Source of the DNA: Sialis fuliginosa
Taxonomy: Eukaryota; Arthropoda; Insecta; Megaloptera; Sialidae
Direction of reading: 5' to 3'
Assembly: GCA_961205875.1 (NCBI GenBank)
Contig: OY540821.1
Location: 16,058,001 to 16,122,000 of the forward strand
DNA length: 64,000 nucleotides
The first letter of the stretch is position 1. Each line of letters starts with the position of its first letter. The notes under the pieces were generated by a model that saw only the letters and a program-made list of their open reading frames with translations, had not been told where the DNA came from and ran no database searches. A program made the translations under genes and the position numbers. This document shows, piece by piece, positions 1 through 64,000 of the stretch.

Positions 1-383
1 TTGATGACAATCGGCGAATAGATGTTAAAATGGTGGACATTTAAACTAATTATTAGTATAATTTATTTATTAATTAAAATATTATCATAGCTACTGCTTT
101 ACATTGTTTCAAATTTGACGATTCTTTCTTTTATATTTTTTGTGTCGTAATACTTATCATTTTGCAAATGTCCATTACTGGTCTTACTTTACCCAGTACT
201 GGAGAAAAAACATAAACAAAATAAAAGGCTTTAGTTAAAAAACAAACTATATTTGCGGACTTTGGTAATTAAATTGATTAAATAAGGAGTAACTTGTTTT
301 ATTAATAACATGATTTTATGACAATTTAAAAAAAAGCCAGTCAACCACAAAAAATAGCGGCTATAACTGATGCCCGTACCTTA
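1..383 (+). mobile_element. Family B MITE, 3' part, cut by window start
   Basis: This is the right-hand portion of the family B element whose fuller copies lie at 18635-19119, 29545-30006 and 31205-31629. It shares the internal block beginning TTGATGACAATCGGC and the run down to a degenerate right terminus (GCCCGTACCTTA, where others have GCCAGTACCTTA). The left terminus lies outside the window. There is no coding capacity, so it is a non-autonomous DNA transposon. The superfamily is not established. Confidence 0.75.
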
Positions 384-530
384 TATTGAGGTGAAAAAAA
401 TCAAGATTAAGTGAATGTCAGAAATATTTCCATCTAAATCTTAATTTTGAATTTCTGTTGTATGTAAGAAAATAACAATTCTTTCGTCAGCGAAATAAAT
501 TAAAAGTTAAGTTTTTTTTGGCCAGTACAA

Positions 531-1070
531 TACAGTAAAAGCTCTTTATTCGCGGGGTATATTTTCCATAAATTTGCCGCGAATACAGAAACCGTGAATA
601 CGGAATGGTAATTTATATGGGATTATAGGAAATACGTTCCTAGGTGACAAAATAAATAAACAAATACAATATAAAAAAATCAATTTAATTGAAGTTTTTG
701 ACCATATTGATTAATTATTATCTTCAGGCTTAGGCAATGGTTTAAAGAATTTTGTAATTTTTTCTTGCTTGGCAGTTTTTAAAAGCTCCTTCAATTCATA
801 CTGATATTCAGCAGTGGCATTAGCAATTTGCCTCTTAAAAATAAGACTTCGTTCCATAGACGGATCAATTTTCATAAAAAGCTCATTTGCCATTCTTAAA
901 CCTTCACTAAGATTTTTTATTGGAATCCTTTTTATTATTATGTATGTATTGATTAGATCCGCGAATAAAGAAATCTTTAGCCGCAAATATAGGAATTGGG
1001 TCGCATTTTTTTAATCCGCGAATAGTGAAAACGCGATTGAAGGAAACGCGAATAAGGAGCTTTTACTGTA
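531..1070 (-). mobile_element. pogo/Tigger-like non-autonomous DNA transposon
   Basis: The termini are inverted repeats beginning TACAGTAAAAGCTC on the left and its complement on the right, with TA at both ends as expected for a Tc1/mariner-superfamily target site. Inside lie further GCGAATA-type subterminal repeats and a 91-codon minus-strand reading frame that resembles the C-terminus of a pogo/Tigger transposase. At about 540 bp it lacks room for a complete transposase, so it is probably an internal-deletion derivative mobilised in trans. The termini and TA duplication are seen directly. The superfamily is inferred from the reading frame. Confidence 0.75.
711..986 (-). pseudogene. Transposase C-terminal remnant (pogo/Tigger/jerky type)
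   Basis: The frame is 91 codons and ends at a natural stop. Its second half has a run around residues 40-85 with DPSMERSL, then IFKRQIANA, then KQEKITKFFK. This pattern matches the C-terminal tail of Tigger/jerky-like transposases, where a helical segment with SMER or similar is followed by a KQ..I..FFK tail. No DDE catalytic core or DNA-binding domain is present. The first residues run into the element's repetitive flank and are probably not ancestral coding sequence. It sits wholly inside the 531-1070 element, antisense to the window. I infer a degenerate transposase end rather than a working gene. Confidence 0.6.
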
Positions 1071-1495
1071 TACATTTCCAGCAATGTGCAATAAATATCA
1101 ATTATGTAAGATAAAAAAACATCAAATAGATTTCGACCAACAACAATTTGTCTACGTCTGAACCAGAATCTGTGCAATTATGTTAATTTAATCCCCGACT
1201 TCCTAGTTTTCGTTGCGCAGGACCTCCATATGTCACTTTCTACCCACTTCAACGTAATTAAGAGAGTTTTTTCTGGAACAAGGGTTTCATTGTGCTAGGC
1301 CAGTTCTTCTTGATAACACTCGTGCTGGGACAGATTAAGTAGGGTAAAATAGCGAGCATCGCTTCAGTGACTTCAGTTGTAAAATTGTTGTTATAGGTCG
1401 TAGAACTTTGATTTACATTTTGTTAACTTTGTTGGCCAAATCATTTTTTAATTTTTGTTTCACTATATCTATAGTTTTTAGTCTACCCTGAGATA
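1071..1495. other. No gene recognised; slightly GC-richer stretch
   Basis: Positions 1195-1390 are visibly richer in G and C than the surroundings. Read on the minus strand they give a short open stretch (EAMLAILPYLICPSTS and onward to a stop), but I cannot assign it to any family. It could be a decayed transposon fragment. Confidence 0.3.
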
Positions 1496-1560
1496 CAGTG
1501 GCGTAGATATGGGGGGGGGGGGTCAAGGGGATCAATCTCCCCCCCATGAGTCTACTTCAT
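1496..1560. repeat. TE-like terminus with poly-G tract
   Basis: CAGTGGCGTAG is followed by a run of G and, about 20 bases later, a run of C. This arrangement resembles the ends of insect hAT-like elements that begin CAGTGGCG. No opposite end is identifiable, so only a fragment is called. The poly-G run at about 1511-1521 may also be an assembly soft spot. Confidence 0.35.
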
Positions 1561-1715
1561 GAGAAAACTCAAAGACATTTTTTTAAACTCTTCTAGTATG
1601 AACAAAATCAACTTTTTTTAAAATGCAGTAGTTAGTACGAAAAGAGTCTAATAGAATTTTATTTTCAGCTTTTTAGTCGGTTTTAAAAAGGCAAATTAAT
1701 TTTTTTTAATTTTTT

Positions 1716-2035
1716 TTGGTCAAATTTAACGATGTGTGATTGGTGCATTTTGAAATGCCGCCATAAAATTTAATAAAATAGTAATTAGTATTTTGTTTTC
1801 AAATTTATATCTGCCAAAAAATATTATTTCAATTTTATCTAGGATGCTAACTTTAATTTCATTATATATTTTATTATTGAAAACCAAATACTATTGATTA
1901 ATTTAAAATTTATCAGTTAGTTTCGAGGCGGCATTTCAAATTGCACCAATCACACATCGTTAAATTTGACCAATTTCTAATTGTCCCCATGTTAGATTTC
2001 TTATGTCTTAATCAACTTGGAATAGTTACACTGTA
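1716..2035 (+). mobile_element. Family A palindromic MITE, copy 1 (left end lost)
   Basis: The two arms pair through GTCAAATTTAACGATGTG on the left and CACATCGTTAAATTTGAC on the right. The outer right end runs through TTAATCAACTTGGAAT to ACACTGTA. The outer left ~85 bp found in other copies is missing or replaced by a T-rich tract. The right terminus carries a 4-bp interruption (GGAATAGTTACACTGTA). There is no reading frame of note. Confidence 0.8.
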
Positions 2036-2620
2036 TATACACACTTTTAAAATAATATTATATTACTTTTATCGAAAATATACACGGGCGAATTATTTAC
2101 ATATATTATAATACAAATTCATATCAGTAGTTTATTATTGTAATTAAAACTAATTCTTTATTTATTGTTAGTTCCGTATATAATATAATACGCGATAAAC
2201 CGATCAAAAACTTTACAATCTCATAACGAAATCAATGAAAATATAATAAACGATGAAAAACATATTATAACGTCTAAAGTCTAAACAAAAACGACGTGAA
2301 GAGAAAGAATTTCTCTATCAAAGGATTTCAGACACCCTATGTCAATATGGCAGATGTTACGCCTCTAACTTTCTGGAGATATTTATATATCTTCTACAAA
2401 ACTTTCATCGATTATACTTGGAAAATTTTTATTAACCTTTTACTCTCTAATGTACACTCAATGCTAATGGTCTTATTTTAATCGTAGTTATAGGAAAAAT
2501 TAGATTCTAAATAGTTTTATATTAAGACCTATTTTATTGTAATAAATTTTGAATCAACAAATTTCATTTATTACTTAACAAAAAATTATTTTGAAAATTT
2601 CGACTCTGTGTTTGACTAAT
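2036..2620. other. No gene or recognisable element
   Basis: The sequence is AT-rich. A 61-codon open stretch at 2296-2481 has no recognisable domain and codon content typical of random AT-rich DNA, so I do not call it. Confidence 0.4.
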
Positions 2621-2621
2621 T

Positions 2622-2667
2622 ATGCGAAGTGCGTGTTGAGCATGCACATGATAGGGTTCCGTAGTCA
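2622..2667 (-). repeat. GGGTTCCGTAG-type TE fragment
   Basis: Reads GTGCGTGTTGAGCATGCACATG then ATAGGGTTCCGTAG. The complementary version appears at 62838-62880 (TACGGAACCCTATCATGTG, then CAACACGCAC). This terminus type is widespread in insect genomes. Only one end is present here. Confidence 0.6.
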
Positions 2668-3374
2668 TTCTCACTACGATTTATAAAAAGAGTTATTTCA
2701 AAAATATTCACAAACTATTTTTGCTACATTGTTCGTTATAATTTTCAAATCATCTTTCGTCAAATCTCTAAATACCATTTTTTTAACTTAAAATTTCCTT
2801 TTCTGAACCACAAAATTATTTTTACCAAAAACTGTACTTAAGTAAAAGTTTAATCCATAAAAAATATATACTTAAAAATACAAGTAAATTACAAAAAATG
2901 TCAAATTGTATTAAAGTCATATACAATTATTTTTATATTAAAGAACTTACATACTTAAGTATATTCACAGGTCTATTAAGCCACAAGAAGTATATACATA
3001 TCTGACTTTCCTATACATTTAAATACTTCAATTTTAAAACTAATTTTAAGCAATTTACTTCAGTCAGTTCTTGTACATTTTAATAATAAAACAATCCCTT
3101 TTAAAAACTAATTATTCTAACAAACCACGGTCCAAATATCCATGACGTTGTGTCAGGGGACAGAAAAGTAATTTCACATCGACGAGCAGAATAAGATGTC
3201 AAAGCAAATATACTAGAATAAATTCAAACATGTCAAATGCAAGATTGATAGCACTGGCGTCTACGAAAGAGAAATTGAATTTAAAATTGTGACAAATCTG
3301 TCAAATGTTCTCTCTATCTATAATATTGTTTGTTTGTTTTAAATGAATAATATTGAGTTATGTATGTATATATG
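2668..3374. other. No gene seen
   Basis: AT-rich sequence without a credible reading frame or repeat partner inside this window. Confidence 0.4.
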
Positions 3375-3761
3375 TACAGTCGCCTGCAGAACTCGTCTGG
3401 CACCCTAAAGGCTAGAATCGCTTACAACAGATTCCAAATTTAAAGACAAACATTATCGGTTATCTTTTTCTATCAGGTTTAATATATTTAAAAACTAAAA
3501 TTCGGAATACCAAATATTTATTGCCACAAAATTTACGTATACAATTTTCAATAGATTACATAATAATTTAATTTCACAAATATATATGAGTACTATAAAC
3601 GAAGAGTAGTTCTTTATCTAGCAAATGAATTTTAAAATATTTTTGTTTGATACATGTAGAAATGATTTAAATATCATAATTATCAAATGGGAGGAGCCTA
3701 CTAAGTTTGTGATAAACAAAAATGAATACAAACTGCAAGACCATTAATGCAGGTGACTGTA
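3375..3761 (+). mobile_element. Family L MITE, copy 1
   Basis: The left end is TACAGTCGCCTGCA and the right end TGCAGGTGACTGTA, imperfect inverted repeats of about 14 bp. A near-complete inverted copy lies at 47715-48069 and a partial copy at 4732-4911. In both full copies the ends sit inside GTAC, consistent with a TA target duplication and a Tc1/mariner-type element. There is no coding capacity. Confidence 0.85.
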
Positions 3762-4731
3762 CCTAGTGTAAGGAGGAGAAAAACATCATGTTTGTAGAGA
3801 AAAATCAAAATGTAAAATATTAATCTAAGAAAGCGTACATACTTTTAACTTTTTTATAAATACATGAAATATACTGTATAATAAAGTATAGTGATCATAA
3901 AAAAATTCGTCCCTGAATCACATACGACCATTATATCAATGATGTCTGTGAACGCTCTACAGCCAAAACGGTGAGACTTACAGACATGGAATTTAAAACT
4001 TAAGGTTCTTGTATACTGTAGATGTACACTTTCTATTTTTGAAAACCATCACTAAACCGGAAACGGATGTTTACTGATGTTAATTTTTGAATTATTTTTT
4101 AAATGGTGCACAGTATATAAAAAACAGCATTTAGGATTTTGTCAGTGTTTTATTTCTTATACGAAAGTAGGTAGATATCTTCTTGATAACAATCTTTCAT
4201 CAAATTGACGTTCGGGCAACCTATTGGATTTCATATTTATGTAGTAGAAATAATAAAAAAGCACTTGAAAATAAAAATCAAAGAAAATTTATTTTTGTGA
4301 ACAAACAGAAGTCAAACCAGAAGTAATTTCTGTTGCGAGTTTCAGAACAAATACATACCACAAACAAATTGAAAATCAATCATATATTGGGTTCAAAAAA
4401 CCTCCTAACTTACAAATGGCAACGCAGATATATAGTGGAGTAATGCCTCAACGGAATTACCCCCTTTATTCACTTCCGCCTATTCTTGTGTAAATCAAAT
4501 TGCATGTACATAAAAAAATCAAACAAGTACAAAAATATTTGGAGAAATTTAAATTCAGAAACATAAGAAATTACTCAACAATTATATTATTTATATCTAG
4601 GTATCTCAGTGGTTCCCAACTTTTAGAAGACCGAGGACCCACTGAAGTGAAAATTGCTTCGTCGTGAACAAAATTTTGTACTATGGGCTTCAGAATTCAT
4701 CTCATTAATTAATTTTGTATCAAGTTTAACA
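3762..4731. other. No gene seen
   Basis: AT-rich. AGTGGTTCCCAACTTTTAG at about 4610 resembles the terminus of hAT-type elements, but no matching end is visible. Confidence 0.35.
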
Positions 4732-4911
4732 TATTTATATACTAAAATTTGGAATATCAAATATTTATTGCCACAAAATTTACTTATACAATTTTCAATA
4801 GATTACATAATAATTACATATACTATAAACGAAGAGTAGGTACTTTTTTATCTTTGTTTGGTACATGGAGAAATGATTTAAATACTATAATAATCAAATG
4901 GGAGGAGCTTA
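4732..4911 (+). repeat. Family L MITE, internal fragment
   Basis: It matches the internal part of the 3375-3761 element from TATTTATATACTAAAATT through AAATGGGAGGAGC. Both terminal repeats are absent, and the fragment carries small deletions relative to copy 1. Confidence 0.75.
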
Positions 4912-6800
4912 TTTTCGATGTCAAAAGTGGAGCAATCTAAAAAATTTTTAGAAAATCATAACGCATGACATTAATCTATATTTATAAATTAATAAAAAAT
5001 TAGTCGTCCTCCTTAAAAAATATATTTTTTAAGTTATGCTATTATATTAACCCCAAGAAAGTATAAATTTAATACATTTAATAAATTTTTTATATTCAAC
5101 ACTTTCAAAATCGCAAATCTTACATTTTAAGATCTTTAAAATTCATTAACGATTAATAAAAAAAGTAAATAACGTATTCTTGTAAATATATAGAAGAGAT
5201 AAATAAAAAAGGGGTTAAAAGAGGTGCAAAGGGGAAGAGGATGGGGGCAGTTAATCTGCTATTAATGTTACAAACATATTTACAAAGTGTCTCTCTAAAT
5301 AAATTACCTTCCTTATCTCCTTTAAAAGGATCTGCTTGTATAATAAAAACACTGTACGAAAATTTTGACACTCTTTAAATTTGATAGATCGTTTATGTCA
5401 TACCTCACCTAATTTATCATATCGCGGTAGAGTTTTTTTAGCTTCAGCTGGGACTATTGTTTAGGAATACGCAAATAGTTTTTTTTCGTCGTTCCATAAA
5501 ATACTTGACTTGATAAGTATAATATTATAATATCAAGTTGATAACCGGATAATATTTATTTATAACAAAATTTATTATTATACTCTATTTTATTTAAAAA
5601 TGCAGTGGTTTCCGGGGTTTTGACGGTACGAATCTTAGACAAGGAAAGATAAAAGATAAAGGACAAATAACACATTACCTAGCGTTGTTACCATATCGCT
5701 CCACGAAAAATCACTCCACGAGTCATTGGCGTATCATTCAGATTTTAAAATAAATATCAGTTGTTTTGAATTATAAAATTAATTAATAATAAATGTTTTA
5801 TATTGTCTATAAAAGTATTTCCAGTGATAATTGATTAACAGAGAACTGATTGACTGTGACATGGACAAAACAGTTATTTTAGTGTATTTAATAAGCATTT
5901 TCTATTTAATTTTTAAAAATCATTTCATAGTACGTACAAAAACAAATTCATTATGTTAATTCTAAGTTAAAATTTTATACCTTACAAAGAAAACGCGAAA
6001 ATCTTATGGAATTACCTATATAGAAAATATTTATCAAACTTAAACCATGCAGGTTTATAAATATGTCCAAAATATTCTTCATAAATAAAGACAGAACTAT
6101 GAAAACCAACCTACATGTTATACATCCATCCTTTACTAATACAAACTTATATTTCGTTTATATCACATTACAAAAGAGAAATAGTTATATACAGAAAAAC
6201 TTCACACGATATCTCTATCTTTGTTTTGTAATGAGAAAAGTTAGTTTAATGTAGTAACCATACACCAGAATACATATGAAAAGAAATAGATATATGCTAT
6301 AATATATATCTAGTATATTTAGCTCTTTATCTATGTAAACATTATTTATGTCGTTTTTTAAACAAAGAACAACTCATGGCAGCTTCATGTTATAATATGT
6401 CATTGTCTTTTTTATTTAAATACATTTTATCGATATCAGGGCCGGTTTTATATTTAATTGATGTCTAATTTATTTTAATGTATGGTAATATTATAATTAA
6501 CATGTAATTTAAATTGAATTCAAATAAATATTAATTTATTTTCGATTTTTACGAATAAATAAAGTTGGGTCAAAAATAATGTAAAAAGGTCACTTACAGA
6601 AGCTTCGTGATATATTTTATTCTCATATGATTTTATATAGGAAGTACGTACTTAGGTCCCCTTTCTATCATTAGTTTTTATTTGAAAACTGTCCAAGATG
6701 TTTACATTGTATTTTATTTTTTATTTGAACTTACGATACTTGACATTTAACCTAGTTACGAACAGTGTATACAACAGAATGACTTTATCAGTTGTAAATA
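4912..6800. other. No gene seen
   Basis: A long AT-rich stretch with scattered stop codons in all frames. CAGGGCCGGTTTTAT at about 6438 resembles the CAGGGCCG terminus of the element at 8195 but has no partner end. Confidence 0.4.
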
Positions 6801-7182
6801 TACAGTGTATTCCAAGTTAGGAAATTTAACATGGTGACAATTAGAAGTGTTGTAGTAGCCTTTGGTCAAATTTAACGATGTGTGATTGGTGCATTTTGAA
6901 ATGCCGCCATAAAATTTAATAAAATAGTCATTAGTATTTTGTTTTCAAATTTATATCTGCCAAAAAATATTATTATAATTTTATCTAGGATGCTTAAATT
7001 AATGAAATTAAAGTTTAAAACAAAATACTGTTGATTAATTTAAAATTTATCAGTTAGTTTCGAGGCGGCATTTCAAAATGCACCAATCACACTTCGTTAA
7101 ATTTGACCAAAGGTTACTACAACATTTCTAATTGTCCCCATGTTAAATTTCCTATGTCTTAATCAACTTTGAATACACTGTA
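6801..7182 (+). mobile_element. Family A palindromic MITE, copy 2 (full length)
   Basis: It starts TACAGTGTATTCCAAGTT and ends GAATACACTGTA, with TA at both ends. Long arms pair through GGTCAAATTTAACGATGTG and its complement, leaving a central AT-rich loop. The left arm has lost about 12 bp (GATTAAGACATA) that other copies retain. Tc1/mariner-type MITE by termini and TA target; no coding capacity. Confidence 0.85.
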
Positions 7183-7555
7183 TAACATAGTAATAAAATT
7201 ACATATTATATAGATGATGGTTTATTAAAAAAACGTATCGACTTTTGATAGTTAATATCTTGTTAAATTAGGCCACAAAATATTATCAATTTTTAATAAT
7301 GTAATAATGAAAAACCGAATCTTCTCAATAATTTTAGGTCAACCACTTTCAGATGATAGCTATTGTAATAATAAACAAACTCTATTTTTAATATATTCAT
7401 GCAGTAAATTTGTCTATAATGAAATCTTTATTGGTGTTCTAATATAAATATTAAAAATACTTCTATTATGTTTACTTTAGGGTATATAAATACGCATTAA
7501 TGTAATATCTATATATATTTTTTAATAGTTGCATATAAAATTAAGTGACATAATA
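7183..7555. other. No gene seen
   Basis: AT-rich spacer between family A and family C repeats. Confidence 0.4.
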
Positions 7556-8095
7556 TTAATAACTAGAAATTTCTCGCATTTTCGCTTTCATTTTTACTTC
7601 CATGTTCTGAAAGAAATGGAAGTATTGTAATACCATCGAAAAATCGTGTCCGAGATAATGACAGATTCTGAATGTACTAACTTCAAAACTTAAAGAAAAG
7701 TTAATTTCCGCATGGCGGCTGTGCGTGTGTCTGTGTGTCTGTGTGTCTGTGCGGATGTAGAATTTTATTTCTTTCACGATAACTACTGTAAAAATGCACC
7801 GATCTGAATTATTTTTGGGGGAAATGTTTGTCTCAGAGAGTACTCCAGACCTATTGATTTTGGTGTTAATCGGATTAGGGGTTTTGGAAATATTCGAAAT
7901 TTTGTAACTTTTTTCGTCTAAAAAGTGAACATTGCGAGTATTATCTCACTAATTTTGACAAGACTTGGTACATTTGGAGTTCAATTGGACCTAAGGGACA
8001 TTTATTATTTGTACGTGCCTAAAAAGCCATTTAAGGGATGAAAATGAATTTAGAAGAATATTCAATTGTTTAAAAAACAATGGTAAAATGCTTTA
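7556..8095 (-). repeat. Family C dispersed repeat, copy 1
   Basis: It contains the family's hallmark segments: CGATAACTACTGTAAAAATG, a block around GGATTAGGGGTTTTGGAAAT, and a minus-strand reading frame (7556-7777) containing FSLSFEVSTFRIC, then HDFSMVLQYFHFFQNMEV. Related copies are at 15390-15662, 40145-40378 and 61908-62220. A GT-rich microsatellite (TGTGTCTGTGTGTCTGTG, about 7719-7750) interrupts it. Three of the four copies keep the same short frame open. The class is unknown; a fragment of a larger retroelement or DNA transposon is possible. Confidence 0.7.
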
Positions 8096-8194
8096 AATCT
8101 TACGAGACCGAGGGAATGTATGAGACGAGATAACTTTTACAAAACGAGACCAAGACAAGACTTATAAATCCTATACGAGATGAGTCTTACCAAA

Positions 8195-8423
8195 CAGGGC
8201 CGTAACTAGAAGCTCTGGAGCCCCTCAGAATTTGCAAAAATAAAAATTTTTAATCCTTACATGCAAATTTTACACTTATTACTAATTTTGATTTTAATAA
8301 CCGTAAAATTTAAGTTGGCAAAGAAAAAAAAGGTCATTAAAATCAAAATCTGTAATAAGTGTAACATTTTCAAGTTAGAACCAAATAAAAAAACTAGTTT
8401 AACTGCTGGTAGTTACGGCCCTG
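8195..8423. mobile_element. hAT-like foldback MITE with 8-bp target duplication
   Basis: Terminal repeats are CAGGGCCGTAACTA and its exact complement. The flanks are TTACCAAA on the left and TTATCAAA on the right, an 8-bp target duplication with one mismatch, which is the hallmark of hAT elements. Internally, TTACACTTATTACTAATTTT pairs with the complementary AAAATCTGTAATAAGTGTAA, making a foldback. There is no coding capacity at 229 bp. The right end was later included in a tandem duplication. Confidence 0.8.
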
Positions 8424-8640
8424 TTATCAAAACTTAATTTAAAAAAAAATTCGAATAATACACCTAAGATTTTAATAAGATTTTTTCTTTGTCTGAATAC
8501 GGTCCTGCAAAACATTTTCAAGTTAGAACCAAATAAGTTTAACTGCTGGTAGTTACGGCCTTGTTATCAAAACTCAATTTTAAAAAAAATTCGAATAATA
8601 CACCTAAGATTTTTTCTTTGTCTGAATACGGTCCTGCAAA
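8364..8640 (+). repeat. Two-copy tandem duplication across the MITE end
   Basis: Unit 1 is 8364-8511 and unit 2 is 8512-8640. Both run from ACATTTTCAAGTTAGAACC, through the right end of the hAT-like MITE (GGTAGTTACGGCC), to TGAATACGGTCCTGCAAA. Unit 2 is shorter by small deletions and has one C-to-T change in the MITE terminus (GGCCTTG). The duplication therefore postdates the MITE insertion. Confidence 0.85.
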
Positions 8641-8800
8641 GCGCGCGCCGCTCGCAGAATCCGCGGCAGCAGGTTTGCTCAAGACAGCGGTAGTTTGTGC
8701 TGCGCTCTCAGAGGAATGGTCCGATGACCTGTATCTCGAGACCCCTTTTATAAAACCACGTGCAACAATAATACAACTCGCGATTGACTCGTACATAAAT
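8637..8800 (+). promoter_or_regulatory. CpG-rich patch; possible promoter or 5' UTR exon
   Basis: About eleven CpG dinucleotides fall within roughly 105 bases (AAGCGCGCGCCGCTCGC and onward), in sharp contrast to the AT-rich surroundings. The patch is open in one frame on each strand (minus-strand residues such as SRYRSSDHSSES, plus-strand LKTAVVCAALSEEW), but neither translation is recognisable. A consensus splice donor (CACG followed by GTGAGTGT) lies 3' at 9028 on the + strand. By inference it could be the non-coding first exon and promoter of the transporter gene whose start codon is at 14935. It could equally be a fragment of an unrelated gene or transposon. Confidence 0.3.
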
Positions 8801-10704
8801 GTTTTATAATAATTAACTCTTTCATAAAATGTGATTCATATGTAATTAATGTTATTGTATTAAATTTGGTGTTGATGTTTAATAAATATAGTAAATAATA
8901 AACGTATGCTGTAAATTGGCCATTTTTTATCGACTAAACTATCGGGCATGATGTTATTTATAAATTATTATTCTAGTATAATTTTTTATTTAAATTGTTA
9001 ATAATAATAATAGCTTATATATACACGGTGAGTGTTTAGTGTTTTAAAATTGTGTTTTATTACACTTTTTTGATAAATATATTTGTAGTAGATATGTACA
9101 TATTTATGTTGCAGTAATTGTAATCATAAAAATAATGTTTATCATTCTGTAAAAAAAAATTATCTTGCATGTTAGAAACTTGTAATCTGTCTTTTTGAAA
9201 GATTGTATGTTAATGTATTATTAATAACAAAATAACAATACTCTTAATGGTATATAATATGACTTAAATGCTACTTAGTTAAGTAAAATTCTCAATGATT
9301 TATATATTTTGTGGTGTTCGGTAGATATTATGTTAAAAATACTAATTTTCCAGAAGAGCAGTTATAAATTATAATGTTTCATTTTTGGGTGATATATTTA
9401 AGTGCAGCACGCAATTTGAATAATAGGTTATGTAAAAAAAGTTTCATTACCATGGGGGTGCGTTACATAATGCAAAAATATTCAGGAATAATATATTGTC
9501 CGTTAACTAACACGAGATTGACGTTATTCTTAAGTTTAATCACGGTTAGTTAACGGACGATTTACTTGCCATGATTTTTTTTAACGTGATAAATCATAAA
9601 TATATACTTTAAGAATTTACTCTAAGGGAAAATGAAAATTCTGGAAAGGGGGGATTTTAGATGGACAATTGAACATGGGATATAGTATTCAAGTTATTCG
9701 ATTTTTTGATAATATAGAAAATATATTAAATGTTATAGAATAGAACAAATAATTATTTAGTTTTTTAAATATTTAATAAGAAAAAAAATCTGCGAAGTAA
9801 ATGTAAAGTGCTTCCTTGTGCTAAATTCGCCAAAAAAAACCATTTAATTTTTATACAATTTTATTATAAAATATTTTAAAGTAAATTGAGATAAATCTTT
9901 GTAAGGGAATATTTCATTAAGTAAAATTTAATCATGTTTGAAATAACAGAAAATGAAAAGATATAATATTTGCATATGTCTGACAAAAAATTAACATCCC
10001 TATGTACCGTAATAAAATTTTACACCCTGTATATGTACAAATATAAACAACAAACTTACAGTAAAAGTATGCAAATTTATTCTATCATACACCGTATATC
10101 TGTTACAAAGTTATATTATTTTTGACTGTTGAGAAGTAGCCTCCAGCTAAATACACTAACAATAAGTAATTATTAAATATCAATAATAACTAATATTTGT
10201 AACTCACATATTATGACAGTGAAATGTATTTGTAACTAGTACTTATTTTGCATTAATCATATTTTAAATTAATTTGAAAATGTTACAATTTACTACACAT
10301 GTATATAACATATTATATTTCATATCAATTTTCTCCGAATATTTAAATATTAATGGAAAAACAAATATTAAAGTAACTCAAAAAATTTAAACTTTATAAA
10401 TAAATTTCCAACGATTATATAGGCCTACGTTTTGATCCTTATAAAATGTCAACTTAATTCAAGTATGTAAGAATTTTGAATAAAACAGTTTTACATAATT
10501 TGATATACGTTTCTTTATATTAAATTTTGGGGATATAGAAAATACCTCATACTTTTACCAGAGAAGCTTTATATGTATATATATACATTATTTAAGTAAA
10601 AATCTTATAGGGGTTATAAAAATTTCATTATTCAAATAAAAAAAAAATATGACTGGTTTTACAATGTATTATTATTATTTCATCTATTTTTGTTTTCATT
10701 GACA
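8801..10704. other. No coding gene seen
   Basis: AT-rich. It contains the candidate splice donor at 9028 and a hairpin at 9498-9558. ACACCCTGTATATGTAC near 10020 resembles the ACAGGGTGT termini of insect transposons, without a partner. Confidence 0.4.
9498..9558. repeat. Hairpin with 14-bp perfect arms
   Basis: GTCCGTTAACTAAC (9498-9511) and its exact complement GTTAGTTAACGGAC (9545-9558) flank a 33-base loop. Each arm contains the palindrome GTTAAC. It may be a tiny foldback element remnant. Confidence 0.7.
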
Positions 10705-10798
10705 TAAGGTACTGGCACCAGTCTTGAACAAACCACATCAATCCCAAAAAACAGTATACTTTGCTCTTAAAGTGTTCATGACTGGTGCCAGTACCTTA
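10705..10798. mobile_element. Miniature 94-bp family B element
   Basis: It begins TAAGGTACTGGCACCAGTC and ends GACTGGTGCCAGTACCTTA, which are perfect inverted repeats. Only the outermost portions of the ~460-bp family B element remain, including the CTTTGCTCTTAAAGTG segment near the right end. It looks like an extreme internal-deletion derivative that keeps the likely transposase-recognition ends. Confidence 0.85.
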
Positions 10799-11116
10799 TT
10801 AAATCCGCTCTATAAATATAAGAGGCAGTAAAGTATTTAATATTGAACTATCATGGTCAGAAGAGTCTCTGGTATAGCGAAAATAACTCAATCTCAGCAA
10901 CGACAAACGACTTTTATTAAAATTTTGATTTATTGATACTTGAATTTGTATTTCTGTCACATTGCATTTATATTGAACTAAGATTGCACACGAGATGAAA
11001 CAAGATTTGTAACACAGTTTCGTATTTATTTCATAAAAATTGAAACCATCTTCTCTAGTGACAATTAAGCCAATTTTTTTTTTAGTTAGTTAGAGTTATT
11101 TTTATGTATGGGCTAA
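10799..11116. other. No gene seen
   Basis: AT-rich. GCACACGAGATGAAACAAG near 10985 belongs to a loose set of CGAGACGAG-like sequences also seen near 8100, 26525 and 35070. Confidence 0.35.
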
Positions 11117-11975
11117 GCAGTGGCGAGGTGAAATTTTTAATAAGGGATGCACATTTTGTGAATCCTCCCCCTCCTATCAACAAAAAAAAACTAGTTATGA
11201 AACACCTTAAGTTCAAGCTTTTACTTTTTTATGGGGGCAGACCTAGTTGGGACTTCCAAAAAAGCTCTTTTTAGGATTTTTTTTTGGCCACGCATTAAAA
11301 TAATTAATAACAAATGTTTTTCCACATGAAAGATATGTATTTACAGAAAACATTGTAATTTTTTTATGGCAAAATATTAAAAAATAAGTAGGATACAGCA
11401 AATTTGGGAGGGGTTCAAAAAAAAAAAGTGTTTTGCAGTGATCACTGCTGCTCGTCACTAGATCATCTGAAATAAAAAAAAACATAAGGGATCATTAGCT
11501 AATGACATAATGCTCCGGATGAAGGAAGGGATTTGAAAAATTTTGAATTTTCACAAAATGGCGGATATTGAAAGTCAAAATTCTTTATTCGACTAAAATT
11601 TCACTCACATTTTCGACTATAAAAAAAATAATAATCGTCCAAAAAAAAATCCTTCGTTCATCTTGAGGACAATTATGTATAGAATAAGTGAGAAAAATTT
11701 CAAACCAATCGGCAAAGCCGTTCTCAAGTTACAGTGATCACCGACTTCGAAAACATGGTTTTGAGTACGAATTGCATGCAGATAAAAAATTTATTTTGGA
11801 ACTTACACTGAATCGTCTATGGACAGGACATTTGTCTGAAATTTTCAGAGAATACTTTTGAAATATTCTACTTTGAGAAAATGTAAAAAAAAAAAATGAT
11901 TTTTTCAAAATTCTAACCGGGTCTGCCCCCTTAAATAAATTCTTATATAGTGTTTTTTTTGTTTTTATTATAAAA
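11117..11975 (+). repeat. Outer repeat interrupted by a nested element
   Basis: The left segment (TATGAAACACCTTAAG, then TTCAAGCTTTTACTTTT, ending about 11232) and the right segment (AAATAAATTCTTATATAG, from about 11933) are adjacent in the family E copy at 54912-54970. Here they are separated by the 698-bp element. The segment opens with CAGTGGCGAGG, a plausible terminus. The right boundary is approximate. Confidence 0.55.
11233..11930 (+). mobile_element. Nested element with GGGGGCAGACC ends
   Basis: The left end is GGGGGCAGACC and the right end GGTCTGCCCCC, perfect 11-bp inverted repeats. The interior includes the block CAATCGGCAAAGCCGTTCTC, similar in style to text found in many insect transposons. 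No transposase is seen; a minus-strand open stretch at 11243-11485 lacks any recognisable domain. No second copy occurs in the window. The superfamily is unknown. Confidence 0.7.
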
Positions 11976-13827
11976 GAACATATGCATTACGCACATATGT
12001 AAATGCATTTGTCGCAACTATAAACTATGAAGAAATAACTGATTAAAATCAACGTTTGTGCTTTATGTTCATGTCAGATAATATTATTATAAGCTTTCTT
12101 TGTTGTAAAGCCGATTACCGATATGCTTTATTTATTTTATGTTAAGTATCTACTCATATACAGGATGTTCACGTAAACCAAACGATTAATAAATTAAATG
12201 AAAAAAAAAATTTCCAGGAGGAATAATGACGTTGTCAAAAAAATCATTGATTTTCGAATTGTGAAAACATTTAGAATTTTTTTTAACAGAAATATTGTCT
12301 TTATAAATGTTAAGATATATTATTTTATCTCTATACATGGGCGCCGGCAGAATTTCATTCAGGGGGGTGCATTTAGATATATAAAATTAAATTACATGCG
12401 AGAATAATTAAAAAATAATAATAATAATTGAAATTAGCAGTTTTATTTTCTGACCTACGGCCTAGAAAGTTCAAAAGGTTAGACACCTATGACTTAAAAT
12501 GTTATTCAAAGAGTAAATTTTAAAATAAAAATTGTATTTCTTAATTTTTTCATGTGTTTTTTTCTTTTTTGCCAGGGGAATGCAAGTGCATCTCCTTGCA
12601 CCCCCCCTTCCGGACCCCATATCTCTATATATTTGTTTGTATGAGGCTTATATGGAAAAAACAGAAATACAGATCAAATATGTATCATTAAATATAACAA
12701 AATGGGTTTAAGTAATTAGTGAAATTATGTAGTTCGCAAATATATGTACAAAGAACACCAAAAAATACGTGAACAAATTATTAATAACAACGAAAAATTA
12801 CATTGGTATCGTATAGTTATAAATGGCTTTTAATTAAATTGTCCTGCCAGATTCACGGTAGCCTAATTAACAAGTGTACACAATTACCTATGTCGCTATA
12901 TTGGATTGCATACACGACATATGGTACCGTTATTATATACAGGGTGATTTGTAACAAATTTACTGGATATTATGTAAAAAAAATTTGTTGTAGAATATAT
13001 ATTTTTTAAATATTTTATTTTCTTTTGCTTCGAGATTTTAGGTCATTATATGTCAATAAAATCGTTATATGTAATATAACATTATTTATTATTATAAACG
13101 TTTCGTCATATTTCAGACTTCTTCGGTAGATAATAAAAACAATCTACCTTTTGACAGCAATAATACTTTTAAATATTTTTAAATAACAATAGGACTAAAT
13201 TTTCAACATTTCATTTATTATTTTTCTCTAAAAATACTAATTTTATTTTTTATCTAATATTAGAATTTTCGAAAATTCATCTTTCATCTCTTTTTTGTTA
13301 AGATATTAAAGGGTATTAAATATGATTATAATATCTTAATTCTCTGCCACAACTTTTTATAAAAAATTGGATGTAAAATCAAGTATAAAAAGTATATATA
13401 TAAGAAAATAAAAAGGATTTTTCGCATTCTTTGAAATGCTTAAGTTAGGAATAATCTATTTTTACATCTTTAAACACAGGTATCTCTCATATAATACAGT
13501 TTCGCACTAGCACAGTTCGAAACTTGGGAAAATATCGTACAACATATCATTTCTATAGCTTGGTTTTGTTAATTTTTGAAACCTAATTTTTGTACTATAT
13601 TTCTTATGATAGATTCGCATAATACGGCATTTTAAGGAACCTAACTAATATGTCATTTGGGAGATATACAAAAACAGATTTTAAAATCAAAGTAACTACT
13701 GAACACATACATTGTAAACACCTGTATATAATGAATATATAATTCACAGATACAAACATATATTTTAGGTACATTCCTAAACACAATTAGGTAGAATAAT
13801 TTAATATGGTACTAGTCAATACATCAA
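11976..13827. other. No gene seen; TE-terminus fragments
   Basis: GGGCGCCGGCAGAATTTC (about 12342) followed by a GGGGGG run, and GCACCCCCCCTTCCGG (about 12597), look like opposed ends of a degraded element, but I could not pair them convincingly. ACAGGATGTTCACG (12163) and ACAGGGTGATTTG (12940) resemble transposon termini without partners. Confidence 0.35.
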
Positions 13828-13859
13828 AGCGAGTGTCCATCTATAGATGGACACACGCT
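13828..13859. repeat. Perfect 22-bp palindrome within a 32-bp one
   Basis: GTGTCCATCTA followed directly by its complement TAGATGGACAC (13833-13854) forms a loopless palindrome. It is extended by AGCG and CGCT with one mismatched position. It may be a foldback remnant or a cruciform-capable site. Confidence 0.8.
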
Positions 13860-14934
13860 ATACTAATTAATAGTTGATAATATAACCAATAATTAAATTA
13901 TTACATGTGTATGACCAATTACTGCTATTACAAATTGGTATATAATTAAATATAGTCAGTAATTTTAGAGAAATTAATATGTTACTGATTAAAAAAATGC
14001 TAAATACTCAGATACTCTTTTAAAGACCCTGAATTTAGTTCCCTCTGTATTAGTAAAAAAAAAAACAATGTTTCATTAGTAAACATGCACTTAAGTCACC
14101 GAAAAATCAGCTTACCTCTTGATAGGGAAACATTTTTCCAAATTAAATATAAAGAATCGAATATCCATCGAAATTGATTAATTAATTAAAATTCGAATTA
14201 ACAACCATGCTGTTTAAATATTGTAAAATAAATTTTACTGAACTAAGTAGTATTCTTTAATGCATAAGTAAAAATATGACACTGAATGAATCAGTAAAAT
14301 GCACTAATTCAATTAGTGATAAGTTACTAACTCACAGTTTTTGTTATCAGTAATATATATTATACCTACAAATATGTTTATAAAAAAGTTTTAAATTATT
14401 TATTTAAAAATATAAATAAAAAAAAGAATGCAAATTATTTCAGTGGATTCTGAATAAAAATAAATGCAAAATGTGGCGACTAAAAACATTAAACAATTGT
14501 TTTATTTAGTGATAAAAAACGTTTTAAAAATGAAACTTTTCATACCACACAATTCATTCAATATTTAAAAATCCTATAAATAATTTTTGATCTATCTAAA
14601 ACAGTATAATTATTTATACCAAATATTCACTTCGTTTCTAGTCTTATTAATCAATAGATTATTAGTATAGCATTTTAAAATATTAATGAAAAAGTAAATA
14701 CAATTAACCGTAATTAAAAAAAAAATACTGTGTAAAAATTTTTTTTATCCAATAACGAAACAACTGCCATTGTTTTTAAATATATTGCTATCCAAATGTA
14801 TTATTAAATAAATATTAATATATAAATCATATCTAAATCAACAAAAGGCCAGCTTCAAAAGCTGTTATAAGAAATGTCACAATGGAGTCTAGAGCCGTAG
14901 AAAAAAACAACCAAACTAAATTCGAAGATTCGAA
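13860..14934. other. Upstream flank or 5' intron/UTR of the transporter gene
   Basis: AT-rich with no reading frame. Somewhere before 14935 there should be either a transcription start or a 3' splice site for the start-codon exon. I see only weak AG candidates (for example around 14888) and no strong pyrimidine tract, so I do not place either. Confidence 0.35.
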
Positions 14935-15100
14935 ATGGATGAAGGACTTCCGGCTTGCGCCGAAGAAGACTCGAGCACGGACGACAATAGCCGACGTTTC
15001 TCCGGAGCTAGTCATCACAGCCACCGTCTGTATCGGTCCAGATCTTTGCCCCATCTTTCACATCACGATTCGGGAGTCATTTGTAGCGGGAGTTTTTCAG
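14935..15100 (+). CDS. Monocarboxylate transporter, first coding exon
   Basis: This exon encodes residues 1-55 plus the first base of codon 56 of an SLC16/MCT-type membrane transporter. These are plasma-membrane carriers that generally move lactate, pyruvate or related monocarboxylates. The segment is a cytoplasmic tail with an acidic start (DEGLPACAEED), then a Ser/Asp/His-rich stretch including RSRSLPHLSHHDSG. The ATG has a favourable context (G at -3, G at +4), and an in-frame stop lies six codons upstream, so 14935 is the first possible start in this frame on genomic sequence. The exon ends CAG followed by GTGATA in phase 1, matching the phase-1 entry of the exon at 17126. Base composition is much richer in GC than the flanks. 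A competing 96-codon frame from 14882 overlaps it but cannot join the transporter frame. Confidence 0.7.
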
Positions 15101-15389
15101 GTGATACATTTTTGGGTGATATGGTTTGTCAGATGTACTATTATAATTACACAATCTAGAAAAAAGTTTTAATATGGTTATCAATTTTTTTTTATCATGT
15201 TACTTATACACAAATGATTTTTTTTAGATTTGAAGTGAACTGTAGTTATTTCAATTTGTTATCTTGTAAATTCTAAAAAATATATCAGTTCAAACTTAAC
15301 CCTGGCAATAAAACAATTTTATAACATTTTAAATATCTGTATAAATATAAAAATAATTTTTAATATATGAAACATATCATTCAAATTTT

Positions 15390-15662
15390 AAGGGTGTTTT
15401 TCACCCCTTCAATAGCTGTTTAGACACGTACAAAAAAGTTCAATTGAACTACAAATGTATCAAGTTTTATCAAAATTAGTGGGATAATACACTTTTGAGA
15501 CAATAATAGTTACAAAATTTCGAATATTTCCAAAACCCCTTATCCGATTAGCACCAAAATCAATATGTCTAGAGTACTCACTGAGATAAATATTTTCCTC
15601 ACAAATAATTCAAATCGGTGCATTTTTACAGTAGTTATCGTGAACGAAAGAAAATTCTACAT
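15390..15662 (+). repeat. Family C dispersed repeat, copy 2 (in intron 1)
   Basis: It carries TAGTTACAAAATTTCGAATA, then the CCAAAACCCCTTATCCGATT block, and ends with TTACAGTAGTTATCGTGAAC, in the opposite orientation to copy 1. It stops before the region that holds the conserved short reading frame. Confidence 0.7.
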
Positions 15663-16347
15663 TCCTATTTATTATAATTTTTTCGCGAACTTTTTTAAAT
15701 AACCGACAAATTATTTTTTTCTGTAATTAATATTTTAGTAAAATATTCAAATGTAGCATCCAATGAAGCATTGCAACAGTCATATATTCATACAAATGGT
15801 TGAAATAAATACCTGATAGTGAAACTGATAGTATATTTTATCCCATATTAAAATTTTATTACTACCTATTAATTTTTATGCCAATGTTTCCAAGAATATC
15901 ATTTCTATATAAGGATTGTAAACATTCCAAAACTACCCTTATCAAAACGTAAGTGAAGTAAGTGTTTTTAGACAATGTATAAAACATGTTGAAATGATTT
16001 AATATTTCATGAAAGGAATAAATTTAATGACATTCGTAAAAAAATTTTATGTCTTATTTAGTTATTTGAAGTTTGTTTTCTTTCGTTAAATAAACTTCTA
16101 TTTGCGTACATAAGTATGTACATACATACATTGTATGTATAATGTACAAGTATAACAATCATTAACGAAAACTCATACATATTTACCACATGTTTTATTT
16201 GTCATGGCTTTAAATTATTTTAAACAAAGATGTCTACAATGAATGTATATATTTTTAGACTTCACCCCTTTGAATTTTATTCTTATTTGACCAGTTTGTA
16301 GTTCATATTAAAGTAATAAACCAATTTTATTCTCAATTAGATATCCC

Positions 16348-16558
16348 GAAATCAGTGGTGTACCGTAGATTACTGCCGCCGGGGCAGATGGCAAATTTTC
16401 CACCCCCCTTGCACTATATGTTAAATATAAAAAAATTGAACATCTTTTTTTTTTTAATTTCTCGCTGGCAATCCACAATTTTGATTGAAATCTCAAATTT
16501 GCCGCCCACAATCCGCCCAGGACAAACGGATTTGCCCCCCCTACTGCCCGGAATGTAA
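16348..16558. mobile_element. hAT-like TE remnant (in intron 1)
   Basis: CAGTGGTGTACCGTAG and GCCGCCGGGGC at the left, with GCCGCCCACAATCCGCCC and a C-rich run towards the right, give a GC-rich, partly inverted structure typical of insect elements starting CAGTGGCGTA. The right terminus is not certain. A 104-codon antisense open stretch through it lacks any known domain. Confidence 0.4.
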
Positions 16559-16756
16559 CTGCAAAGTTGTTTATGTTTTCGATGGATATTTTTTCCCAAT
16601 AAAATAAGGTACGGCTGCCCAAAAAGAAAAGTGAAGTTTAAATTTTCGCGTATATAAGAAAAACAAATGACTTGTGAATTCCGTTGTAAAACAAATTGCC
16701 TGTTTAAAATAGTTAGTCTAACTACATTACTTCAGATTCTGATTTAACACATTTAT

Positions 16757-17013
16757 TATGAATATTATAAAGAATTTGCTGGATTACAAATGCAAACAAG
16801 CTTCCAGCTAACGCTATCTGCTAGGTATTACATATAAATGACAACACACTCACAGATTTCAGTGCATATGATAACCTCCTTAAACACGGTGTTTGAAAAC
16901 ACATCATATTTAAAAATGTACCTCATATACATTATTATACATTTATTACCACTGCTTTAAAAATAATTTGACACCTAGCAGATAGCGTTAGCTGTAAGCT
17001 AATTTGTGGCATT
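16757..17013. mobile_element. Family F MITE, copy 1 (in intron 1)
   Basis: The inverted arms are CAGCTAACGCTATCTGCTAG on the left and CTAGCAGATAGCGTTAGCTG on the right, with AATATTATAAAGAATTTGCT further out on the left. Copies at 40966-41251 and 54311-54530 share both the arms and internal text (TTTAAAGCAGTGGT or its complement). The right outer arm is truncated here. No coding capacity. Confidence 0.8.
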
Positions 17014-17125
17014 ATTGTAATATGTACTAAATCCACCTAAAAGTTTTTAAACCAAACCACAGTACATCTGACAAGATCACTTCAATTAAAATCTAACTCC
17101 TCCACTCCCTGGCTATAAAACATAG

Positions 17126-17383
17126 GCGGCGAATGTCCGGGGGTTGACCACCATCACCACAAAGATGTCGAGGACAAGGTGTCGTTCGCTCACCGGCTGG
17201 TTGCCGACATCAGGCAATTGTTGACATTAAAACAACACTACTACCCCGAAGGAGGTTGGGGGTGGATCATAGTGCTAGTTACCGCTATGGTGCAGATTCT
17301 AGCGCACGGGTTGCAGCTTGGGTCGGGGGTCATGACCAGCGAAATTGTCAAGAAGTTTGGGGAGGATGTTCAACAAAGTGCAG
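17126..17383 (+). CDS. Monocarboxylate transporter, second coding exon (TM1)
   Basis: This exon continues the transporter from codon 56 to the first base of codon 142. It opens after AG in phase 1 and closes at CAG followed by GTAATT, again in phase 1. Residues 64-67 are four histidines. A basic/hydrophobic juxtamembrane stretch (SFAHRLVADIRQLL) is followed at about residues 94-102 by YYPEGGWGW. That contains the [DE]G[GS][WF][GA]W signature that marks the start of helix 1 in SLC16 proteins. Helix 1 follows (IIVLVTAMVQILAHG), then GVMTSEIVKKFGEDVQQSA. MCTs normally have 12 helices and over 400 residues, so this is only the N-terminal third at most. The family assignment is firm. The paralogue and substrate cannot be decided from this part. 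Confidence 0.92.
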
Positions 17384-18634
17384 GTAATTTTTGTTACTTT
17401 TTTATGGTTGATTTGCTCAGAAGCATAAAGGATGTATGGCAGGTATCTAATTTCAACGAGAAATAGTTGAAATTTGGAGAAGTTACTCCTTTATAAATCT
17501 TAAGTACCCACACAAAATTTCAAAAGGTTTTTCAACATAGTTTGAAAGTTATTATTTTTTTTAAATTAACATGGGCTCTTATGGCAGAATGGTGTATTTA
17601 CGGTTAAAGTCCAATAAAACACATGGTTCAAGCATCGAGAAAAATCTGAAATTTTCACAACACGTCACTTACATATTTAGCAACAAGTTTCATAAAAAAT
17701 GTGAGAGAAAAAATAATTATTGCTAAAAAATATTGAAAAAAAAAATGGCGTACTGAAATGTAATAATTTGTTCTTATTACATATTTTTTCATATATGTAT
17801 GTATATGAAGTACTAATATTATTATTTTTATTACATTTAACACTAAAAATAAATGCGTGAAGCACTCATAAGTATTGCTTTTGTGATTTACGATTTCTTC
17901 AATTAAAAATCAATTCGTTACAAAAATATATTCCAAAAATCTCTTAATACGGGCCTGCCCTAATTAATTGTTCATATATCATAAAATAATTCTAGAAATA
18001 GAATATATTGCCTAAAAAGCGATATATAGACTCAAAATTTGGATGGAGTCAAGTTTAGGAGATAAATTTTTTTAATTTTTCATAAATAAATGAATTTTAT
18101 TGAGCAATTTGTATCAAACAAGGCAGCCAATAAAAATCTAAACACTTTGACTTCTGAATTACCCAAGAGACTAACAAGACTTGATTTTTTTTCTCGAATT
18201 TTATTATCTTGTTATATTTTATAACTTCAAGAATCAGATATGACCATATACATAGAAACGAAACAAATAAAAACATATTATCTCTAGCATATATGATACT
18301 CTATAAATAACAAATACATTTTTTCTACACGCCCCATTTTACTTTATGAGTCCAGTTCAAAATTAAATTATAAAATACATTGACAGAATCAAAACATGCA
18401 TCTTTATTTTATCTTGATTACAATCTGGACACATTCAAACTACAGATTACAACATAAAAAATATTCAGTCCATGACAGACGTCTGAAATTATGAGTGTAC
18501 TATGTCAGATCAAAATCTACAAAGAAAATATATTTTCGTTTAAATTACAATTAATATTATTTGAATAATTTATCGACATGAAAACTTGCAGCTAAAAGAA
18601 CTCTAAAACTATTTTTTGTTAAGTATTGTGATCT
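17384..18634 (+). other. Start of transporter intron 2; no repeat recognised
   Basis: The intron starts GTAATTTTTG and has in-frame stops soon after the donor (at 17464). No continuing MCT exon (helix 2 onward) could be recognised anywhere downstream in the window, so intron 2 may exceed 46 kb. Confidence 0.5.
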
Positions 18635-19119
18635 AAGGTACTCGAACCAGTCTTGGATATGACCCCAGTAATGGTTATTTTTTAGTTAAATGTACTGAAT
18701 TAGAAATATTTGTTGATAGTTAATTACTACCATTTCTGAATATTAATTTACATATATACATTTAACTGTCTTACAGCGTGATTTGATGACAATCGGCCAA
18801 TAGGTGTCAAAACAGTGGACATTTAAAATAATGATTAGTATAATTTATTTATTAATTATTATATTATCATAGCATCTGCTTTACATTGTTTCAAATTTCT
18901 TTTATATCTTTTGTGTCTTTGTACTTATCATTTTGTAATCATTAGCATCTGCGTGATCATTACTGGTTTTACTTTATCCATTACTGGAGAATTTGGTTAA
19001 ATAAAGAGTAACTTGTTTTATTAGTAACATGAGTTCATGAGAATTACAAAAAAAATCCGCCAATCACAAAAACAGTAAACCTTGCTCTTATAGCGGTCAT
19101 AACTGGTGCCAGTACTTTA
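18635..19119 (+). mobile_element. Family B MITE, near full length
   Basis: It starts AAGGTACTCGAACCAGTCTT and ends AACTGGTGCCAGTACTTTA, with divergence in both termini. The interior contains GATTTGATGACAATCGGCC and TATCATAGCATCTGCTTTAC as in other copies. It has no coding capacity. Confidence 0.85.
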
Positions 19120-21637
19120 CACGTACACACCCAGTATAACATATGAGAAATTTTAGTGGCACCCATGTCAGATATTTTATTTATGTTGCGAAACGTTGGA
19201 TGTGAAAGTAAAGAACAAATTCAGAATTCATGATTTATATCAATAACTTTTTTATTTTTTATTTTGAACATTCCTTAAGTCAATACACGTAAAATTGCTA
19301 TATTGAGTGAATATAATTTAATGTCCTTTGTTGAAGTGTATTTGCCATTTATCGAAGTTTATGGAGATATATAAATCAGTCTGTGCGTAAAATTTTACCC
19401 GCTATATCCAAATATTCACAATAGGTTATTGGAAAAAACTTTTCAGATTAAAAGTTGGCAGAAATATCCAATATAATGTATTTACAATAGTACAAATATT
19501 TAGTTACTATAACGTATTGAACTCGGTACTAGCCGGGGATATAAATTCAATCTGTAATAAACCCATACAACATTGTTTTTACTTATCGTTAATTATCTTC
19601 TACGACGATTGTTCTTATTCCGACTTCATGAAATTTACATAAAATATTCACAAATTATGCATAAGTATAATAAATCTTCCTTCCAATAGTGAAAACCGGA
19701 ATAAAATCCGCTCAGTAGTTCCTGATAAAATCGTGCACAGACAGACAGACGCGATGAGGGACACAGATCGTGTCACAAGGATTCAGAGAACAGACTAATA
19801 TAGACAAAAAAATAATGTGTTGTTTTTTACTTAAAAAGGACATTTTTTTTAATTTTTAAAAAAGGTTACGTCTTTTGGATTTAGAGAAGAACCAAAATCA
19901 ATATAACCTGTATATACATATATCCAACACAATAAAAAAACCATGAAATAAATAATAACAAAATAGATATATTCTATCCATAATTTTATACCAAACTGTG
20001 CGAATATAAAAAAGGAAATACATACGATAATTTTGATATATGTGCCAAATATTCATTCAAATTTTATAGTTTATATGTATCAACAGAACATAAAGATTAT
20101 GTTTCCAAAAGTTAGTTTCGCGCGAAGAACAATATGTATTTTTTATTCCACAAGATAACATCTTATGGGGGTAGTTTTCGATTAAATGACGCCTAAATCT
20201 GAAATATTATGTGTCAACATGACCAACTTTTACTCTAATATATTCCCTTCTATAAATAACTGTACGCTGCATTTAATCCAATTTAGCGAACTCTTGGAGT
20301 TATTTTTGGAAAAACAGTAAAATTAATGTATTTTGTTTTTTGTTTCTTAAAAGGGAAAAAATTATTTGTTTGTGATATTGATATGTAATCGTTGAATATT
20401 ATTAACCCAGTAAATTAACTACGATTTCTTAGTACCTTATAACTACCAGACTGGTATTATTAGACTTCTAATGAGGACTTTTTGAAAAATCGAAACATTG
20501 TTTTGTTTGAGAAAATATTGGTATTTTATATTGGTATTATATTTTATAGTGGGATGGAGGACTTCACGATAATTTATATTTAATTTTTTTACCCATCTCG
20601 GTCTTGTATTGTCTAAAAACTAGTGAATTTTTATTTAAAAAAATGTATATATTTTAGGGGTGGGCATTGGGCAACCTTTTTAAATGGTAAGCTAAATTAT
20701 GCAAGTGAAAACTATTTTTTTTTTCAGTTTCAGAACAAATAAAACAAAATGTTTTGAACAAAGTTGTCTACGAATTTTTGAACCCCGTGCACAAGTTGAA
20801 AGAAAATTCAATTTTTTTATCCTTTATTTATTATTCTTTAAGTTCTGAGAAATTCTTTTAGAAATGAATTTTTTTTTTTTTTATCGAAATTATTATATTT
20901 AATCCTGAATTTTTATTTTATCGTACCTACCTATTATATTGAATATTATTTGTTCGGGGTTAGCTTTATAAAATAACTTAATATATTTATGAACTGTTCC
21001 TTTAAATAATTCAATTTCGAAACACAAACACAAATATGAAAATATGGGCTACGGAAGGGTTAATTCGTCAAAATACAAACTACGAGTGCTAATTTTTGTA
21101 AACTCTACGACTTTATTGATGTCCTGAATTCTAACGTGGGCATTATATACCCGGAATGTCCTTATGGAATTTTTTATTACACCCGATATTTTTTTATTGT
21201 TTATGTTTTATTTTCTTTCTCTCTCTTTCTCACTTTTCCAGATATCCGTCGTAAACAAAGCTATAAATTAAGTAATAATATTTAGTAAAAATATTGACAC
21301 TTTCTCTTTTATCGAAGTATTTATTTTCAAATTTAATTGATAAGTCTATAAGTAAACTAGGTGTACCTAATAAGAATATCTTGCATTAACTAAGAAAGTG
21401 CCATAGACGTATTATTAGCACAAACGCTGATTAAGAAAGCTAACGGATAATTAAGGGTAATTCTTTATTAGATAACTGTTTTTCTGACGCATAGAATATT
21501 TTTCTTTTAAGAATTCCTGAATGGTTAAGTAAAATCTTCGTTAAATGAAGTATATGATCAACATATAAGGATTTTGTCTTTTACTCTAACGTCATCAAAA
21601 TCTGTCATGAGATGAATAACGAACAAAATCCTTTATT
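19120..21637. other. No gene seen
   Basis: AT-rich. CACAGACAGACAGACGCGATG near 19737, preceded by text like AGTAGTTCCTGATAAAATCG, is typical of a degraded insect transposon, but no boundaries can be set. Confidence 0.35.
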
Positions 21638-22075
21638 TTAAGGTAGTTCTCGTGCAAACGTCATTAAAAAAAATTCAGGGCATAAAAAGAATAATGATAT
21701 CTATCCAAACGTGAAATTTTAAAGAGATCGACCGTTTTAAACTCGAGATAATTGTCATCAAAGTTTGCCACTTTTGTACGTATCCACTATATCAAGTTCG
21801 TATTATGTCCATTCTTATGACTAAAAACTTCGACAGATTTTGATAAAAAAGCCAGACCCAACCAATCAAGTTTCTTTAATATCGGTTCAGAGATTCATGA
21901 GTTATATACACACGGACACACAGACAGACAGACACGGAACGAAAGGTGTCTTTCTTAACCTAAAACGGAAAAAAATTTGAAATCGGGGAACAATTTTTTT
22001 CTCATTTTAAAACGATCACAATATGGCAAGGAAGCAAAAGTATTTCAAAATTTGGTATCTACTACGATACCCAAT
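21638..22075 (+). mobile_element. Family D element, left part, joined to other TE text
   Basis: It starts TTAAGGTAGTTCTCGTGC at 21638 and matches 25433-25660 through AACTTCGACAGATTTTGATA. After about 21850 it diverges into a segment with CACAGACAGACAGACACGG and AACGATCACAATATGGCAAG. That last part resembles 40395-40470. No right terminus is seen. Confidence 0.65.
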
Positions 22076-22583
22076 TAGTTAATCATAAAAAATACCCGGA
22101 TATTTATAATTTAACACTATGGTATGTTGTTAAAGATGGTCACTTTATAGAAATGTAAAAAAAATAGTTTCGATGTTATTGTTCCAAGAATGACTTATAG
22201 AAGTTGTACTGTATATAAACAAGTCCAATAACAATCTACCAGTTCCATTGCAATGGAGAGAAACTCAGCGGTCGCAATTAGTTGTAAATATCATCGTTTA
22301 ATAACCATCGAGACTTGACAATTTCTTGAAACGCCTTTGAAAGCTAGTTTTTTTTTAATTTGTGCTTCTTCTAATGCGAGAGAAAAAAATTACATACATA
22401 TACATTAGAATCGATTATATTTCTTATATATCGTTTAAATTGGATTAAAATATGATATGTCATTTTAATTTGTTACTTAATGAAAACAACAATTTGTTAT
22501 AGAAAGACTTGATCAGTTGTAGTTATGATTTTTTATACTAGAATATTCTTGTATGTTTCTTTAAAAGTAATCGTCATATAATA
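22076..22583. other. No gene seen
   Basis: AT-rich spacer without recognisable features. Confidence 0.4.
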
Positions 22584-22930
22584 TACAGTGTATTGTAAGT
22601 TGATTAAGACATAGGAAATTTAACATGGGGGCAATTAGAAGTGTTGATCAAATTAAACGATGTGTGATTGGTGCATTTTGAAATGCCGCCAGAAAATTTA
22701 ATAAAATAGTAATTCGTGTTTTGTTTTCAAATTTATATCTGCCAAAAAATATTATTATAATTTTATCTAGGATGCTTACTTTAATTTCATTAATGTATTT
22801 TATTGTTGAAAACAAAATACTGTTGATTAACTTTAAAATTAACGTTAAATTTGACCAAAGGTTACTACAACATTTCTAATTGTCCCCATGTTAAATTTCC
22901 TATGTCTTAATCAACTTGGAATACACTGTA
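22584..22930 (+). mobile_element. Family A palindromic MITE, copy 3
   Basis: It starts TACAGTGTATTGTAAGTTG and ends GAATACACTGTA with the same loop orientation as copy 2. Part of the right inner arm (the GTTTCGAGGCGGCATTTC segment) is deleted, which shortens the palindrome. Confidence 0.85.
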
Positions 22931-22956
22931 TAATTATTATAATGAAATAAGTAAAT

Positions 22957-23056
22957 AAGGTACTGGCACCAGTCTTGGATATGACCCCAGTAATGACTTT
23001 CTTTAGTTAAATGTACTGAATTAGAAATATTTGTCGATATTTGATTACTACCATTT
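22957..23056 (+). mobile_element. Family B MITE, left-end fragment
   Basis: It has the intact left terminus AAGGTACTGGCACCAGTCTT and then TGGATATGACCCCAGTAATG, and stops after TTGATTACTACCATTTT. It lies only 26 bases after family A copy 3. Confidence 0.8.
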
Positions 23057-23763
23057 TAAAAATGACATATTTTCAAAGTCTAATCAAATATAAAAAAAAA
23101 TACAAATACAAGATGAAATCGAACCTGGACTGTTGAATTCAGCAATAATAAATTCAGATTCAGTTAACGTAACTGTTGTAAAAAAATAATAAAACGAATT
23201 CAAGTGAGTAAAAAAATATATACTTACATATTTCCCAAATACTTTTGTAAATTTACATATCCTACTTTTTTCTGTCACTTTTATAAAATATGCATTAATA
23301 AATTTACTTAGATTAAACCATATATGTTCATACTTACGTATAAAGAAGTATAATAAAAAATATATACAATAACATAACTATCTATCTATAAAAATAAACT
23401 GCCTTTTATATTATTTCTCTTGTGTCGAGATCTGCTTAGAAGCTTGTTCTTCAGAATGAACTCTATTTCATAAATGAAGAAGACACTCGAATTACTCTCA
23501 TTTTATATAAACATTGTCCATAAAACTATTCCGACCAATTTGAAATACTAGTCAAAAACAAATATATCAGAAACGGTCAGTGGCGCCTACCAAATATAAC
23601 ACACCGAGGTACGAGACAACTAAAAATAATAAACAATCAAAATGCATGAACCAATTCAACAATAAGTTTTCTTTGCAACAGCATTTTTTGTAGGTGATTT
23701 TATTTTTATTTATTCTGTAGACTTCTATATCAAGGCCCCAACAAAAAATTATGAATTTAGACA
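23057..23763. other. No gene seen
   Basis: AT-rich. GGTCAGTGGCGCCTACC near 23576 resembles a CAGTGGCG transposon terminus with no partner. Confidence 0.35.
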
Positions 23764-24090
23764 TACAGTGTATTCCAAGTTGATTAAGACAGGAAATTTA
23801 ACATCAGGTCAAATTTAACGATGTGTGATTGGTGCATTTTGAAATGCCACCTCGAAACTAACTGATTTTTAAATTAATCAACAGTGTTTTGTTTTCAACA
23901 ATAAAATACATGAAAGTAAACATCCTAGATAAAATTATAATAATATTTTTTGGCAGATATAAATTTGAAAACAAAATACTAATGACTATTTTATTAAATT
24001 TTGTGGCGGCATTTCAAAATGCACCAATCACACATCGTTAAATTTGACTATTGAATTTCCTATGTCTTAATCAACTTGGAATACATTGTA
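23764..24090 (-). mobile_element. Family A palindromic MITE, copy 4 (opposite orientation)
   Basis: It starts TACAGTGTATTCCAAGTTG and ends TTGGAATACATTGTA. The central loop reads as the reverse complement of copies 1-3. Because the arms are symmetric, this simply indicates insertion in the other orientation. Both arms carry small deletions. Confidence 0.85.
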
Positions 24091-25430
24091 TGTAGATCAT
24101 TCAAAGCAATTAAAATTAGAATTATAGGAAAAAAATTATCATTGTGATGAAATGCGTTAATAAAAAATGAAATTATTTGGAGAAATTCTTAAAGATACGC
24201 TACTGTACATTTATACATATGTATTGTATATGCTAGCGACGAGCTAGAAATTTCATATAGGCTGTAATAATTTTCAGTTCGTCTTAACCACTCCACGAAA
24301 ATTTAGTTATCCGAGACTGTAATAGAGTAAACAGAATTTGACTTATATCATTGAACGAGATAGATCAGCAGTATTAAAAATGTGATACTGAAAAAGTATA
24401 TTCACGATAAAACAAATTTTAAATATCCTTTAAACATTTTAAGTATGCTATCATAATCGTTTCGTTATATATTTAAGAACGAAAATGTAATAATTATATT
24501 ATTATATGTATATCATATTTGGATTGTGTTATCCACTAATGTGTCACCCACATAAAACTCATTTACGGAATCAACGATTTTGATGCACGTACAAAGAAAA
24601 ATACATTTATGATTTGGTTAATTAATTAGGTTATTGTTCCAATAAAATCTGAAAAACTCTTTTAAATTTTAATAAAATTTTGATAATAATTATTTTGAAT
24701 GAAACTGCAGTAATAAATTAAAAAATATATTTTTATGGGTTGATTTTTTTTTATTAAATGGGGATTGGCAGACAATTAAAATTTAAGAACCGCTGGTCTA
24801 ATGTATGTCTAACAATAAGATATATTTTTTTATAATGATATTTTTTATATCGACAATACTGGCTAATGTAAGATTATCAGATAAATATTATGAATAGAAA
24901 ATACTTAATCAATCTTTTAATATGATAAAAATCTACTAGTTATTGTTTGGCTGTTATTTATTTCTTATGCAACAAAAAAAAAAAAAAGAAACACGATCTT
25001 TGTTAATTTAAAAATAGAACAGATGCGTATCTGCATAATCTAATTTATTAAAACCCATCTGCTATCTTCGTCTGTCTTGTTTATTTTTCTAGTTATTACT
25101 TTTTATCCATTGTTAAAAAAAAAATCACACAGTGTTTTTTCAATAAAATAACAACTATATTGGTTTTTAGTTTTATTTTTAGGTTATGTAACAAATTTAT
25201 AGAATTTTAATCTATTCAGTTTTGTAAGAAAATTCTTAACGAAGAAAAAATTTTGTTTTTCAATCCAGCCTTTAAAATTGTAGATATTTAAAAAAAAAAC
25301 GTAAAAAGGTCAAAAATGCCTTCCGGAGATCAAAGATTCCAATTCCGTATTCCCTGTGTTGTCTAGAACAAGTTTGCTTCTTTTTGTCAGTTCCTTATTA
25401 AAAAAAATTGCTAATATGACTCCACTACTA
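24091..25430. other. No gene seen
   Basis: AT-rich. TTAAGAACCGCTGGTC near 24782 resembles an hAT-type right terminus but is unpaired. Confidence 0.35.
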
Positions 25431-26008
25431 CTTAAGGTAGTTCTCGTGCAAACATCATTTCGGTAGAATTAAAAAAAAAAAGTCAGGGCATAAAAAAAAT
25501 AATGATATCTACCCAATCGTGAAATTTAAAAGAGATCGACCGTTTTAAACTCGAGATAATTATCATCAAAGTTTGCCACTTTTGTACGTATATATCCACT
25601 ATATCAAGTTCGTATTATGTCCATTTTCATGACTAAAAACTTCGACAGATTTTAATAAAAAACTATCAAACAGTAAATGCTTATAATTCTGATATGTGAT
25701 AAAAAAATTCGTTTTGTTTATGAAATACAATTGTATTTCAAATACGAAACGGTCAATCATTTTGAATTTTTTATCACATATCAGAATAATAACCCTTTGC
25801 CGTTTGCTAGTTTTTTATCAAAATCTGTTGAAGCGTTTAGTCATAAAATAAAGAAAACTGCCCTTATACGTATTAATACAACAATAGATGGCTTTGGGTA
25901 CAGACTTGATCAAAAATTCTCTGTAGCAACGCAATTATTTTCGATATTTTACCATGATATTGTGAGCGTAACTTTTTGATAGTACTGTAGCACGAGAATT
26001 ACCTTAAG
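25431..26008 (+). mobile_element. Family D foldback element, full length
   Basis: The ends are CTTAAGGTAGTTCTCGTGC and GCACGAGAATTACCTTAAG, inverted with one mismatch. Inner complementary segments include the AACTTCGACAGATTTTAATA region against its counterpart near 25812-25840. At the core, ATTCTGATATGTGATAAAAA (about 25686) pairs with TTTTTATCACATATCAGAAT (about 25767). A 100-codon open stretch at 25677-25979 follows from the low stop density of this arrangement and has no recognisable domain. Confidence 0.8.
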
Positions 26009-26662
26009 AATTAATGTATTTATTTTTAATTATAGTGAAGATTAGCAATTAGATAATAAGATTGTATTCTTGCAGACAAATAAGTTAGAATGTTGTTTTA
26101 TTTTGATAGATTTAAGAGACGCTGGTTCGACAAAACCAAAGAAAAAAACAAAGCAATTCAATAACGTTACAAGAATTTTATTTGTGTTTCACACTTTGGG
26201 CTTATTATATGTGTATGTATAGAAAATATGAGTCAATTATATATGGTCAATAAAAACTTACGACTGAAGAAAAATACGAACAAAAAAAAACACAGCTCGC
26301 CAACTTTTTTACGGTTGATTTGATGAATATGAATTATAACATAAAATCTATCTATTGTACAAAAAATAATACTTTATTTGTATGCGAACAATGTAAATTG
26401 AAGCAATTTTCGATATTTGATTTCAAATAAAAATTCTACTGCATTTTTTTTCAAGACGTTAACTTAAATCGGTAAATTATAAAGTGAAATTTCTTGAGCA
26501 GTTATATTTGAAAAAACTAGGGCTGCACACGAAACGAGAGTTATGTTAGTCTCGTCTCATTTTCTGTATCGTCTATCGTCTTATTCTCGTATCGTTGGAA
26601 TCTCGTATCGGTTTTAATCTCATTTTCGAAAACGAGAAAAATATCATATTGTATTTTATAAC
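26009..26662. other. No gene; CGAGACGAG-like degenerate repeat
   Basis: Positions 26520-26640 contain GGGCTGCACACGAAACGAGAG, TCTCGTCTCATTTTC and TCTCGTATCG. Similar wording occurs near 8100-8190, 10985, 35055-35135 and 47430. It may be a degenerate family of insect repeats. Confidence 0.4.
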
Positions 26663-26785
26663 GAATTTTCATAGATCAATTTTCACAATTTCACTTCAAT
26701 ACCTGAAAATATCGATATAAAGAATATTAAACTAAATTTTTCACGGCTTTGGTTGGACCACTTTGACTACAAACGTCAAGATTGC
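26663..26785 (+). repeat. ~120-bp direct repeat, left copy
   Basis: It runs from GAATTTTCATAGATCAATTT to TACAAACGTCAAGATTG and pairs with the copy at 27368-27489 at high identity. The family H element lies between the two. Confidence 0.8.
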
Positions 26786-26816
26786 CCATTTAATCCATTA
26801 AATTAATTGTTGCGTC

Positions 26817-27302
26817 TTAGGCGGCTATTACACTATCAAATAAATATGTCAAATTGACAAAGATTTCTTTGATAAAATACGAGATTTTGTTTTAATACAC
26901 TACATAAAATATTTGATAATATTTTCTCAATATTATCTAGGGATATTTTCTTCTTTTTTGGTGCCTTTTGAATATTAGTGCGTAGATGTTCGTCAATTGA
27001 CGCGATCGAGGTTTGAATTTACAACCGTGTATTGTGGTTTTTATAATCAATAAGAAGATTATCATATAATACTGGATTTTGTTGATATTCATATATTAAT
27101 AATTATGTAACTGTAACTGTCAGTGATAACTTGGTAGTCGAAATTTGGTTTTTGACGTCAAAAAACTTTGATCAAATATAAGAGACTGTCATTAACTATG
27201 ATCATTGAAATATTATGAAGGTAAATATTGAAAAAGTTGACTTATTACATTTGATCAAAGAAATTTTATCGTATTTCTTTGATAGTGTAATAGCCGTCTT
27301 AA
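26817..27302. mobile_element. Family H element, full length
   Basis: The ends are TTAGGCGGCTATTACACTAT and ATAGTGTAATAGCCGTCTTAA. TTAA or a near match at the borders hints at a TTAA-type target such as piggyBac uses, but the left side reads TTAG, so this is only suggestive. The interior includes GTCAATTGACGCGATCGAGG. A right-truncated copy lies at 46336-46692. No transposase is present. Confidence 0.7.
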
Positions 27303-27367
27303 AAAGAATTTCGAACCAATGTTTTTTAGTAAAATTGTATAAAAATTAAATGGTTAACCAATACCAG

Positions 27368-27489
27368 GAATTTTCATAGATCAATTTTCACAATTTCACT
27401 TCAACACCTGAAAAGATCGATATAAAGAATATTAAACTACATTTTTCACGGCTTTGGTTGAACCATTGACTATACAAACGTCTGGATTG
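27368..27489 (+). repeat. ~120-bp direct repeat, right copy
   Basis: It starts GAATTTTCATAGATCAATTT like the copy at 26663 and ends ACAAACGTCTGGATTG. It is followed by a GC-richer segment (GTCGGCCGTTCTTG, then GTAAAACTGCCGCC). An 80-codon open stretch at 27554-27796 there is unrecognised, and I do not call it a gene. Confidence 0.8.
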
Positions 27490-28263
27490 TCGGCCGTTCT
27501 TGTAATTTCTTTTTTACGAGTTCACAAAGAGTAAAACTGCCGCCTTTGGGATTTTGTTTACGACCGTGGTTACCGTTGGTACTAACTGTCTGTATACACT
27601 CTTTTTGACTTATTTTACGACACCACTAACGAAAGTGACATTCCGTACGGTAAGAAATCATTTCAAATTCAGATCGTGTGAAATAACATTTTTGATTAAT
27701 CAGGTTTACAGATTTATTATCTACAATAAATATTTGCAATTTTCGGATCGGTTTTCAGACTTCAAGATATGTTTTATGTTTAAGCATGGCTTCTAGTTCG
27801 AAATTTTTTTTTTTAATTTTCGGATAAGATCCCTGATTGTAATATAAAATATTTTATTGGAATAATTCAAACATATTTGTTCAATCTATAGAGGTTTCAC
27901 GGAATTATATTAATTGCATACATATGTAACGCTATCATATATCAAGAATACCACTAAATTATATAAAAATACATAATTCAGAAGAAAAATCAATTTAGTA
28001 ATTTGTTTACATTGTTTTTGATAACTTTGCAATTTTTTCAGTTAACCTATATTATTATCATAAAATGTAATTAATATTTATATTAAATTTTTACAGTATA
28101 TCTACATAAAGAAATAATCAAATTATATCTCAAAACATCTACCGAGTTATTGCTAAATTCATCAAAGGGAGTTAATTGTCAAAGAATTTTAATTTTTGAT
28201 GGACTACCATTTGTTAAACTTTTTATGTTTATTCTTAGTTTAGTGCCTGATTATTTATTAAAT
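27490..28263. other. No gene that can be supported
   Basis: 27490-27660 is somewhat GC-richer, with an 80-codon open stretch beginning MFTTVVTVGTNC. It has no known domain, and the segment adjoins repeat copies, so a transposon origin is likelier than a host exon. The rest is AT-rich. Confidence 0.35.
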
Positions 28264-29173
28264 AAATTCTTATATATTTATATAGTAACTAAATGATTCT
28301 ACGTCTTATTTTCTTGTATTTTAGTCGATATTTGTATGACGAGTTGAAGGAAATTTCACTAAAAAATTTCGAATTTTTGATTTCGTTAAAAGTATGTTTA
28401 TTGTATAGAAAATGACGTGAAAAGTTGAACTGTTCAAACCGCAGGTCTGTATCTCAAATCGTTCTCGAGATACAGCCTCTCAAAGTTTTAGTTTTTTCAA
28501 ATTTTTGGAGAAAAAAGGCCATAACTTTTGAACAGGTGGTCGGAATTGATTTTAGTTGACGGATTTGGAATCAGCGTGTCAAAATCTATATAATGACATG
28601 TATAATACCTTAAAACTCGAAAAAAAAAATTTCGTGAAAAATCGAAAAAATTCAAAGGGGTATACCTTAAAAAAATGTCGATTTTTGACGAAATTTTTTT
28701 TGTTGAATTTTAAAGTATTATACATGTCATTATATAGATTTTGACACGCTGATTCCAAATCCGTCAACTAAAATCAATTCCGACCACTCGTTCAAAAGTT
28801 ATGGCCTTTTTTCTCCAAAAATTTGAAAAAACTAAAACTTTGAGAGGCTGTATCTCGAGAACGGTTTGAGATACAGACCTGCGGTTCGAACAGTTCAACT
28901 TTTCACGTCATTTTCTATACAATAAACATACTTTTAACGAAATCAAAAATTCAAAAAATTTTTGTGAAATTTCCTTCAACTCGTCATACAAATATCGACT
29001 AAAACACAAAAAAAATAAGACGTAGAGGTATTATAGTTTTATAATTGAACGTATAAATTAATATTAAATGTTATTTTTGACTTTTGGTTAAAATGTTTGG
29101 GTTGCAGATGAATATTCTAATAATATTTACACAGATTTGTATTAATTTACCCATAAAGAAAGGGAAGCACTGC
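28264..29173 (+). mobile_element. Family E repeat with internal palindrome, copy 1
   Basis: It shares with 54950-55895 an asymmetric left flank (AATTCTTATATATTTATATA), a ~730-bp palindrome (28299-29025 here), and an asymmetric right flank (AATTGAACGTATAAATTAAT). The palindrome arms contain TCTCGAGATACAGCCTCTCA and its complement. The two 62-codon open stretches inside, starting TTG and reading TDLESACQNLYNDMYN on both strands, are mirror images produced by the palindrome, not genes. Confidence 0.85.
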
Positions 29174-29189
29174 TTCCCTTTCTTTATGG
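29151..29189. repeat. Perfect hairpin with 19-bp arms and 1-base loop
   Basis: CCATAAAGAAAGGGAAGCA is followed by a single C and the exact complement. It coincides with the right edge of family E copy 1; the other copy lacks the second arm. It is followed by GACGCTTCGCCACTG, a CAGTGGCG-type terminus in reverse. It may mark an element end. Confidence 0.85.
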
Positions 29190-29362
29190 ACGCTTCGCCA
29201 CTGTATAAACTATAGCAAATACATACACAAACATTTTGTAAGCCACTGTTTTAATCAAAAACGATAGCACAAATAATTTCTATAACAGCAAGGTTAAACA
29301 TTTTCCATACATATATTGAAGAGCCATTGAGATTTTATCATAATATTTACTTAATGGTATTT

Positions 29363-29395
29363 CACACACGCACACACACACACACACACACTCGC
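29363..29395 (+). repeat. (CA)n microsatellite
   Basis: About 15 CA units with one CG interruption. Confidence 0.9.
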
Positions 29396-29544
29396 AACTC
29401 GGGCAATGACGTGTATAACGGGGTTTTCATACAACAAAAGCGATCGTATTCATTAAAGGATAGTTATGTGGTGAAGTTGAACCTTTGAACGCAAATTACT
29501 CTGAAAAATTACGATCCAGTTTTAACATATACATATGTTACGTA

Positions 29545-30006
29545 TAAGGTACTGGCTATTTTTAAATTAAATGTACTGGATTATAAATATTTGTTGATAT
29601 TTGATTACTGCCATTTCTGAATATTAATCTATATACATTTAACTGTCTTACAGCGTGATTTGATGACAATCGGCCAATAGGTGTCAAAATGGTGGACATT
29701 TAAACTAATTGTTAGAATAATTTATTTATAAATATTATCATAGAAACTGCTTTACATTGTTTCTTTTATATATTTTGTGTCTTTTTGTAATCATTAGCAA
29801 GTGTCCATCACTGCGTGCTCATTACTGGTTTTACCTTTGCCATTATACTGGAGAAAAAACATAAACAAAATAAAAGGCTATAATTTAAAAAAACAAACTA
29901 TATTTGCGGACTTTGGTAATTAAATTGATTCAATAAAGAGTTACTAGTTTTATTAGGAACATGAGTTCATGAGAATTATAGTGGCCATAAGTGGTACCAG
30001 TACCTT
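29545..30006 (+). mobile_element. Family B MITE, near full length
   Basis: It starts TAAGGTACTGGC, with the first CACCAGT of the terminus lost, and ends AAGTGGTACCAGTACCTTAA. The interior contains CAGCGTGATTTGATGACAAT and GGTGTCAAAATGGTGGACAT. It has no coding capacity. Confidence 0.85.
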
Positions 30007-31204
30007 AATTTATTTCGAACAACTTACGTTATAAATAAATGAATATAAAATAAGATTTAACATATTTTTAAACTATTTCAAATTATGTAAATAGACAAAA
30101 AAAGTGTAATAATTATAAAGTGTACATTAAAATTTTAATCGAAAAGAAGCTAAGAATCATATAGGTACATATTGAAACGTTAATATACTAGTTTTTTAAT
30201 TGCCTTTGAAAGAATACAGTTCATAGTTTGTTAATTACTCAAAAGTATTTTTAAACCATGACGTTCAAAAAAAAGAAAGTTTAATTTAATAAAAAATATG
30301 CACATCCGTTTTTGTGTATATTTTTGCAGAGTAATGATATTTAATATACAAATACATACAAACTTATGTATGTTATTCCTTTTAATTATTACGGATTAAT
30401 ACAATATTTTATGCTAGCGAAAATAAACTGTTATGGCCACCACAAGACTTTTTTTATACTATATATATTTTTATATAGAAACGAATATCTTGAAAACGGT
30501 TTGTTGTACCAAAAAAATGGTTAAATAATAATATTCTCTACAACTTCTACTTAAAGTATTTTTCTCTTATTCCAATCGTTTTAAAAAAAATTATATTTAA
30601 AAAAAATCAATACAATCTTTTAAAAATAAAAAAAAATAGTAAAAAAATTGATATCTGTTTTTGGTTCAGTTGTTGTCTTAAAAATTTACAAATAAACATT
30701 TTACAATAACTTTCAATTTTAAAATTTCATGTTTAACTAAATCTCGAGTTGGAATTTTTTCATTAATCTACTTTTTTACTATACAGTAGGTACAATTATT
30801 TAATGTATGTATAAAAAATCGAATAGAATGTGACCACGAATCCAACATATGCTGAGTAACCAAAATAACATATGCATTTCAACTTTCACCTTTCTGGGTT
30901 TCTTGTTTTCGCATTATTTTAATTTTTTGCCCGGAACTGTAAAGTAACGTAGGTCTCGATGTGTAATAGTTGGTTGAGACCCCCTCCTTTACAGATTAAT
31001 AACGATGATGTATTGTCAGAGTGAGAGGGAAGCAAAACTGGTTCAAAGAAGCCTCCACCTCTTCTTTTCAAACCGCTAAACACCTGGAGCTAACTCAGTA
31101 GCGACTCGTCCAACAAAAAAATTTAATTAAATTAACTCAATAATACCTGATAAAACGACATTTTTAGCGTAAGTTGAAATCCACACTAATAATAAATAAT
31201 ATGA
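30007..31204. other. No gene recognised
   Basis: AT-rich. CCACCACAAGACTTTTT near 30436 and CGAATATCTTGAAAACGG near 30482 look like insect transposon text; a loosely similar antisense stretch is near 51600-51690. 30940-31110 is GC-richer (GTTGAGACCCCCTCC and so on) but has no recognisable frame. Confidence 0.35.
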
Positions 31205-31629
31205 AAATATGACCCCATTTTTTTTGTATTTGTTGATATTTGATTACTACCATTTCTGAATATTAATCTATATACATTTAACTATCTTACAGTGTGATTT
31301 GATGACAATCGGCCAATAGGTGTCAAAATGGTAGACATTTAAACTAATTATTATTAGTATAATTTATTAATTAATTATTATATTATCATAGCAACTGCTT
31401 TACATTGTTTCAAATTAGATGATTCTTTCTTTTATATATTTTGTGTCGTAGTACTTATCATTAGCAAGTGTCCATCACTGCGTGCTCATTACTGGTTTTA
31501 CTTTATTCATTACTGGAGAAAAAATATAAAGAAAATATATATTTTCGGACTTTGGTAATTAAATTGATTAAATAAACAAAAACAGTAAACTTCGCTCTTA
31601 TAACGGCCATAACTGGTGCCAGTACCTTA
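31205..31629 (+). mobile_element. Family B MITE, left end degraded
   Basis: It retains ATATGACCCCAT, then the common TTTGTTGATATTTGATTACT block, and ends CATAACTGGTGCCAGTACCTTA. The first ~20 bp of the left terminus are lost, and there is an internal deletion near 31565. Confidence 0.85.
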
Positions 31630-33660
31630 TTAACTTTATAAATAATACCCATGGAATAAGAGAAACGGGAAAATTGCTAGTATAATATACAATATTTTTT
31701 GATTTAAATTTAAATATAATATTCCAAAGATACTTTTTTTTTAATTTTTATAATGCCTGCCACTGGATAGTTCTAGTACATTTGCCTGATATATAACTAC
31801 ACTACACAATAACCGGCTTAGAGTTACATACAGTAATTCATTTTATAGTTCGTGATGTCGCGTAAATTTACTCCCACTAATGAACGTAATCCATATTTTA
31901 ACACCTTTTTACAATAAAATATGATACTTTTTAATTTATTTTTAAAAGTGAATAAATTTAATTCAAAATTAATTCTTCGTTATTAGAAAATTATTAATTA
32001 CTTTAGCTGTACTTGTGGTTCTCGAATTATAAGCGCACTAACAGATAGACAGACAGACGTTCAGCTTTATATATAAATCGTCAAAAAGAAAAAAATGTGA
32101 AAATACAATAATATTTTTTCATCGACATGAAAAGAAATCATAATAAAATTCGTTATGTAAAAACATATCAAGATAGTATTTTTTAATTTTAATGTTTTAA
32201 AATTTCGCAATCTACAAAAATTCAGGAAGAGCTAAAACACATTCTTTTGAAAGTTATTTGCAAAAGTTTGAATATAAAAAAATACGTTCCGATAATATAA
32301 ATCATATATAAAGCCCGATTTTATAAAATAAAATTACCATTTTCATCAAAATAATCATTTTTCAATATACATGCTGGTAATAATAATGCATAAATTGATT
32401 CTACACTATAAAAAATATCCAATAAATAACAAAATATATTTCAACAATCTGAAATCCAAGCATAGTAATAATTTTTATTTTATAGATGTAAAAGTAACTG
32501 ACGACATATAAAAGGTAATCAATTTAAAATAAAATCTTGTTTGTTTTTTTCAATACGAGTTTCAAAAACAACAATAATAGTATTTTATTGTGCTTCTCAT
32601 ACATGTTATAAAATACAACTGATATTTGTTTCAGATAAAACAAAATTAAAATTATAATAATGATTTAAAATACATTTCAATTATTTTTTTTATAAAAGGG
32701 AAGATGAAGGGTCCAGAACATAATCAATATGAATTAAAGTCAGGGACTTGAACCGGAATTTATTTATGGTTCGGGTTTGGTTCGGGTTCGAGTTTGGGTT
32801 CGAAAAAAAAATTATAACTAACAAATAAAAGATTTTCTGAAAAAGAAAAGACATAAAATATGGTTAGAAAAAAGTCAAAAATATAAAATTACATTTTCGG
32901 ATTTTTTTCGCGAATCGAAATGTAATTAAGTTACAGAATTAAGAAAGAAAGAAAAAAATATGTCCACTTGGACTTGATAACACATCATACGATAAATTTG
33001 AAACAGATTTCCAGTTAGTACATTTTTTAATCTCTTTTAAAAATCATCGTAGAAAAATATATTATTTATTGAACCTTTTAAAAATATATGGTTACCGATT
33101 ATCCATGAAAAAGTTCGGTTGACTTTGAAATATAGCAGTTCGGTTCGGGTTCAGTTTACAAAAAAATACGTTTTTTTTCGGGTTCAGATTCAAGTCGCTT
33201 TATTTAATCTGTTTGAACTTAATACTAGTTATTTCAAATATCTCTTACACTGTTTTAAATTGTATTGTGAAAGTCCCGCATTACAGTACAGCCTCTCAGA
33301 ATATATTGCTGTACAAAAATGGCAATGGAATAAACATATCACTGTGTCGGCTATTTAAAAAGCTATTAAATAAATCCAATCGAGTGACATATGAATATAC
33401 ATATACATATTTATTTGTTAGATCAAATGTAGTTATTTTATTAATTTCTGTGCTTTTACTGCTGATATATTTTATTGGAATCCATAAAAAATATAAGCAA
33501 TAAATTTTTACGATTTGAAAATTAAAGATGCCGGCTTCAGATTATGATCTATATTTCATTTTTTCGAATATAACGAAAGATCGTGATACAGAGAAATGAA
33601 AAATTATAACGAAATAAAATTTATACATTTAGTTGACGGTTTTTTAACAAAATAATATTA
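31630..33660. other. No gene; GGTTCGGG-type degenerate repeats
   Basis: GGTTCGGGTTTGGTTCGGGT at about 32769 and GTTCGGTTCGGGTTC at about 33139, with TTTCGGGTTCAGATTC at 33177, appear to bound a degraded ~430-bp unit. Two short open stretches at 33119-33503 run through it with no known domain. CAGACAGACG near 32050 is another TE-like trace. Confidence 0.4.
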
Positions 33661-33808
33661 GCCAATTGTCATCAAATCACGCTGTAAGACAGTTAAATGT
33701 ATATAGATTAATATTCAGAAATGGTAGTAATCAAATATCAATACATATTTCTAATTCAGTACGTTTAATTAAAAATTTACCATTACTGGGGTCCTTGCCA
33801 CTACCTTA
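33661..33808 (-). mobile_element. Family B MITE, left-end fragment, reversed
   Basis: It begins in the internal CCAATTGTCATCAAATCACG segment and runs outward to a degenerate terminus (GGTCCTTGCCACTACCTTA). It is the reverse complement of the left third of other copies. Confidence 0.8.
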
Positions 33809-35302
33809 CAACATTTTTATATAAAATCTTTTCACTAATAATTCTTTAGCACCTACCTAACATTACATTGTATCCGCCAGTTTTATACAGAATCTAATCT
33901 GCAAGAGTATTCTCAATAAAAGTTTTCTTTATCTATTTGCCCATTTTTTGCATTTTTTACACTACAACTTCTTCAAGAACTAAAGATAAATGATCCCGTA
34001 TAGTTTACAGTTCAATGTGTAAGACATGACGTAAACTGATATAGTAAAATACAAATAAAAGAACGCACGTGTCCAAATACAAAAATACACTTCATCCTAT
34101 GTACATCTAAACTTAAAAATATTGTTCGTATATCATACTCATAGTTTGATCTATGATTAATCTTGGCTTCTGGACACAGGTCATCTCTCCTTAGTTCATT
34201 TTTAACAACGTTTCTTTATACATGAAATATGATATTAAACCCAGTCAACTGAACATTTTAAGCTAGTGAATATTTTGTCGATTTATAATCGGTTTTGTAC
34301 AAAATTTGATTTAGACCAAGAATTGGGGAAATGCGATTTTTTTTTATACTTATATTGTCAGTGCACAAACGCCGTTTAAGAAAGATAATGCAGGATTAAG
34401 GTTATTGGCCCAGCACCCCCTTTGTATTAAAAAAAAAAGATTTTATTTCGAAAAAATTGTTTTTTAATTTATATGCAGAACGCATGTACATTTAAGGGAT
34501 TTTTTTACTTTATTAATAATTAAAAGTAAAAAATTAGATAGACTCTAGTTGTTCCACTCGCACACGTTGCTTGCCTGTAAGTCGCACTCTATTACTGTTG
34601 CGGATGATTAGTTCACGCGTCTTTATAAACATGCTTTAATTGCAGTATTTATATATTATATTTATTTTAAGATGAAACAAAAAAATGTAAGGTGAGGTCA
34701 ATTTTTTATATGAAGCATGTATAAAAATTTGAAAACATAGATAATATCTCAAAATTAAGCTGTGTTTTACTATATAATAACAATTTTGTGGTTTTGCGGA
34801 TTATGCCATTAAAACCGATTGCTTTTAAAAAATTCCATAATAATATATCATTATCTTTTTTAATGGATAAGATTTCTTCACGAACACATATTATAGAATC
34901 TTTTTTATTTTTGTTGATTAAAATTTCATTCGTCACGGTAAAAAGTACAGTACATTTTATTGTTGATCTTTGAAAATAATGTAACATACTGATTAAAATC
35001 TATAACAAAATATAGCATGTACGTTGCGATCATAGAGTAATTAGGTTCTTAGTTAAAATTCGTCTTGTCTGAATTTAAGCTAGTCGAGAACGAGACAAGG
35101 CCGAAAACTGTCTCGTCTTGGTTTACAACCCTATAACTAATTAACTTGAAGTTATCGTTATGTGTTATCTTGATATTAACATAGAAAATATGTATGCCTA
35201 TACGCAATTTAATTTCATATAACGTATTTGTAATTATACATATTATCTACTATCGATAATCGATTTTGCTTTTACAACTTCGTTATTACTATCTTATTTT
35301 CT
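33809..35302. other. No gene seen
   Basis: AT-rich. 34555-34625 is locally GC-richer (CACTCGCACACGTTGCTTGC) with no frame of note. Overlapping open stretches near 34706-34987 on both strands show no known domain. 35055-35135 has CGAGAACGAGACAAGG-type degenerate repeats. Confidence 0.35.
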
Positions 35303-35878
35303 AGGGTCGAGTGGGGTAAATATGAAACACCAAAAAAATGGGGTAAAAGTGAAACAAGCTTGCAACTAAAAAAGTTATTTGTTTATAGGAGAGTTATAAA
35401 AACTGACATCATCATTAAAGGTTTGTTAAAGCGACCTGAAAATATGAATCGCCTAATAAGTGATGTATCACCCCTACAGATTTCCCTGTTAGTCGATGTC
35501 AAAACGTGTGAATTAAATTTTAATTCTTTACACATAACTTTCTGTATAGCTCAGATATTAATTAAAGTTACAATTTCACATTGATATGCCACAAAGAAGA
35601 TAAATCAAAGTTCCCTTTGTAGCTTTTCTTTTAATTTTTCGAGAAATATTTTCCATTAGAGGCCTGTTTCACTTTTTTCCAATTATAGGTTAAAAATGAA
35701 ACACACTTTTTTGATTTTTAAAGTCCGTGTTGAATCGTACAGTTCAAATGACGTAAGTATTTAAAATGGTTATTCATAAGCGCATCTAGTAGAAAAAATT
35801 AAAGTATGAATTTGTATCGTTAACTGTCACAAACATGAAAGATTTGTATTTTGTTTCACTTTTACCCCAGTTGACCCT
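35303..35878 (+). mobile_element. Family G element, full length
   Basis: The ends are AGGGTCGAGTGGGGTAAA and TTTACCCCAGTTGACCCT, imperfect inverted repeats. The subterminal ATGAAAC/GTTTCA motifs recur inside. A left-end copy is at 53236-53602. A 74-codon open stretch at 35360-35584 is shared in sequence with the second copy, but it shows no domain and starts with a non-ATG codon. Confidence 0.8.
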
Positions 35879-35888
35879 AATAGTTTTC

Positions 35889-36027
35889 TTACTTATATAA
35901 TATAAATAATTTATTAATTTGCCTATATGCCCGATATATTATAATTATTTTCTACAAGTTTTCGTTTACTTTCTTCTTACCTATAATATAAATAATTTAT
36001 TAATTTCCCTATTCACCCGATATATTT
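35889..36027 (+). repeat. Local ~50-bp direct duplication
   Basis: ATAATATAAATAATTTATTA with CCCGATATAT at its end occurs at about 35897-35940 and again at about 35982-36027, separated by roughly 40 bases. Confidence 0.7.
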
Positions 36028-36352
36028 TAATATACCCACTGAAGTGACGCCATTGTTAGTGTACTACATTTAAGTTGTTTGTATTTAACACGTTATAGTA
36101 GCAAATAAAAACAACTGGAGTGTGAACGGTATAAACTTTTACATGCAAGCTTGCTAAAGAGAGAAGTGTCATCAATAGTTGAAAATGTTTAATCTCATCA
36201 CATTACAATCAACGGGGAAACAACCTTAATTACCTTTCATATACAGCTTTCATGCGATCAGCATCGAGCGAGTGCTATAGAAATTGTAGGTACTATATAC
36301 TTTTTATCGGTGTTTCCTAACATGTGGTATGCAATTTTGAAAAGCAAGTCTA

Positions 36353-36686
36353 ATGTCCGGTATCATAAAGGACCTAACAAATTTGTTAGCTAACAAACAC
36401 TTTCAACTGAGATATCAAACTTATATGACAGTTCTTTTGGAGTTTGTTGATGACTTTGACAAGTTTCGCGCACGCGTTGAAGGTAAATACAAACGGTATT
36501 AAAACAGTGGTGATGTTATGAACATTATTTTGTACGGTCAAAGATGCCAACTGTGTTACAATTAATTGAAGTGTCACTGCTCTAAATTCCATAACTAATC
36601 CATAGATACTAGTACAGTATTAATACCCCATTTGAATGTAATTGCTAGCTAATAAATTTTGTTAGGTCCTTTATAATACCGGGCAT
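36353..36686. mobile_element. MITE with ATGTCCGGTATCATAAAGG ends
   Basis: The left arm is ATGTCCGGTATCATAAAGG and then ACCTAACAAATTTGTTAGC. The right arm is GTTAGGTCCTTTATAATACC, then GGGCAT, paired with a few mismatches. The outer CCGGTATNATAAAG resembles the outer arm of family F (TTTATAATACCGGG at 41238), so the two families may share a transposase. No coding capacity. Confidence 0.75.
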
Positions 36687-37897
36687 AAATTATATAAATT
36701 ATATAAAAAACACTGTTGTAAATAATATTGGCGACTGTCAAATCACACAAACTTTTAATTAATCTTAAGAGGTTAAATTTCTAATATTACTTTATTAAAT
36801 TATGCCTATGCTATTGATATGAAAGTGGCCAATTTAGTATTTTGATAATAATAATTTTACAAGTGATTAATTAATATTAATTTCTACTATTACTTTAATA
36901 ATTAATGCCCATCAAAACCATCTGTTATTGATGTAAAGATAGCCAATTTAGTAGATTAATTAATATTATACAATTAATTGTTTTTGAATCACATGTCAAT
37001 TAAATTACTGAACCGATTTTGATGAGATTTTCACTGACTACAAAAATCGAAAACAAAATAATTTATTTAGTTTAAGCAACATGACAATTGACTTACGTCA
37101 GGCCGATATTAAGGAAAATTTACAGTATTACAAATATTAAATACCTAACTGGGCCAGGCACGTATTAAGAAATCACTGCCACAATATAATGAATTTTAAT
37201 AGAGGAAAAAAACGAATTTTTATCAATGTAACTAAAATATAAGCTTTAATATATATATTTTTAATAAAATATAGATTGTTATGAAACTAAATTATATATT
37301 ATATAAATATTTGAAAACTAATCTAAAACGATCATTACTAATGTAAAATACATTAAGTTCTTTAAAATATTTTGACAAGGTAACTTCTTATATCAAAATG
37401 TATTTTTTTTTTAATATTTATTAATAGTATAAACTATAAAGTAATGGTTAATACAGTATTTTTCAATCAATGGATCAACTAATTAACTGTTAATGTTTAC
37501 TTGATCCCAACTGAATTTTTGAGAAACGCCTTAGTTGATACAAGTGTTACCTCATTCATTTTAATTATTTGTATACTCTACAAAAATATTCATAGACACC
37601 CCGACATAAATAAAGATTAAAAATAAAAAACCACCTGCCATAGATCAAGATAAAAATAAATTTCCGCACCTTTTTGTTTGCAAAAACACGTTATGATGAA
37701 GATTCTAGAAAACTTTTATAATTACTTCAGACAGGTAAGATAAGAATATAACGCAATTAAAAATCTAATTTCAAAATTACGTTTTTGTTCGTTGAATTGT
37801 ACTTTTGATAAAACTCACTGAGGATCAACGACAACTTCTATTTTAACCTGTTAAGCGTAGACAAACTTGTAAAATTCGGTTTTTGTTCAAAACCCCT
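36687..37897. other. No gene seen
   Basis: AT-rich sequence, no repeat partner recognised. Confidence 0.4.
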
Positions 37898-39341
37898 TAT
37901 TAACTATTCAACTTATTTGTTAAATTTTCAATTTAAATTTCTGAATAATAGCCGAAGGAGCATACGAAGGTCTTCGGGCATTAGATAGTCTTAAAGATAA
38001 TGGTGTAAGCTATATTTAAAAAAAAAACTGGAGTCTCCTCGATCGCCCCAAGCTGACATATTAACTATTCAACTTATTTGTTAAATTTTCAATTTAAATT
38101 TCTTAATAATAGCCGAAGGAGGTTACGAAGGTCTTCGGGCATTAGATAGTCTTAAAGATAATGGTGTAAGCTATATTTAAAAAAAAAACTGGAGTCTCCT
38201 CGATCGCCCCAAGCTGACATATTAACTATTCAACTTATTTGTTCAATTTTCAATTTAAATTTCTTAATAATAGCCGAAGGAGGTTACGAAGGTCTTCGGG
38301 CATTAGATAGTCTTAAAGATAATGGTGTAAGCTATATTTAAAAAAAAACTGGAGTCTCCTCGATCGCCCCAAGCTGACATATTAACTATTCAACTTATTT
38401 GTTCAATTTTCAATTTAAATTTCTTAATAATAGCCGAAGGAGGTTACGAAAGTCTTCGGGCATTATATAGTCTTAAAGATAATGGTGTAAGCTATATTTA
38501 AAAAAAAACTGGAGTCTCCTCGATCGCCCCAAGCTGACATATTAACTATTCAACTTATTTGTTAAATTTTCAATTTAAATTTCTTAATAATAGCCGAAGG
38601 AGGTTACGAAGGTCTTCGGGCATTAGATAGTCTTAAAGATAATGGTGTAAGCTATATTTAAAAAAAAACTGGAGTCTCCTCGATCGCCCCAAGCTGACAT
38701 ATTAACTATTCAACTTATTTGTTCAATTTTCAATTTAAATTTCTTAATAATAGCCGAAGGAGGTTACGAAAGTCTTCGGGCATTATATAGTCTTAAAGAT
38801 AATGGTGTAAGCTATATTTAAAAAAAAACTGGAGTCTCCTCGATCGCCCCAAGCTGACATATTAACTATTCAACTTATTTGTTAAATTTTCAATTTAAAT
38901 TTCTTAATAATAGCCGAAGGAGGTTACGAAGGTCTTCGGGCATTAGATAGTCTTAAAGATAATGGTGTAAGCTATATTTAAAAAAAAAACTGGAGTCTCC
39001 TCGATCGCCCCAAGCTGACATATTAACTATTCAACTTATTTGTTAAATTTTCAATTTAAATTTCTTAATAATAGCCGAAGGAGGTTACGAAAGTCTTCGG
39101 GCATTATATAGTCTTAAAGATAATGGTGTAAGCTATATTTAAAAAAAAAACTGGAGTCTCCTCGATCGCCCCAAGCTGACATATTAACTATTCAACTTAT
39201 TTGTTAAATTTTCAATTTAAATTTCTTAATAATAGCCGAAGGAGGTTACGAAGGTCTTCGGGCATTCGATAGTCTTAAAGATAATAGTGTAAGCTATATT
39301 TAAAAAAAAAATGGAGTCTCCTCGATCGCGCCAAGCTGACA
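37898..39341 (+). repeat. Satellite array, nine 160/161-bp monomers
   Basis: Monomers begin at TATTAACTATTCAACTTATT at 37898, 38059, 38220, 38380, 38540, 38700, 38860, 39021 and 39182, and the array ends at 39341. Conserved blocks are AGCCGAAGGAGGTTACGAA, GATAATGGTGTAAGCTATAT, an A-tract of 8-10, and CCTCGATCGCCCCAAGCTGA. Two variants alternate: GAAGGTCTTCGGGCATTAGA and GAAAGTCTTCGGGCATTATA. The pair 38380-38699 is repeated almost identically at 38700-39020. The edge monomers (first and last) are the most divergent. No reading frame. Confidence 0.97.
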
Positions 39342-40144
39342 TATTAACTGCCCATTAAACATGAAAAATTTAATTTGAATAAAAAATTAAAAATATTTAT
39401 TTAATAATTTTTTTTAAATAGAAATTGATAATCTTTTTCTACGTGAAAAAAAACTAGAACTTTTTTTGAATAACCTAAACGTTACAAGATATCTAATAAA
39501 ATATTTTCGAGATTTTGAACATTCAAGAATTTTTTACTCAAAACGTTTTTTTCAAAACGTTTGTATTTAATATTTTTAATCAATATAATTTTTAATTAAT
39601 CTGTTATTCATATTAAAACTGAAATTTTTTTTTATACATATGTTGGTAGATATATTTATATATTATACTATACTATATAATATTCTGTTGCTTTGTTCAA
39701 GTTACGACATACGAACCCTATTATAGTTTGTTAACGATGTATGTAAAATAATATGTCGTGTACTTATAGTATAGTTTATAAATACGAGTAATATACGTAT
39801 ATAATGTATGCTATTTATGAGTACCATTAATTTTTTAATGGTTTAAAATACATTAAAAGTTTATAGTGATTTGAAAATAGTTTCAGTAATTATTCTGTTT
39901 CGTTATAATTTATTTCGCTTTTATCTTCAATAGTTTTAACTATAACACTTGAGTGTATTTACTATTGATATTCAAACATTGCTTTACTTGAAATTCTGTT
40001 ACTTATTTAATTTATTTATTTAAGTCAAAGATTGGGTGTTTTATTTAAGTAACTGTCAATTAAAAAATAAAAGTTCAATAAGAAACATTTGAAAACATTT
40101 CCATCATATATTTTCTCTAATGAAACATTTTTTAAATGGTTATT
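39342..40144. other. No gene seen
   Basis: AT-rich flank of the satellite array. Confidence 0.4.
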
Positions 40145-40378
40145 TTAATATTTTGTCAAGTGCGAGTCGAACATCGTGTACTTGTGTCTCGTACCGTATA
40201 ATTTTAAATTCACTTGCATGTTCCCAAAGAAATGGAAGTATTGTAATACCGTCGAAAAATCGTACCCGAGATAAAAGCAGATTCTGATTGCACTACCTTC
40301 AAAACGTAAAGAAAAGTATGTGTGTGTTTGGATGTAGAATTTTCTTTCGTTCACGAAAACTACTGTAATAATGCAGTG
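40145..40378 (-). repeat. Family C dispersed repeat, copy 3
   Basis: The minus-strand frame (40145-40354) has FSLRFEGSAIRIC, then YDFSTVLQYFHFFGNMQV, parallel to copies at 7556 and 62050. The repeat ends at CGTTCACGAAAACTACTGTA on the + strand. GTCAAGTGCGAGTCGAAC near the left edge is another insect-TE-like terminus. Confidence 0.7.
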
Positions 40379-40877
40379 TGTTTATTTTGACCTGAAACGG
40401 AAAGAACAATTTAAAAATTTTATTTTAAAACAATCACAAAGTTTCTCGTATCTTCGATATTGCGAGGAAGCAATATTTAGTAATTTAATACTGAACCCTA
40501 TTTGTTTTATTTTTGCAACTATTACCACTTGTTTTTTTATTATCGCGAAACAATCCAAAAATAATAAATATATTCAATCAATCAATCATATATTTCAGTT
40601 TAATCTTCAATCACACGATTTCAATAGAATGCCTGCTTCTATGTTTAATTTTACTTCAGTTCAGTTCAGCTTGTTCAAATACACATTAAAGTATCCGATA
40701 AATCCAATGTTAACATATGCACCACATAGATTTACACTTAAGGATATATCTGTATGTCGTGTAGTAGAATCCCACATTTACATTACCACCCACACTTGTA
40801 AAGAACAGGGCTGTGGCATGCATACAAATGTTTTTTTTATGATTTACTTACTTAAGTATAAGAATAATATAATATAA
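40371..40877 (+). other. Unrecognised 168-codon open frame, probably not a gene
   Basis: This is the longest open frame in the window. It starts at ATG just inside the edge of family C copy 3. Residues 35-58 are hydrophobic (ILNPICFIFATITTCFFII) and could span a membrane. A Cys/His group near the end (HTCKEQGCGMH) is isolated. Its first ~100 bases (GAAACGGAAAGAAC, ACAATCACAAAG) resemble 21961-22035, which is transposon-like. Composition is as AT-rich as the flanks, unlike the transporter exons. I infer a chance frame over repeat sequence. It would become credible only with transcript or homology support. Confidence 0.2.
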
Positions 40878-40965
40878 ATCGTAAAAATTTTAAAATAAAA
40901 CTACGCAATTTTTTTCTTTGCAGAAAAAAATGTACAACCTTTTTTCTATCTATTCATGCTTGAGT

Positions 40966-41251
40966 GCAAAAGCAAATTAACTTCCAGCTAACGCTATCTA
41001 CTAGGTGTCCAATTGTTATGAAATTACTCGTTATTTTAAAGCAGTGGTGATAATTCGATGAGGTACAGTTGGCAGCACTTATTTTAAGTCACTGATTGTA
41101 CTTATCAATGCGTCAAGATTATCATATGAACGATTTCATTCGTTACATCTGTGAGAGTGTTTGTGTCGTTTATATTCACTGCCTAGCAGATAGCGTTAGC
41201 TGAAAGCTAATTTATTTTTGCATTCCAGCAAAATCTTTATAATACCGGGTT
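40966..41251. mobile_element. Family F MITE, copy 2
   Basis: The left arm is CTTCCAGCTAACGCTATCTA. The right arm is CTAGCAGATAGCGTTAGCTG, then GCATTCCAGCAAAATC and TTTATAATACCGGG. The interior shares TTTAAAGCAGTGGT and GGCAGCACTTATT with the copy at 54311. Confidence 0.8.
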
Positions 41252-41777
41252 TCAGTATATATTATAATTAATATTAATAAGTAAAATTTTGTGTACTTTA
41301 AAATTTTTCCAGAAATAAGTAATAAATTTTCAAGTATTATCTTACAGCAGAAAAAAACTGCTTGCACTATATTTAATATTTTACTTTATCCGTTTGTGTG
41401 CAACTGTACAATATTATACTTTTTTCATGGTAATTTTTTTCAATAAATATTTCTCCCTATATATAAATACTGTTATAATTTATACTGACGTACACCACTG
41501 GTGCATAACAAATGACATAAATGCATTATCAATCCGTGTTCACTAAGAATAGTGGGTGTTCGAACAAACGTTCAGAATTGTTCGTAAATCGTACTGCTCG
41601 TTGCAGTTGAACTGTACTATGTGTATGTGTGTGAGTAGGGAGGGGGGGGTGCCGAGAATCGCATTTTGTAAATTATTCACACAAACAAACCTATTAGGGG
41701 AATCAAACAGACCCGAGGATTTTTAAGATTGCAAGATGTCGCTAATAGATGTATTTGGCCAGTGGTGTAATATAATT
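41252..41777. other. No gene seen
   Basis: 41500-41760 is mildly GC-richer with a G-run near 41641 (GGGAGGGGGGGGTGCC). No frame or repeat partner is recognised. Confidence 0.35.
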
Positions 41778-42456
41778 ATAAGCATAGACATAGAGAATGG
41801 ACCAGGCATCTGACTCGAAAACAGAGTCGTGTCAAAAGAAAGAGATGGAAACAGGTTTGGAATGTACTTGTCCTTTTTTTAAACAGGAGTGTATCTATTT
41901 CATTATATTTCATAGATATATATAAAGAGGTTAAAAACAAAAAGTAATTAACGTTATAAAAAAATTTTATTTAAAAAACACAATTATTGATTTCTAAATA
42001 ATATAAGTTTCGAATTTTTTAACCCAATTTTAGTATCTTGTTCTTCCTTTTTTGTAGCTTCGTAATGTAACCTAATATCAAAAAAAAAACTTAAATTTTG
42101 TTAAGTAAATCTTGTATGTACTGTTTGTAAGTGCAATCCACCTCATCATTTTCTATCAGATCAATTGATGTTTTTTTTTTAAATTTCCTCGATGAAATAT
42201 GATATGTATGTTTATTGTTTATATTATTTACTTTTCTAATAAAAAACTTATTGCACAAAAATCACAAGATAGATATTCAAAAATATATCGAACAGAAATA
42301 CTACCCTGAACTATAGTAAGCTACCAATCAGATTCTTAGAAAAAGAGATAGATATATTCCAAATTACACTGCATCTCTCTCTCACTTTTTCAAACAGATG
42401 TTACACCATTGTGTTAATACAGAATGCACTGTCCATTCTCTATGTCTATGATTATA
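41778..42456. mobile_element. MITE with CATAGACATAGAGAATGGA ends
   Basis: ATAAGCATAGACATAGAGAA with TGGA on the left matches TCCATTCTCTATGTCTATGA with TTATA on the right, inverted with one or two mismatches. Subterminal GTGTAA/TTACAC and AGAGAT motifs also pair. It is about 680 bp with no transposase. The target appears to be TA/TTATA-like. No second copy in the window. Confidence 0.75.
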
Positions 42457-43460
42457 AGGTATACAAGTTAATCTAAATTTTGAGGTTATGTGGTATGCTT
42501 CTCTTCAAGGATTAGTTAGAAAGATTTTCTACCCCTAACATTTCCCAAGTTACGCCACTGCAATACCCTATAAATACTAGCTAACCATTCTCCCTATATT
42601 TGTCAACGAGACTATTGTTGTAAAAATTATGTAGTTCCTTTCCAGAAATGAATAGTTCAGGGTTTTCTTTCAGAAAAGAATGCATGAACATGCATTTAAA
42701 GCTAATTTATTTTACGTGTGGATTTTTTATTACCTATTTTAGGGGAGAGGGGAAGAATATCAATAAAACCTGATAAATGATATTTTATCTTAATTCTTTC
42801 TAGGATCTTAGGCTTTTTTAAAAGTCCCATCAAAATTGATTTGGTATTTTTCGAGTTAGAATAAACAAATTTATTTCGAAATCAAATTAGAAAATATCAA
42901 CTGTAAATTTTTTAGCTAATTCTAGGATCTTAGGCACTCTAACAGTGAATGTTTAAAATCGAATTAGTAGTTTTTGTGTCGAAGTAGACAAAATTCTATT
43001 AAAATTATAAAAAAAAGATTTATTGATAAATTAAGATGATATGCAAAGAGGCCTTTGAGGTAATCATTTAGTTTGTATTAAAAAAAAACCTGTTTCCCAT
43101 ACACTGAAAAAACTGTCACTAAAATTGCTAGATTCTATTTTTTTTCAGTTTATCGGAAAACAGGCTTACAATTGCAAAGAAGATTCTTTACTGCCATATT
43201 AGAAATAAAAGGCCAATTAAAACAAAATCATACAACAACACATCAAGTAAACACATCCTAAAGATTAATTTGACAGCTGTCAATTAACTACGTGTAAGTA
43301 ACATCTAATCTTGCCTTTCTTAAAGTAAGAACATGGCTTGTTTTAATCGAATAAGGTAATTTTATTTTCATAATTGACAGCGAGTGATTATAGAAAATTT
43401 TTTTGCATGAGGTGAATTTTCACACATTATATTATAAATGTTATGTAACATGTTATGTAA
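42457..43460. other. No gene seen
   Basis: AT-rich. AAGTTACGCCACTGCAATAC near 42548 is a CAGTGGCGTA-type terminus in reverse. TTCTAGGATCTTAGGC occurs twice (about 42801 and 42921), a small local repeat. Confidence 0.4.
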
Positions 43461-43849
43461 TCAATTTTTTTTAAATGTAGCTTACACTATTATCTTTAAG
43501 AGCATCACGCACTTAAAGACCCTCGCGACCTCCTTCCCTTTTTAAAAACAAATTAAAACTCATAAACTAACAAAGAAGTAAATTGAATAGTTAATATCTC
43601 AGCTTGGCGCGATCCTACAGACTCAATTTTTTTAAAATGTTGCTTACACTATTATCTTTAAAAGCATCACGCACTTAAAGGCCCTCGCGACCTCCTTCCC
43701 TTTTTAAAAACAAATTAAAACTCAAAAACTAACAAAGAAGTAAATTGAATAGTTAATATCTCTGCTTGGCGCAATCCTACCGACTCAATTTTTTTTAAAT
43801 GTAGCTTACACTATTCGCGACCCCCTTTATTAAATATTCAACTCTAGTC
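43461..43849 (-). repeat. Diverged satellite array, about 2.4 monomers, reversed
   Basis: Units start with TCAATTTTTTT at 43461, 43623 and 43785 (period 162). Read on the minus strand they match the 37898-39341 satellite at AGATAATAGTGTAAGCTACA, GATCGCGCCAAGCTGAGATA and TTAACTATTCAA. They differ in the middle (AAGGGAAGGAGGTCGCGAGG). The third unit has a large internal deletion, after which GCGACCCCCTTTATTAAATA resumes. It is an older subfamily of the same satellite. Confidence 0.9.
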
Positions 43850-45379
43850 AGGGACGTATTTCTAAATTTTGCGCCCTGGGCGAATATGGTCAAAAACTTA
43901 GTATAAACAAAAGTTTAGCAATGAGTGATTTCAGGATAAATTATGCAATATTAAACTCTTGCTTACCGCGGAAGCCTCAACGCTTATATATTTAGAGTTA
44001 GTTAATCACTTGGTCTACTGAATAGCTCATAAGGAAGTTCAATAATAGAAAATTTGTAAAAATAAACCATAAAATAAAATATTAAGATGTGACATATAAA
44101 AATATTTATCAAGAAATATATATTTGAATTTAAAAAAAAAAGATTTAAGAATTTGATTGAAGTTGACAATCTTTTTTATTTTTGCGACTTTTACAAGCAA
44201 AATATTTCGGTATAAATAAATAATTTTTGACATAGATTGTCAGCACTTGTGAAAAATTGCCGTACTTTTATACATACATATGTCTGCCTTTGAAGAACTT
44301 AAGAATTTACGACTTTTTCATCTTTTGTTTATATTGTTTTTAATATAAATCTTTACTTATTTTAAACATTTATCTTATAAAAGCTATCGTCTGAGTGTAA
44401 TAAATTTACAACAGAGTTGGAATAAGTTTTTATTAATATTATTATTATAATATTATTATTATTAATATAATATTAATATTTTTGATGATTTATTTATTTA
44501 ATTTATTAGTTTTGTAAGACCTTATAAGAATTAATTACAATAATAATTAAAAGTTTTAAAAAGAAAGCCAGGAATGATTGAATCAAATTAAAAAAAGATC
44601 ATTAAATATTTTAGAACTTCTGCTTGGTTTTTTAAATCTTAATTTAAAAATAATAAATTCGTTTAAACTGTTGAAATTTTTTAGCACAAAAAATATATAA
44701 ATTAGTTGCATATTTCAACATAATGAAGTTACAAATTTTATTTCTTTAAGTATAATCATCAAAAGATGTTTGAAAAACGCTAACTGCGTTGATTTATGTT
44801 TATCTTTCAGTTCTCAATTCACAAATAGATCAAGAGTGTTGAGTGTATTATACAGGATGAACCATAACTATTCATTTTTTCTGCAATTTATCATGTAATA
44901 TATTACATGTTAACAGATTTACAATTTGGTCTGTGAAATAGACAAAAAAAATTACTTTAGTACATTTTTCTATATAATTTACTTTAATTGTAGAGATTTA
45001 GATAGGGCAATGCCCCCATGACCCCTCCTTTAGATCCACGCTTGCATAAGTTATTGATAAATATGTAGTAGTACCCCTCAAATATAAATAATAAAAATTT
45101 TCCCTGAATGTAGTATTCAATATGAATTTGATTTTAATAATTAAATCAATTCATTTTGAAATAGTTATAATAGAAAATATCAATTGTAAATTGTCCCTAA
45201 AAATAGCCTGCCCTAATTCAATTAAAAACCTAAATAATTCTATTATATAAAATCTAGTACTTTAAGTTTTCGAATGGTGAAAATCCTGTCAAAATCGGTT
45301 CAGTAATTTGCGCATCAAACAAACAGACAAAATTTTTAAAAGCTATTAAAATAAATTAAAACAGAACCTAAAAAATAAC
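43850..45379. other. No gene seen
   Basis: CAGGGACGTATTTCTAAATT with GCGCCCTGGGCG near 43857 resembles an hAT-like terminus. 44430-44490 is a low-complexity ATT/AAT tract. ACAGGATGAACCATAACTAT near 44853 is another unpaired transposon-like end. The remainder is AT-rich. Confidence 0.4.
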
Positions 45380-45856
45380 TACAGTGTAACCTTAATATAA
45401 CAAGCCTCAATATAACGATTTCCTCGATTTAACAAATTTTTCGAAATCCCCTAGAACTGCCCGTAAGAGCTAATGCAAAATATACCTTTATATTACGAAT
45501 ACATTTGTCAACAACCTCTTTATAACGAATTTTTCGACAGGTTCAGACATGTTAAATTTTTCGTAAGACAATCATTATTGTTTTTTTGCTGTTTGTCACT
45601 GTTGCTAGTTTTAAAGTTGGAATGGCTGAAAAACAAAAAAGGTGTTCCTTAACCGTCGCAAAGAAACGAGAAATCATTAAGTATGTAGACGAGAATCCTA
45701 CAACGAAAAAAATAAACATCGCTACATTCTTACCTTGTTATAACGAATTGTAGACCAACCTAACCTTTATATAACAAACCTCACTGTAACAAATTACTTG
45801 GTATAACGAATATTTTCTACTTTCCTTCAGTTTTGTTATATCGAGGTTGCACTGTA
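45380..45856 (+). mobile_element. pogo/Tigger-type element, internally deleted
   Basis: The ends are TACAGTGTAACCTTAATATA and ATATCGAGGTTGCACTGTA with TA target sites. The CAGTGNAACCTCGATATAAC form is characteristic of Tigger/pogo elements. Subterminal TATAACGAA-type motifs repeat on both sides. It retains only the first ~43 codons of a transposase before the sequence jumps to the 3' subterminal repeats. At 477 bp it is non-autonomous. Confidence 0.9.
45622..45753 (+). pseudogene. Truncated pogo/Tigger transposase, N-terminal HTH
   Basis: It is a 43-residue frame starting MAEKQKRCSLTVAKKREIIK and continuing with YVDENPTTKKINIATFL to a stop. The pattern, with basic residues, SLTVAKKREIIK, ENP, a lysine pair and an I-A-F segment, fits the CENP-B-type N-terminal helix-turn-helix (psq/HTH) that binds the terminal repeats in pogo-family transposases. 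After LP the frame enters the element's 3' subterminal repeat (CYNEL, stop). The second half of the HTH, the second DNA-binding domain and the DDE catalytic domain are therefore missing. It cannot be catalytically active. The match between reading frame and termini makes the family call strong. Confidence 0.85.
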
Positions 45857-46335
45857 TTATTATTGAAAATTATTTGTGAAAAAATGAATTAACTATTGTC
45901 AAGAAACGATCAAAATTCAGTAAGAAATTGTAAAAAAATATGCAATACACATCTAAATGATAAATATAAAAAGTGGAATAAATTTCCGGAAACGAACGAA
46001 TAGGGTAGCCAATTATACTTCACACTATATATATACGTGTATGTAAAAAACACATACTCGCGAAAGAGGAGGTGACATAAGAAAAAAAATGACAGATTAC
46101 AATCTGCGGATTCTGTTTTTGACGTCTCTCTTCTTTATTCCGACAAAACTCGCGTCGATAAATTGTTTGTGTTGAAAATGCAAATGAAGCGGAGTTTTTA
46201 AAGATAAAAAACATAATTTATTGTAATTTTTTTTTTATTTGAAATACATGCCACAATATACACAAATACCCCATTTATACGTTGAGTGATGAAAAATTTA
46301 ACCCTACACTGCACATTTTTTAAATTTTATTTACA
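45857..46335. other. No gene seen
   Basis: 46030-46200 holds a 64-codon minus-strand open stretch with no recognised domain. A run of T near 46227 precedes the family H copy. Confidence 0.35.
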
Positions 46336-46692
46336 CTCAAAGATCTTTGACAAAGATTTGATCATATTTCTTTGATAAAATACGAGATTTTGTTTTATTA
46401 CACTACATAAAATATTTGATAATATTTTCTCAATATTATCTAGGGATATTTTCTTCTTTTTTGGTGCCTTTTGAATATCAGTGCGTTGATGTTCGTCAAT
46501 TGACGCGATCGAGGTTTGAATTTACAACCGTGTATTGCGGTTTTTATAATCAATAAGAAGATTATCATATAATACTGGATTTTGTTGATATTCATATATT
46601 AATAATTATGTAACTGTAACTGTCAGTGATAACTTGGTAGTCGCTATTTTGTTTTTGACGTCAAAAAACTGATCAAATATAAGAGACTGTCA
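46336..46692 (+). mobile_element. Family H element, copy 2, right end lost
   Basis: It matches 26850-27190 closely, from ACAAAGATTTGATCATATTT through CTGATCAAATATAAGAGACT. It is cut before the right terminus, where a run of C (about 46702-46711) begins. The left terminus is also replaced. Confidence 0.8.
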
Positions 46693-46790
46693 AATACTAG
46701 CCCCCCCCCCTTTGCACGAGAGTTAATAATTCACCACCTATCACGTATGGGGGGTTGTAATTAGTTTCATTAAATCCAGCCATAAAAAAA

Positions 46791-47016
46791 GAAAGAATCG
46801 TCAAATTTTAAACAATGTAAAGCAGTTGCTATGATAATATAATAATTAATAAATAACTTATACTAATAATTAGTTTAAATATCCACCATTTTGACACCTA
46901 TTGGCCTCATGTCATCAAATCACGCTGTAAGACAGTTAAATGTATATAGATTAATATTCAGAAAATGGTAGTAATCAAATATCAACAAATATTCAGTACA
47001 TTTAATTAAAAAATAG
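46791..47016 (-). mobile_element. Family B MITE, left-half fragment, reversed
   Basis: It contains GTAAAGCAGTTGCTATGATA, CATTTTGACACCTATTGGCC and CACGCTGTAAGACAGTTAAA in reverse relative to most copies. Neither terminus is kept. Confidence 0.8.
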
Positions 47017-47714
47017 TGAAATCTTACATTTTGAGAAACACTGGATAGAGTATATATAAAAAACGTATTATGATGAAATTACACAATCACACAAAAAATT
47101 TCCTTAACAGTTTTCAGCACTGTCTTAAGAAAATAACGACTCTTTGCAGTCACTAAATCTTGGCTGTGTTGAACCTTACTCACTAAAAACTAGCATGCGT
47201 CTTTTTTACTCCTTTTATTTTTCTGTCGCAAGCGATAAGAGTCGGGTTCGTGTTTCCGCTTTTAAGACCTTGACATTTCCGGCCGCGGGATATTTAAGTT
47301 ATTTATCAGTCGTGCCACCTTAACGGGTTGAAATAATCTAGATGTTAAAAAATCGAATAAATTTTAAGTGCGTTATTTTCACGTTGTCGTCTTAATGAAA
47401 ATCTAGATGTTATATCGATTAGGTTTTAGGGCTGCACATGAGATGAAATCTATCTAACATTAATATTTCGTTTTTTATATAAACAAAACACGGGCGGTGT
47501 CCAACATCAAGTTTATCATAAACTCGAATTATCTTAGTAACGGCATATATTGCAGTGGAGATCTTCAGGGCTCTTCTAAAAATGCACTTTTAGAAGAACA
47601 CAGAAGATAACACGACTAAATTGACGCGGCTTATACCAAGAAGCCAATATCCATATCAAGATCACCGCGGAAGCCTCAAGACTTGTATTAATGAGTTATT
47701 TTTTAGCTTATATG
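47017..47714. other. No gene recognised; GC-richer patch
   Basis: 47220-47340 is GC-richer (GCAAGCGATAAGAGTCGGG, then TTCCGGCCGCGGGA) but closed in all frames. ATCTAGATGTTA occurs at about 47337 and again at about 47402. ACCGCGGAAGCCTCAA near 47666 also occurs near 43967, so it is repeat-derived. Confidence 0.35.
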
Positions 47715-48069
47715 TACAGTCACCTGCATTAATGGTCTTGCAGTTTGTATTCATTTTCGTTTATCACAAACTTAGTAGACTCCTCCCATTTGATTATTAT
47801 AATATTTAAATCGTTTCTCCATGTATCAAACAAAGAAAAATATTTTGAAATTCATTTGCTAGATAAAGAACTACTCCTTAATATGTAATCTATTGAAAAT
47901 TGTATACGAAAATTTTGTGGCAATAAATATTTGTTATTCCGAATTTTAGTATTTAAATATATTAAACTTGATAGAAAAAGATAACCGATGATGTTTGTCT
48001 TTAAATTTGGAATCTGTTGTAAGCGATTCTAGCCTTTAGGGTGCCAGACGAGTTCTGCAGGCGACTGTA
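47715..48069 (-). mobile_element. Family L MITE, copy 2 (reversed)
   Basis: The ends are TACAGTCACCTGCATTAATG and GTTCTGCAGGCGACTGTA. It is the reverse complement of 3375-3761, with internal deletions of about 30 bp. GTAC is formed at both borders, as in copy 1. Confidence 0.85.
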
Positions 48070-48920
48070 CATAGATACAAATATTTTTTTATTATTTATT
48101 ACTAGGTTAACTAAAATCGACGTAGAAATCTTTTATGTATTTCAATTATTTTAGAATTAAATAAATCAGATTAAATTATATATAATTATGGATGTGGACA
48201 TGTGAAAAAAATATTATATTTAATACTGACAGTTATAATTAGTTCAAAAAATGTCTGATTTATATTTTAGATGAATTTTATATACGATACTACTCTATAA
48301 TTTTACTATCAAAATATTTTGTGATTTATTATTAAGAATTATTAATGGTGATGTAAAATTTATCCTATATGAATTTTTAAATTATTTCTTATGAAGTTAA
48401 TACCTATTATATAATCCATTTAAGCGGCATTAATTAATAAGTTTTCAAAATTATATTTCTAGAAATATTCGTTAATTTTTTGATAAATGTTTAAAAGGAT
48501 GTAAAAAAAATATTCAATACAGATTTTATTCTAAAAATAGTAGACATGACTAGACAATATAAATAACTTATTTCAATATTTCAATGAATACAAAAGATAA
48601 TAATGTAATGGTTTTATTCAGTGAATACGCAAAAAATATGTATGAAACTCACATAACCAATACATTTTTTGTAAAATGTAATATACTTAGCTTGTTTTTA
48701 TTTATCGATTTTTATTATTTGTCTGTTATAATAATTTATATGGGATCACAATCGTGACCCGAAATATTCAAAAGCCGCACCTCCATATACCCTAGAATCT
48801 ACGCTAATGCACACAAAACATAATAAATTAGGAAACATTTAAAGAAAACAACGGGAAAATAAAACCAAATTTTTTTATAAATTCCATCTCCACAGAAACT
48901 AATTATTGAATCTTACTGTT
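48070..48920. other. No gene seen
   Basis: AT-rich sequence. Confidence 0.4.
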
Positions 48921-49315
48921 TATATATTATTCCAAGTTGATTAAGCCATAGGAAATTTAATATGGGGACAATTAGAAATGTTGTAGTAACCTTTGGTCAA
49001 ATTTTTAACGATGTGTGATTGGTGCATTTTGAAATATCGCTTCGAAACTAATTGATAAATTTTAAATAAATCAATAGTATTTTGTTTTCAACTTTAATCA
49101 AATTAAAATAAACATTCTAGATAAAATTATAATAATATTTTTTGGCAGATATAAATTTGAAAACAAAATACTAATGACTATTTTATTAAATTTTGTGGCG
49201 GCATTTCAAAATGCACCAATGACACATCGTTAAATTCGATCAAAGGCTACTACAACATTTCTAATTGTCCCTATGTTAAATATCCTATGGCTTAATCAAC
49301 TTGGAATACACTGTA
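48921..49315 (-). mobile_element. Family A palindromic MITE, copy 5
   Basis: The left terminus is degraded (TATATATTATTCCAAGTTG). The right terminus is intact (CTTGGAATACACTGTA). The loop is in the same orientation as copy 4, opposite to copies 1-3. Both outer arms are long, including GACAATTAGAAATGTTGTAG. Confidence 0.85.
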
Positions 49316-52300
49316 TATATGTATTATGTATACAAGTACATATGTATATAGTTAAATATATAAGTTTGGATTATGGTTTGATATAACAAATATTTATTTT
49401 ATGATTATCCGTAATATAAATTGTTTTGAGTTCTGCCATTAAGACAATATTTGAGTTGTGTAAAACCATTACCCACAAAACTTCTGCTCAAAGTTCTATA
49501 GATGTATGTTTGACGGTACAATAAAAATACTTTTGGGTAAGGTTGAATTTTTTGTTCAATTCAATATAAGTTATAATACTTAATATATTATAGAAATAGA
49601 GATTTCGTTAAAGCTCGTCTCTTCTAGGTTTCGAATTTAATTATATTAATTTTTCTCTTCAAAAACCAATTTCCGAAATATTTTACTAAATCAAATATAT
49701 ACACCTCAACACGTGTTTCGACTTTACAAGAAGTCATCATCAGGAGTGTACTTTGTTTTTTTGTGGTTAAGGTATATCATTAGTTTATTGACTTTGAAAC
49801 TACAGTTTCTCCGTTTTTTCAGTAAAAAATATTTTACGTCTAAAATCAAAAATGTTTGAAATTGTTATTATTTATAATGCTCTGAATCCGTGATTACCGA
49901 CAGGACTTATCTTGTCGTTCTCGTTTTAATTTCAAATCTTTTCTTAGCCTCGTTTATCACAAATAATAATATAACTTAAAAAATCATTTTTATTTTTTTA
50001 CTAATAATTTTGTATTTGGAATTTTTTAAATAAATACTTTACTTATCATGCTTCTATTAATATATACACAGGTAGAAGCGAGGTGGGTTGAACAGGTTTG
50101 TGTAGGGTTTCAGTCTTTATTTTATTTTAAATGTAATTTACTGGAAATTATATTTTGAAATATTAAGAATAGTTTTAATTGTATAACAAAATCTGGAAGC
50201 CAATAAACAACACAGTAGTTATTTCAGTCAATTATCATAAAAAACTTTATTCAAAGTGGACCTTCGAGTTAGATAGTTTTTATCCTGGTTGTAAAAATGC
50301 TGAAAAATAATAAAATTTGTGTAAAAAGTTTCCGCAACTATTTCATCTATATTTTTATTCTTGTATTTATTTCGAGTTAAAATAAATTTTGTTAGTAAAG
50401 AAATTTTAAATTTCAGTTACCGACAAGTATGCAAAAATATACGCGAGATAGAATTGTGCATTCAAGAAAGGTTATGGTGTTAAAAATATACCAAACTAAA
50501 ATATATTTAGATTCGTGTTCGAGTATTTTACTTACTCTACTGTACAGAGTTTATTGTAAGAATATCTATAGTGTTGATAAAATTATATTATCTTATTTAT
50601 TGGTACAATTTTCATTTAATTAATTAACCCTTTTTTTCTTTCAGGTAAACACTCCTTAGATTTCTATGTAACAATTACTACATTAGAGCCGTAAGTATGA
50701 AAAAAACATCTTTACAATCATTGCATTTCTATGTATATTTTGAGGCACTGTATCTGAATTTTAGGACAAAATAGCACCTTATTTTCAAAATGAACTGGGT
50801 AAGCTGCTATTTTGACTGTAAAATCGGATTCTGCCCTCAATAACTGGGGTAAATCCCCAGTTATTCAGGGCTAATGTGATAAAAATAATTCTATTATTTA
50901 TACAAAATTTAATTGGTGAATTATATAGAAGAGCATTAGAGGTAATAGAAATAAAATTCACGTTGATTTTATTTTATTGAGATCAGATAGGATTTTTAGA
51001 TATGAATTGAATATTTAAAGTTTTTAAGAGATGGAAAACAGCTTCGATAACATATTTTGGTATTGCAGTTACCCCTATCATTTTAAATTAGTGCTTTATG
51101 AAAAAGCATAATTTTTTTAATTGCATGTTTATAGAAAATACATTTAAAATTGCTATTGAAAATATTTTTTTATGTATTTTCGGGTAAGCCGATAATACAA
51201 AATGTAAAGAGAGGAAAAAACTTTTCTATTATTTTATATAAAGATTTTGCGGAAATGTTTGTCTTGAAACTTATATGAGAACTAAAGTTTTGTCGCTTAT
51301 AACAAAAATAATCAAAATGGTGATAGAAAAAAATACTTTTATAACAACTGATTTCATGAAAGTATATAGAAATATATATATACTATGTATAACCTTCGAT
51401 AAAAAAGTTTCTATAAATATAAACCTTAAGATGAGAGTTCCCAAAAGGGATTTCAATTATTTGTTGTTTTTTCTTACTATTTTATACACAGTATGTCCCA
51501 AAAATCTGTAAACGGTTACATAACTCAAAAGGAGTGTGCCTTAAAAATATGTGGGCGTAAATTTTTCTATCAAATAAATCGACCCATAAGGCCCAAATTA
51601 TTATGTTTTCAATACAAGTTGTAGAGAACTATATTATCAAAAATTAATATTTTTATCTTTTTGTATAAAAAGTCTTGTGGTACCTAGCAATAAAATTTTA
51701 CTTTAAATTGCAAAAATAAAATTTCGTATATAATGAACATTATACACCTAGTATAATATATAGAACAAATGTATACATTTTTATTGCTCTCACCATTTTT
51801 AATCTATCGAAATTGAATTACAGAAACTCGACGAAATATTTTACGATACAATAAATAAATTTCTTAATCAACTGAAGTCTTTATAATGTGTTATTTAATA
51901 TTTCAACAAACAGATAAATATATTCGTTTTAATTAGAAATAAAACACTATAATCAATTTACAAGTATCTCATAAATATTTATTTAGTACCTCTATTGATT
52001 GAAAATTAATTAAAATGCAGATATAATATATTCGTATATTATACATTCAAATTAAATTTAAATAATTGTTTTATTCATTATTATCAATACATAATATTTA
52101 CTCTTCTGACTTATATTTAAGTAGTCTACAGTACAACCTCTTTATTGTAAGTAAACTGCGACCTTTAATTGTTATAATTATAATTTAAATCATGAACCTG
52201 AAAAAGAAGTTTGCGTTAAATATATCGGTTTTTGGTTCAGGTATTTTTATATATAATAATAACATTTAATAACAGTTAGCAGTAACATATAAAAAAATTG

Positions 52301-53235
52301 CAATATTCCGCGGTGCCCCTGCAAAGACGCCGCCGTTCCCCATGGCGCTACGGTACACATTTAGGGAACCATTGTACTATATGATATATTATTAATAGAG
52401 ATTGGAAAAATAGTTGTTATTTTCAATGAAATAGTTACTAGTTGAATTTTTTTTCGGAAAATATTTTTTTTACGATTTATTAATAATTAGTGCAAACGAA
52501 GCAGTAAAAAGTAGGAAAGGTAGTTGCAAATAGTTGATTTCAAATTGTGTTCAATCAAACCAGTTTTCTGAAAACGGTGGAGATATGTAATAAAAATTAC
52601 AATAAATGCATTTTTACGCAATAGTTGAAAAACTATTTTTCCAATTATTAATTATCAGTTATATAAGTAACCGCGAGAGCCTCAGCGTGGTGATGGGATT
52701 AATTAAATACTCTTTGATTAAAACAGAAAATAGAGCGGTACAATGGAAATAAAAAAAATTGATTTAACATAAAGATGAGAACATATCTGTTTTCTGGTCA
52801 AAACAAGATATAAAAATCCTGATAACGACCACTTTTTAAAACTCTACACATTATTTCTATAGTTTTTTTCTTCTAATGTTCACATTTACTTCATTGATTA
52901 AACCAAAACTTTTCTAATAGACATATAGACAATTGCTGTTAATACATTTGAATCATCATTGTCTGGAAAATTTTTTTGGCAAATGTGAAAACATATTTTC
53001 TAAATATCTTTCAAATATTATCTCGTTCATTTGTTGTTCGTTATATTTTCATCTCCACTCTCACATCAGAGTGAATATAATATTAAATTTAGAGATAATG
53101 ACTTTTAAATGTTCAGCAGGGCCGTTTTCCGCCAAGACTTGCGAGGCCCTGACATATAGGGCTTAATTTTGTTTTTTCTTTTCAGAAAATTATAAATTTT
53201 CTTGAAAAATTGATATAAAATGTGTTTATTTCTGA
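49316..53235. other. No gene recognised in 3.9 kb
   Basis: AT-rich. Unpaired transposon-like ends are CACAGTATGTCCCAAAAATC (about 51487), CAGTACAACCTCTTTATTG (about 52130, Tigger-like) and CAGGGCCGTTTTCCGCC (about 53118, like the hAT terminus at 8195). GCGGTGCCCCTGCAAAGACG near 52311 is a small GC-rich island without a frame. CCCCAGTTATT is self-complementary with an earlier AATAACTGGGG at 50840-50865, giving a short hairpin. The open stretches at 50429, 51275 and 52933 show no domains. Confidence 0.4.
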
Positions 53236-53602
53236 AGTTGGGTAAATATGAAACACCAAATAAATAAGGTAAAAGTGAAACAAGCTTACAACTAAAAAAC
53301 GAATTTATTTATAGGAGAATTATAAAAACTGACATCATCATTAAAGGTTTGTTAAAGCGACCTGAAAATATGAATCGCCTAATAAGTGATGTGTCATCCC
53401 CTACAGATTTCCCTGTTAGTCGATGTCAAAACGTGTGAATTAAATTTTAATTCTTTGCACATAACTTTCTGTATAGCTCAGATATTAATTAAAGTTACAA
53501 TTTCACATTGATATGCCACAAAGAAGATAAATCAAAGTTGCCTTTGTAGCTTTTCTTTTAATTTTTCGAGAAATATTTTCCATTAGAGGCCTGTTTCACT
53601 TT
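53236..53602 (+). mobile_element. Family G element, left part, copy 2
   Basis: It matches 35310-35660 nearly base for base from GGGTAAATATGAAACACCAA to AGAGGCCTGTTTCACTTT, then stops. It lacks the first ~8 bases and the right ~220 bp of the full element. Confidence 0.85.
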
Positions 53603-53760
53603 ATATATCTTGTCAGAATTTAAACCAATCTAATCTCGAACTAATATGAAATCAGATTTTTTTTGATAGAAAGGGGAAGGGTTATTTAAATGGATAAAAT
53701 AATAGAGAAACAGTTTCGTATTCGTAAGATAAACTAAACAATTATCTGTGCGTTTTCCAG

Positions 53761-53838
53761 TCGATAAAGACGTTTCCTATACTACTGGAAATTACCGACC
53801 GAGCGGACGGAAATCCACCCATACTTCCGCTTTCCCTA
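53761..53838 (+). CDS. Candidate isolated 78-bp exon, gene unknown
   Basis: The segment is about half G+C within AT-rich DNA. It is preceded by a good acceptor (TGCGTTTTCCAG) and followed by a good donor (CTA then GTATGT), and it is exactly 26 codons long. Two + frames are open: phase 0 gives SIKTFPILLEITDRADG and onward. Phase 1, the phase of the transporter donor at 17383, gives DKDVSYTTGNYRPSG and onward. Neither matches the expected second helix of an MCT or any family I recognise. It could be a cassette or loop exon of the transporter, an exon of a different gene, or a GC-rich transposon scrap. The minus strand is also partly open. Confidence 0.3.
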
Positions 53839-54310
53839 GTATGTATATTATTATGTTAAAAGTTTATAACAGCTATTATCGTAAATATGGGAATATTTTC
53901 TTTTAGAAAATGAGAGTTTATTTTAAAATTTTTAGATTATTTTTGTTGATATGGGTAAACTGGAATTTTACATTGAAAATTACCGTGAAAATTACTGTAA
54001 CGAGGGACGAGGTGACATTCAGATCCGGATTACAAATTTTACTGGTGGTTATTAATAAAATAAAACAAAAATAACAATAATAAATTAATTATTTCTATAA
54101 AAAATAGCAAAACAATTTCAATGAAACGTTTAAAAGCCGTCTAAAAAAGACCCAAGAAATTTCAAAGTATAGATATAATATATAATAGTAATAAATGCAA
54201 TTTGTTCAATCGATTGTTACAATTCTACTAACAAGGAAATTTTTATTGTGAGTCTCGCAGTTTTTAGTGGAAATTTCTTTCCATGTGGGTACATTATAAA
54301 TTTTGTATAA
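53839..54310. other. No gene seen
   Basis: AT-rich spacer. Confidence 0.4.
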
Positions 54311-54530
54311 CTGCAAAAAACAAATTAGCTTCCAGCTAACGCTATCTGTTAGGTGTTAAATTGTTACGAAATTGCTCGACATTTTAAAGCAGTGGTAAAC
54401 AAATGTATAACAATATAAATGCTATGGATTTTATGGGGTACACTTGGCAGCACTTATTAAAAGCCACTGATTTCTACTTATCATATATATGTAAGATTTC
54501 ATTTGCTATCTCTATATGTAGTTTAAACCA
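54311..54530. mobile_element. Family F MITE, copy 3, right end lost
   Basis: The left arm is TAGCTTCCAGCTAACGCTAT. The interior has TTTTAAAGCAGTGGTAAACA and TTGGCAGCACTTATT like copy 2. The right arm is not found. Confidence 0.75.
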
Positions 54531-54824
54531 AAGATATTTACCACAGAATTACAAGACTTAAAATTTTCAGATTTGTAAAAAATATGGAAACCCTAGTTTC
54601 AAACCGCAGTTACAATGTATCTGCTCTATTAAAATATAGATGGCACTGTTACAATATTAGTTCACATTTTATGCGATAGTAGTACCACTTGTCGGATTAA
54701 ATAGCAAAGATATAAACCAGATTCTTTGTAATGAAATAGTTATTCTTTTTAAGGATAGAGGTCGTATTTATGATTTTTTTGGAAAATAGTGAAATTCCAG
54801 TATACGAAATGTTATTTAAAAAAC

Positions 54825-54862
54825 TATAAGGGTTCCTAGTTTTTTATGGAACCCCTTATTTT
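54825..54862 (-). repeat. GGGTTCC-type TE fragment
   Basis: ACTATAAGGGTTCCTAGTTT followed by TTTATGGAACCCCTT is a short imperfect inverted repeat. Its complement matches the start of the 62608-62885 repeat (AACTAGGAACCTTATAGTTT). Confidence 0.6.
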
Positions 54863-54949
54863 TTTAACGTTTTAGAATTATTATTAAATGATTTCTAATT
54901 TCTATATTATATGAAACACATTAAATTCAAGCATTTACTTTTTAAAATT

Positions 54950-55895
54950 AATTCTTATATATTTATATAGTAACTAAATGATTCTACGTGTTATTTTCTT
55001 GTATTTTAGTCGATATTTGTATGATTAACGTAAGAAAATTTCACTAAAAAATTTCGATTTTTTAATTTCGTTAAAAGTATGTTTATTGTATAGAAAATGA
55101 CGTGAAAAGTTGAACTGTTCAAACCGCAGGTCTGTATCTCAAACCGTTCTCGAGATACAGCCTCTCAAAGTTTTAGTTTTTTCAAATTTTTGGAGAAAAA
55201 AGGCCATAACTTTTGAACGTGTGGTCGGAATTGATTTTAGTTGACGGATTTGAAATCAGCGTGTCAAAATCTATATAATGACATGTATAATACTTTAAAA
55301 TCCGACAAAAAAATTTTGGTCAAAAATCGACATTTTTTTAAGGTATACCCCTTTGAATTTTTTCGATTTTTCGCGAAATTTTTTTTCTCGAGTCTTAAGG
55401 TATTGTACATGTCATTATATAGATTTTGACACGCTGATTTCAAATCCGTCAACTAAAATCAATTCCGACCACGCGTTCAAAAGTTATGGCCTTTTTTCTC
55501 CAAAAATTTGAAAAAACTAAAACTTTGAGAGGCTATATCTCGAGAACGGTTTGAGATACAGACCTGCGGTTTGAACAGTTCAACTTTTCACGTCATTTTC
55601 TATACAAAAAACATACTTTTAACTAAATCAAAAAGTCTAAATTTTTTAGTGAAATTTCCTGCAGTGAACTTCAACTCGTCATACAAATATCAACTAAAAT
55701 ACAAAAAAATAAGACGTAGAGGTGTTATTGTTTTATAATTGAACGTATAAATTAATATTAAATGTTATTTTTGACTTTTGGTTAAAATATTTGGGTTGCA
55801 CATAAAGATGAATATTCTAATAATATTTTTAAATTATTTACTAACTGAAAACACAGATTTGTATTAATTTACCCATAAAGCAAGGGAAGAACTGC
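54950..55895 (+). mobile_element. Family E repeat with internal palindrome, copy 2
   Basis: The flanks have the same orientation as in copy 1 (AATTCTTATATATTTATATA left, AATTGAACGTATAAATTAAT right), but the centre of the palindrome (54984-55719) is inverted. Copy 1 reads GGGGTATACCTTAAAAAAAT where this copy reads ATTTTTTTAAGGTATACCCC. The 62-codon open stretches on each strand are mirror artefacts. The right part has an additional ~22 bp (TAAATTATTTACTAACTGAA) absent from copy 1. Confidence 0.88.
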
Positions 55896-58015
55896 GCAAT
55901 GGTAAAGTTGAGGGGCACCGAAATTGATATGACAACGAAAAAAAGTTAATTAAAGGCGCAAATAATCTTACAATTAGACCCATTTGAGGAACCTGATCCG
56001 ACGTATACAGAGTCTAGAACCTACAAAGGTCTTAGATGCCTTGTGTATAAATAATTACCTCAACATAACAAATTAATCAATGTATTACATTTTATGATAA
56101 CATTTTCAAATAAATGGTAACTGATAACAAACTCAATACAAACGCTGCAATCTAAAACCCATAAATCGTAATACCAATAGAACATCATGCTCTGATTTGA
56201 TATGGCAATGATCTGGAAGTTCATGAATCACTGGCGACATTACCGACCGATCACTACATTATCTTGTTTACTAAATCACAGGACGCGATATTATCGACCA
56301 TGATTGTACACCTAAATTAATGCATATCCTCTGTTATCATTAACGTGTCTGTAATATACTTGTAATTAAAGTGCAACGTTCTGACAGTCAAAACTGTTTA
56401 CTGAATTCATCAAGGATGAAACGGAGAACGGATTCTCAATCTTTCCTGAATGTTTTACTAATTGGAACGTGGTCTTAATTTTAGTCGTAACAATGTCCTC
56501 ATCATAGGCAAGCACCTCATCGGCGCCCCTCCCTTCCACTGTTACGTAACTTTTCATATTAAATATAACAATGAAATTTCCGAAATTCAAATATTTTCTT
56601 ATTGTTGCGTCTATATTTTGTTTGTTAAAAATTATCACTTCATCTTTTTATGCACACAAGAATCTTTTTATATTGTGTAAGTAGGTACATAGATACCTAC
56701 TTATTTTTTTGTTATTTTTCAAAAATTTTGCCCTATGGATAATCCGCCTCTGTCCTCATGCCTTTTTGATTAACAATAAAAGAAAATAACTAAAACTGCA
56801 TAACTAGTTAAATTTTCAAAAGGTACATAATGTATTTTAATAAATATCATGTACTCATTAAAACAATTAAAGATTTTATATTAAAAAGGCATAATACAAT
56901 CAAGGACTCTAGCCTGAGGACTTAGGATAATAGGAAGGGGCGGCATTTATAAATTATTTTCACACATAAAAACCTTTTTTTGTTATAATGTTTAAAGGGC
57001 TGTCCATTAACTACATAAGTATATCGGGAGATGTAGGGGGTAGTGCTTAGCATGACAAAATATGACGTGAGAGGGGAAGTGGGTAATATATTAATATATT
57101 AATATATACAACACCATATTGCATCATATATGCAAAATCATAATTTTTTAAAGCATTTTGAAACCGAAACACTATGCTTTGAAATAACACTGAAATTAAG
57201 TTTACAAACAAAGTTTACATATTTGTTTCTTTGATTTATAATCCTATAACTCTGAGGATAATGGATAATTAATTATTTTTCAGTCTGTATTAATTGTTGA
57301 AAGGTACATACATTAAAACGTTATTTTAATTTATTTACAGATACTTTTTGTATAATAATTTAGATTCCATAATTTATTTGATGAATGTGTATCTAATCTT
57401 GAGAGGCGAAACTTGAATTTATTTACGTCTCTGAATAGAATAATCAGAGTTAAATATAAAATTAATAACTTTATTTATAACGTGAAATGATCTTTGACCC
57501 ACACAACAATTTATAGCGATTTTTCACACTCTGTCAAATTACTTTAAGAAGTCTCAGACAAATCTAGTCAGCGGTGATGGTTCGAGCACTAATTTGTTTC
57601 AGCTAGATTAAAACGTCTTTTGTGACGATTGACGTAGAGAAAATAAAAAGAAGAATATAACAAATTGCAGGAACTGAATCTAAAACGAAATTTAGAGATG
57701 CAATCAAAGAGGAGTAAGTTAATAAGTCATTTGACCTCTACATTTCTTAAAACAATTCAAAGTTATTTAGGTCAATCTTGCTTCTGTACATAATTCATGT
57801 TTTCTTCATAAATAAAAATTGTTATATATTGTTGTAGATATTATAAGGTATTAATTTGCAAAAGAAAATATGTTAATTGAGGCATATACAAGTGCGTTAA
57901 ATAATAAATAACAATAAATCAGCAAAATTAGCAAAACAGTAATCTTGTACTGTAAAAATTACAGTTGACGTACCAAAAATATTTTATATTATATTTTCGA
58001 CAATAAATTGAACAT
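55896..58015. other. No gene that can be supported
   Basis: 56366-56638 has a 90-codon minus-strand open stretch (EGRGADEVLAYDEDIV, and so on) over a GC-richer patch (CACTGTTACGTAAC beside GGCGCCCCTCCCTTCC). This looks like a decayed hAT-type element end, but no domain is certain. GGGCTGTCCATTAACTACAT near 56998 is a common insect TE terminus without a partner. The remainder is AT-rich. Confidence 0.35.
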
Positions 58016-60234
58016 TAGTGGAGAGCCGTAAGGCATAGAAATCTTAAAACCTCGGAATCCAGGGCCAGTCAATGAATCTTTATGAAACCTTTTGGAATGT
58101 GTTTTTAACACTTAATAGAAAAAAGTTAAAAAAAAAATTTTGGACGGTCTCAATTTTTTATATATTAAAATTAATAATTGGGTCATTCCATATAAAATCA
58201 TCAAGGGCTGAAGTTGCAACATTTTTAATTTTGATGAAAGTTTAATCATTTGTTATTATACTTATTAGATAGCAGAAATTGCAGTTAGAAAATTTTTAAT
58301 GGTCATAGTTCGTGGGTGGTGACCATTTTACCCTCTTAAGATACGAAGATTTCGTCGATTTTCAACGTTTTTTCAACTCGTTATAGCACGCGTTCTAATA
58401 AAGCAATTATAACGGGCTTGATGTCATTTGAAAGCATAAAAAGTCTAGTTTCAAATAATCTAGCACGATTTTAAGTTTAAATATTTTTTTTTGTAGATAG
58501 AGGCTTTTTAATTTTATTAATAATATTGTCATTTTTTCTATTTTTCGAAATTTATTGTGGCTTAAAGGTTAAACTGAGAAAGCTATAATTATGTGTAAGT
58601 TATGTTCATTTATAGTACTCAGTACCCACAAAAAATCAGCTTGATTGATGCACATTTTTTATTAAAAAATGTTAGTTAAATATCGCAAAAATCCCGAAAA
58701 CACCAAAATCAGCTTCGAAACAAATAGCGGGAAAAAAAAAATTTGGAGAAATCTCATAGAATCTTTTTTAAAGTACTTGAAAAGAGCTTCAAAATGAGCA
58801 CTGTTAAAAGTTGATTGTACAAAAATTGACGGAGATATGATACAAATAAAATTAGTATTAATATTTTTCAGCGTAAAAATTATCAACAATACCCCCACCA
58901 TTACCACCAAAATTAAAATTGGACGTAATCCTTCTACAATTCCTTTCACTTGAGTACTATCAATGTGATCCAGGAGTTTTGACCGTTTTAAATGCCTGGT
59001 TTTAAAAAAAAGTTTGATTGAAATGACGAGAGATTTTTTATAATTTCAAAAAAGATTGTCTTTTTTTTTTAATTACTCAAAAACTAATACAGATACAAAA
59101 AAATAGCAATAATAAAAAAAGTTGGGATTTTTTATTTACTATAAGTTTTTTTTTTTTTTTCTGTAGCATTAAAAATAATTGAGTTATGAACGTTTGAAGT
59201 TTGTATGTTACAGTGAAAGTCCCCTTTCCCTGTCCCTTTAAACGGAATAATTTTTAAAATGAAGGGTTCAAATAAGTCAAAACTCCTGGATCACATTGAT
59301 AGTACTCAAGTGAAAGGAATTGTAGAAGGATTACGTCCAATTTTGATTTTGGTGGTAATGGTGGGGGTATTGTTGATAATTTTTACGCTGAAAAATATTA
59401 ATACTAATTTTATTTGTATCATATCTCCGTCAATTTTTGTACAATCAACTTTTAACAGTGCTCATTTTGAAGCTCTTTTCAAGTACTTTAAAAAAGATTC
59501 TATGAGATTTCTCCAAATTTTTTTTTTTCCCGCTATTTGTTTCGAAGCTGATTTTGGTGTTTTCGGGATTTTTGCGATATTTAACTAACATTTTTTAATA
59601 AAAAATGTGCATCAATCAAGCTGATTTTTTGTGGGTACTGAGTACTATAAATGAACATAACTTACACATAATTATAGCTTTCTCAGTTTAACCTTTAAGC
59701 CACAATAAATTTCGAAAAATAGAAAAAATGACAATATTATTAATAAAATTAAAAAGCCTCTATCTACAAAAAAAAATATTTAAACTTAAAATCGTGCTAG
59801 ATCATTTGAAACTAGACTTTTTATGCTTTCAAATGACATCAAGCCCGTTATAATTGCTTTATTAGAACGCGTGCTATAGCGAGTTGAAAAAACGTTGAAA
59901 ATCGACGAAATCTTCGTATCTTAAGAGGGTAAAATGGTCACCACCCACGAACTATGACCATTAAAAATTTTCTAACTGCAGTTTCTGCTATCTAATAAGT
60001 ATAATAACAAATGATTAAACTTTCATCAAAATTAAAAATGTTGCAACTTCAGCCCTTGATGATTTTATATGGAATGACCCAATTATTAATTTTAATATAT
60101 AAAAAATTGAGACCGTCCAAAATTTTTTTTTTAACTTTTTTCTATTAAGTGTTAAAAACACATTCCAAAAGGTTTCATAAAGATTCATTGACTGGCCCTG
60201 GATTCCGAGGTATAAATCTTACGGCTCTCCACTA
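58016..60234. mobile_element. 2.2-kb near-perfect palindromic foldback element
   Basis: The left arm (58016-58983, ~968 bp) and right arm (59276-60234, ~959 bp) are near-identical inverted copies, bounded by TAGTGGAGAGCCGTA and its complement and separated by a ~292-bp spacer. TA/TAGT at the borders is compatible with a TA target. Mirror-image reading frames start in each arm (58662-58949 minus, 59259-59588 plus; GIVEGLRPILILVVMVGVLL). They diverge at their ends because of a one-base difference in a homopolymer (10 versus 11 A), so they are probably not selected coding sequence. No transposase motif. A true giant foldback or an inverted duplication are the two readings. Confidence 0.9.
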
Positions 60235-61907
60235 CATCTTAAAATTGATAAAATAAAATGCAATTCCCAATATTTAAAAAATGACAAATGTAATACAGGC
60301 TTTAAATTTTTTGAGCCAATACATATTGATAATGGGGGCGAACCCTTTGCTGGTGCCATTGCCGAGTTAGGGAAAATAAAATAAAAATAGAGTCAAATTC
60401 TACTGATTAAGATCTAATTTTTGATAGTCCCCCCTCCCCCCTCTTAAAAATGTGTTTTCACAAAATAAACACATCTTTGTATGGGGGCCATAACTTTCAT
60501 ATTTAGTTAAATTTTCAATTTTCTGGCTTAGGGAGGGAAAGAAAGACAAAGGAATGACAACTTAATAAATATTTAATTTTATAGCGAGAATATATTAGGA
60601 AAACAATACCAATTATATTAAAATGTCAATAATAATGAAGAAATTATAATGCTGTAAAAAATTTATAGGTAATTAAACTTACAAAAATCTTAACTGTACG
60701 AATTTTTTTGTGAATTTAACCCTGACCTTGAGCAATTCTCACTAACAAGCTATAATCAATTTTCGATAATGAGCTATGTTATATAGGTTGTGACGAAAAT
60801 AAAGAAATGCTATTTTAAAACCAAATAATACTAAAATAAATTTTAAAAAATTTTTTTGTTTCAATTATTAAATTAACCTCAAAAGTCTGAAATTTATAGT
60901 TCTTGAGCTAGTGTTTTTAAATAATACAATTGTATGTTTAAACCAGTAAACTATGATTACATAGATAACATATATATATGTATGTACAACATATAGAAAT
61001 TAGTACTTTAAATATGTAATATCCGGTGTAAAATTAAACTATGGAATATTCGGAAATCAATGTTATTTTAGATACATACAAATATTCGCTTTGCTATGGG
61101 CATATTAATTACAGGAAACATGCAAGTAATTTTTTTTGTAGATGTGAAATTTGTTTAGAAATGTATCAGTTTAAACTTCGTCCCTGGGTTAAATTTCCTC
61201 CAAGTAATTTACAAAACAGAAAATAATCTACTTAATTGTATTACAGCTTTGTATAAATAGTTAATAATAATTTTTATTTACGATTTTTTGTAAGATTAAC
61301 AGCAGAACAAATATTCGCTTGCAATTGAATTAACATTAATTTCTGTGAGTAGTTTTTATCATGCATGTTTTCAGGACACTCTGTACATATTTATTGATGA
61401 ATCTAACAATTATTATTTCGTTTTAATAATCCGTTAGAAGATTTTCACGACTACAATTTATTATAGACAAGCATGCGAACTTTTATTATCCACTTCGCCG
61501 AGATATTCTCAATTAAAAAGCAAAACAATTATTTCTATATCTTCTATAACTCATTTATTAAATACAATAAATAACTTTATATATACCCAAAGTCGTGACT
61601 GAAATAAATATAAGAATGGATTTAATTCTGAGGCGTTGTTTTGATAGATTTAAGGGATTTATTTTGGAGCAACTCTTTCGTAATGAAGTACTCTATTGTT
61701 TTAAAGGATCAAGATCTAGATTCAGGGACGCCAAAATAATAATTTTACAAGGGGCATTCTTTTCGAAATATTTTTAGGTATAGGGGTTTTTTTAAGATGG
61801 ACACCCTCAATAACTTTAACTTTAGTGGAGAAACTTATTGAATACAGTAATAAAAAATATATATATCCATTTTTCTGAAGAGGTTGAAATCGAATTTTTG
61901 GCATATA
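60235..61907. other. No gene seen
   Basis: 60340-60500 is GC-richer (GGGGGCGAACCCTTTGCTGG; CCCCCCTCCCCCCTC) and may be a TE remnant. TTCAGGGACGCC near 61719 resembles the CAGGGACG terminus at 43857. Short open stretches at 61041, 61595 and 61722 have no domain. Confidence 0.35.
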
Positions 61908-62220
61908 ACCACAGAAAAATTACAAAATTTCGAATATTTCTAAAACGCCTAATCCGATTAGCACCAAAATCAATAGGTCTGGAGTACTCTCTCTGTTAAA
62001 TATTTTCCCTAAAAATAATTCAGATCGGTGCATTTTTACAGTAGTTATCGTGAACGAAAGACACAAGTACAGCCGCCATGCGGAAATTAACTTTTCTTTA
62101 CGTTTTGAAGGTAGTACAATCAGAACCTACTCTTATCTCGAACACGATTTTTCGACGGTATTACAATACTTCCATTTCATTCAGAACATGGAAGTAAAAA
62201 TAAAAGAATTTTTAATTAAA
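61908..62220 (+). repeat. Family C dispersed repeat, copy 4
   Basis: It contains AAATTACAAAATTTCGAATA, the TAATCCGATTAGCACCAAAA block and TTACAGTAGTTATCGTGAAC, then the reading frame SRHAEINFSLRFEGSTIR, followed by HDFSTVLQYFHFIQNMEV (62050-62232). Orientation is opposite to copy 1. Confidence 0.75.
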
Positions 62221-62605
62221 ATGTTAAAATAAATAGATTTGTAACCCAACTAAGAGTTTTATAAATTTCGTTGTCATTGTAGTTACCTATATATAGCAAT
62301 GTATGATTTATAGAATTATTAATTCATAGCTTTAGGAGATAGAGTTAACATGAAGATTTATTTTGTTTATTTTATGATATCTCAATTATTCTAGTTTGTC
62401 TGGTTTGGGGCTTTAGCGGTTATTTATCGATGAATTTATTCTTTATATTTTTTGTTTTGTTTATTTTATTATAACTTAGAGCTGAACATACATAGTAAGT
62501 ACATTTTTAAGTAGTTCTTGTACTTATAATTTTACCAAACAAAAGTTCATGTTTTTAAATGCTTCCAAAAATTTTTTAGGGCATTATATTTGTACTAAAA
62601 TACAT

Positions 62606-62885
62606 TTTTAGGGCTCCGTAGAAAACTAGGAACCTTATAGTTTCGCTCTGTCCGTCTGTCTGTTTGTATGTCACAATCCTCCCATTCTGTCATTTATATA
62701 CATATTAAGATTTTAAGAATTTGGTATACGGGCGTAGATACATGACTCAAAAACAGAGATATTGCGATTTTTGAAGAAAAAAAATGATTTTTGACCCCCT
62801 CATAGAATGAATATTTTTTTTTACTTTATATTGTACAAATCTAATTACGGAACCCTATCATGTGCCCAACACGCACCGATTTTAT
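62606..62885 (+). mobile_element. GGGCTCCGTAG-type element, ~280 bp
   Basis: The left end is AGGGCTCCGTAGAAAACTAG, then CTTATAGTTTCGCTCTGTCC and GTCTGTCTGTTTGTATGTC. The right end is TTACGGAACCCTATCATGTG, then CAACACGCAC. This layout is common among insect non-autonomous repeats. Fragments are at 2622-2667 and 54825-54862. Confidence 0.65.
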
Positions 62886-64000
62886 TTGTACCTACTTGTG
62901 CAAAGCTTTGATATCATATCAAATGATACGAATTTTTATATTATTGGCTAATGTATGTACTTAAAATTTTAGATATATTTAAAAAAAATGTTTTCTATCT
63001 AATTTTCAAAAATATATATTCTCAAAATTAACGAATATATACAACAGAATAATAAATAACAAAACTAACAATAAGAAATGTGTATATCCGTTTTAAAACA
63101 ATATTCTTTCTCTATAAATAACAAACAAAAAAGAATTACAACTGAAAATACACGTTAAAAATATGTAATTCATACAAACTACTATATATGTATTTATTTT
63201 TATCCTCATATAAAAAAAACACCGTCCAAATCTGGATAAAACTGAGTATTTTCATATTAAACCGTTATAAATTCACGAGATTTTCCTGTGAAAAATAATT
63301 TCCATATTTACAGTCAACTGGTTTTCTTTTATCCGGTAGATTTTAGTTGAGTTCTTTTGTTTTTTATTTTATTTTTTCAGGATTTTATTTATCAATTTTT
63401 TATATTTCTTTGTAGATGTGTTAATAACACCAGTTTTCATCATAGACGTGTAGTCATCAGTGGTACTTAACCGGTGTTCCACAAATGTTTATCTTCCCTA
63501 GCAAAGCAATAGTCCTAGCGCCACCAAGAGGCAAACATAAATAGTTTTGGGTTTCTGTCAAACGTAGAGAATGACAAATCAATTCACGTTCAATAATAAT
63601 GTTTTTATTTGGAAATTTTTGTTGTAAATAAAAGCTTCTACGCTTAATAATAGAAAATCAAGAAGTTTCCAATTTTTTATTTAATAATTTTGAAATACAG
63701 ATACGTTTTCTCTTATTTTTGTCTAAGAGTGAACGGAAAATATATTTCTGTTATCTATTGTTGTTTTGAGAGATCTATGTATTAATAGATGAACATATAA
63801 AAGGAAGGAAATAGTAAGGCTAGTTTTTGGTTGGATTAGGTAATGTGTACACAAAAAATCATGTGTGTATTTTGCTGTTAATGCAGGTAAAATATTTTTA
63901 ATTAATATTATTTCATGAAAAAATTACTTAATACAAACTATTTTACAAAATTGATTCGTTTTTATTTAAATTAAAAAACCAGTTATATGTAAATTCGACG
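62886..64000. other. No gene recognised
   Basis: AT-rich. CATCAGTGGTACTTAACCGG with TGTTCCACAAATG near 63456 resembles an hAT-type terminus (CAGTGGT...). GCGCCACCAAGAGGCAAAC follows at about 63518. No frame or paired end found. Confidence 0.35.

Follow-up and report, generated by a model that had tools for sequence, protein, structure and literature searches.

How does an insect genome come to hold a palindrome whose two arms, each close to a kilobase long, are almost identical, and what keeps them alike? The window analysed here, a stretch of 64,000 nucleotides (C13:16058001-16122000) from a host genome of 392 Mb in 20 contigs, contains such a palindrome, the parts of which are as follows in window coordinates:

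58016..60234, whole element, probably a foldback, 2219 bp
58013..58015, left copy of the target-site duplication (CAT)
60235..60237, right copy of the target-site duplication (CAT)
58016..59008, + strand, left arm, long-tipped ('G'); high identity as far as about 58983
59251..60234, - strand, right arm, short-tipped ('A'); high identity from about 59276 on
58984..59275, + strand, loop of 292 bp, collinear with the sequence upstream of the transposase-like gene in locus L024
59276..59277, + strand, GT common to the loop side and the inverted arm at the join
58180..58721, + strand, left-arm portion in common with a second palindrome family (L031-L035), beginning GGGTCATTCC; inner end approximate
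59539..60080, - strand, right-arm mirror of the 58180..58721 portion; inner end approximate

The palindrome is real. A BLAST comparison of the element with the window returns a single inverted pair (58016-59008 with 60234-59251) that is 97.3% identical over 994 columns, and a repeat search of the window gives an inverted core of 701 nt with 99% complementarity. Arm against arm, 4 of 927 sites differ (element positions 40-968), and the 17 nt of TAGTGGAGAGCCGTAAG stand exactly at both ends. The inverted self-match reaches 1673 bits, compared with 35.6 bits for the best match in five mononucleotide shuffles of the 4.5-kb stretch. With 993 and 984 of 2219 bp, the arms make up most of the element, and the gap between them measures 292 bp by the ends of high identity (about 58983 and 59276), or 242 bp if the weaker inner homology is included. 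The first-pass annotation had described a near-perfect palindrome, and its coordinates, its termini and its arm length of ~960 bp are borne out, the arms measuring about 960-990 bp here; of its '292-bp unique spacer' the length stands and the uniqueness does not, as a genome search with the loop as query gave at least 27 matches, one of them the loop itself.

The element has no recognisable protein-coding sequence: neither of the two frames in arms and loop (123 and 127 aa) matches Pfam above the cut-off. An arm-encoded protein was also rejected from the variable sites, which number 23, 11 and 17 in the three codon phases (83 sites each) and display no third-position bias. Elsewhere in the window, two spacerless palindromes of one family, 729 and 738 bp long and 93% and 89% self-complementary, lie at 28298-29026 and 54983-55720. 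In addition, a tandem array of nine copies of a 160-bp unit (37898-39349) is followed about 4 kb away by an inverted array of 2.2 copies that is 74% alike (43461-43815), and the two are perhaps another foldback with tandem arms. A 115-aa frame at 17119-17463, which we take to resemble an exon of a monocarboxylate transporter, found no match in a Pfam search.

The genome-wide searches with an arm and with the spacer, which had been proposed together with the original description, place the element in a family. One arm as query has at least 44 matches (the best 40 of 437 candidates were scored), and copy numbers throughout are lower bounds because about 40 DNA candidates at most were scored per genome search. 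Both arms and the loop occur together at 13 places or more, on seven contigs, namely in the window copy and at L009-L020; the outer part of one arm is missing in L019, and L020 carries an insertion of about 1.4 kb close to one end. Exact 3-bp target-site duplications flank nine of these 13 two-armed copies (window CAT, L010 TTG, L011 TTA, L012 AAA, L013 TAT, L014 TTT, L016 TTA, L017 TAA and L018 TCT), eight of them independent, since the flanks of L017 are those of L016 in opposite orientation, identical over 582 and 285 bp. In the other four, the tips are damaged (L009 and L015), one tip is missing (L019) or the flanking triplets are mismatched (L020). Tc1/mariner-type TA duplications were rejected, as three more bases outside the TA are directly repeated, and CACTA elements were rejected as well, the tips reading TAGTGG...CCACTA, in the sense opposite to the CACTA motif.

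Shorter and more distant members complete the family. Four shorter members (L021, L026, L027 and L044) miss the centre or the greater part of an arm, and their end points differ from one to the next, as expected of unstable palindromes. Among shorter members with two tips, exact duplications are present in L027, L044 and L045 and not in L021. The distant relatives L051, L059 and L060 have two tips each, for which an exact duplication was not found, and for L052 and L053 the second end was not found within the sequence examined. One further candidate variant, L046, was rejected as an inverted pair of cuticle-protein genes, whose insect cuticle domain (PF00379) points to an arthropod host.

Empty sites were recovered for two copies. 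For L016, the two flanks were joined after one duplication had been taken out, and the resulting sequence matches over 220 of 220 bases at all 40 scored places (2196 candidates); L016 therefore sits in a very common repeat. This repeat contains tandem units about 216 bp long, and the most plausible reading of L017 is the same repeat copied along with its passenger. For L014, all 40 scored matches (1703 candidates) cross the joined flanks at 90-96% identity. For the window copy, no clean empty site was found in its own genome, where the only full-length matches are its own two flanks; 11 of 41 rows cross the join with 68-92% identity over 39-167 query bases, and the insertion site may lie in an old repeat. 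Taken together, the arms dominate a non-coding element that exists in many copies with duplications and, for L014 and L016, empty sites, and we consider it with good confidence to be a non-autonomous foldback DNA transposon, which agrees with the 'large foldback element family' that had been among the original suggestions.

The arms of these copies are not independent of one another. Within one copy the arms diverge by 0.2-2.4% in all 13 copies compared, and between copies, same-side arms are generally no closer than opposite-side arms, with the group L010-L012 as the exception. When the 12 copies that remain without L017 (its flanks being identical to those of L016) are paired as found, their arms have 127 mismatches, whereas 500 random pairings average 294 and never fall below 215. 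Summed over 79 informative sites, the mismatch between arms amounts to 4.9, compared with 18.8 expected. A tree of the same copies places both arms of a copy together as sisters in 8 of 12 cases (the exceptions being L010, L011, L012 and L015). Furthermore, L013, L016 and L017 carry the loop flipped with respect to the tips, which makes 3 of 13 copies or 2 of 12 independent ones. Sister arms together with flipped loops indicate that the arms convert or exchange, and the arm-to-arm gene conversion that the first-pass annotation had offered as one option is supported by this within-copy pairing, outside L010-L012 and L015. Its other option, recent formation, fares less well, as a fresh origin at each locus is unlikely given that the copies have one loop in common.

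The same observations would also follow if, in place of conversion after insertion, the palindrome were copied anew from one arm whenever the element transposes, by way of a hairpin or single-strand intermediate for instance, since either process would yield both the arm pairing in 8 of 12 copies and the loop flips in 2 of 12. We regard this as possible and rather doubtful. L010 and L011 are separate insertions, with the duplications TTG and TTA, yet they differ at 0 of 929 sites in their long-tip arms and at 1 of 926 in their short-tip arms, compared with 6 of 926 and 7 of 927 within each copy. At least one transposition has therefore kept two distinct arms, and conversion does not accompany every move. 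Selection is a still less probable cause of arm identity: a hairpin locus used by the host, whose folded transcripts feed small-RNA silencing, would draw on a geometry that yields a kilobase duplex if transcribed, but copies at other sites pair their arms in the same manner, so that the pairing needs no selection at the window locus, and we think this reading very unlikely. Hairpin transcripts of the palindrome, if made, may nonetheless yield the endogenous siRNAs that the first-pass annotation had proposed.

A search of the genome with the terminal motif TAGTGGAGNGCC found 84 places (43 + 41), compared with 3 + 6 for the reversed-pattern control. At two loci, L057 and L058, two pairs of these motifs delimit copies of one element, with the duplications TAT and TTG; L058 contains an open frame of 402 aa, the counterpart of which in L057 is broken by a stop. 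With this frame as query, the genome has at least 44 matches, one of them inside L024 between arm pieces. L024 combines arm pieces of 96-97% identity and the loop with two frames of 854 and 616 aa, which overlap in different phases and start 647 bp from the loop, and L022 consists of tip, arm and the first part of the loop, followed 1.0 kb further by a relic that is 83-88% like the L024 protein. A transposase-like gene, or what is left of one, is found at both loci 0.6-1.0 kb downstream of the arm and of the complete or partial loop.

From the 84 motifs, 8 inward motif-to-gene pairs at five loci were counted, compared with 0.16 expected, and an outer-side match to the transposase occurs at one motif of the 84 (one outward pair). 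The count used 114 of 121 transposase rows (seven second pieces at already-entered loci were left out) together with PF13359 rows as a control, and the chance value assumes uniformity and understates the repeat-dense C14. Four of the eight pairs sit on C2 and C4 at the loci of L057 and L058, from which the query protein or a near twin of it was taken; the fair count is therefore four pairs at three loci. The PF13359 control gave 2 inward pairs, compared with 0.2 expected, both on one repeat-dense stretch of C14.

The control bears on a competing source of mobility, in which a PIF/Harbinger transposase moves the element and the proximity of its arms to the other transposase-like gene is due to chance. 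The 3-bp duplications would fit PIF/Harbinger too, the genome has 146 DDE_Tnp_4 matches, one of them in the outer flank of L009 at a distance of about 130 bp, and a DDE_Tnp_4 frame lies inward of two C14 motifs and in L061. Against this, the two PF13359 pairs come from one stretch of C14, whereas eight pairs (four without the query-source loci) involve the other protein, and in L022 and L024 the arm and loop are contiguous with the gene of that protein and at neither locus with DDE_Tnp_4; a PIF/Harbinger source thus appears highly improbable. In L061, on the repeat-dense C14, less than 2 kb separates a DDE_Tnp_4 frame from a relic of the other transposase-like protein. Finally, an assembly artefact or a one-off inverted duplication, which the general tendency of long palindromes to be misassembled might suggest, is next to impossible in the face of at least 13 two-armed copies on seven contigs with flanks of their own, nine exact duplications and two empty sites; the absence of other copies or of transposon-like borders, named at the outset as the sign of such an origin, was not what the genome returned.

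The genome searches revealed no intact parent belonging to exactly this family, and only L022 and L024 join arm, loop and gene: L024 misses its 5' tip, has two tips of the 3' side and a gene split over two overlapping frames, and L022 is decayed. Four single-arm loci checked as possible parents (L047-L050) have no transposase match. From the sequence comparison, the foldback is likely a shortened relative of a long element with this transposase-like gene in the same genome. A related family is represented by the element at L062:275-6191, with an open frame of 1551 aa, inverted ends of 595 bp that are 95.8% alike and a TTA duplication; a frame of this length occurs at 11 places or more with nearly equal score, and elements of this type are apparently young.

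The tips and the loop give indications of how the shortening may have occurred. In all 12 copies that are readable at both ends the tips are unlike: apart from small variations, GTAAGGCATAGAAATCTTAAAACC follows in one tip and GTAAGATTTATACC in the other. A short tip paired with a long one is seen in L051 and L060 too, which are distant and short relatives. The 5' tip of L022 is of the short type and both 3'-side tips of L024 are of the long type; it is from these two loci that the polarity of the tips is read. Starting in the arm, L024 stays collinear with the window element across the loop as far as 59277 and from there continues towards the gene, and past 59277 the window element turns back into the inverted arm, with GT as a microhomology of 2 bp at the join. 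Relative to L022, the loop has the reverse sense in 10 of 12 independent copies and the same sense in 2 of 12.

We infer from these features that a longer element with the transposase-like gene may have been broken at its 3' end and repaired with its 5' end as template, whereby about 960 bp of the 5' end would have been copied inverted and joined at the 2-bp microhomology. All that was retained of the former 3' end would be its outermost 30-odd bp, which would explain why the tips are unlike in every readable copy. Since its formation, the foldback would have been moved in trans by the transposase of the long element, while its arms would have gone on converting or exchanging with each other. 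The collinearity of L024 and the tip polarity fit a model in which the 5' end served to repair a broken 3' end, like the one put forward for the Galileo transposon (PMC3573991).

Each arm also contains an older part. About 540 bp, from 58180 (GGGTCATTCC) and from its mirror at 60080 inwards, match the palindrome family L031-L035, whose members span 2.6-3.5 kb and have 4-bp duplications in all five cases (AATA, ATGT, CTCT, TTTC and TATG); a sixth member, L028, has its left end beyond the sequence examined. The arms of L033 repeat a unit of about 178 bp, and the other four members align with L033. In the window, AATT flanks this portion on both sides, which fits an insertion of the L031-L035 family into the ancestor of the foldback, as we infer it to have occurred.

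The foldback, its likely parent, the join of loop and second arm, and independent copies with arm pairing and loop flips are thus offered by one genome, and this makes the repair model of foldback origin directly testable.

To which lineage the long element belongs is suggested by its duplications and its protein. AcademX transposons possess a nuclease domain of the XPG type. Pfam and PDB searches with the transposase-like protein returned nothing convincing; in its C-terminal part, motifs collinear with archaeal FEN-1 are found (VFDG, DDAD, EDxD and GCD), for which an hhalign comparison, with few sequences on either side, is weak (probability 1.8%, P 0.028). For AcademX, duplications of 3 or 4 bp and an encoded nuclease are given in PMC10045372, and the duplications here are of exactly 3 bp in 9 of 13 two-armed copies. 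The 3-bp duplications and the weakly FEN/XPG-like C-terminus suggest an AcademX-like lineage, and we do not claim membership. In the literature searched, which excludes most subscription journals, no paper joining Academ and foldback elements was found. As a speculation to which we attach a small likelihood, the ancestor of the foldback lineage may have been an AcademX-like transposon with a nuclease of the flap type; by acting on folded ends, this nuclease would make palindromes and the rewriting of arms a regular by-product of transposition and not a rare repair accident; the other long-armed elements (L062 and L031-L035) would then be products of the same tendency.

Among known systems, MITEs are non-coding, carry terminal inverted repeats and are moved in trans. 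The window element is non-coding, has terminal inverted repeats and would be moved in trans as well, but it consists almost entirely of its arms of about 1 kb. Foldbacks of the Mutator or P type (FB, Galileo and Tetris-like elements) have target-site duplications of 7-10 bp, compared with 3 bp in the window family. Tetris, a foldback of Drosophila virilis, is described as non-coding, with long inverted arms around a middle domain, tandem repeats in the arms, duplications of 8-10 bp and no partner found (PMC4079207). The window element is similar in its non-coding, long inverted arms around a middle part, and the arms of L031-L035 likewise contain tandem repeats, whereas the window family differs in its 3-bp duplications and its candidate parent. 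A close structural counterpart is given by the '2RT' copies of Galileo in Drosophila mojavensis, a member of the P superfamily with a THAP-domain transposase, in which the stretch that follows TIR1, still upstream of the transposase segment, is repeated inverted before TIR2 (TIR1-F1-F1-TIR2), the TIRs within a copy are 98-100% alike, and break repair from the other TIR is suggested by the authors (PMC3573991). The window element has the same TIR1-F1-F1-TIR2 extension in a different lineage, distinguished from Galileo by its 3-bp duplications and by a different protein of about 1,500 aa.
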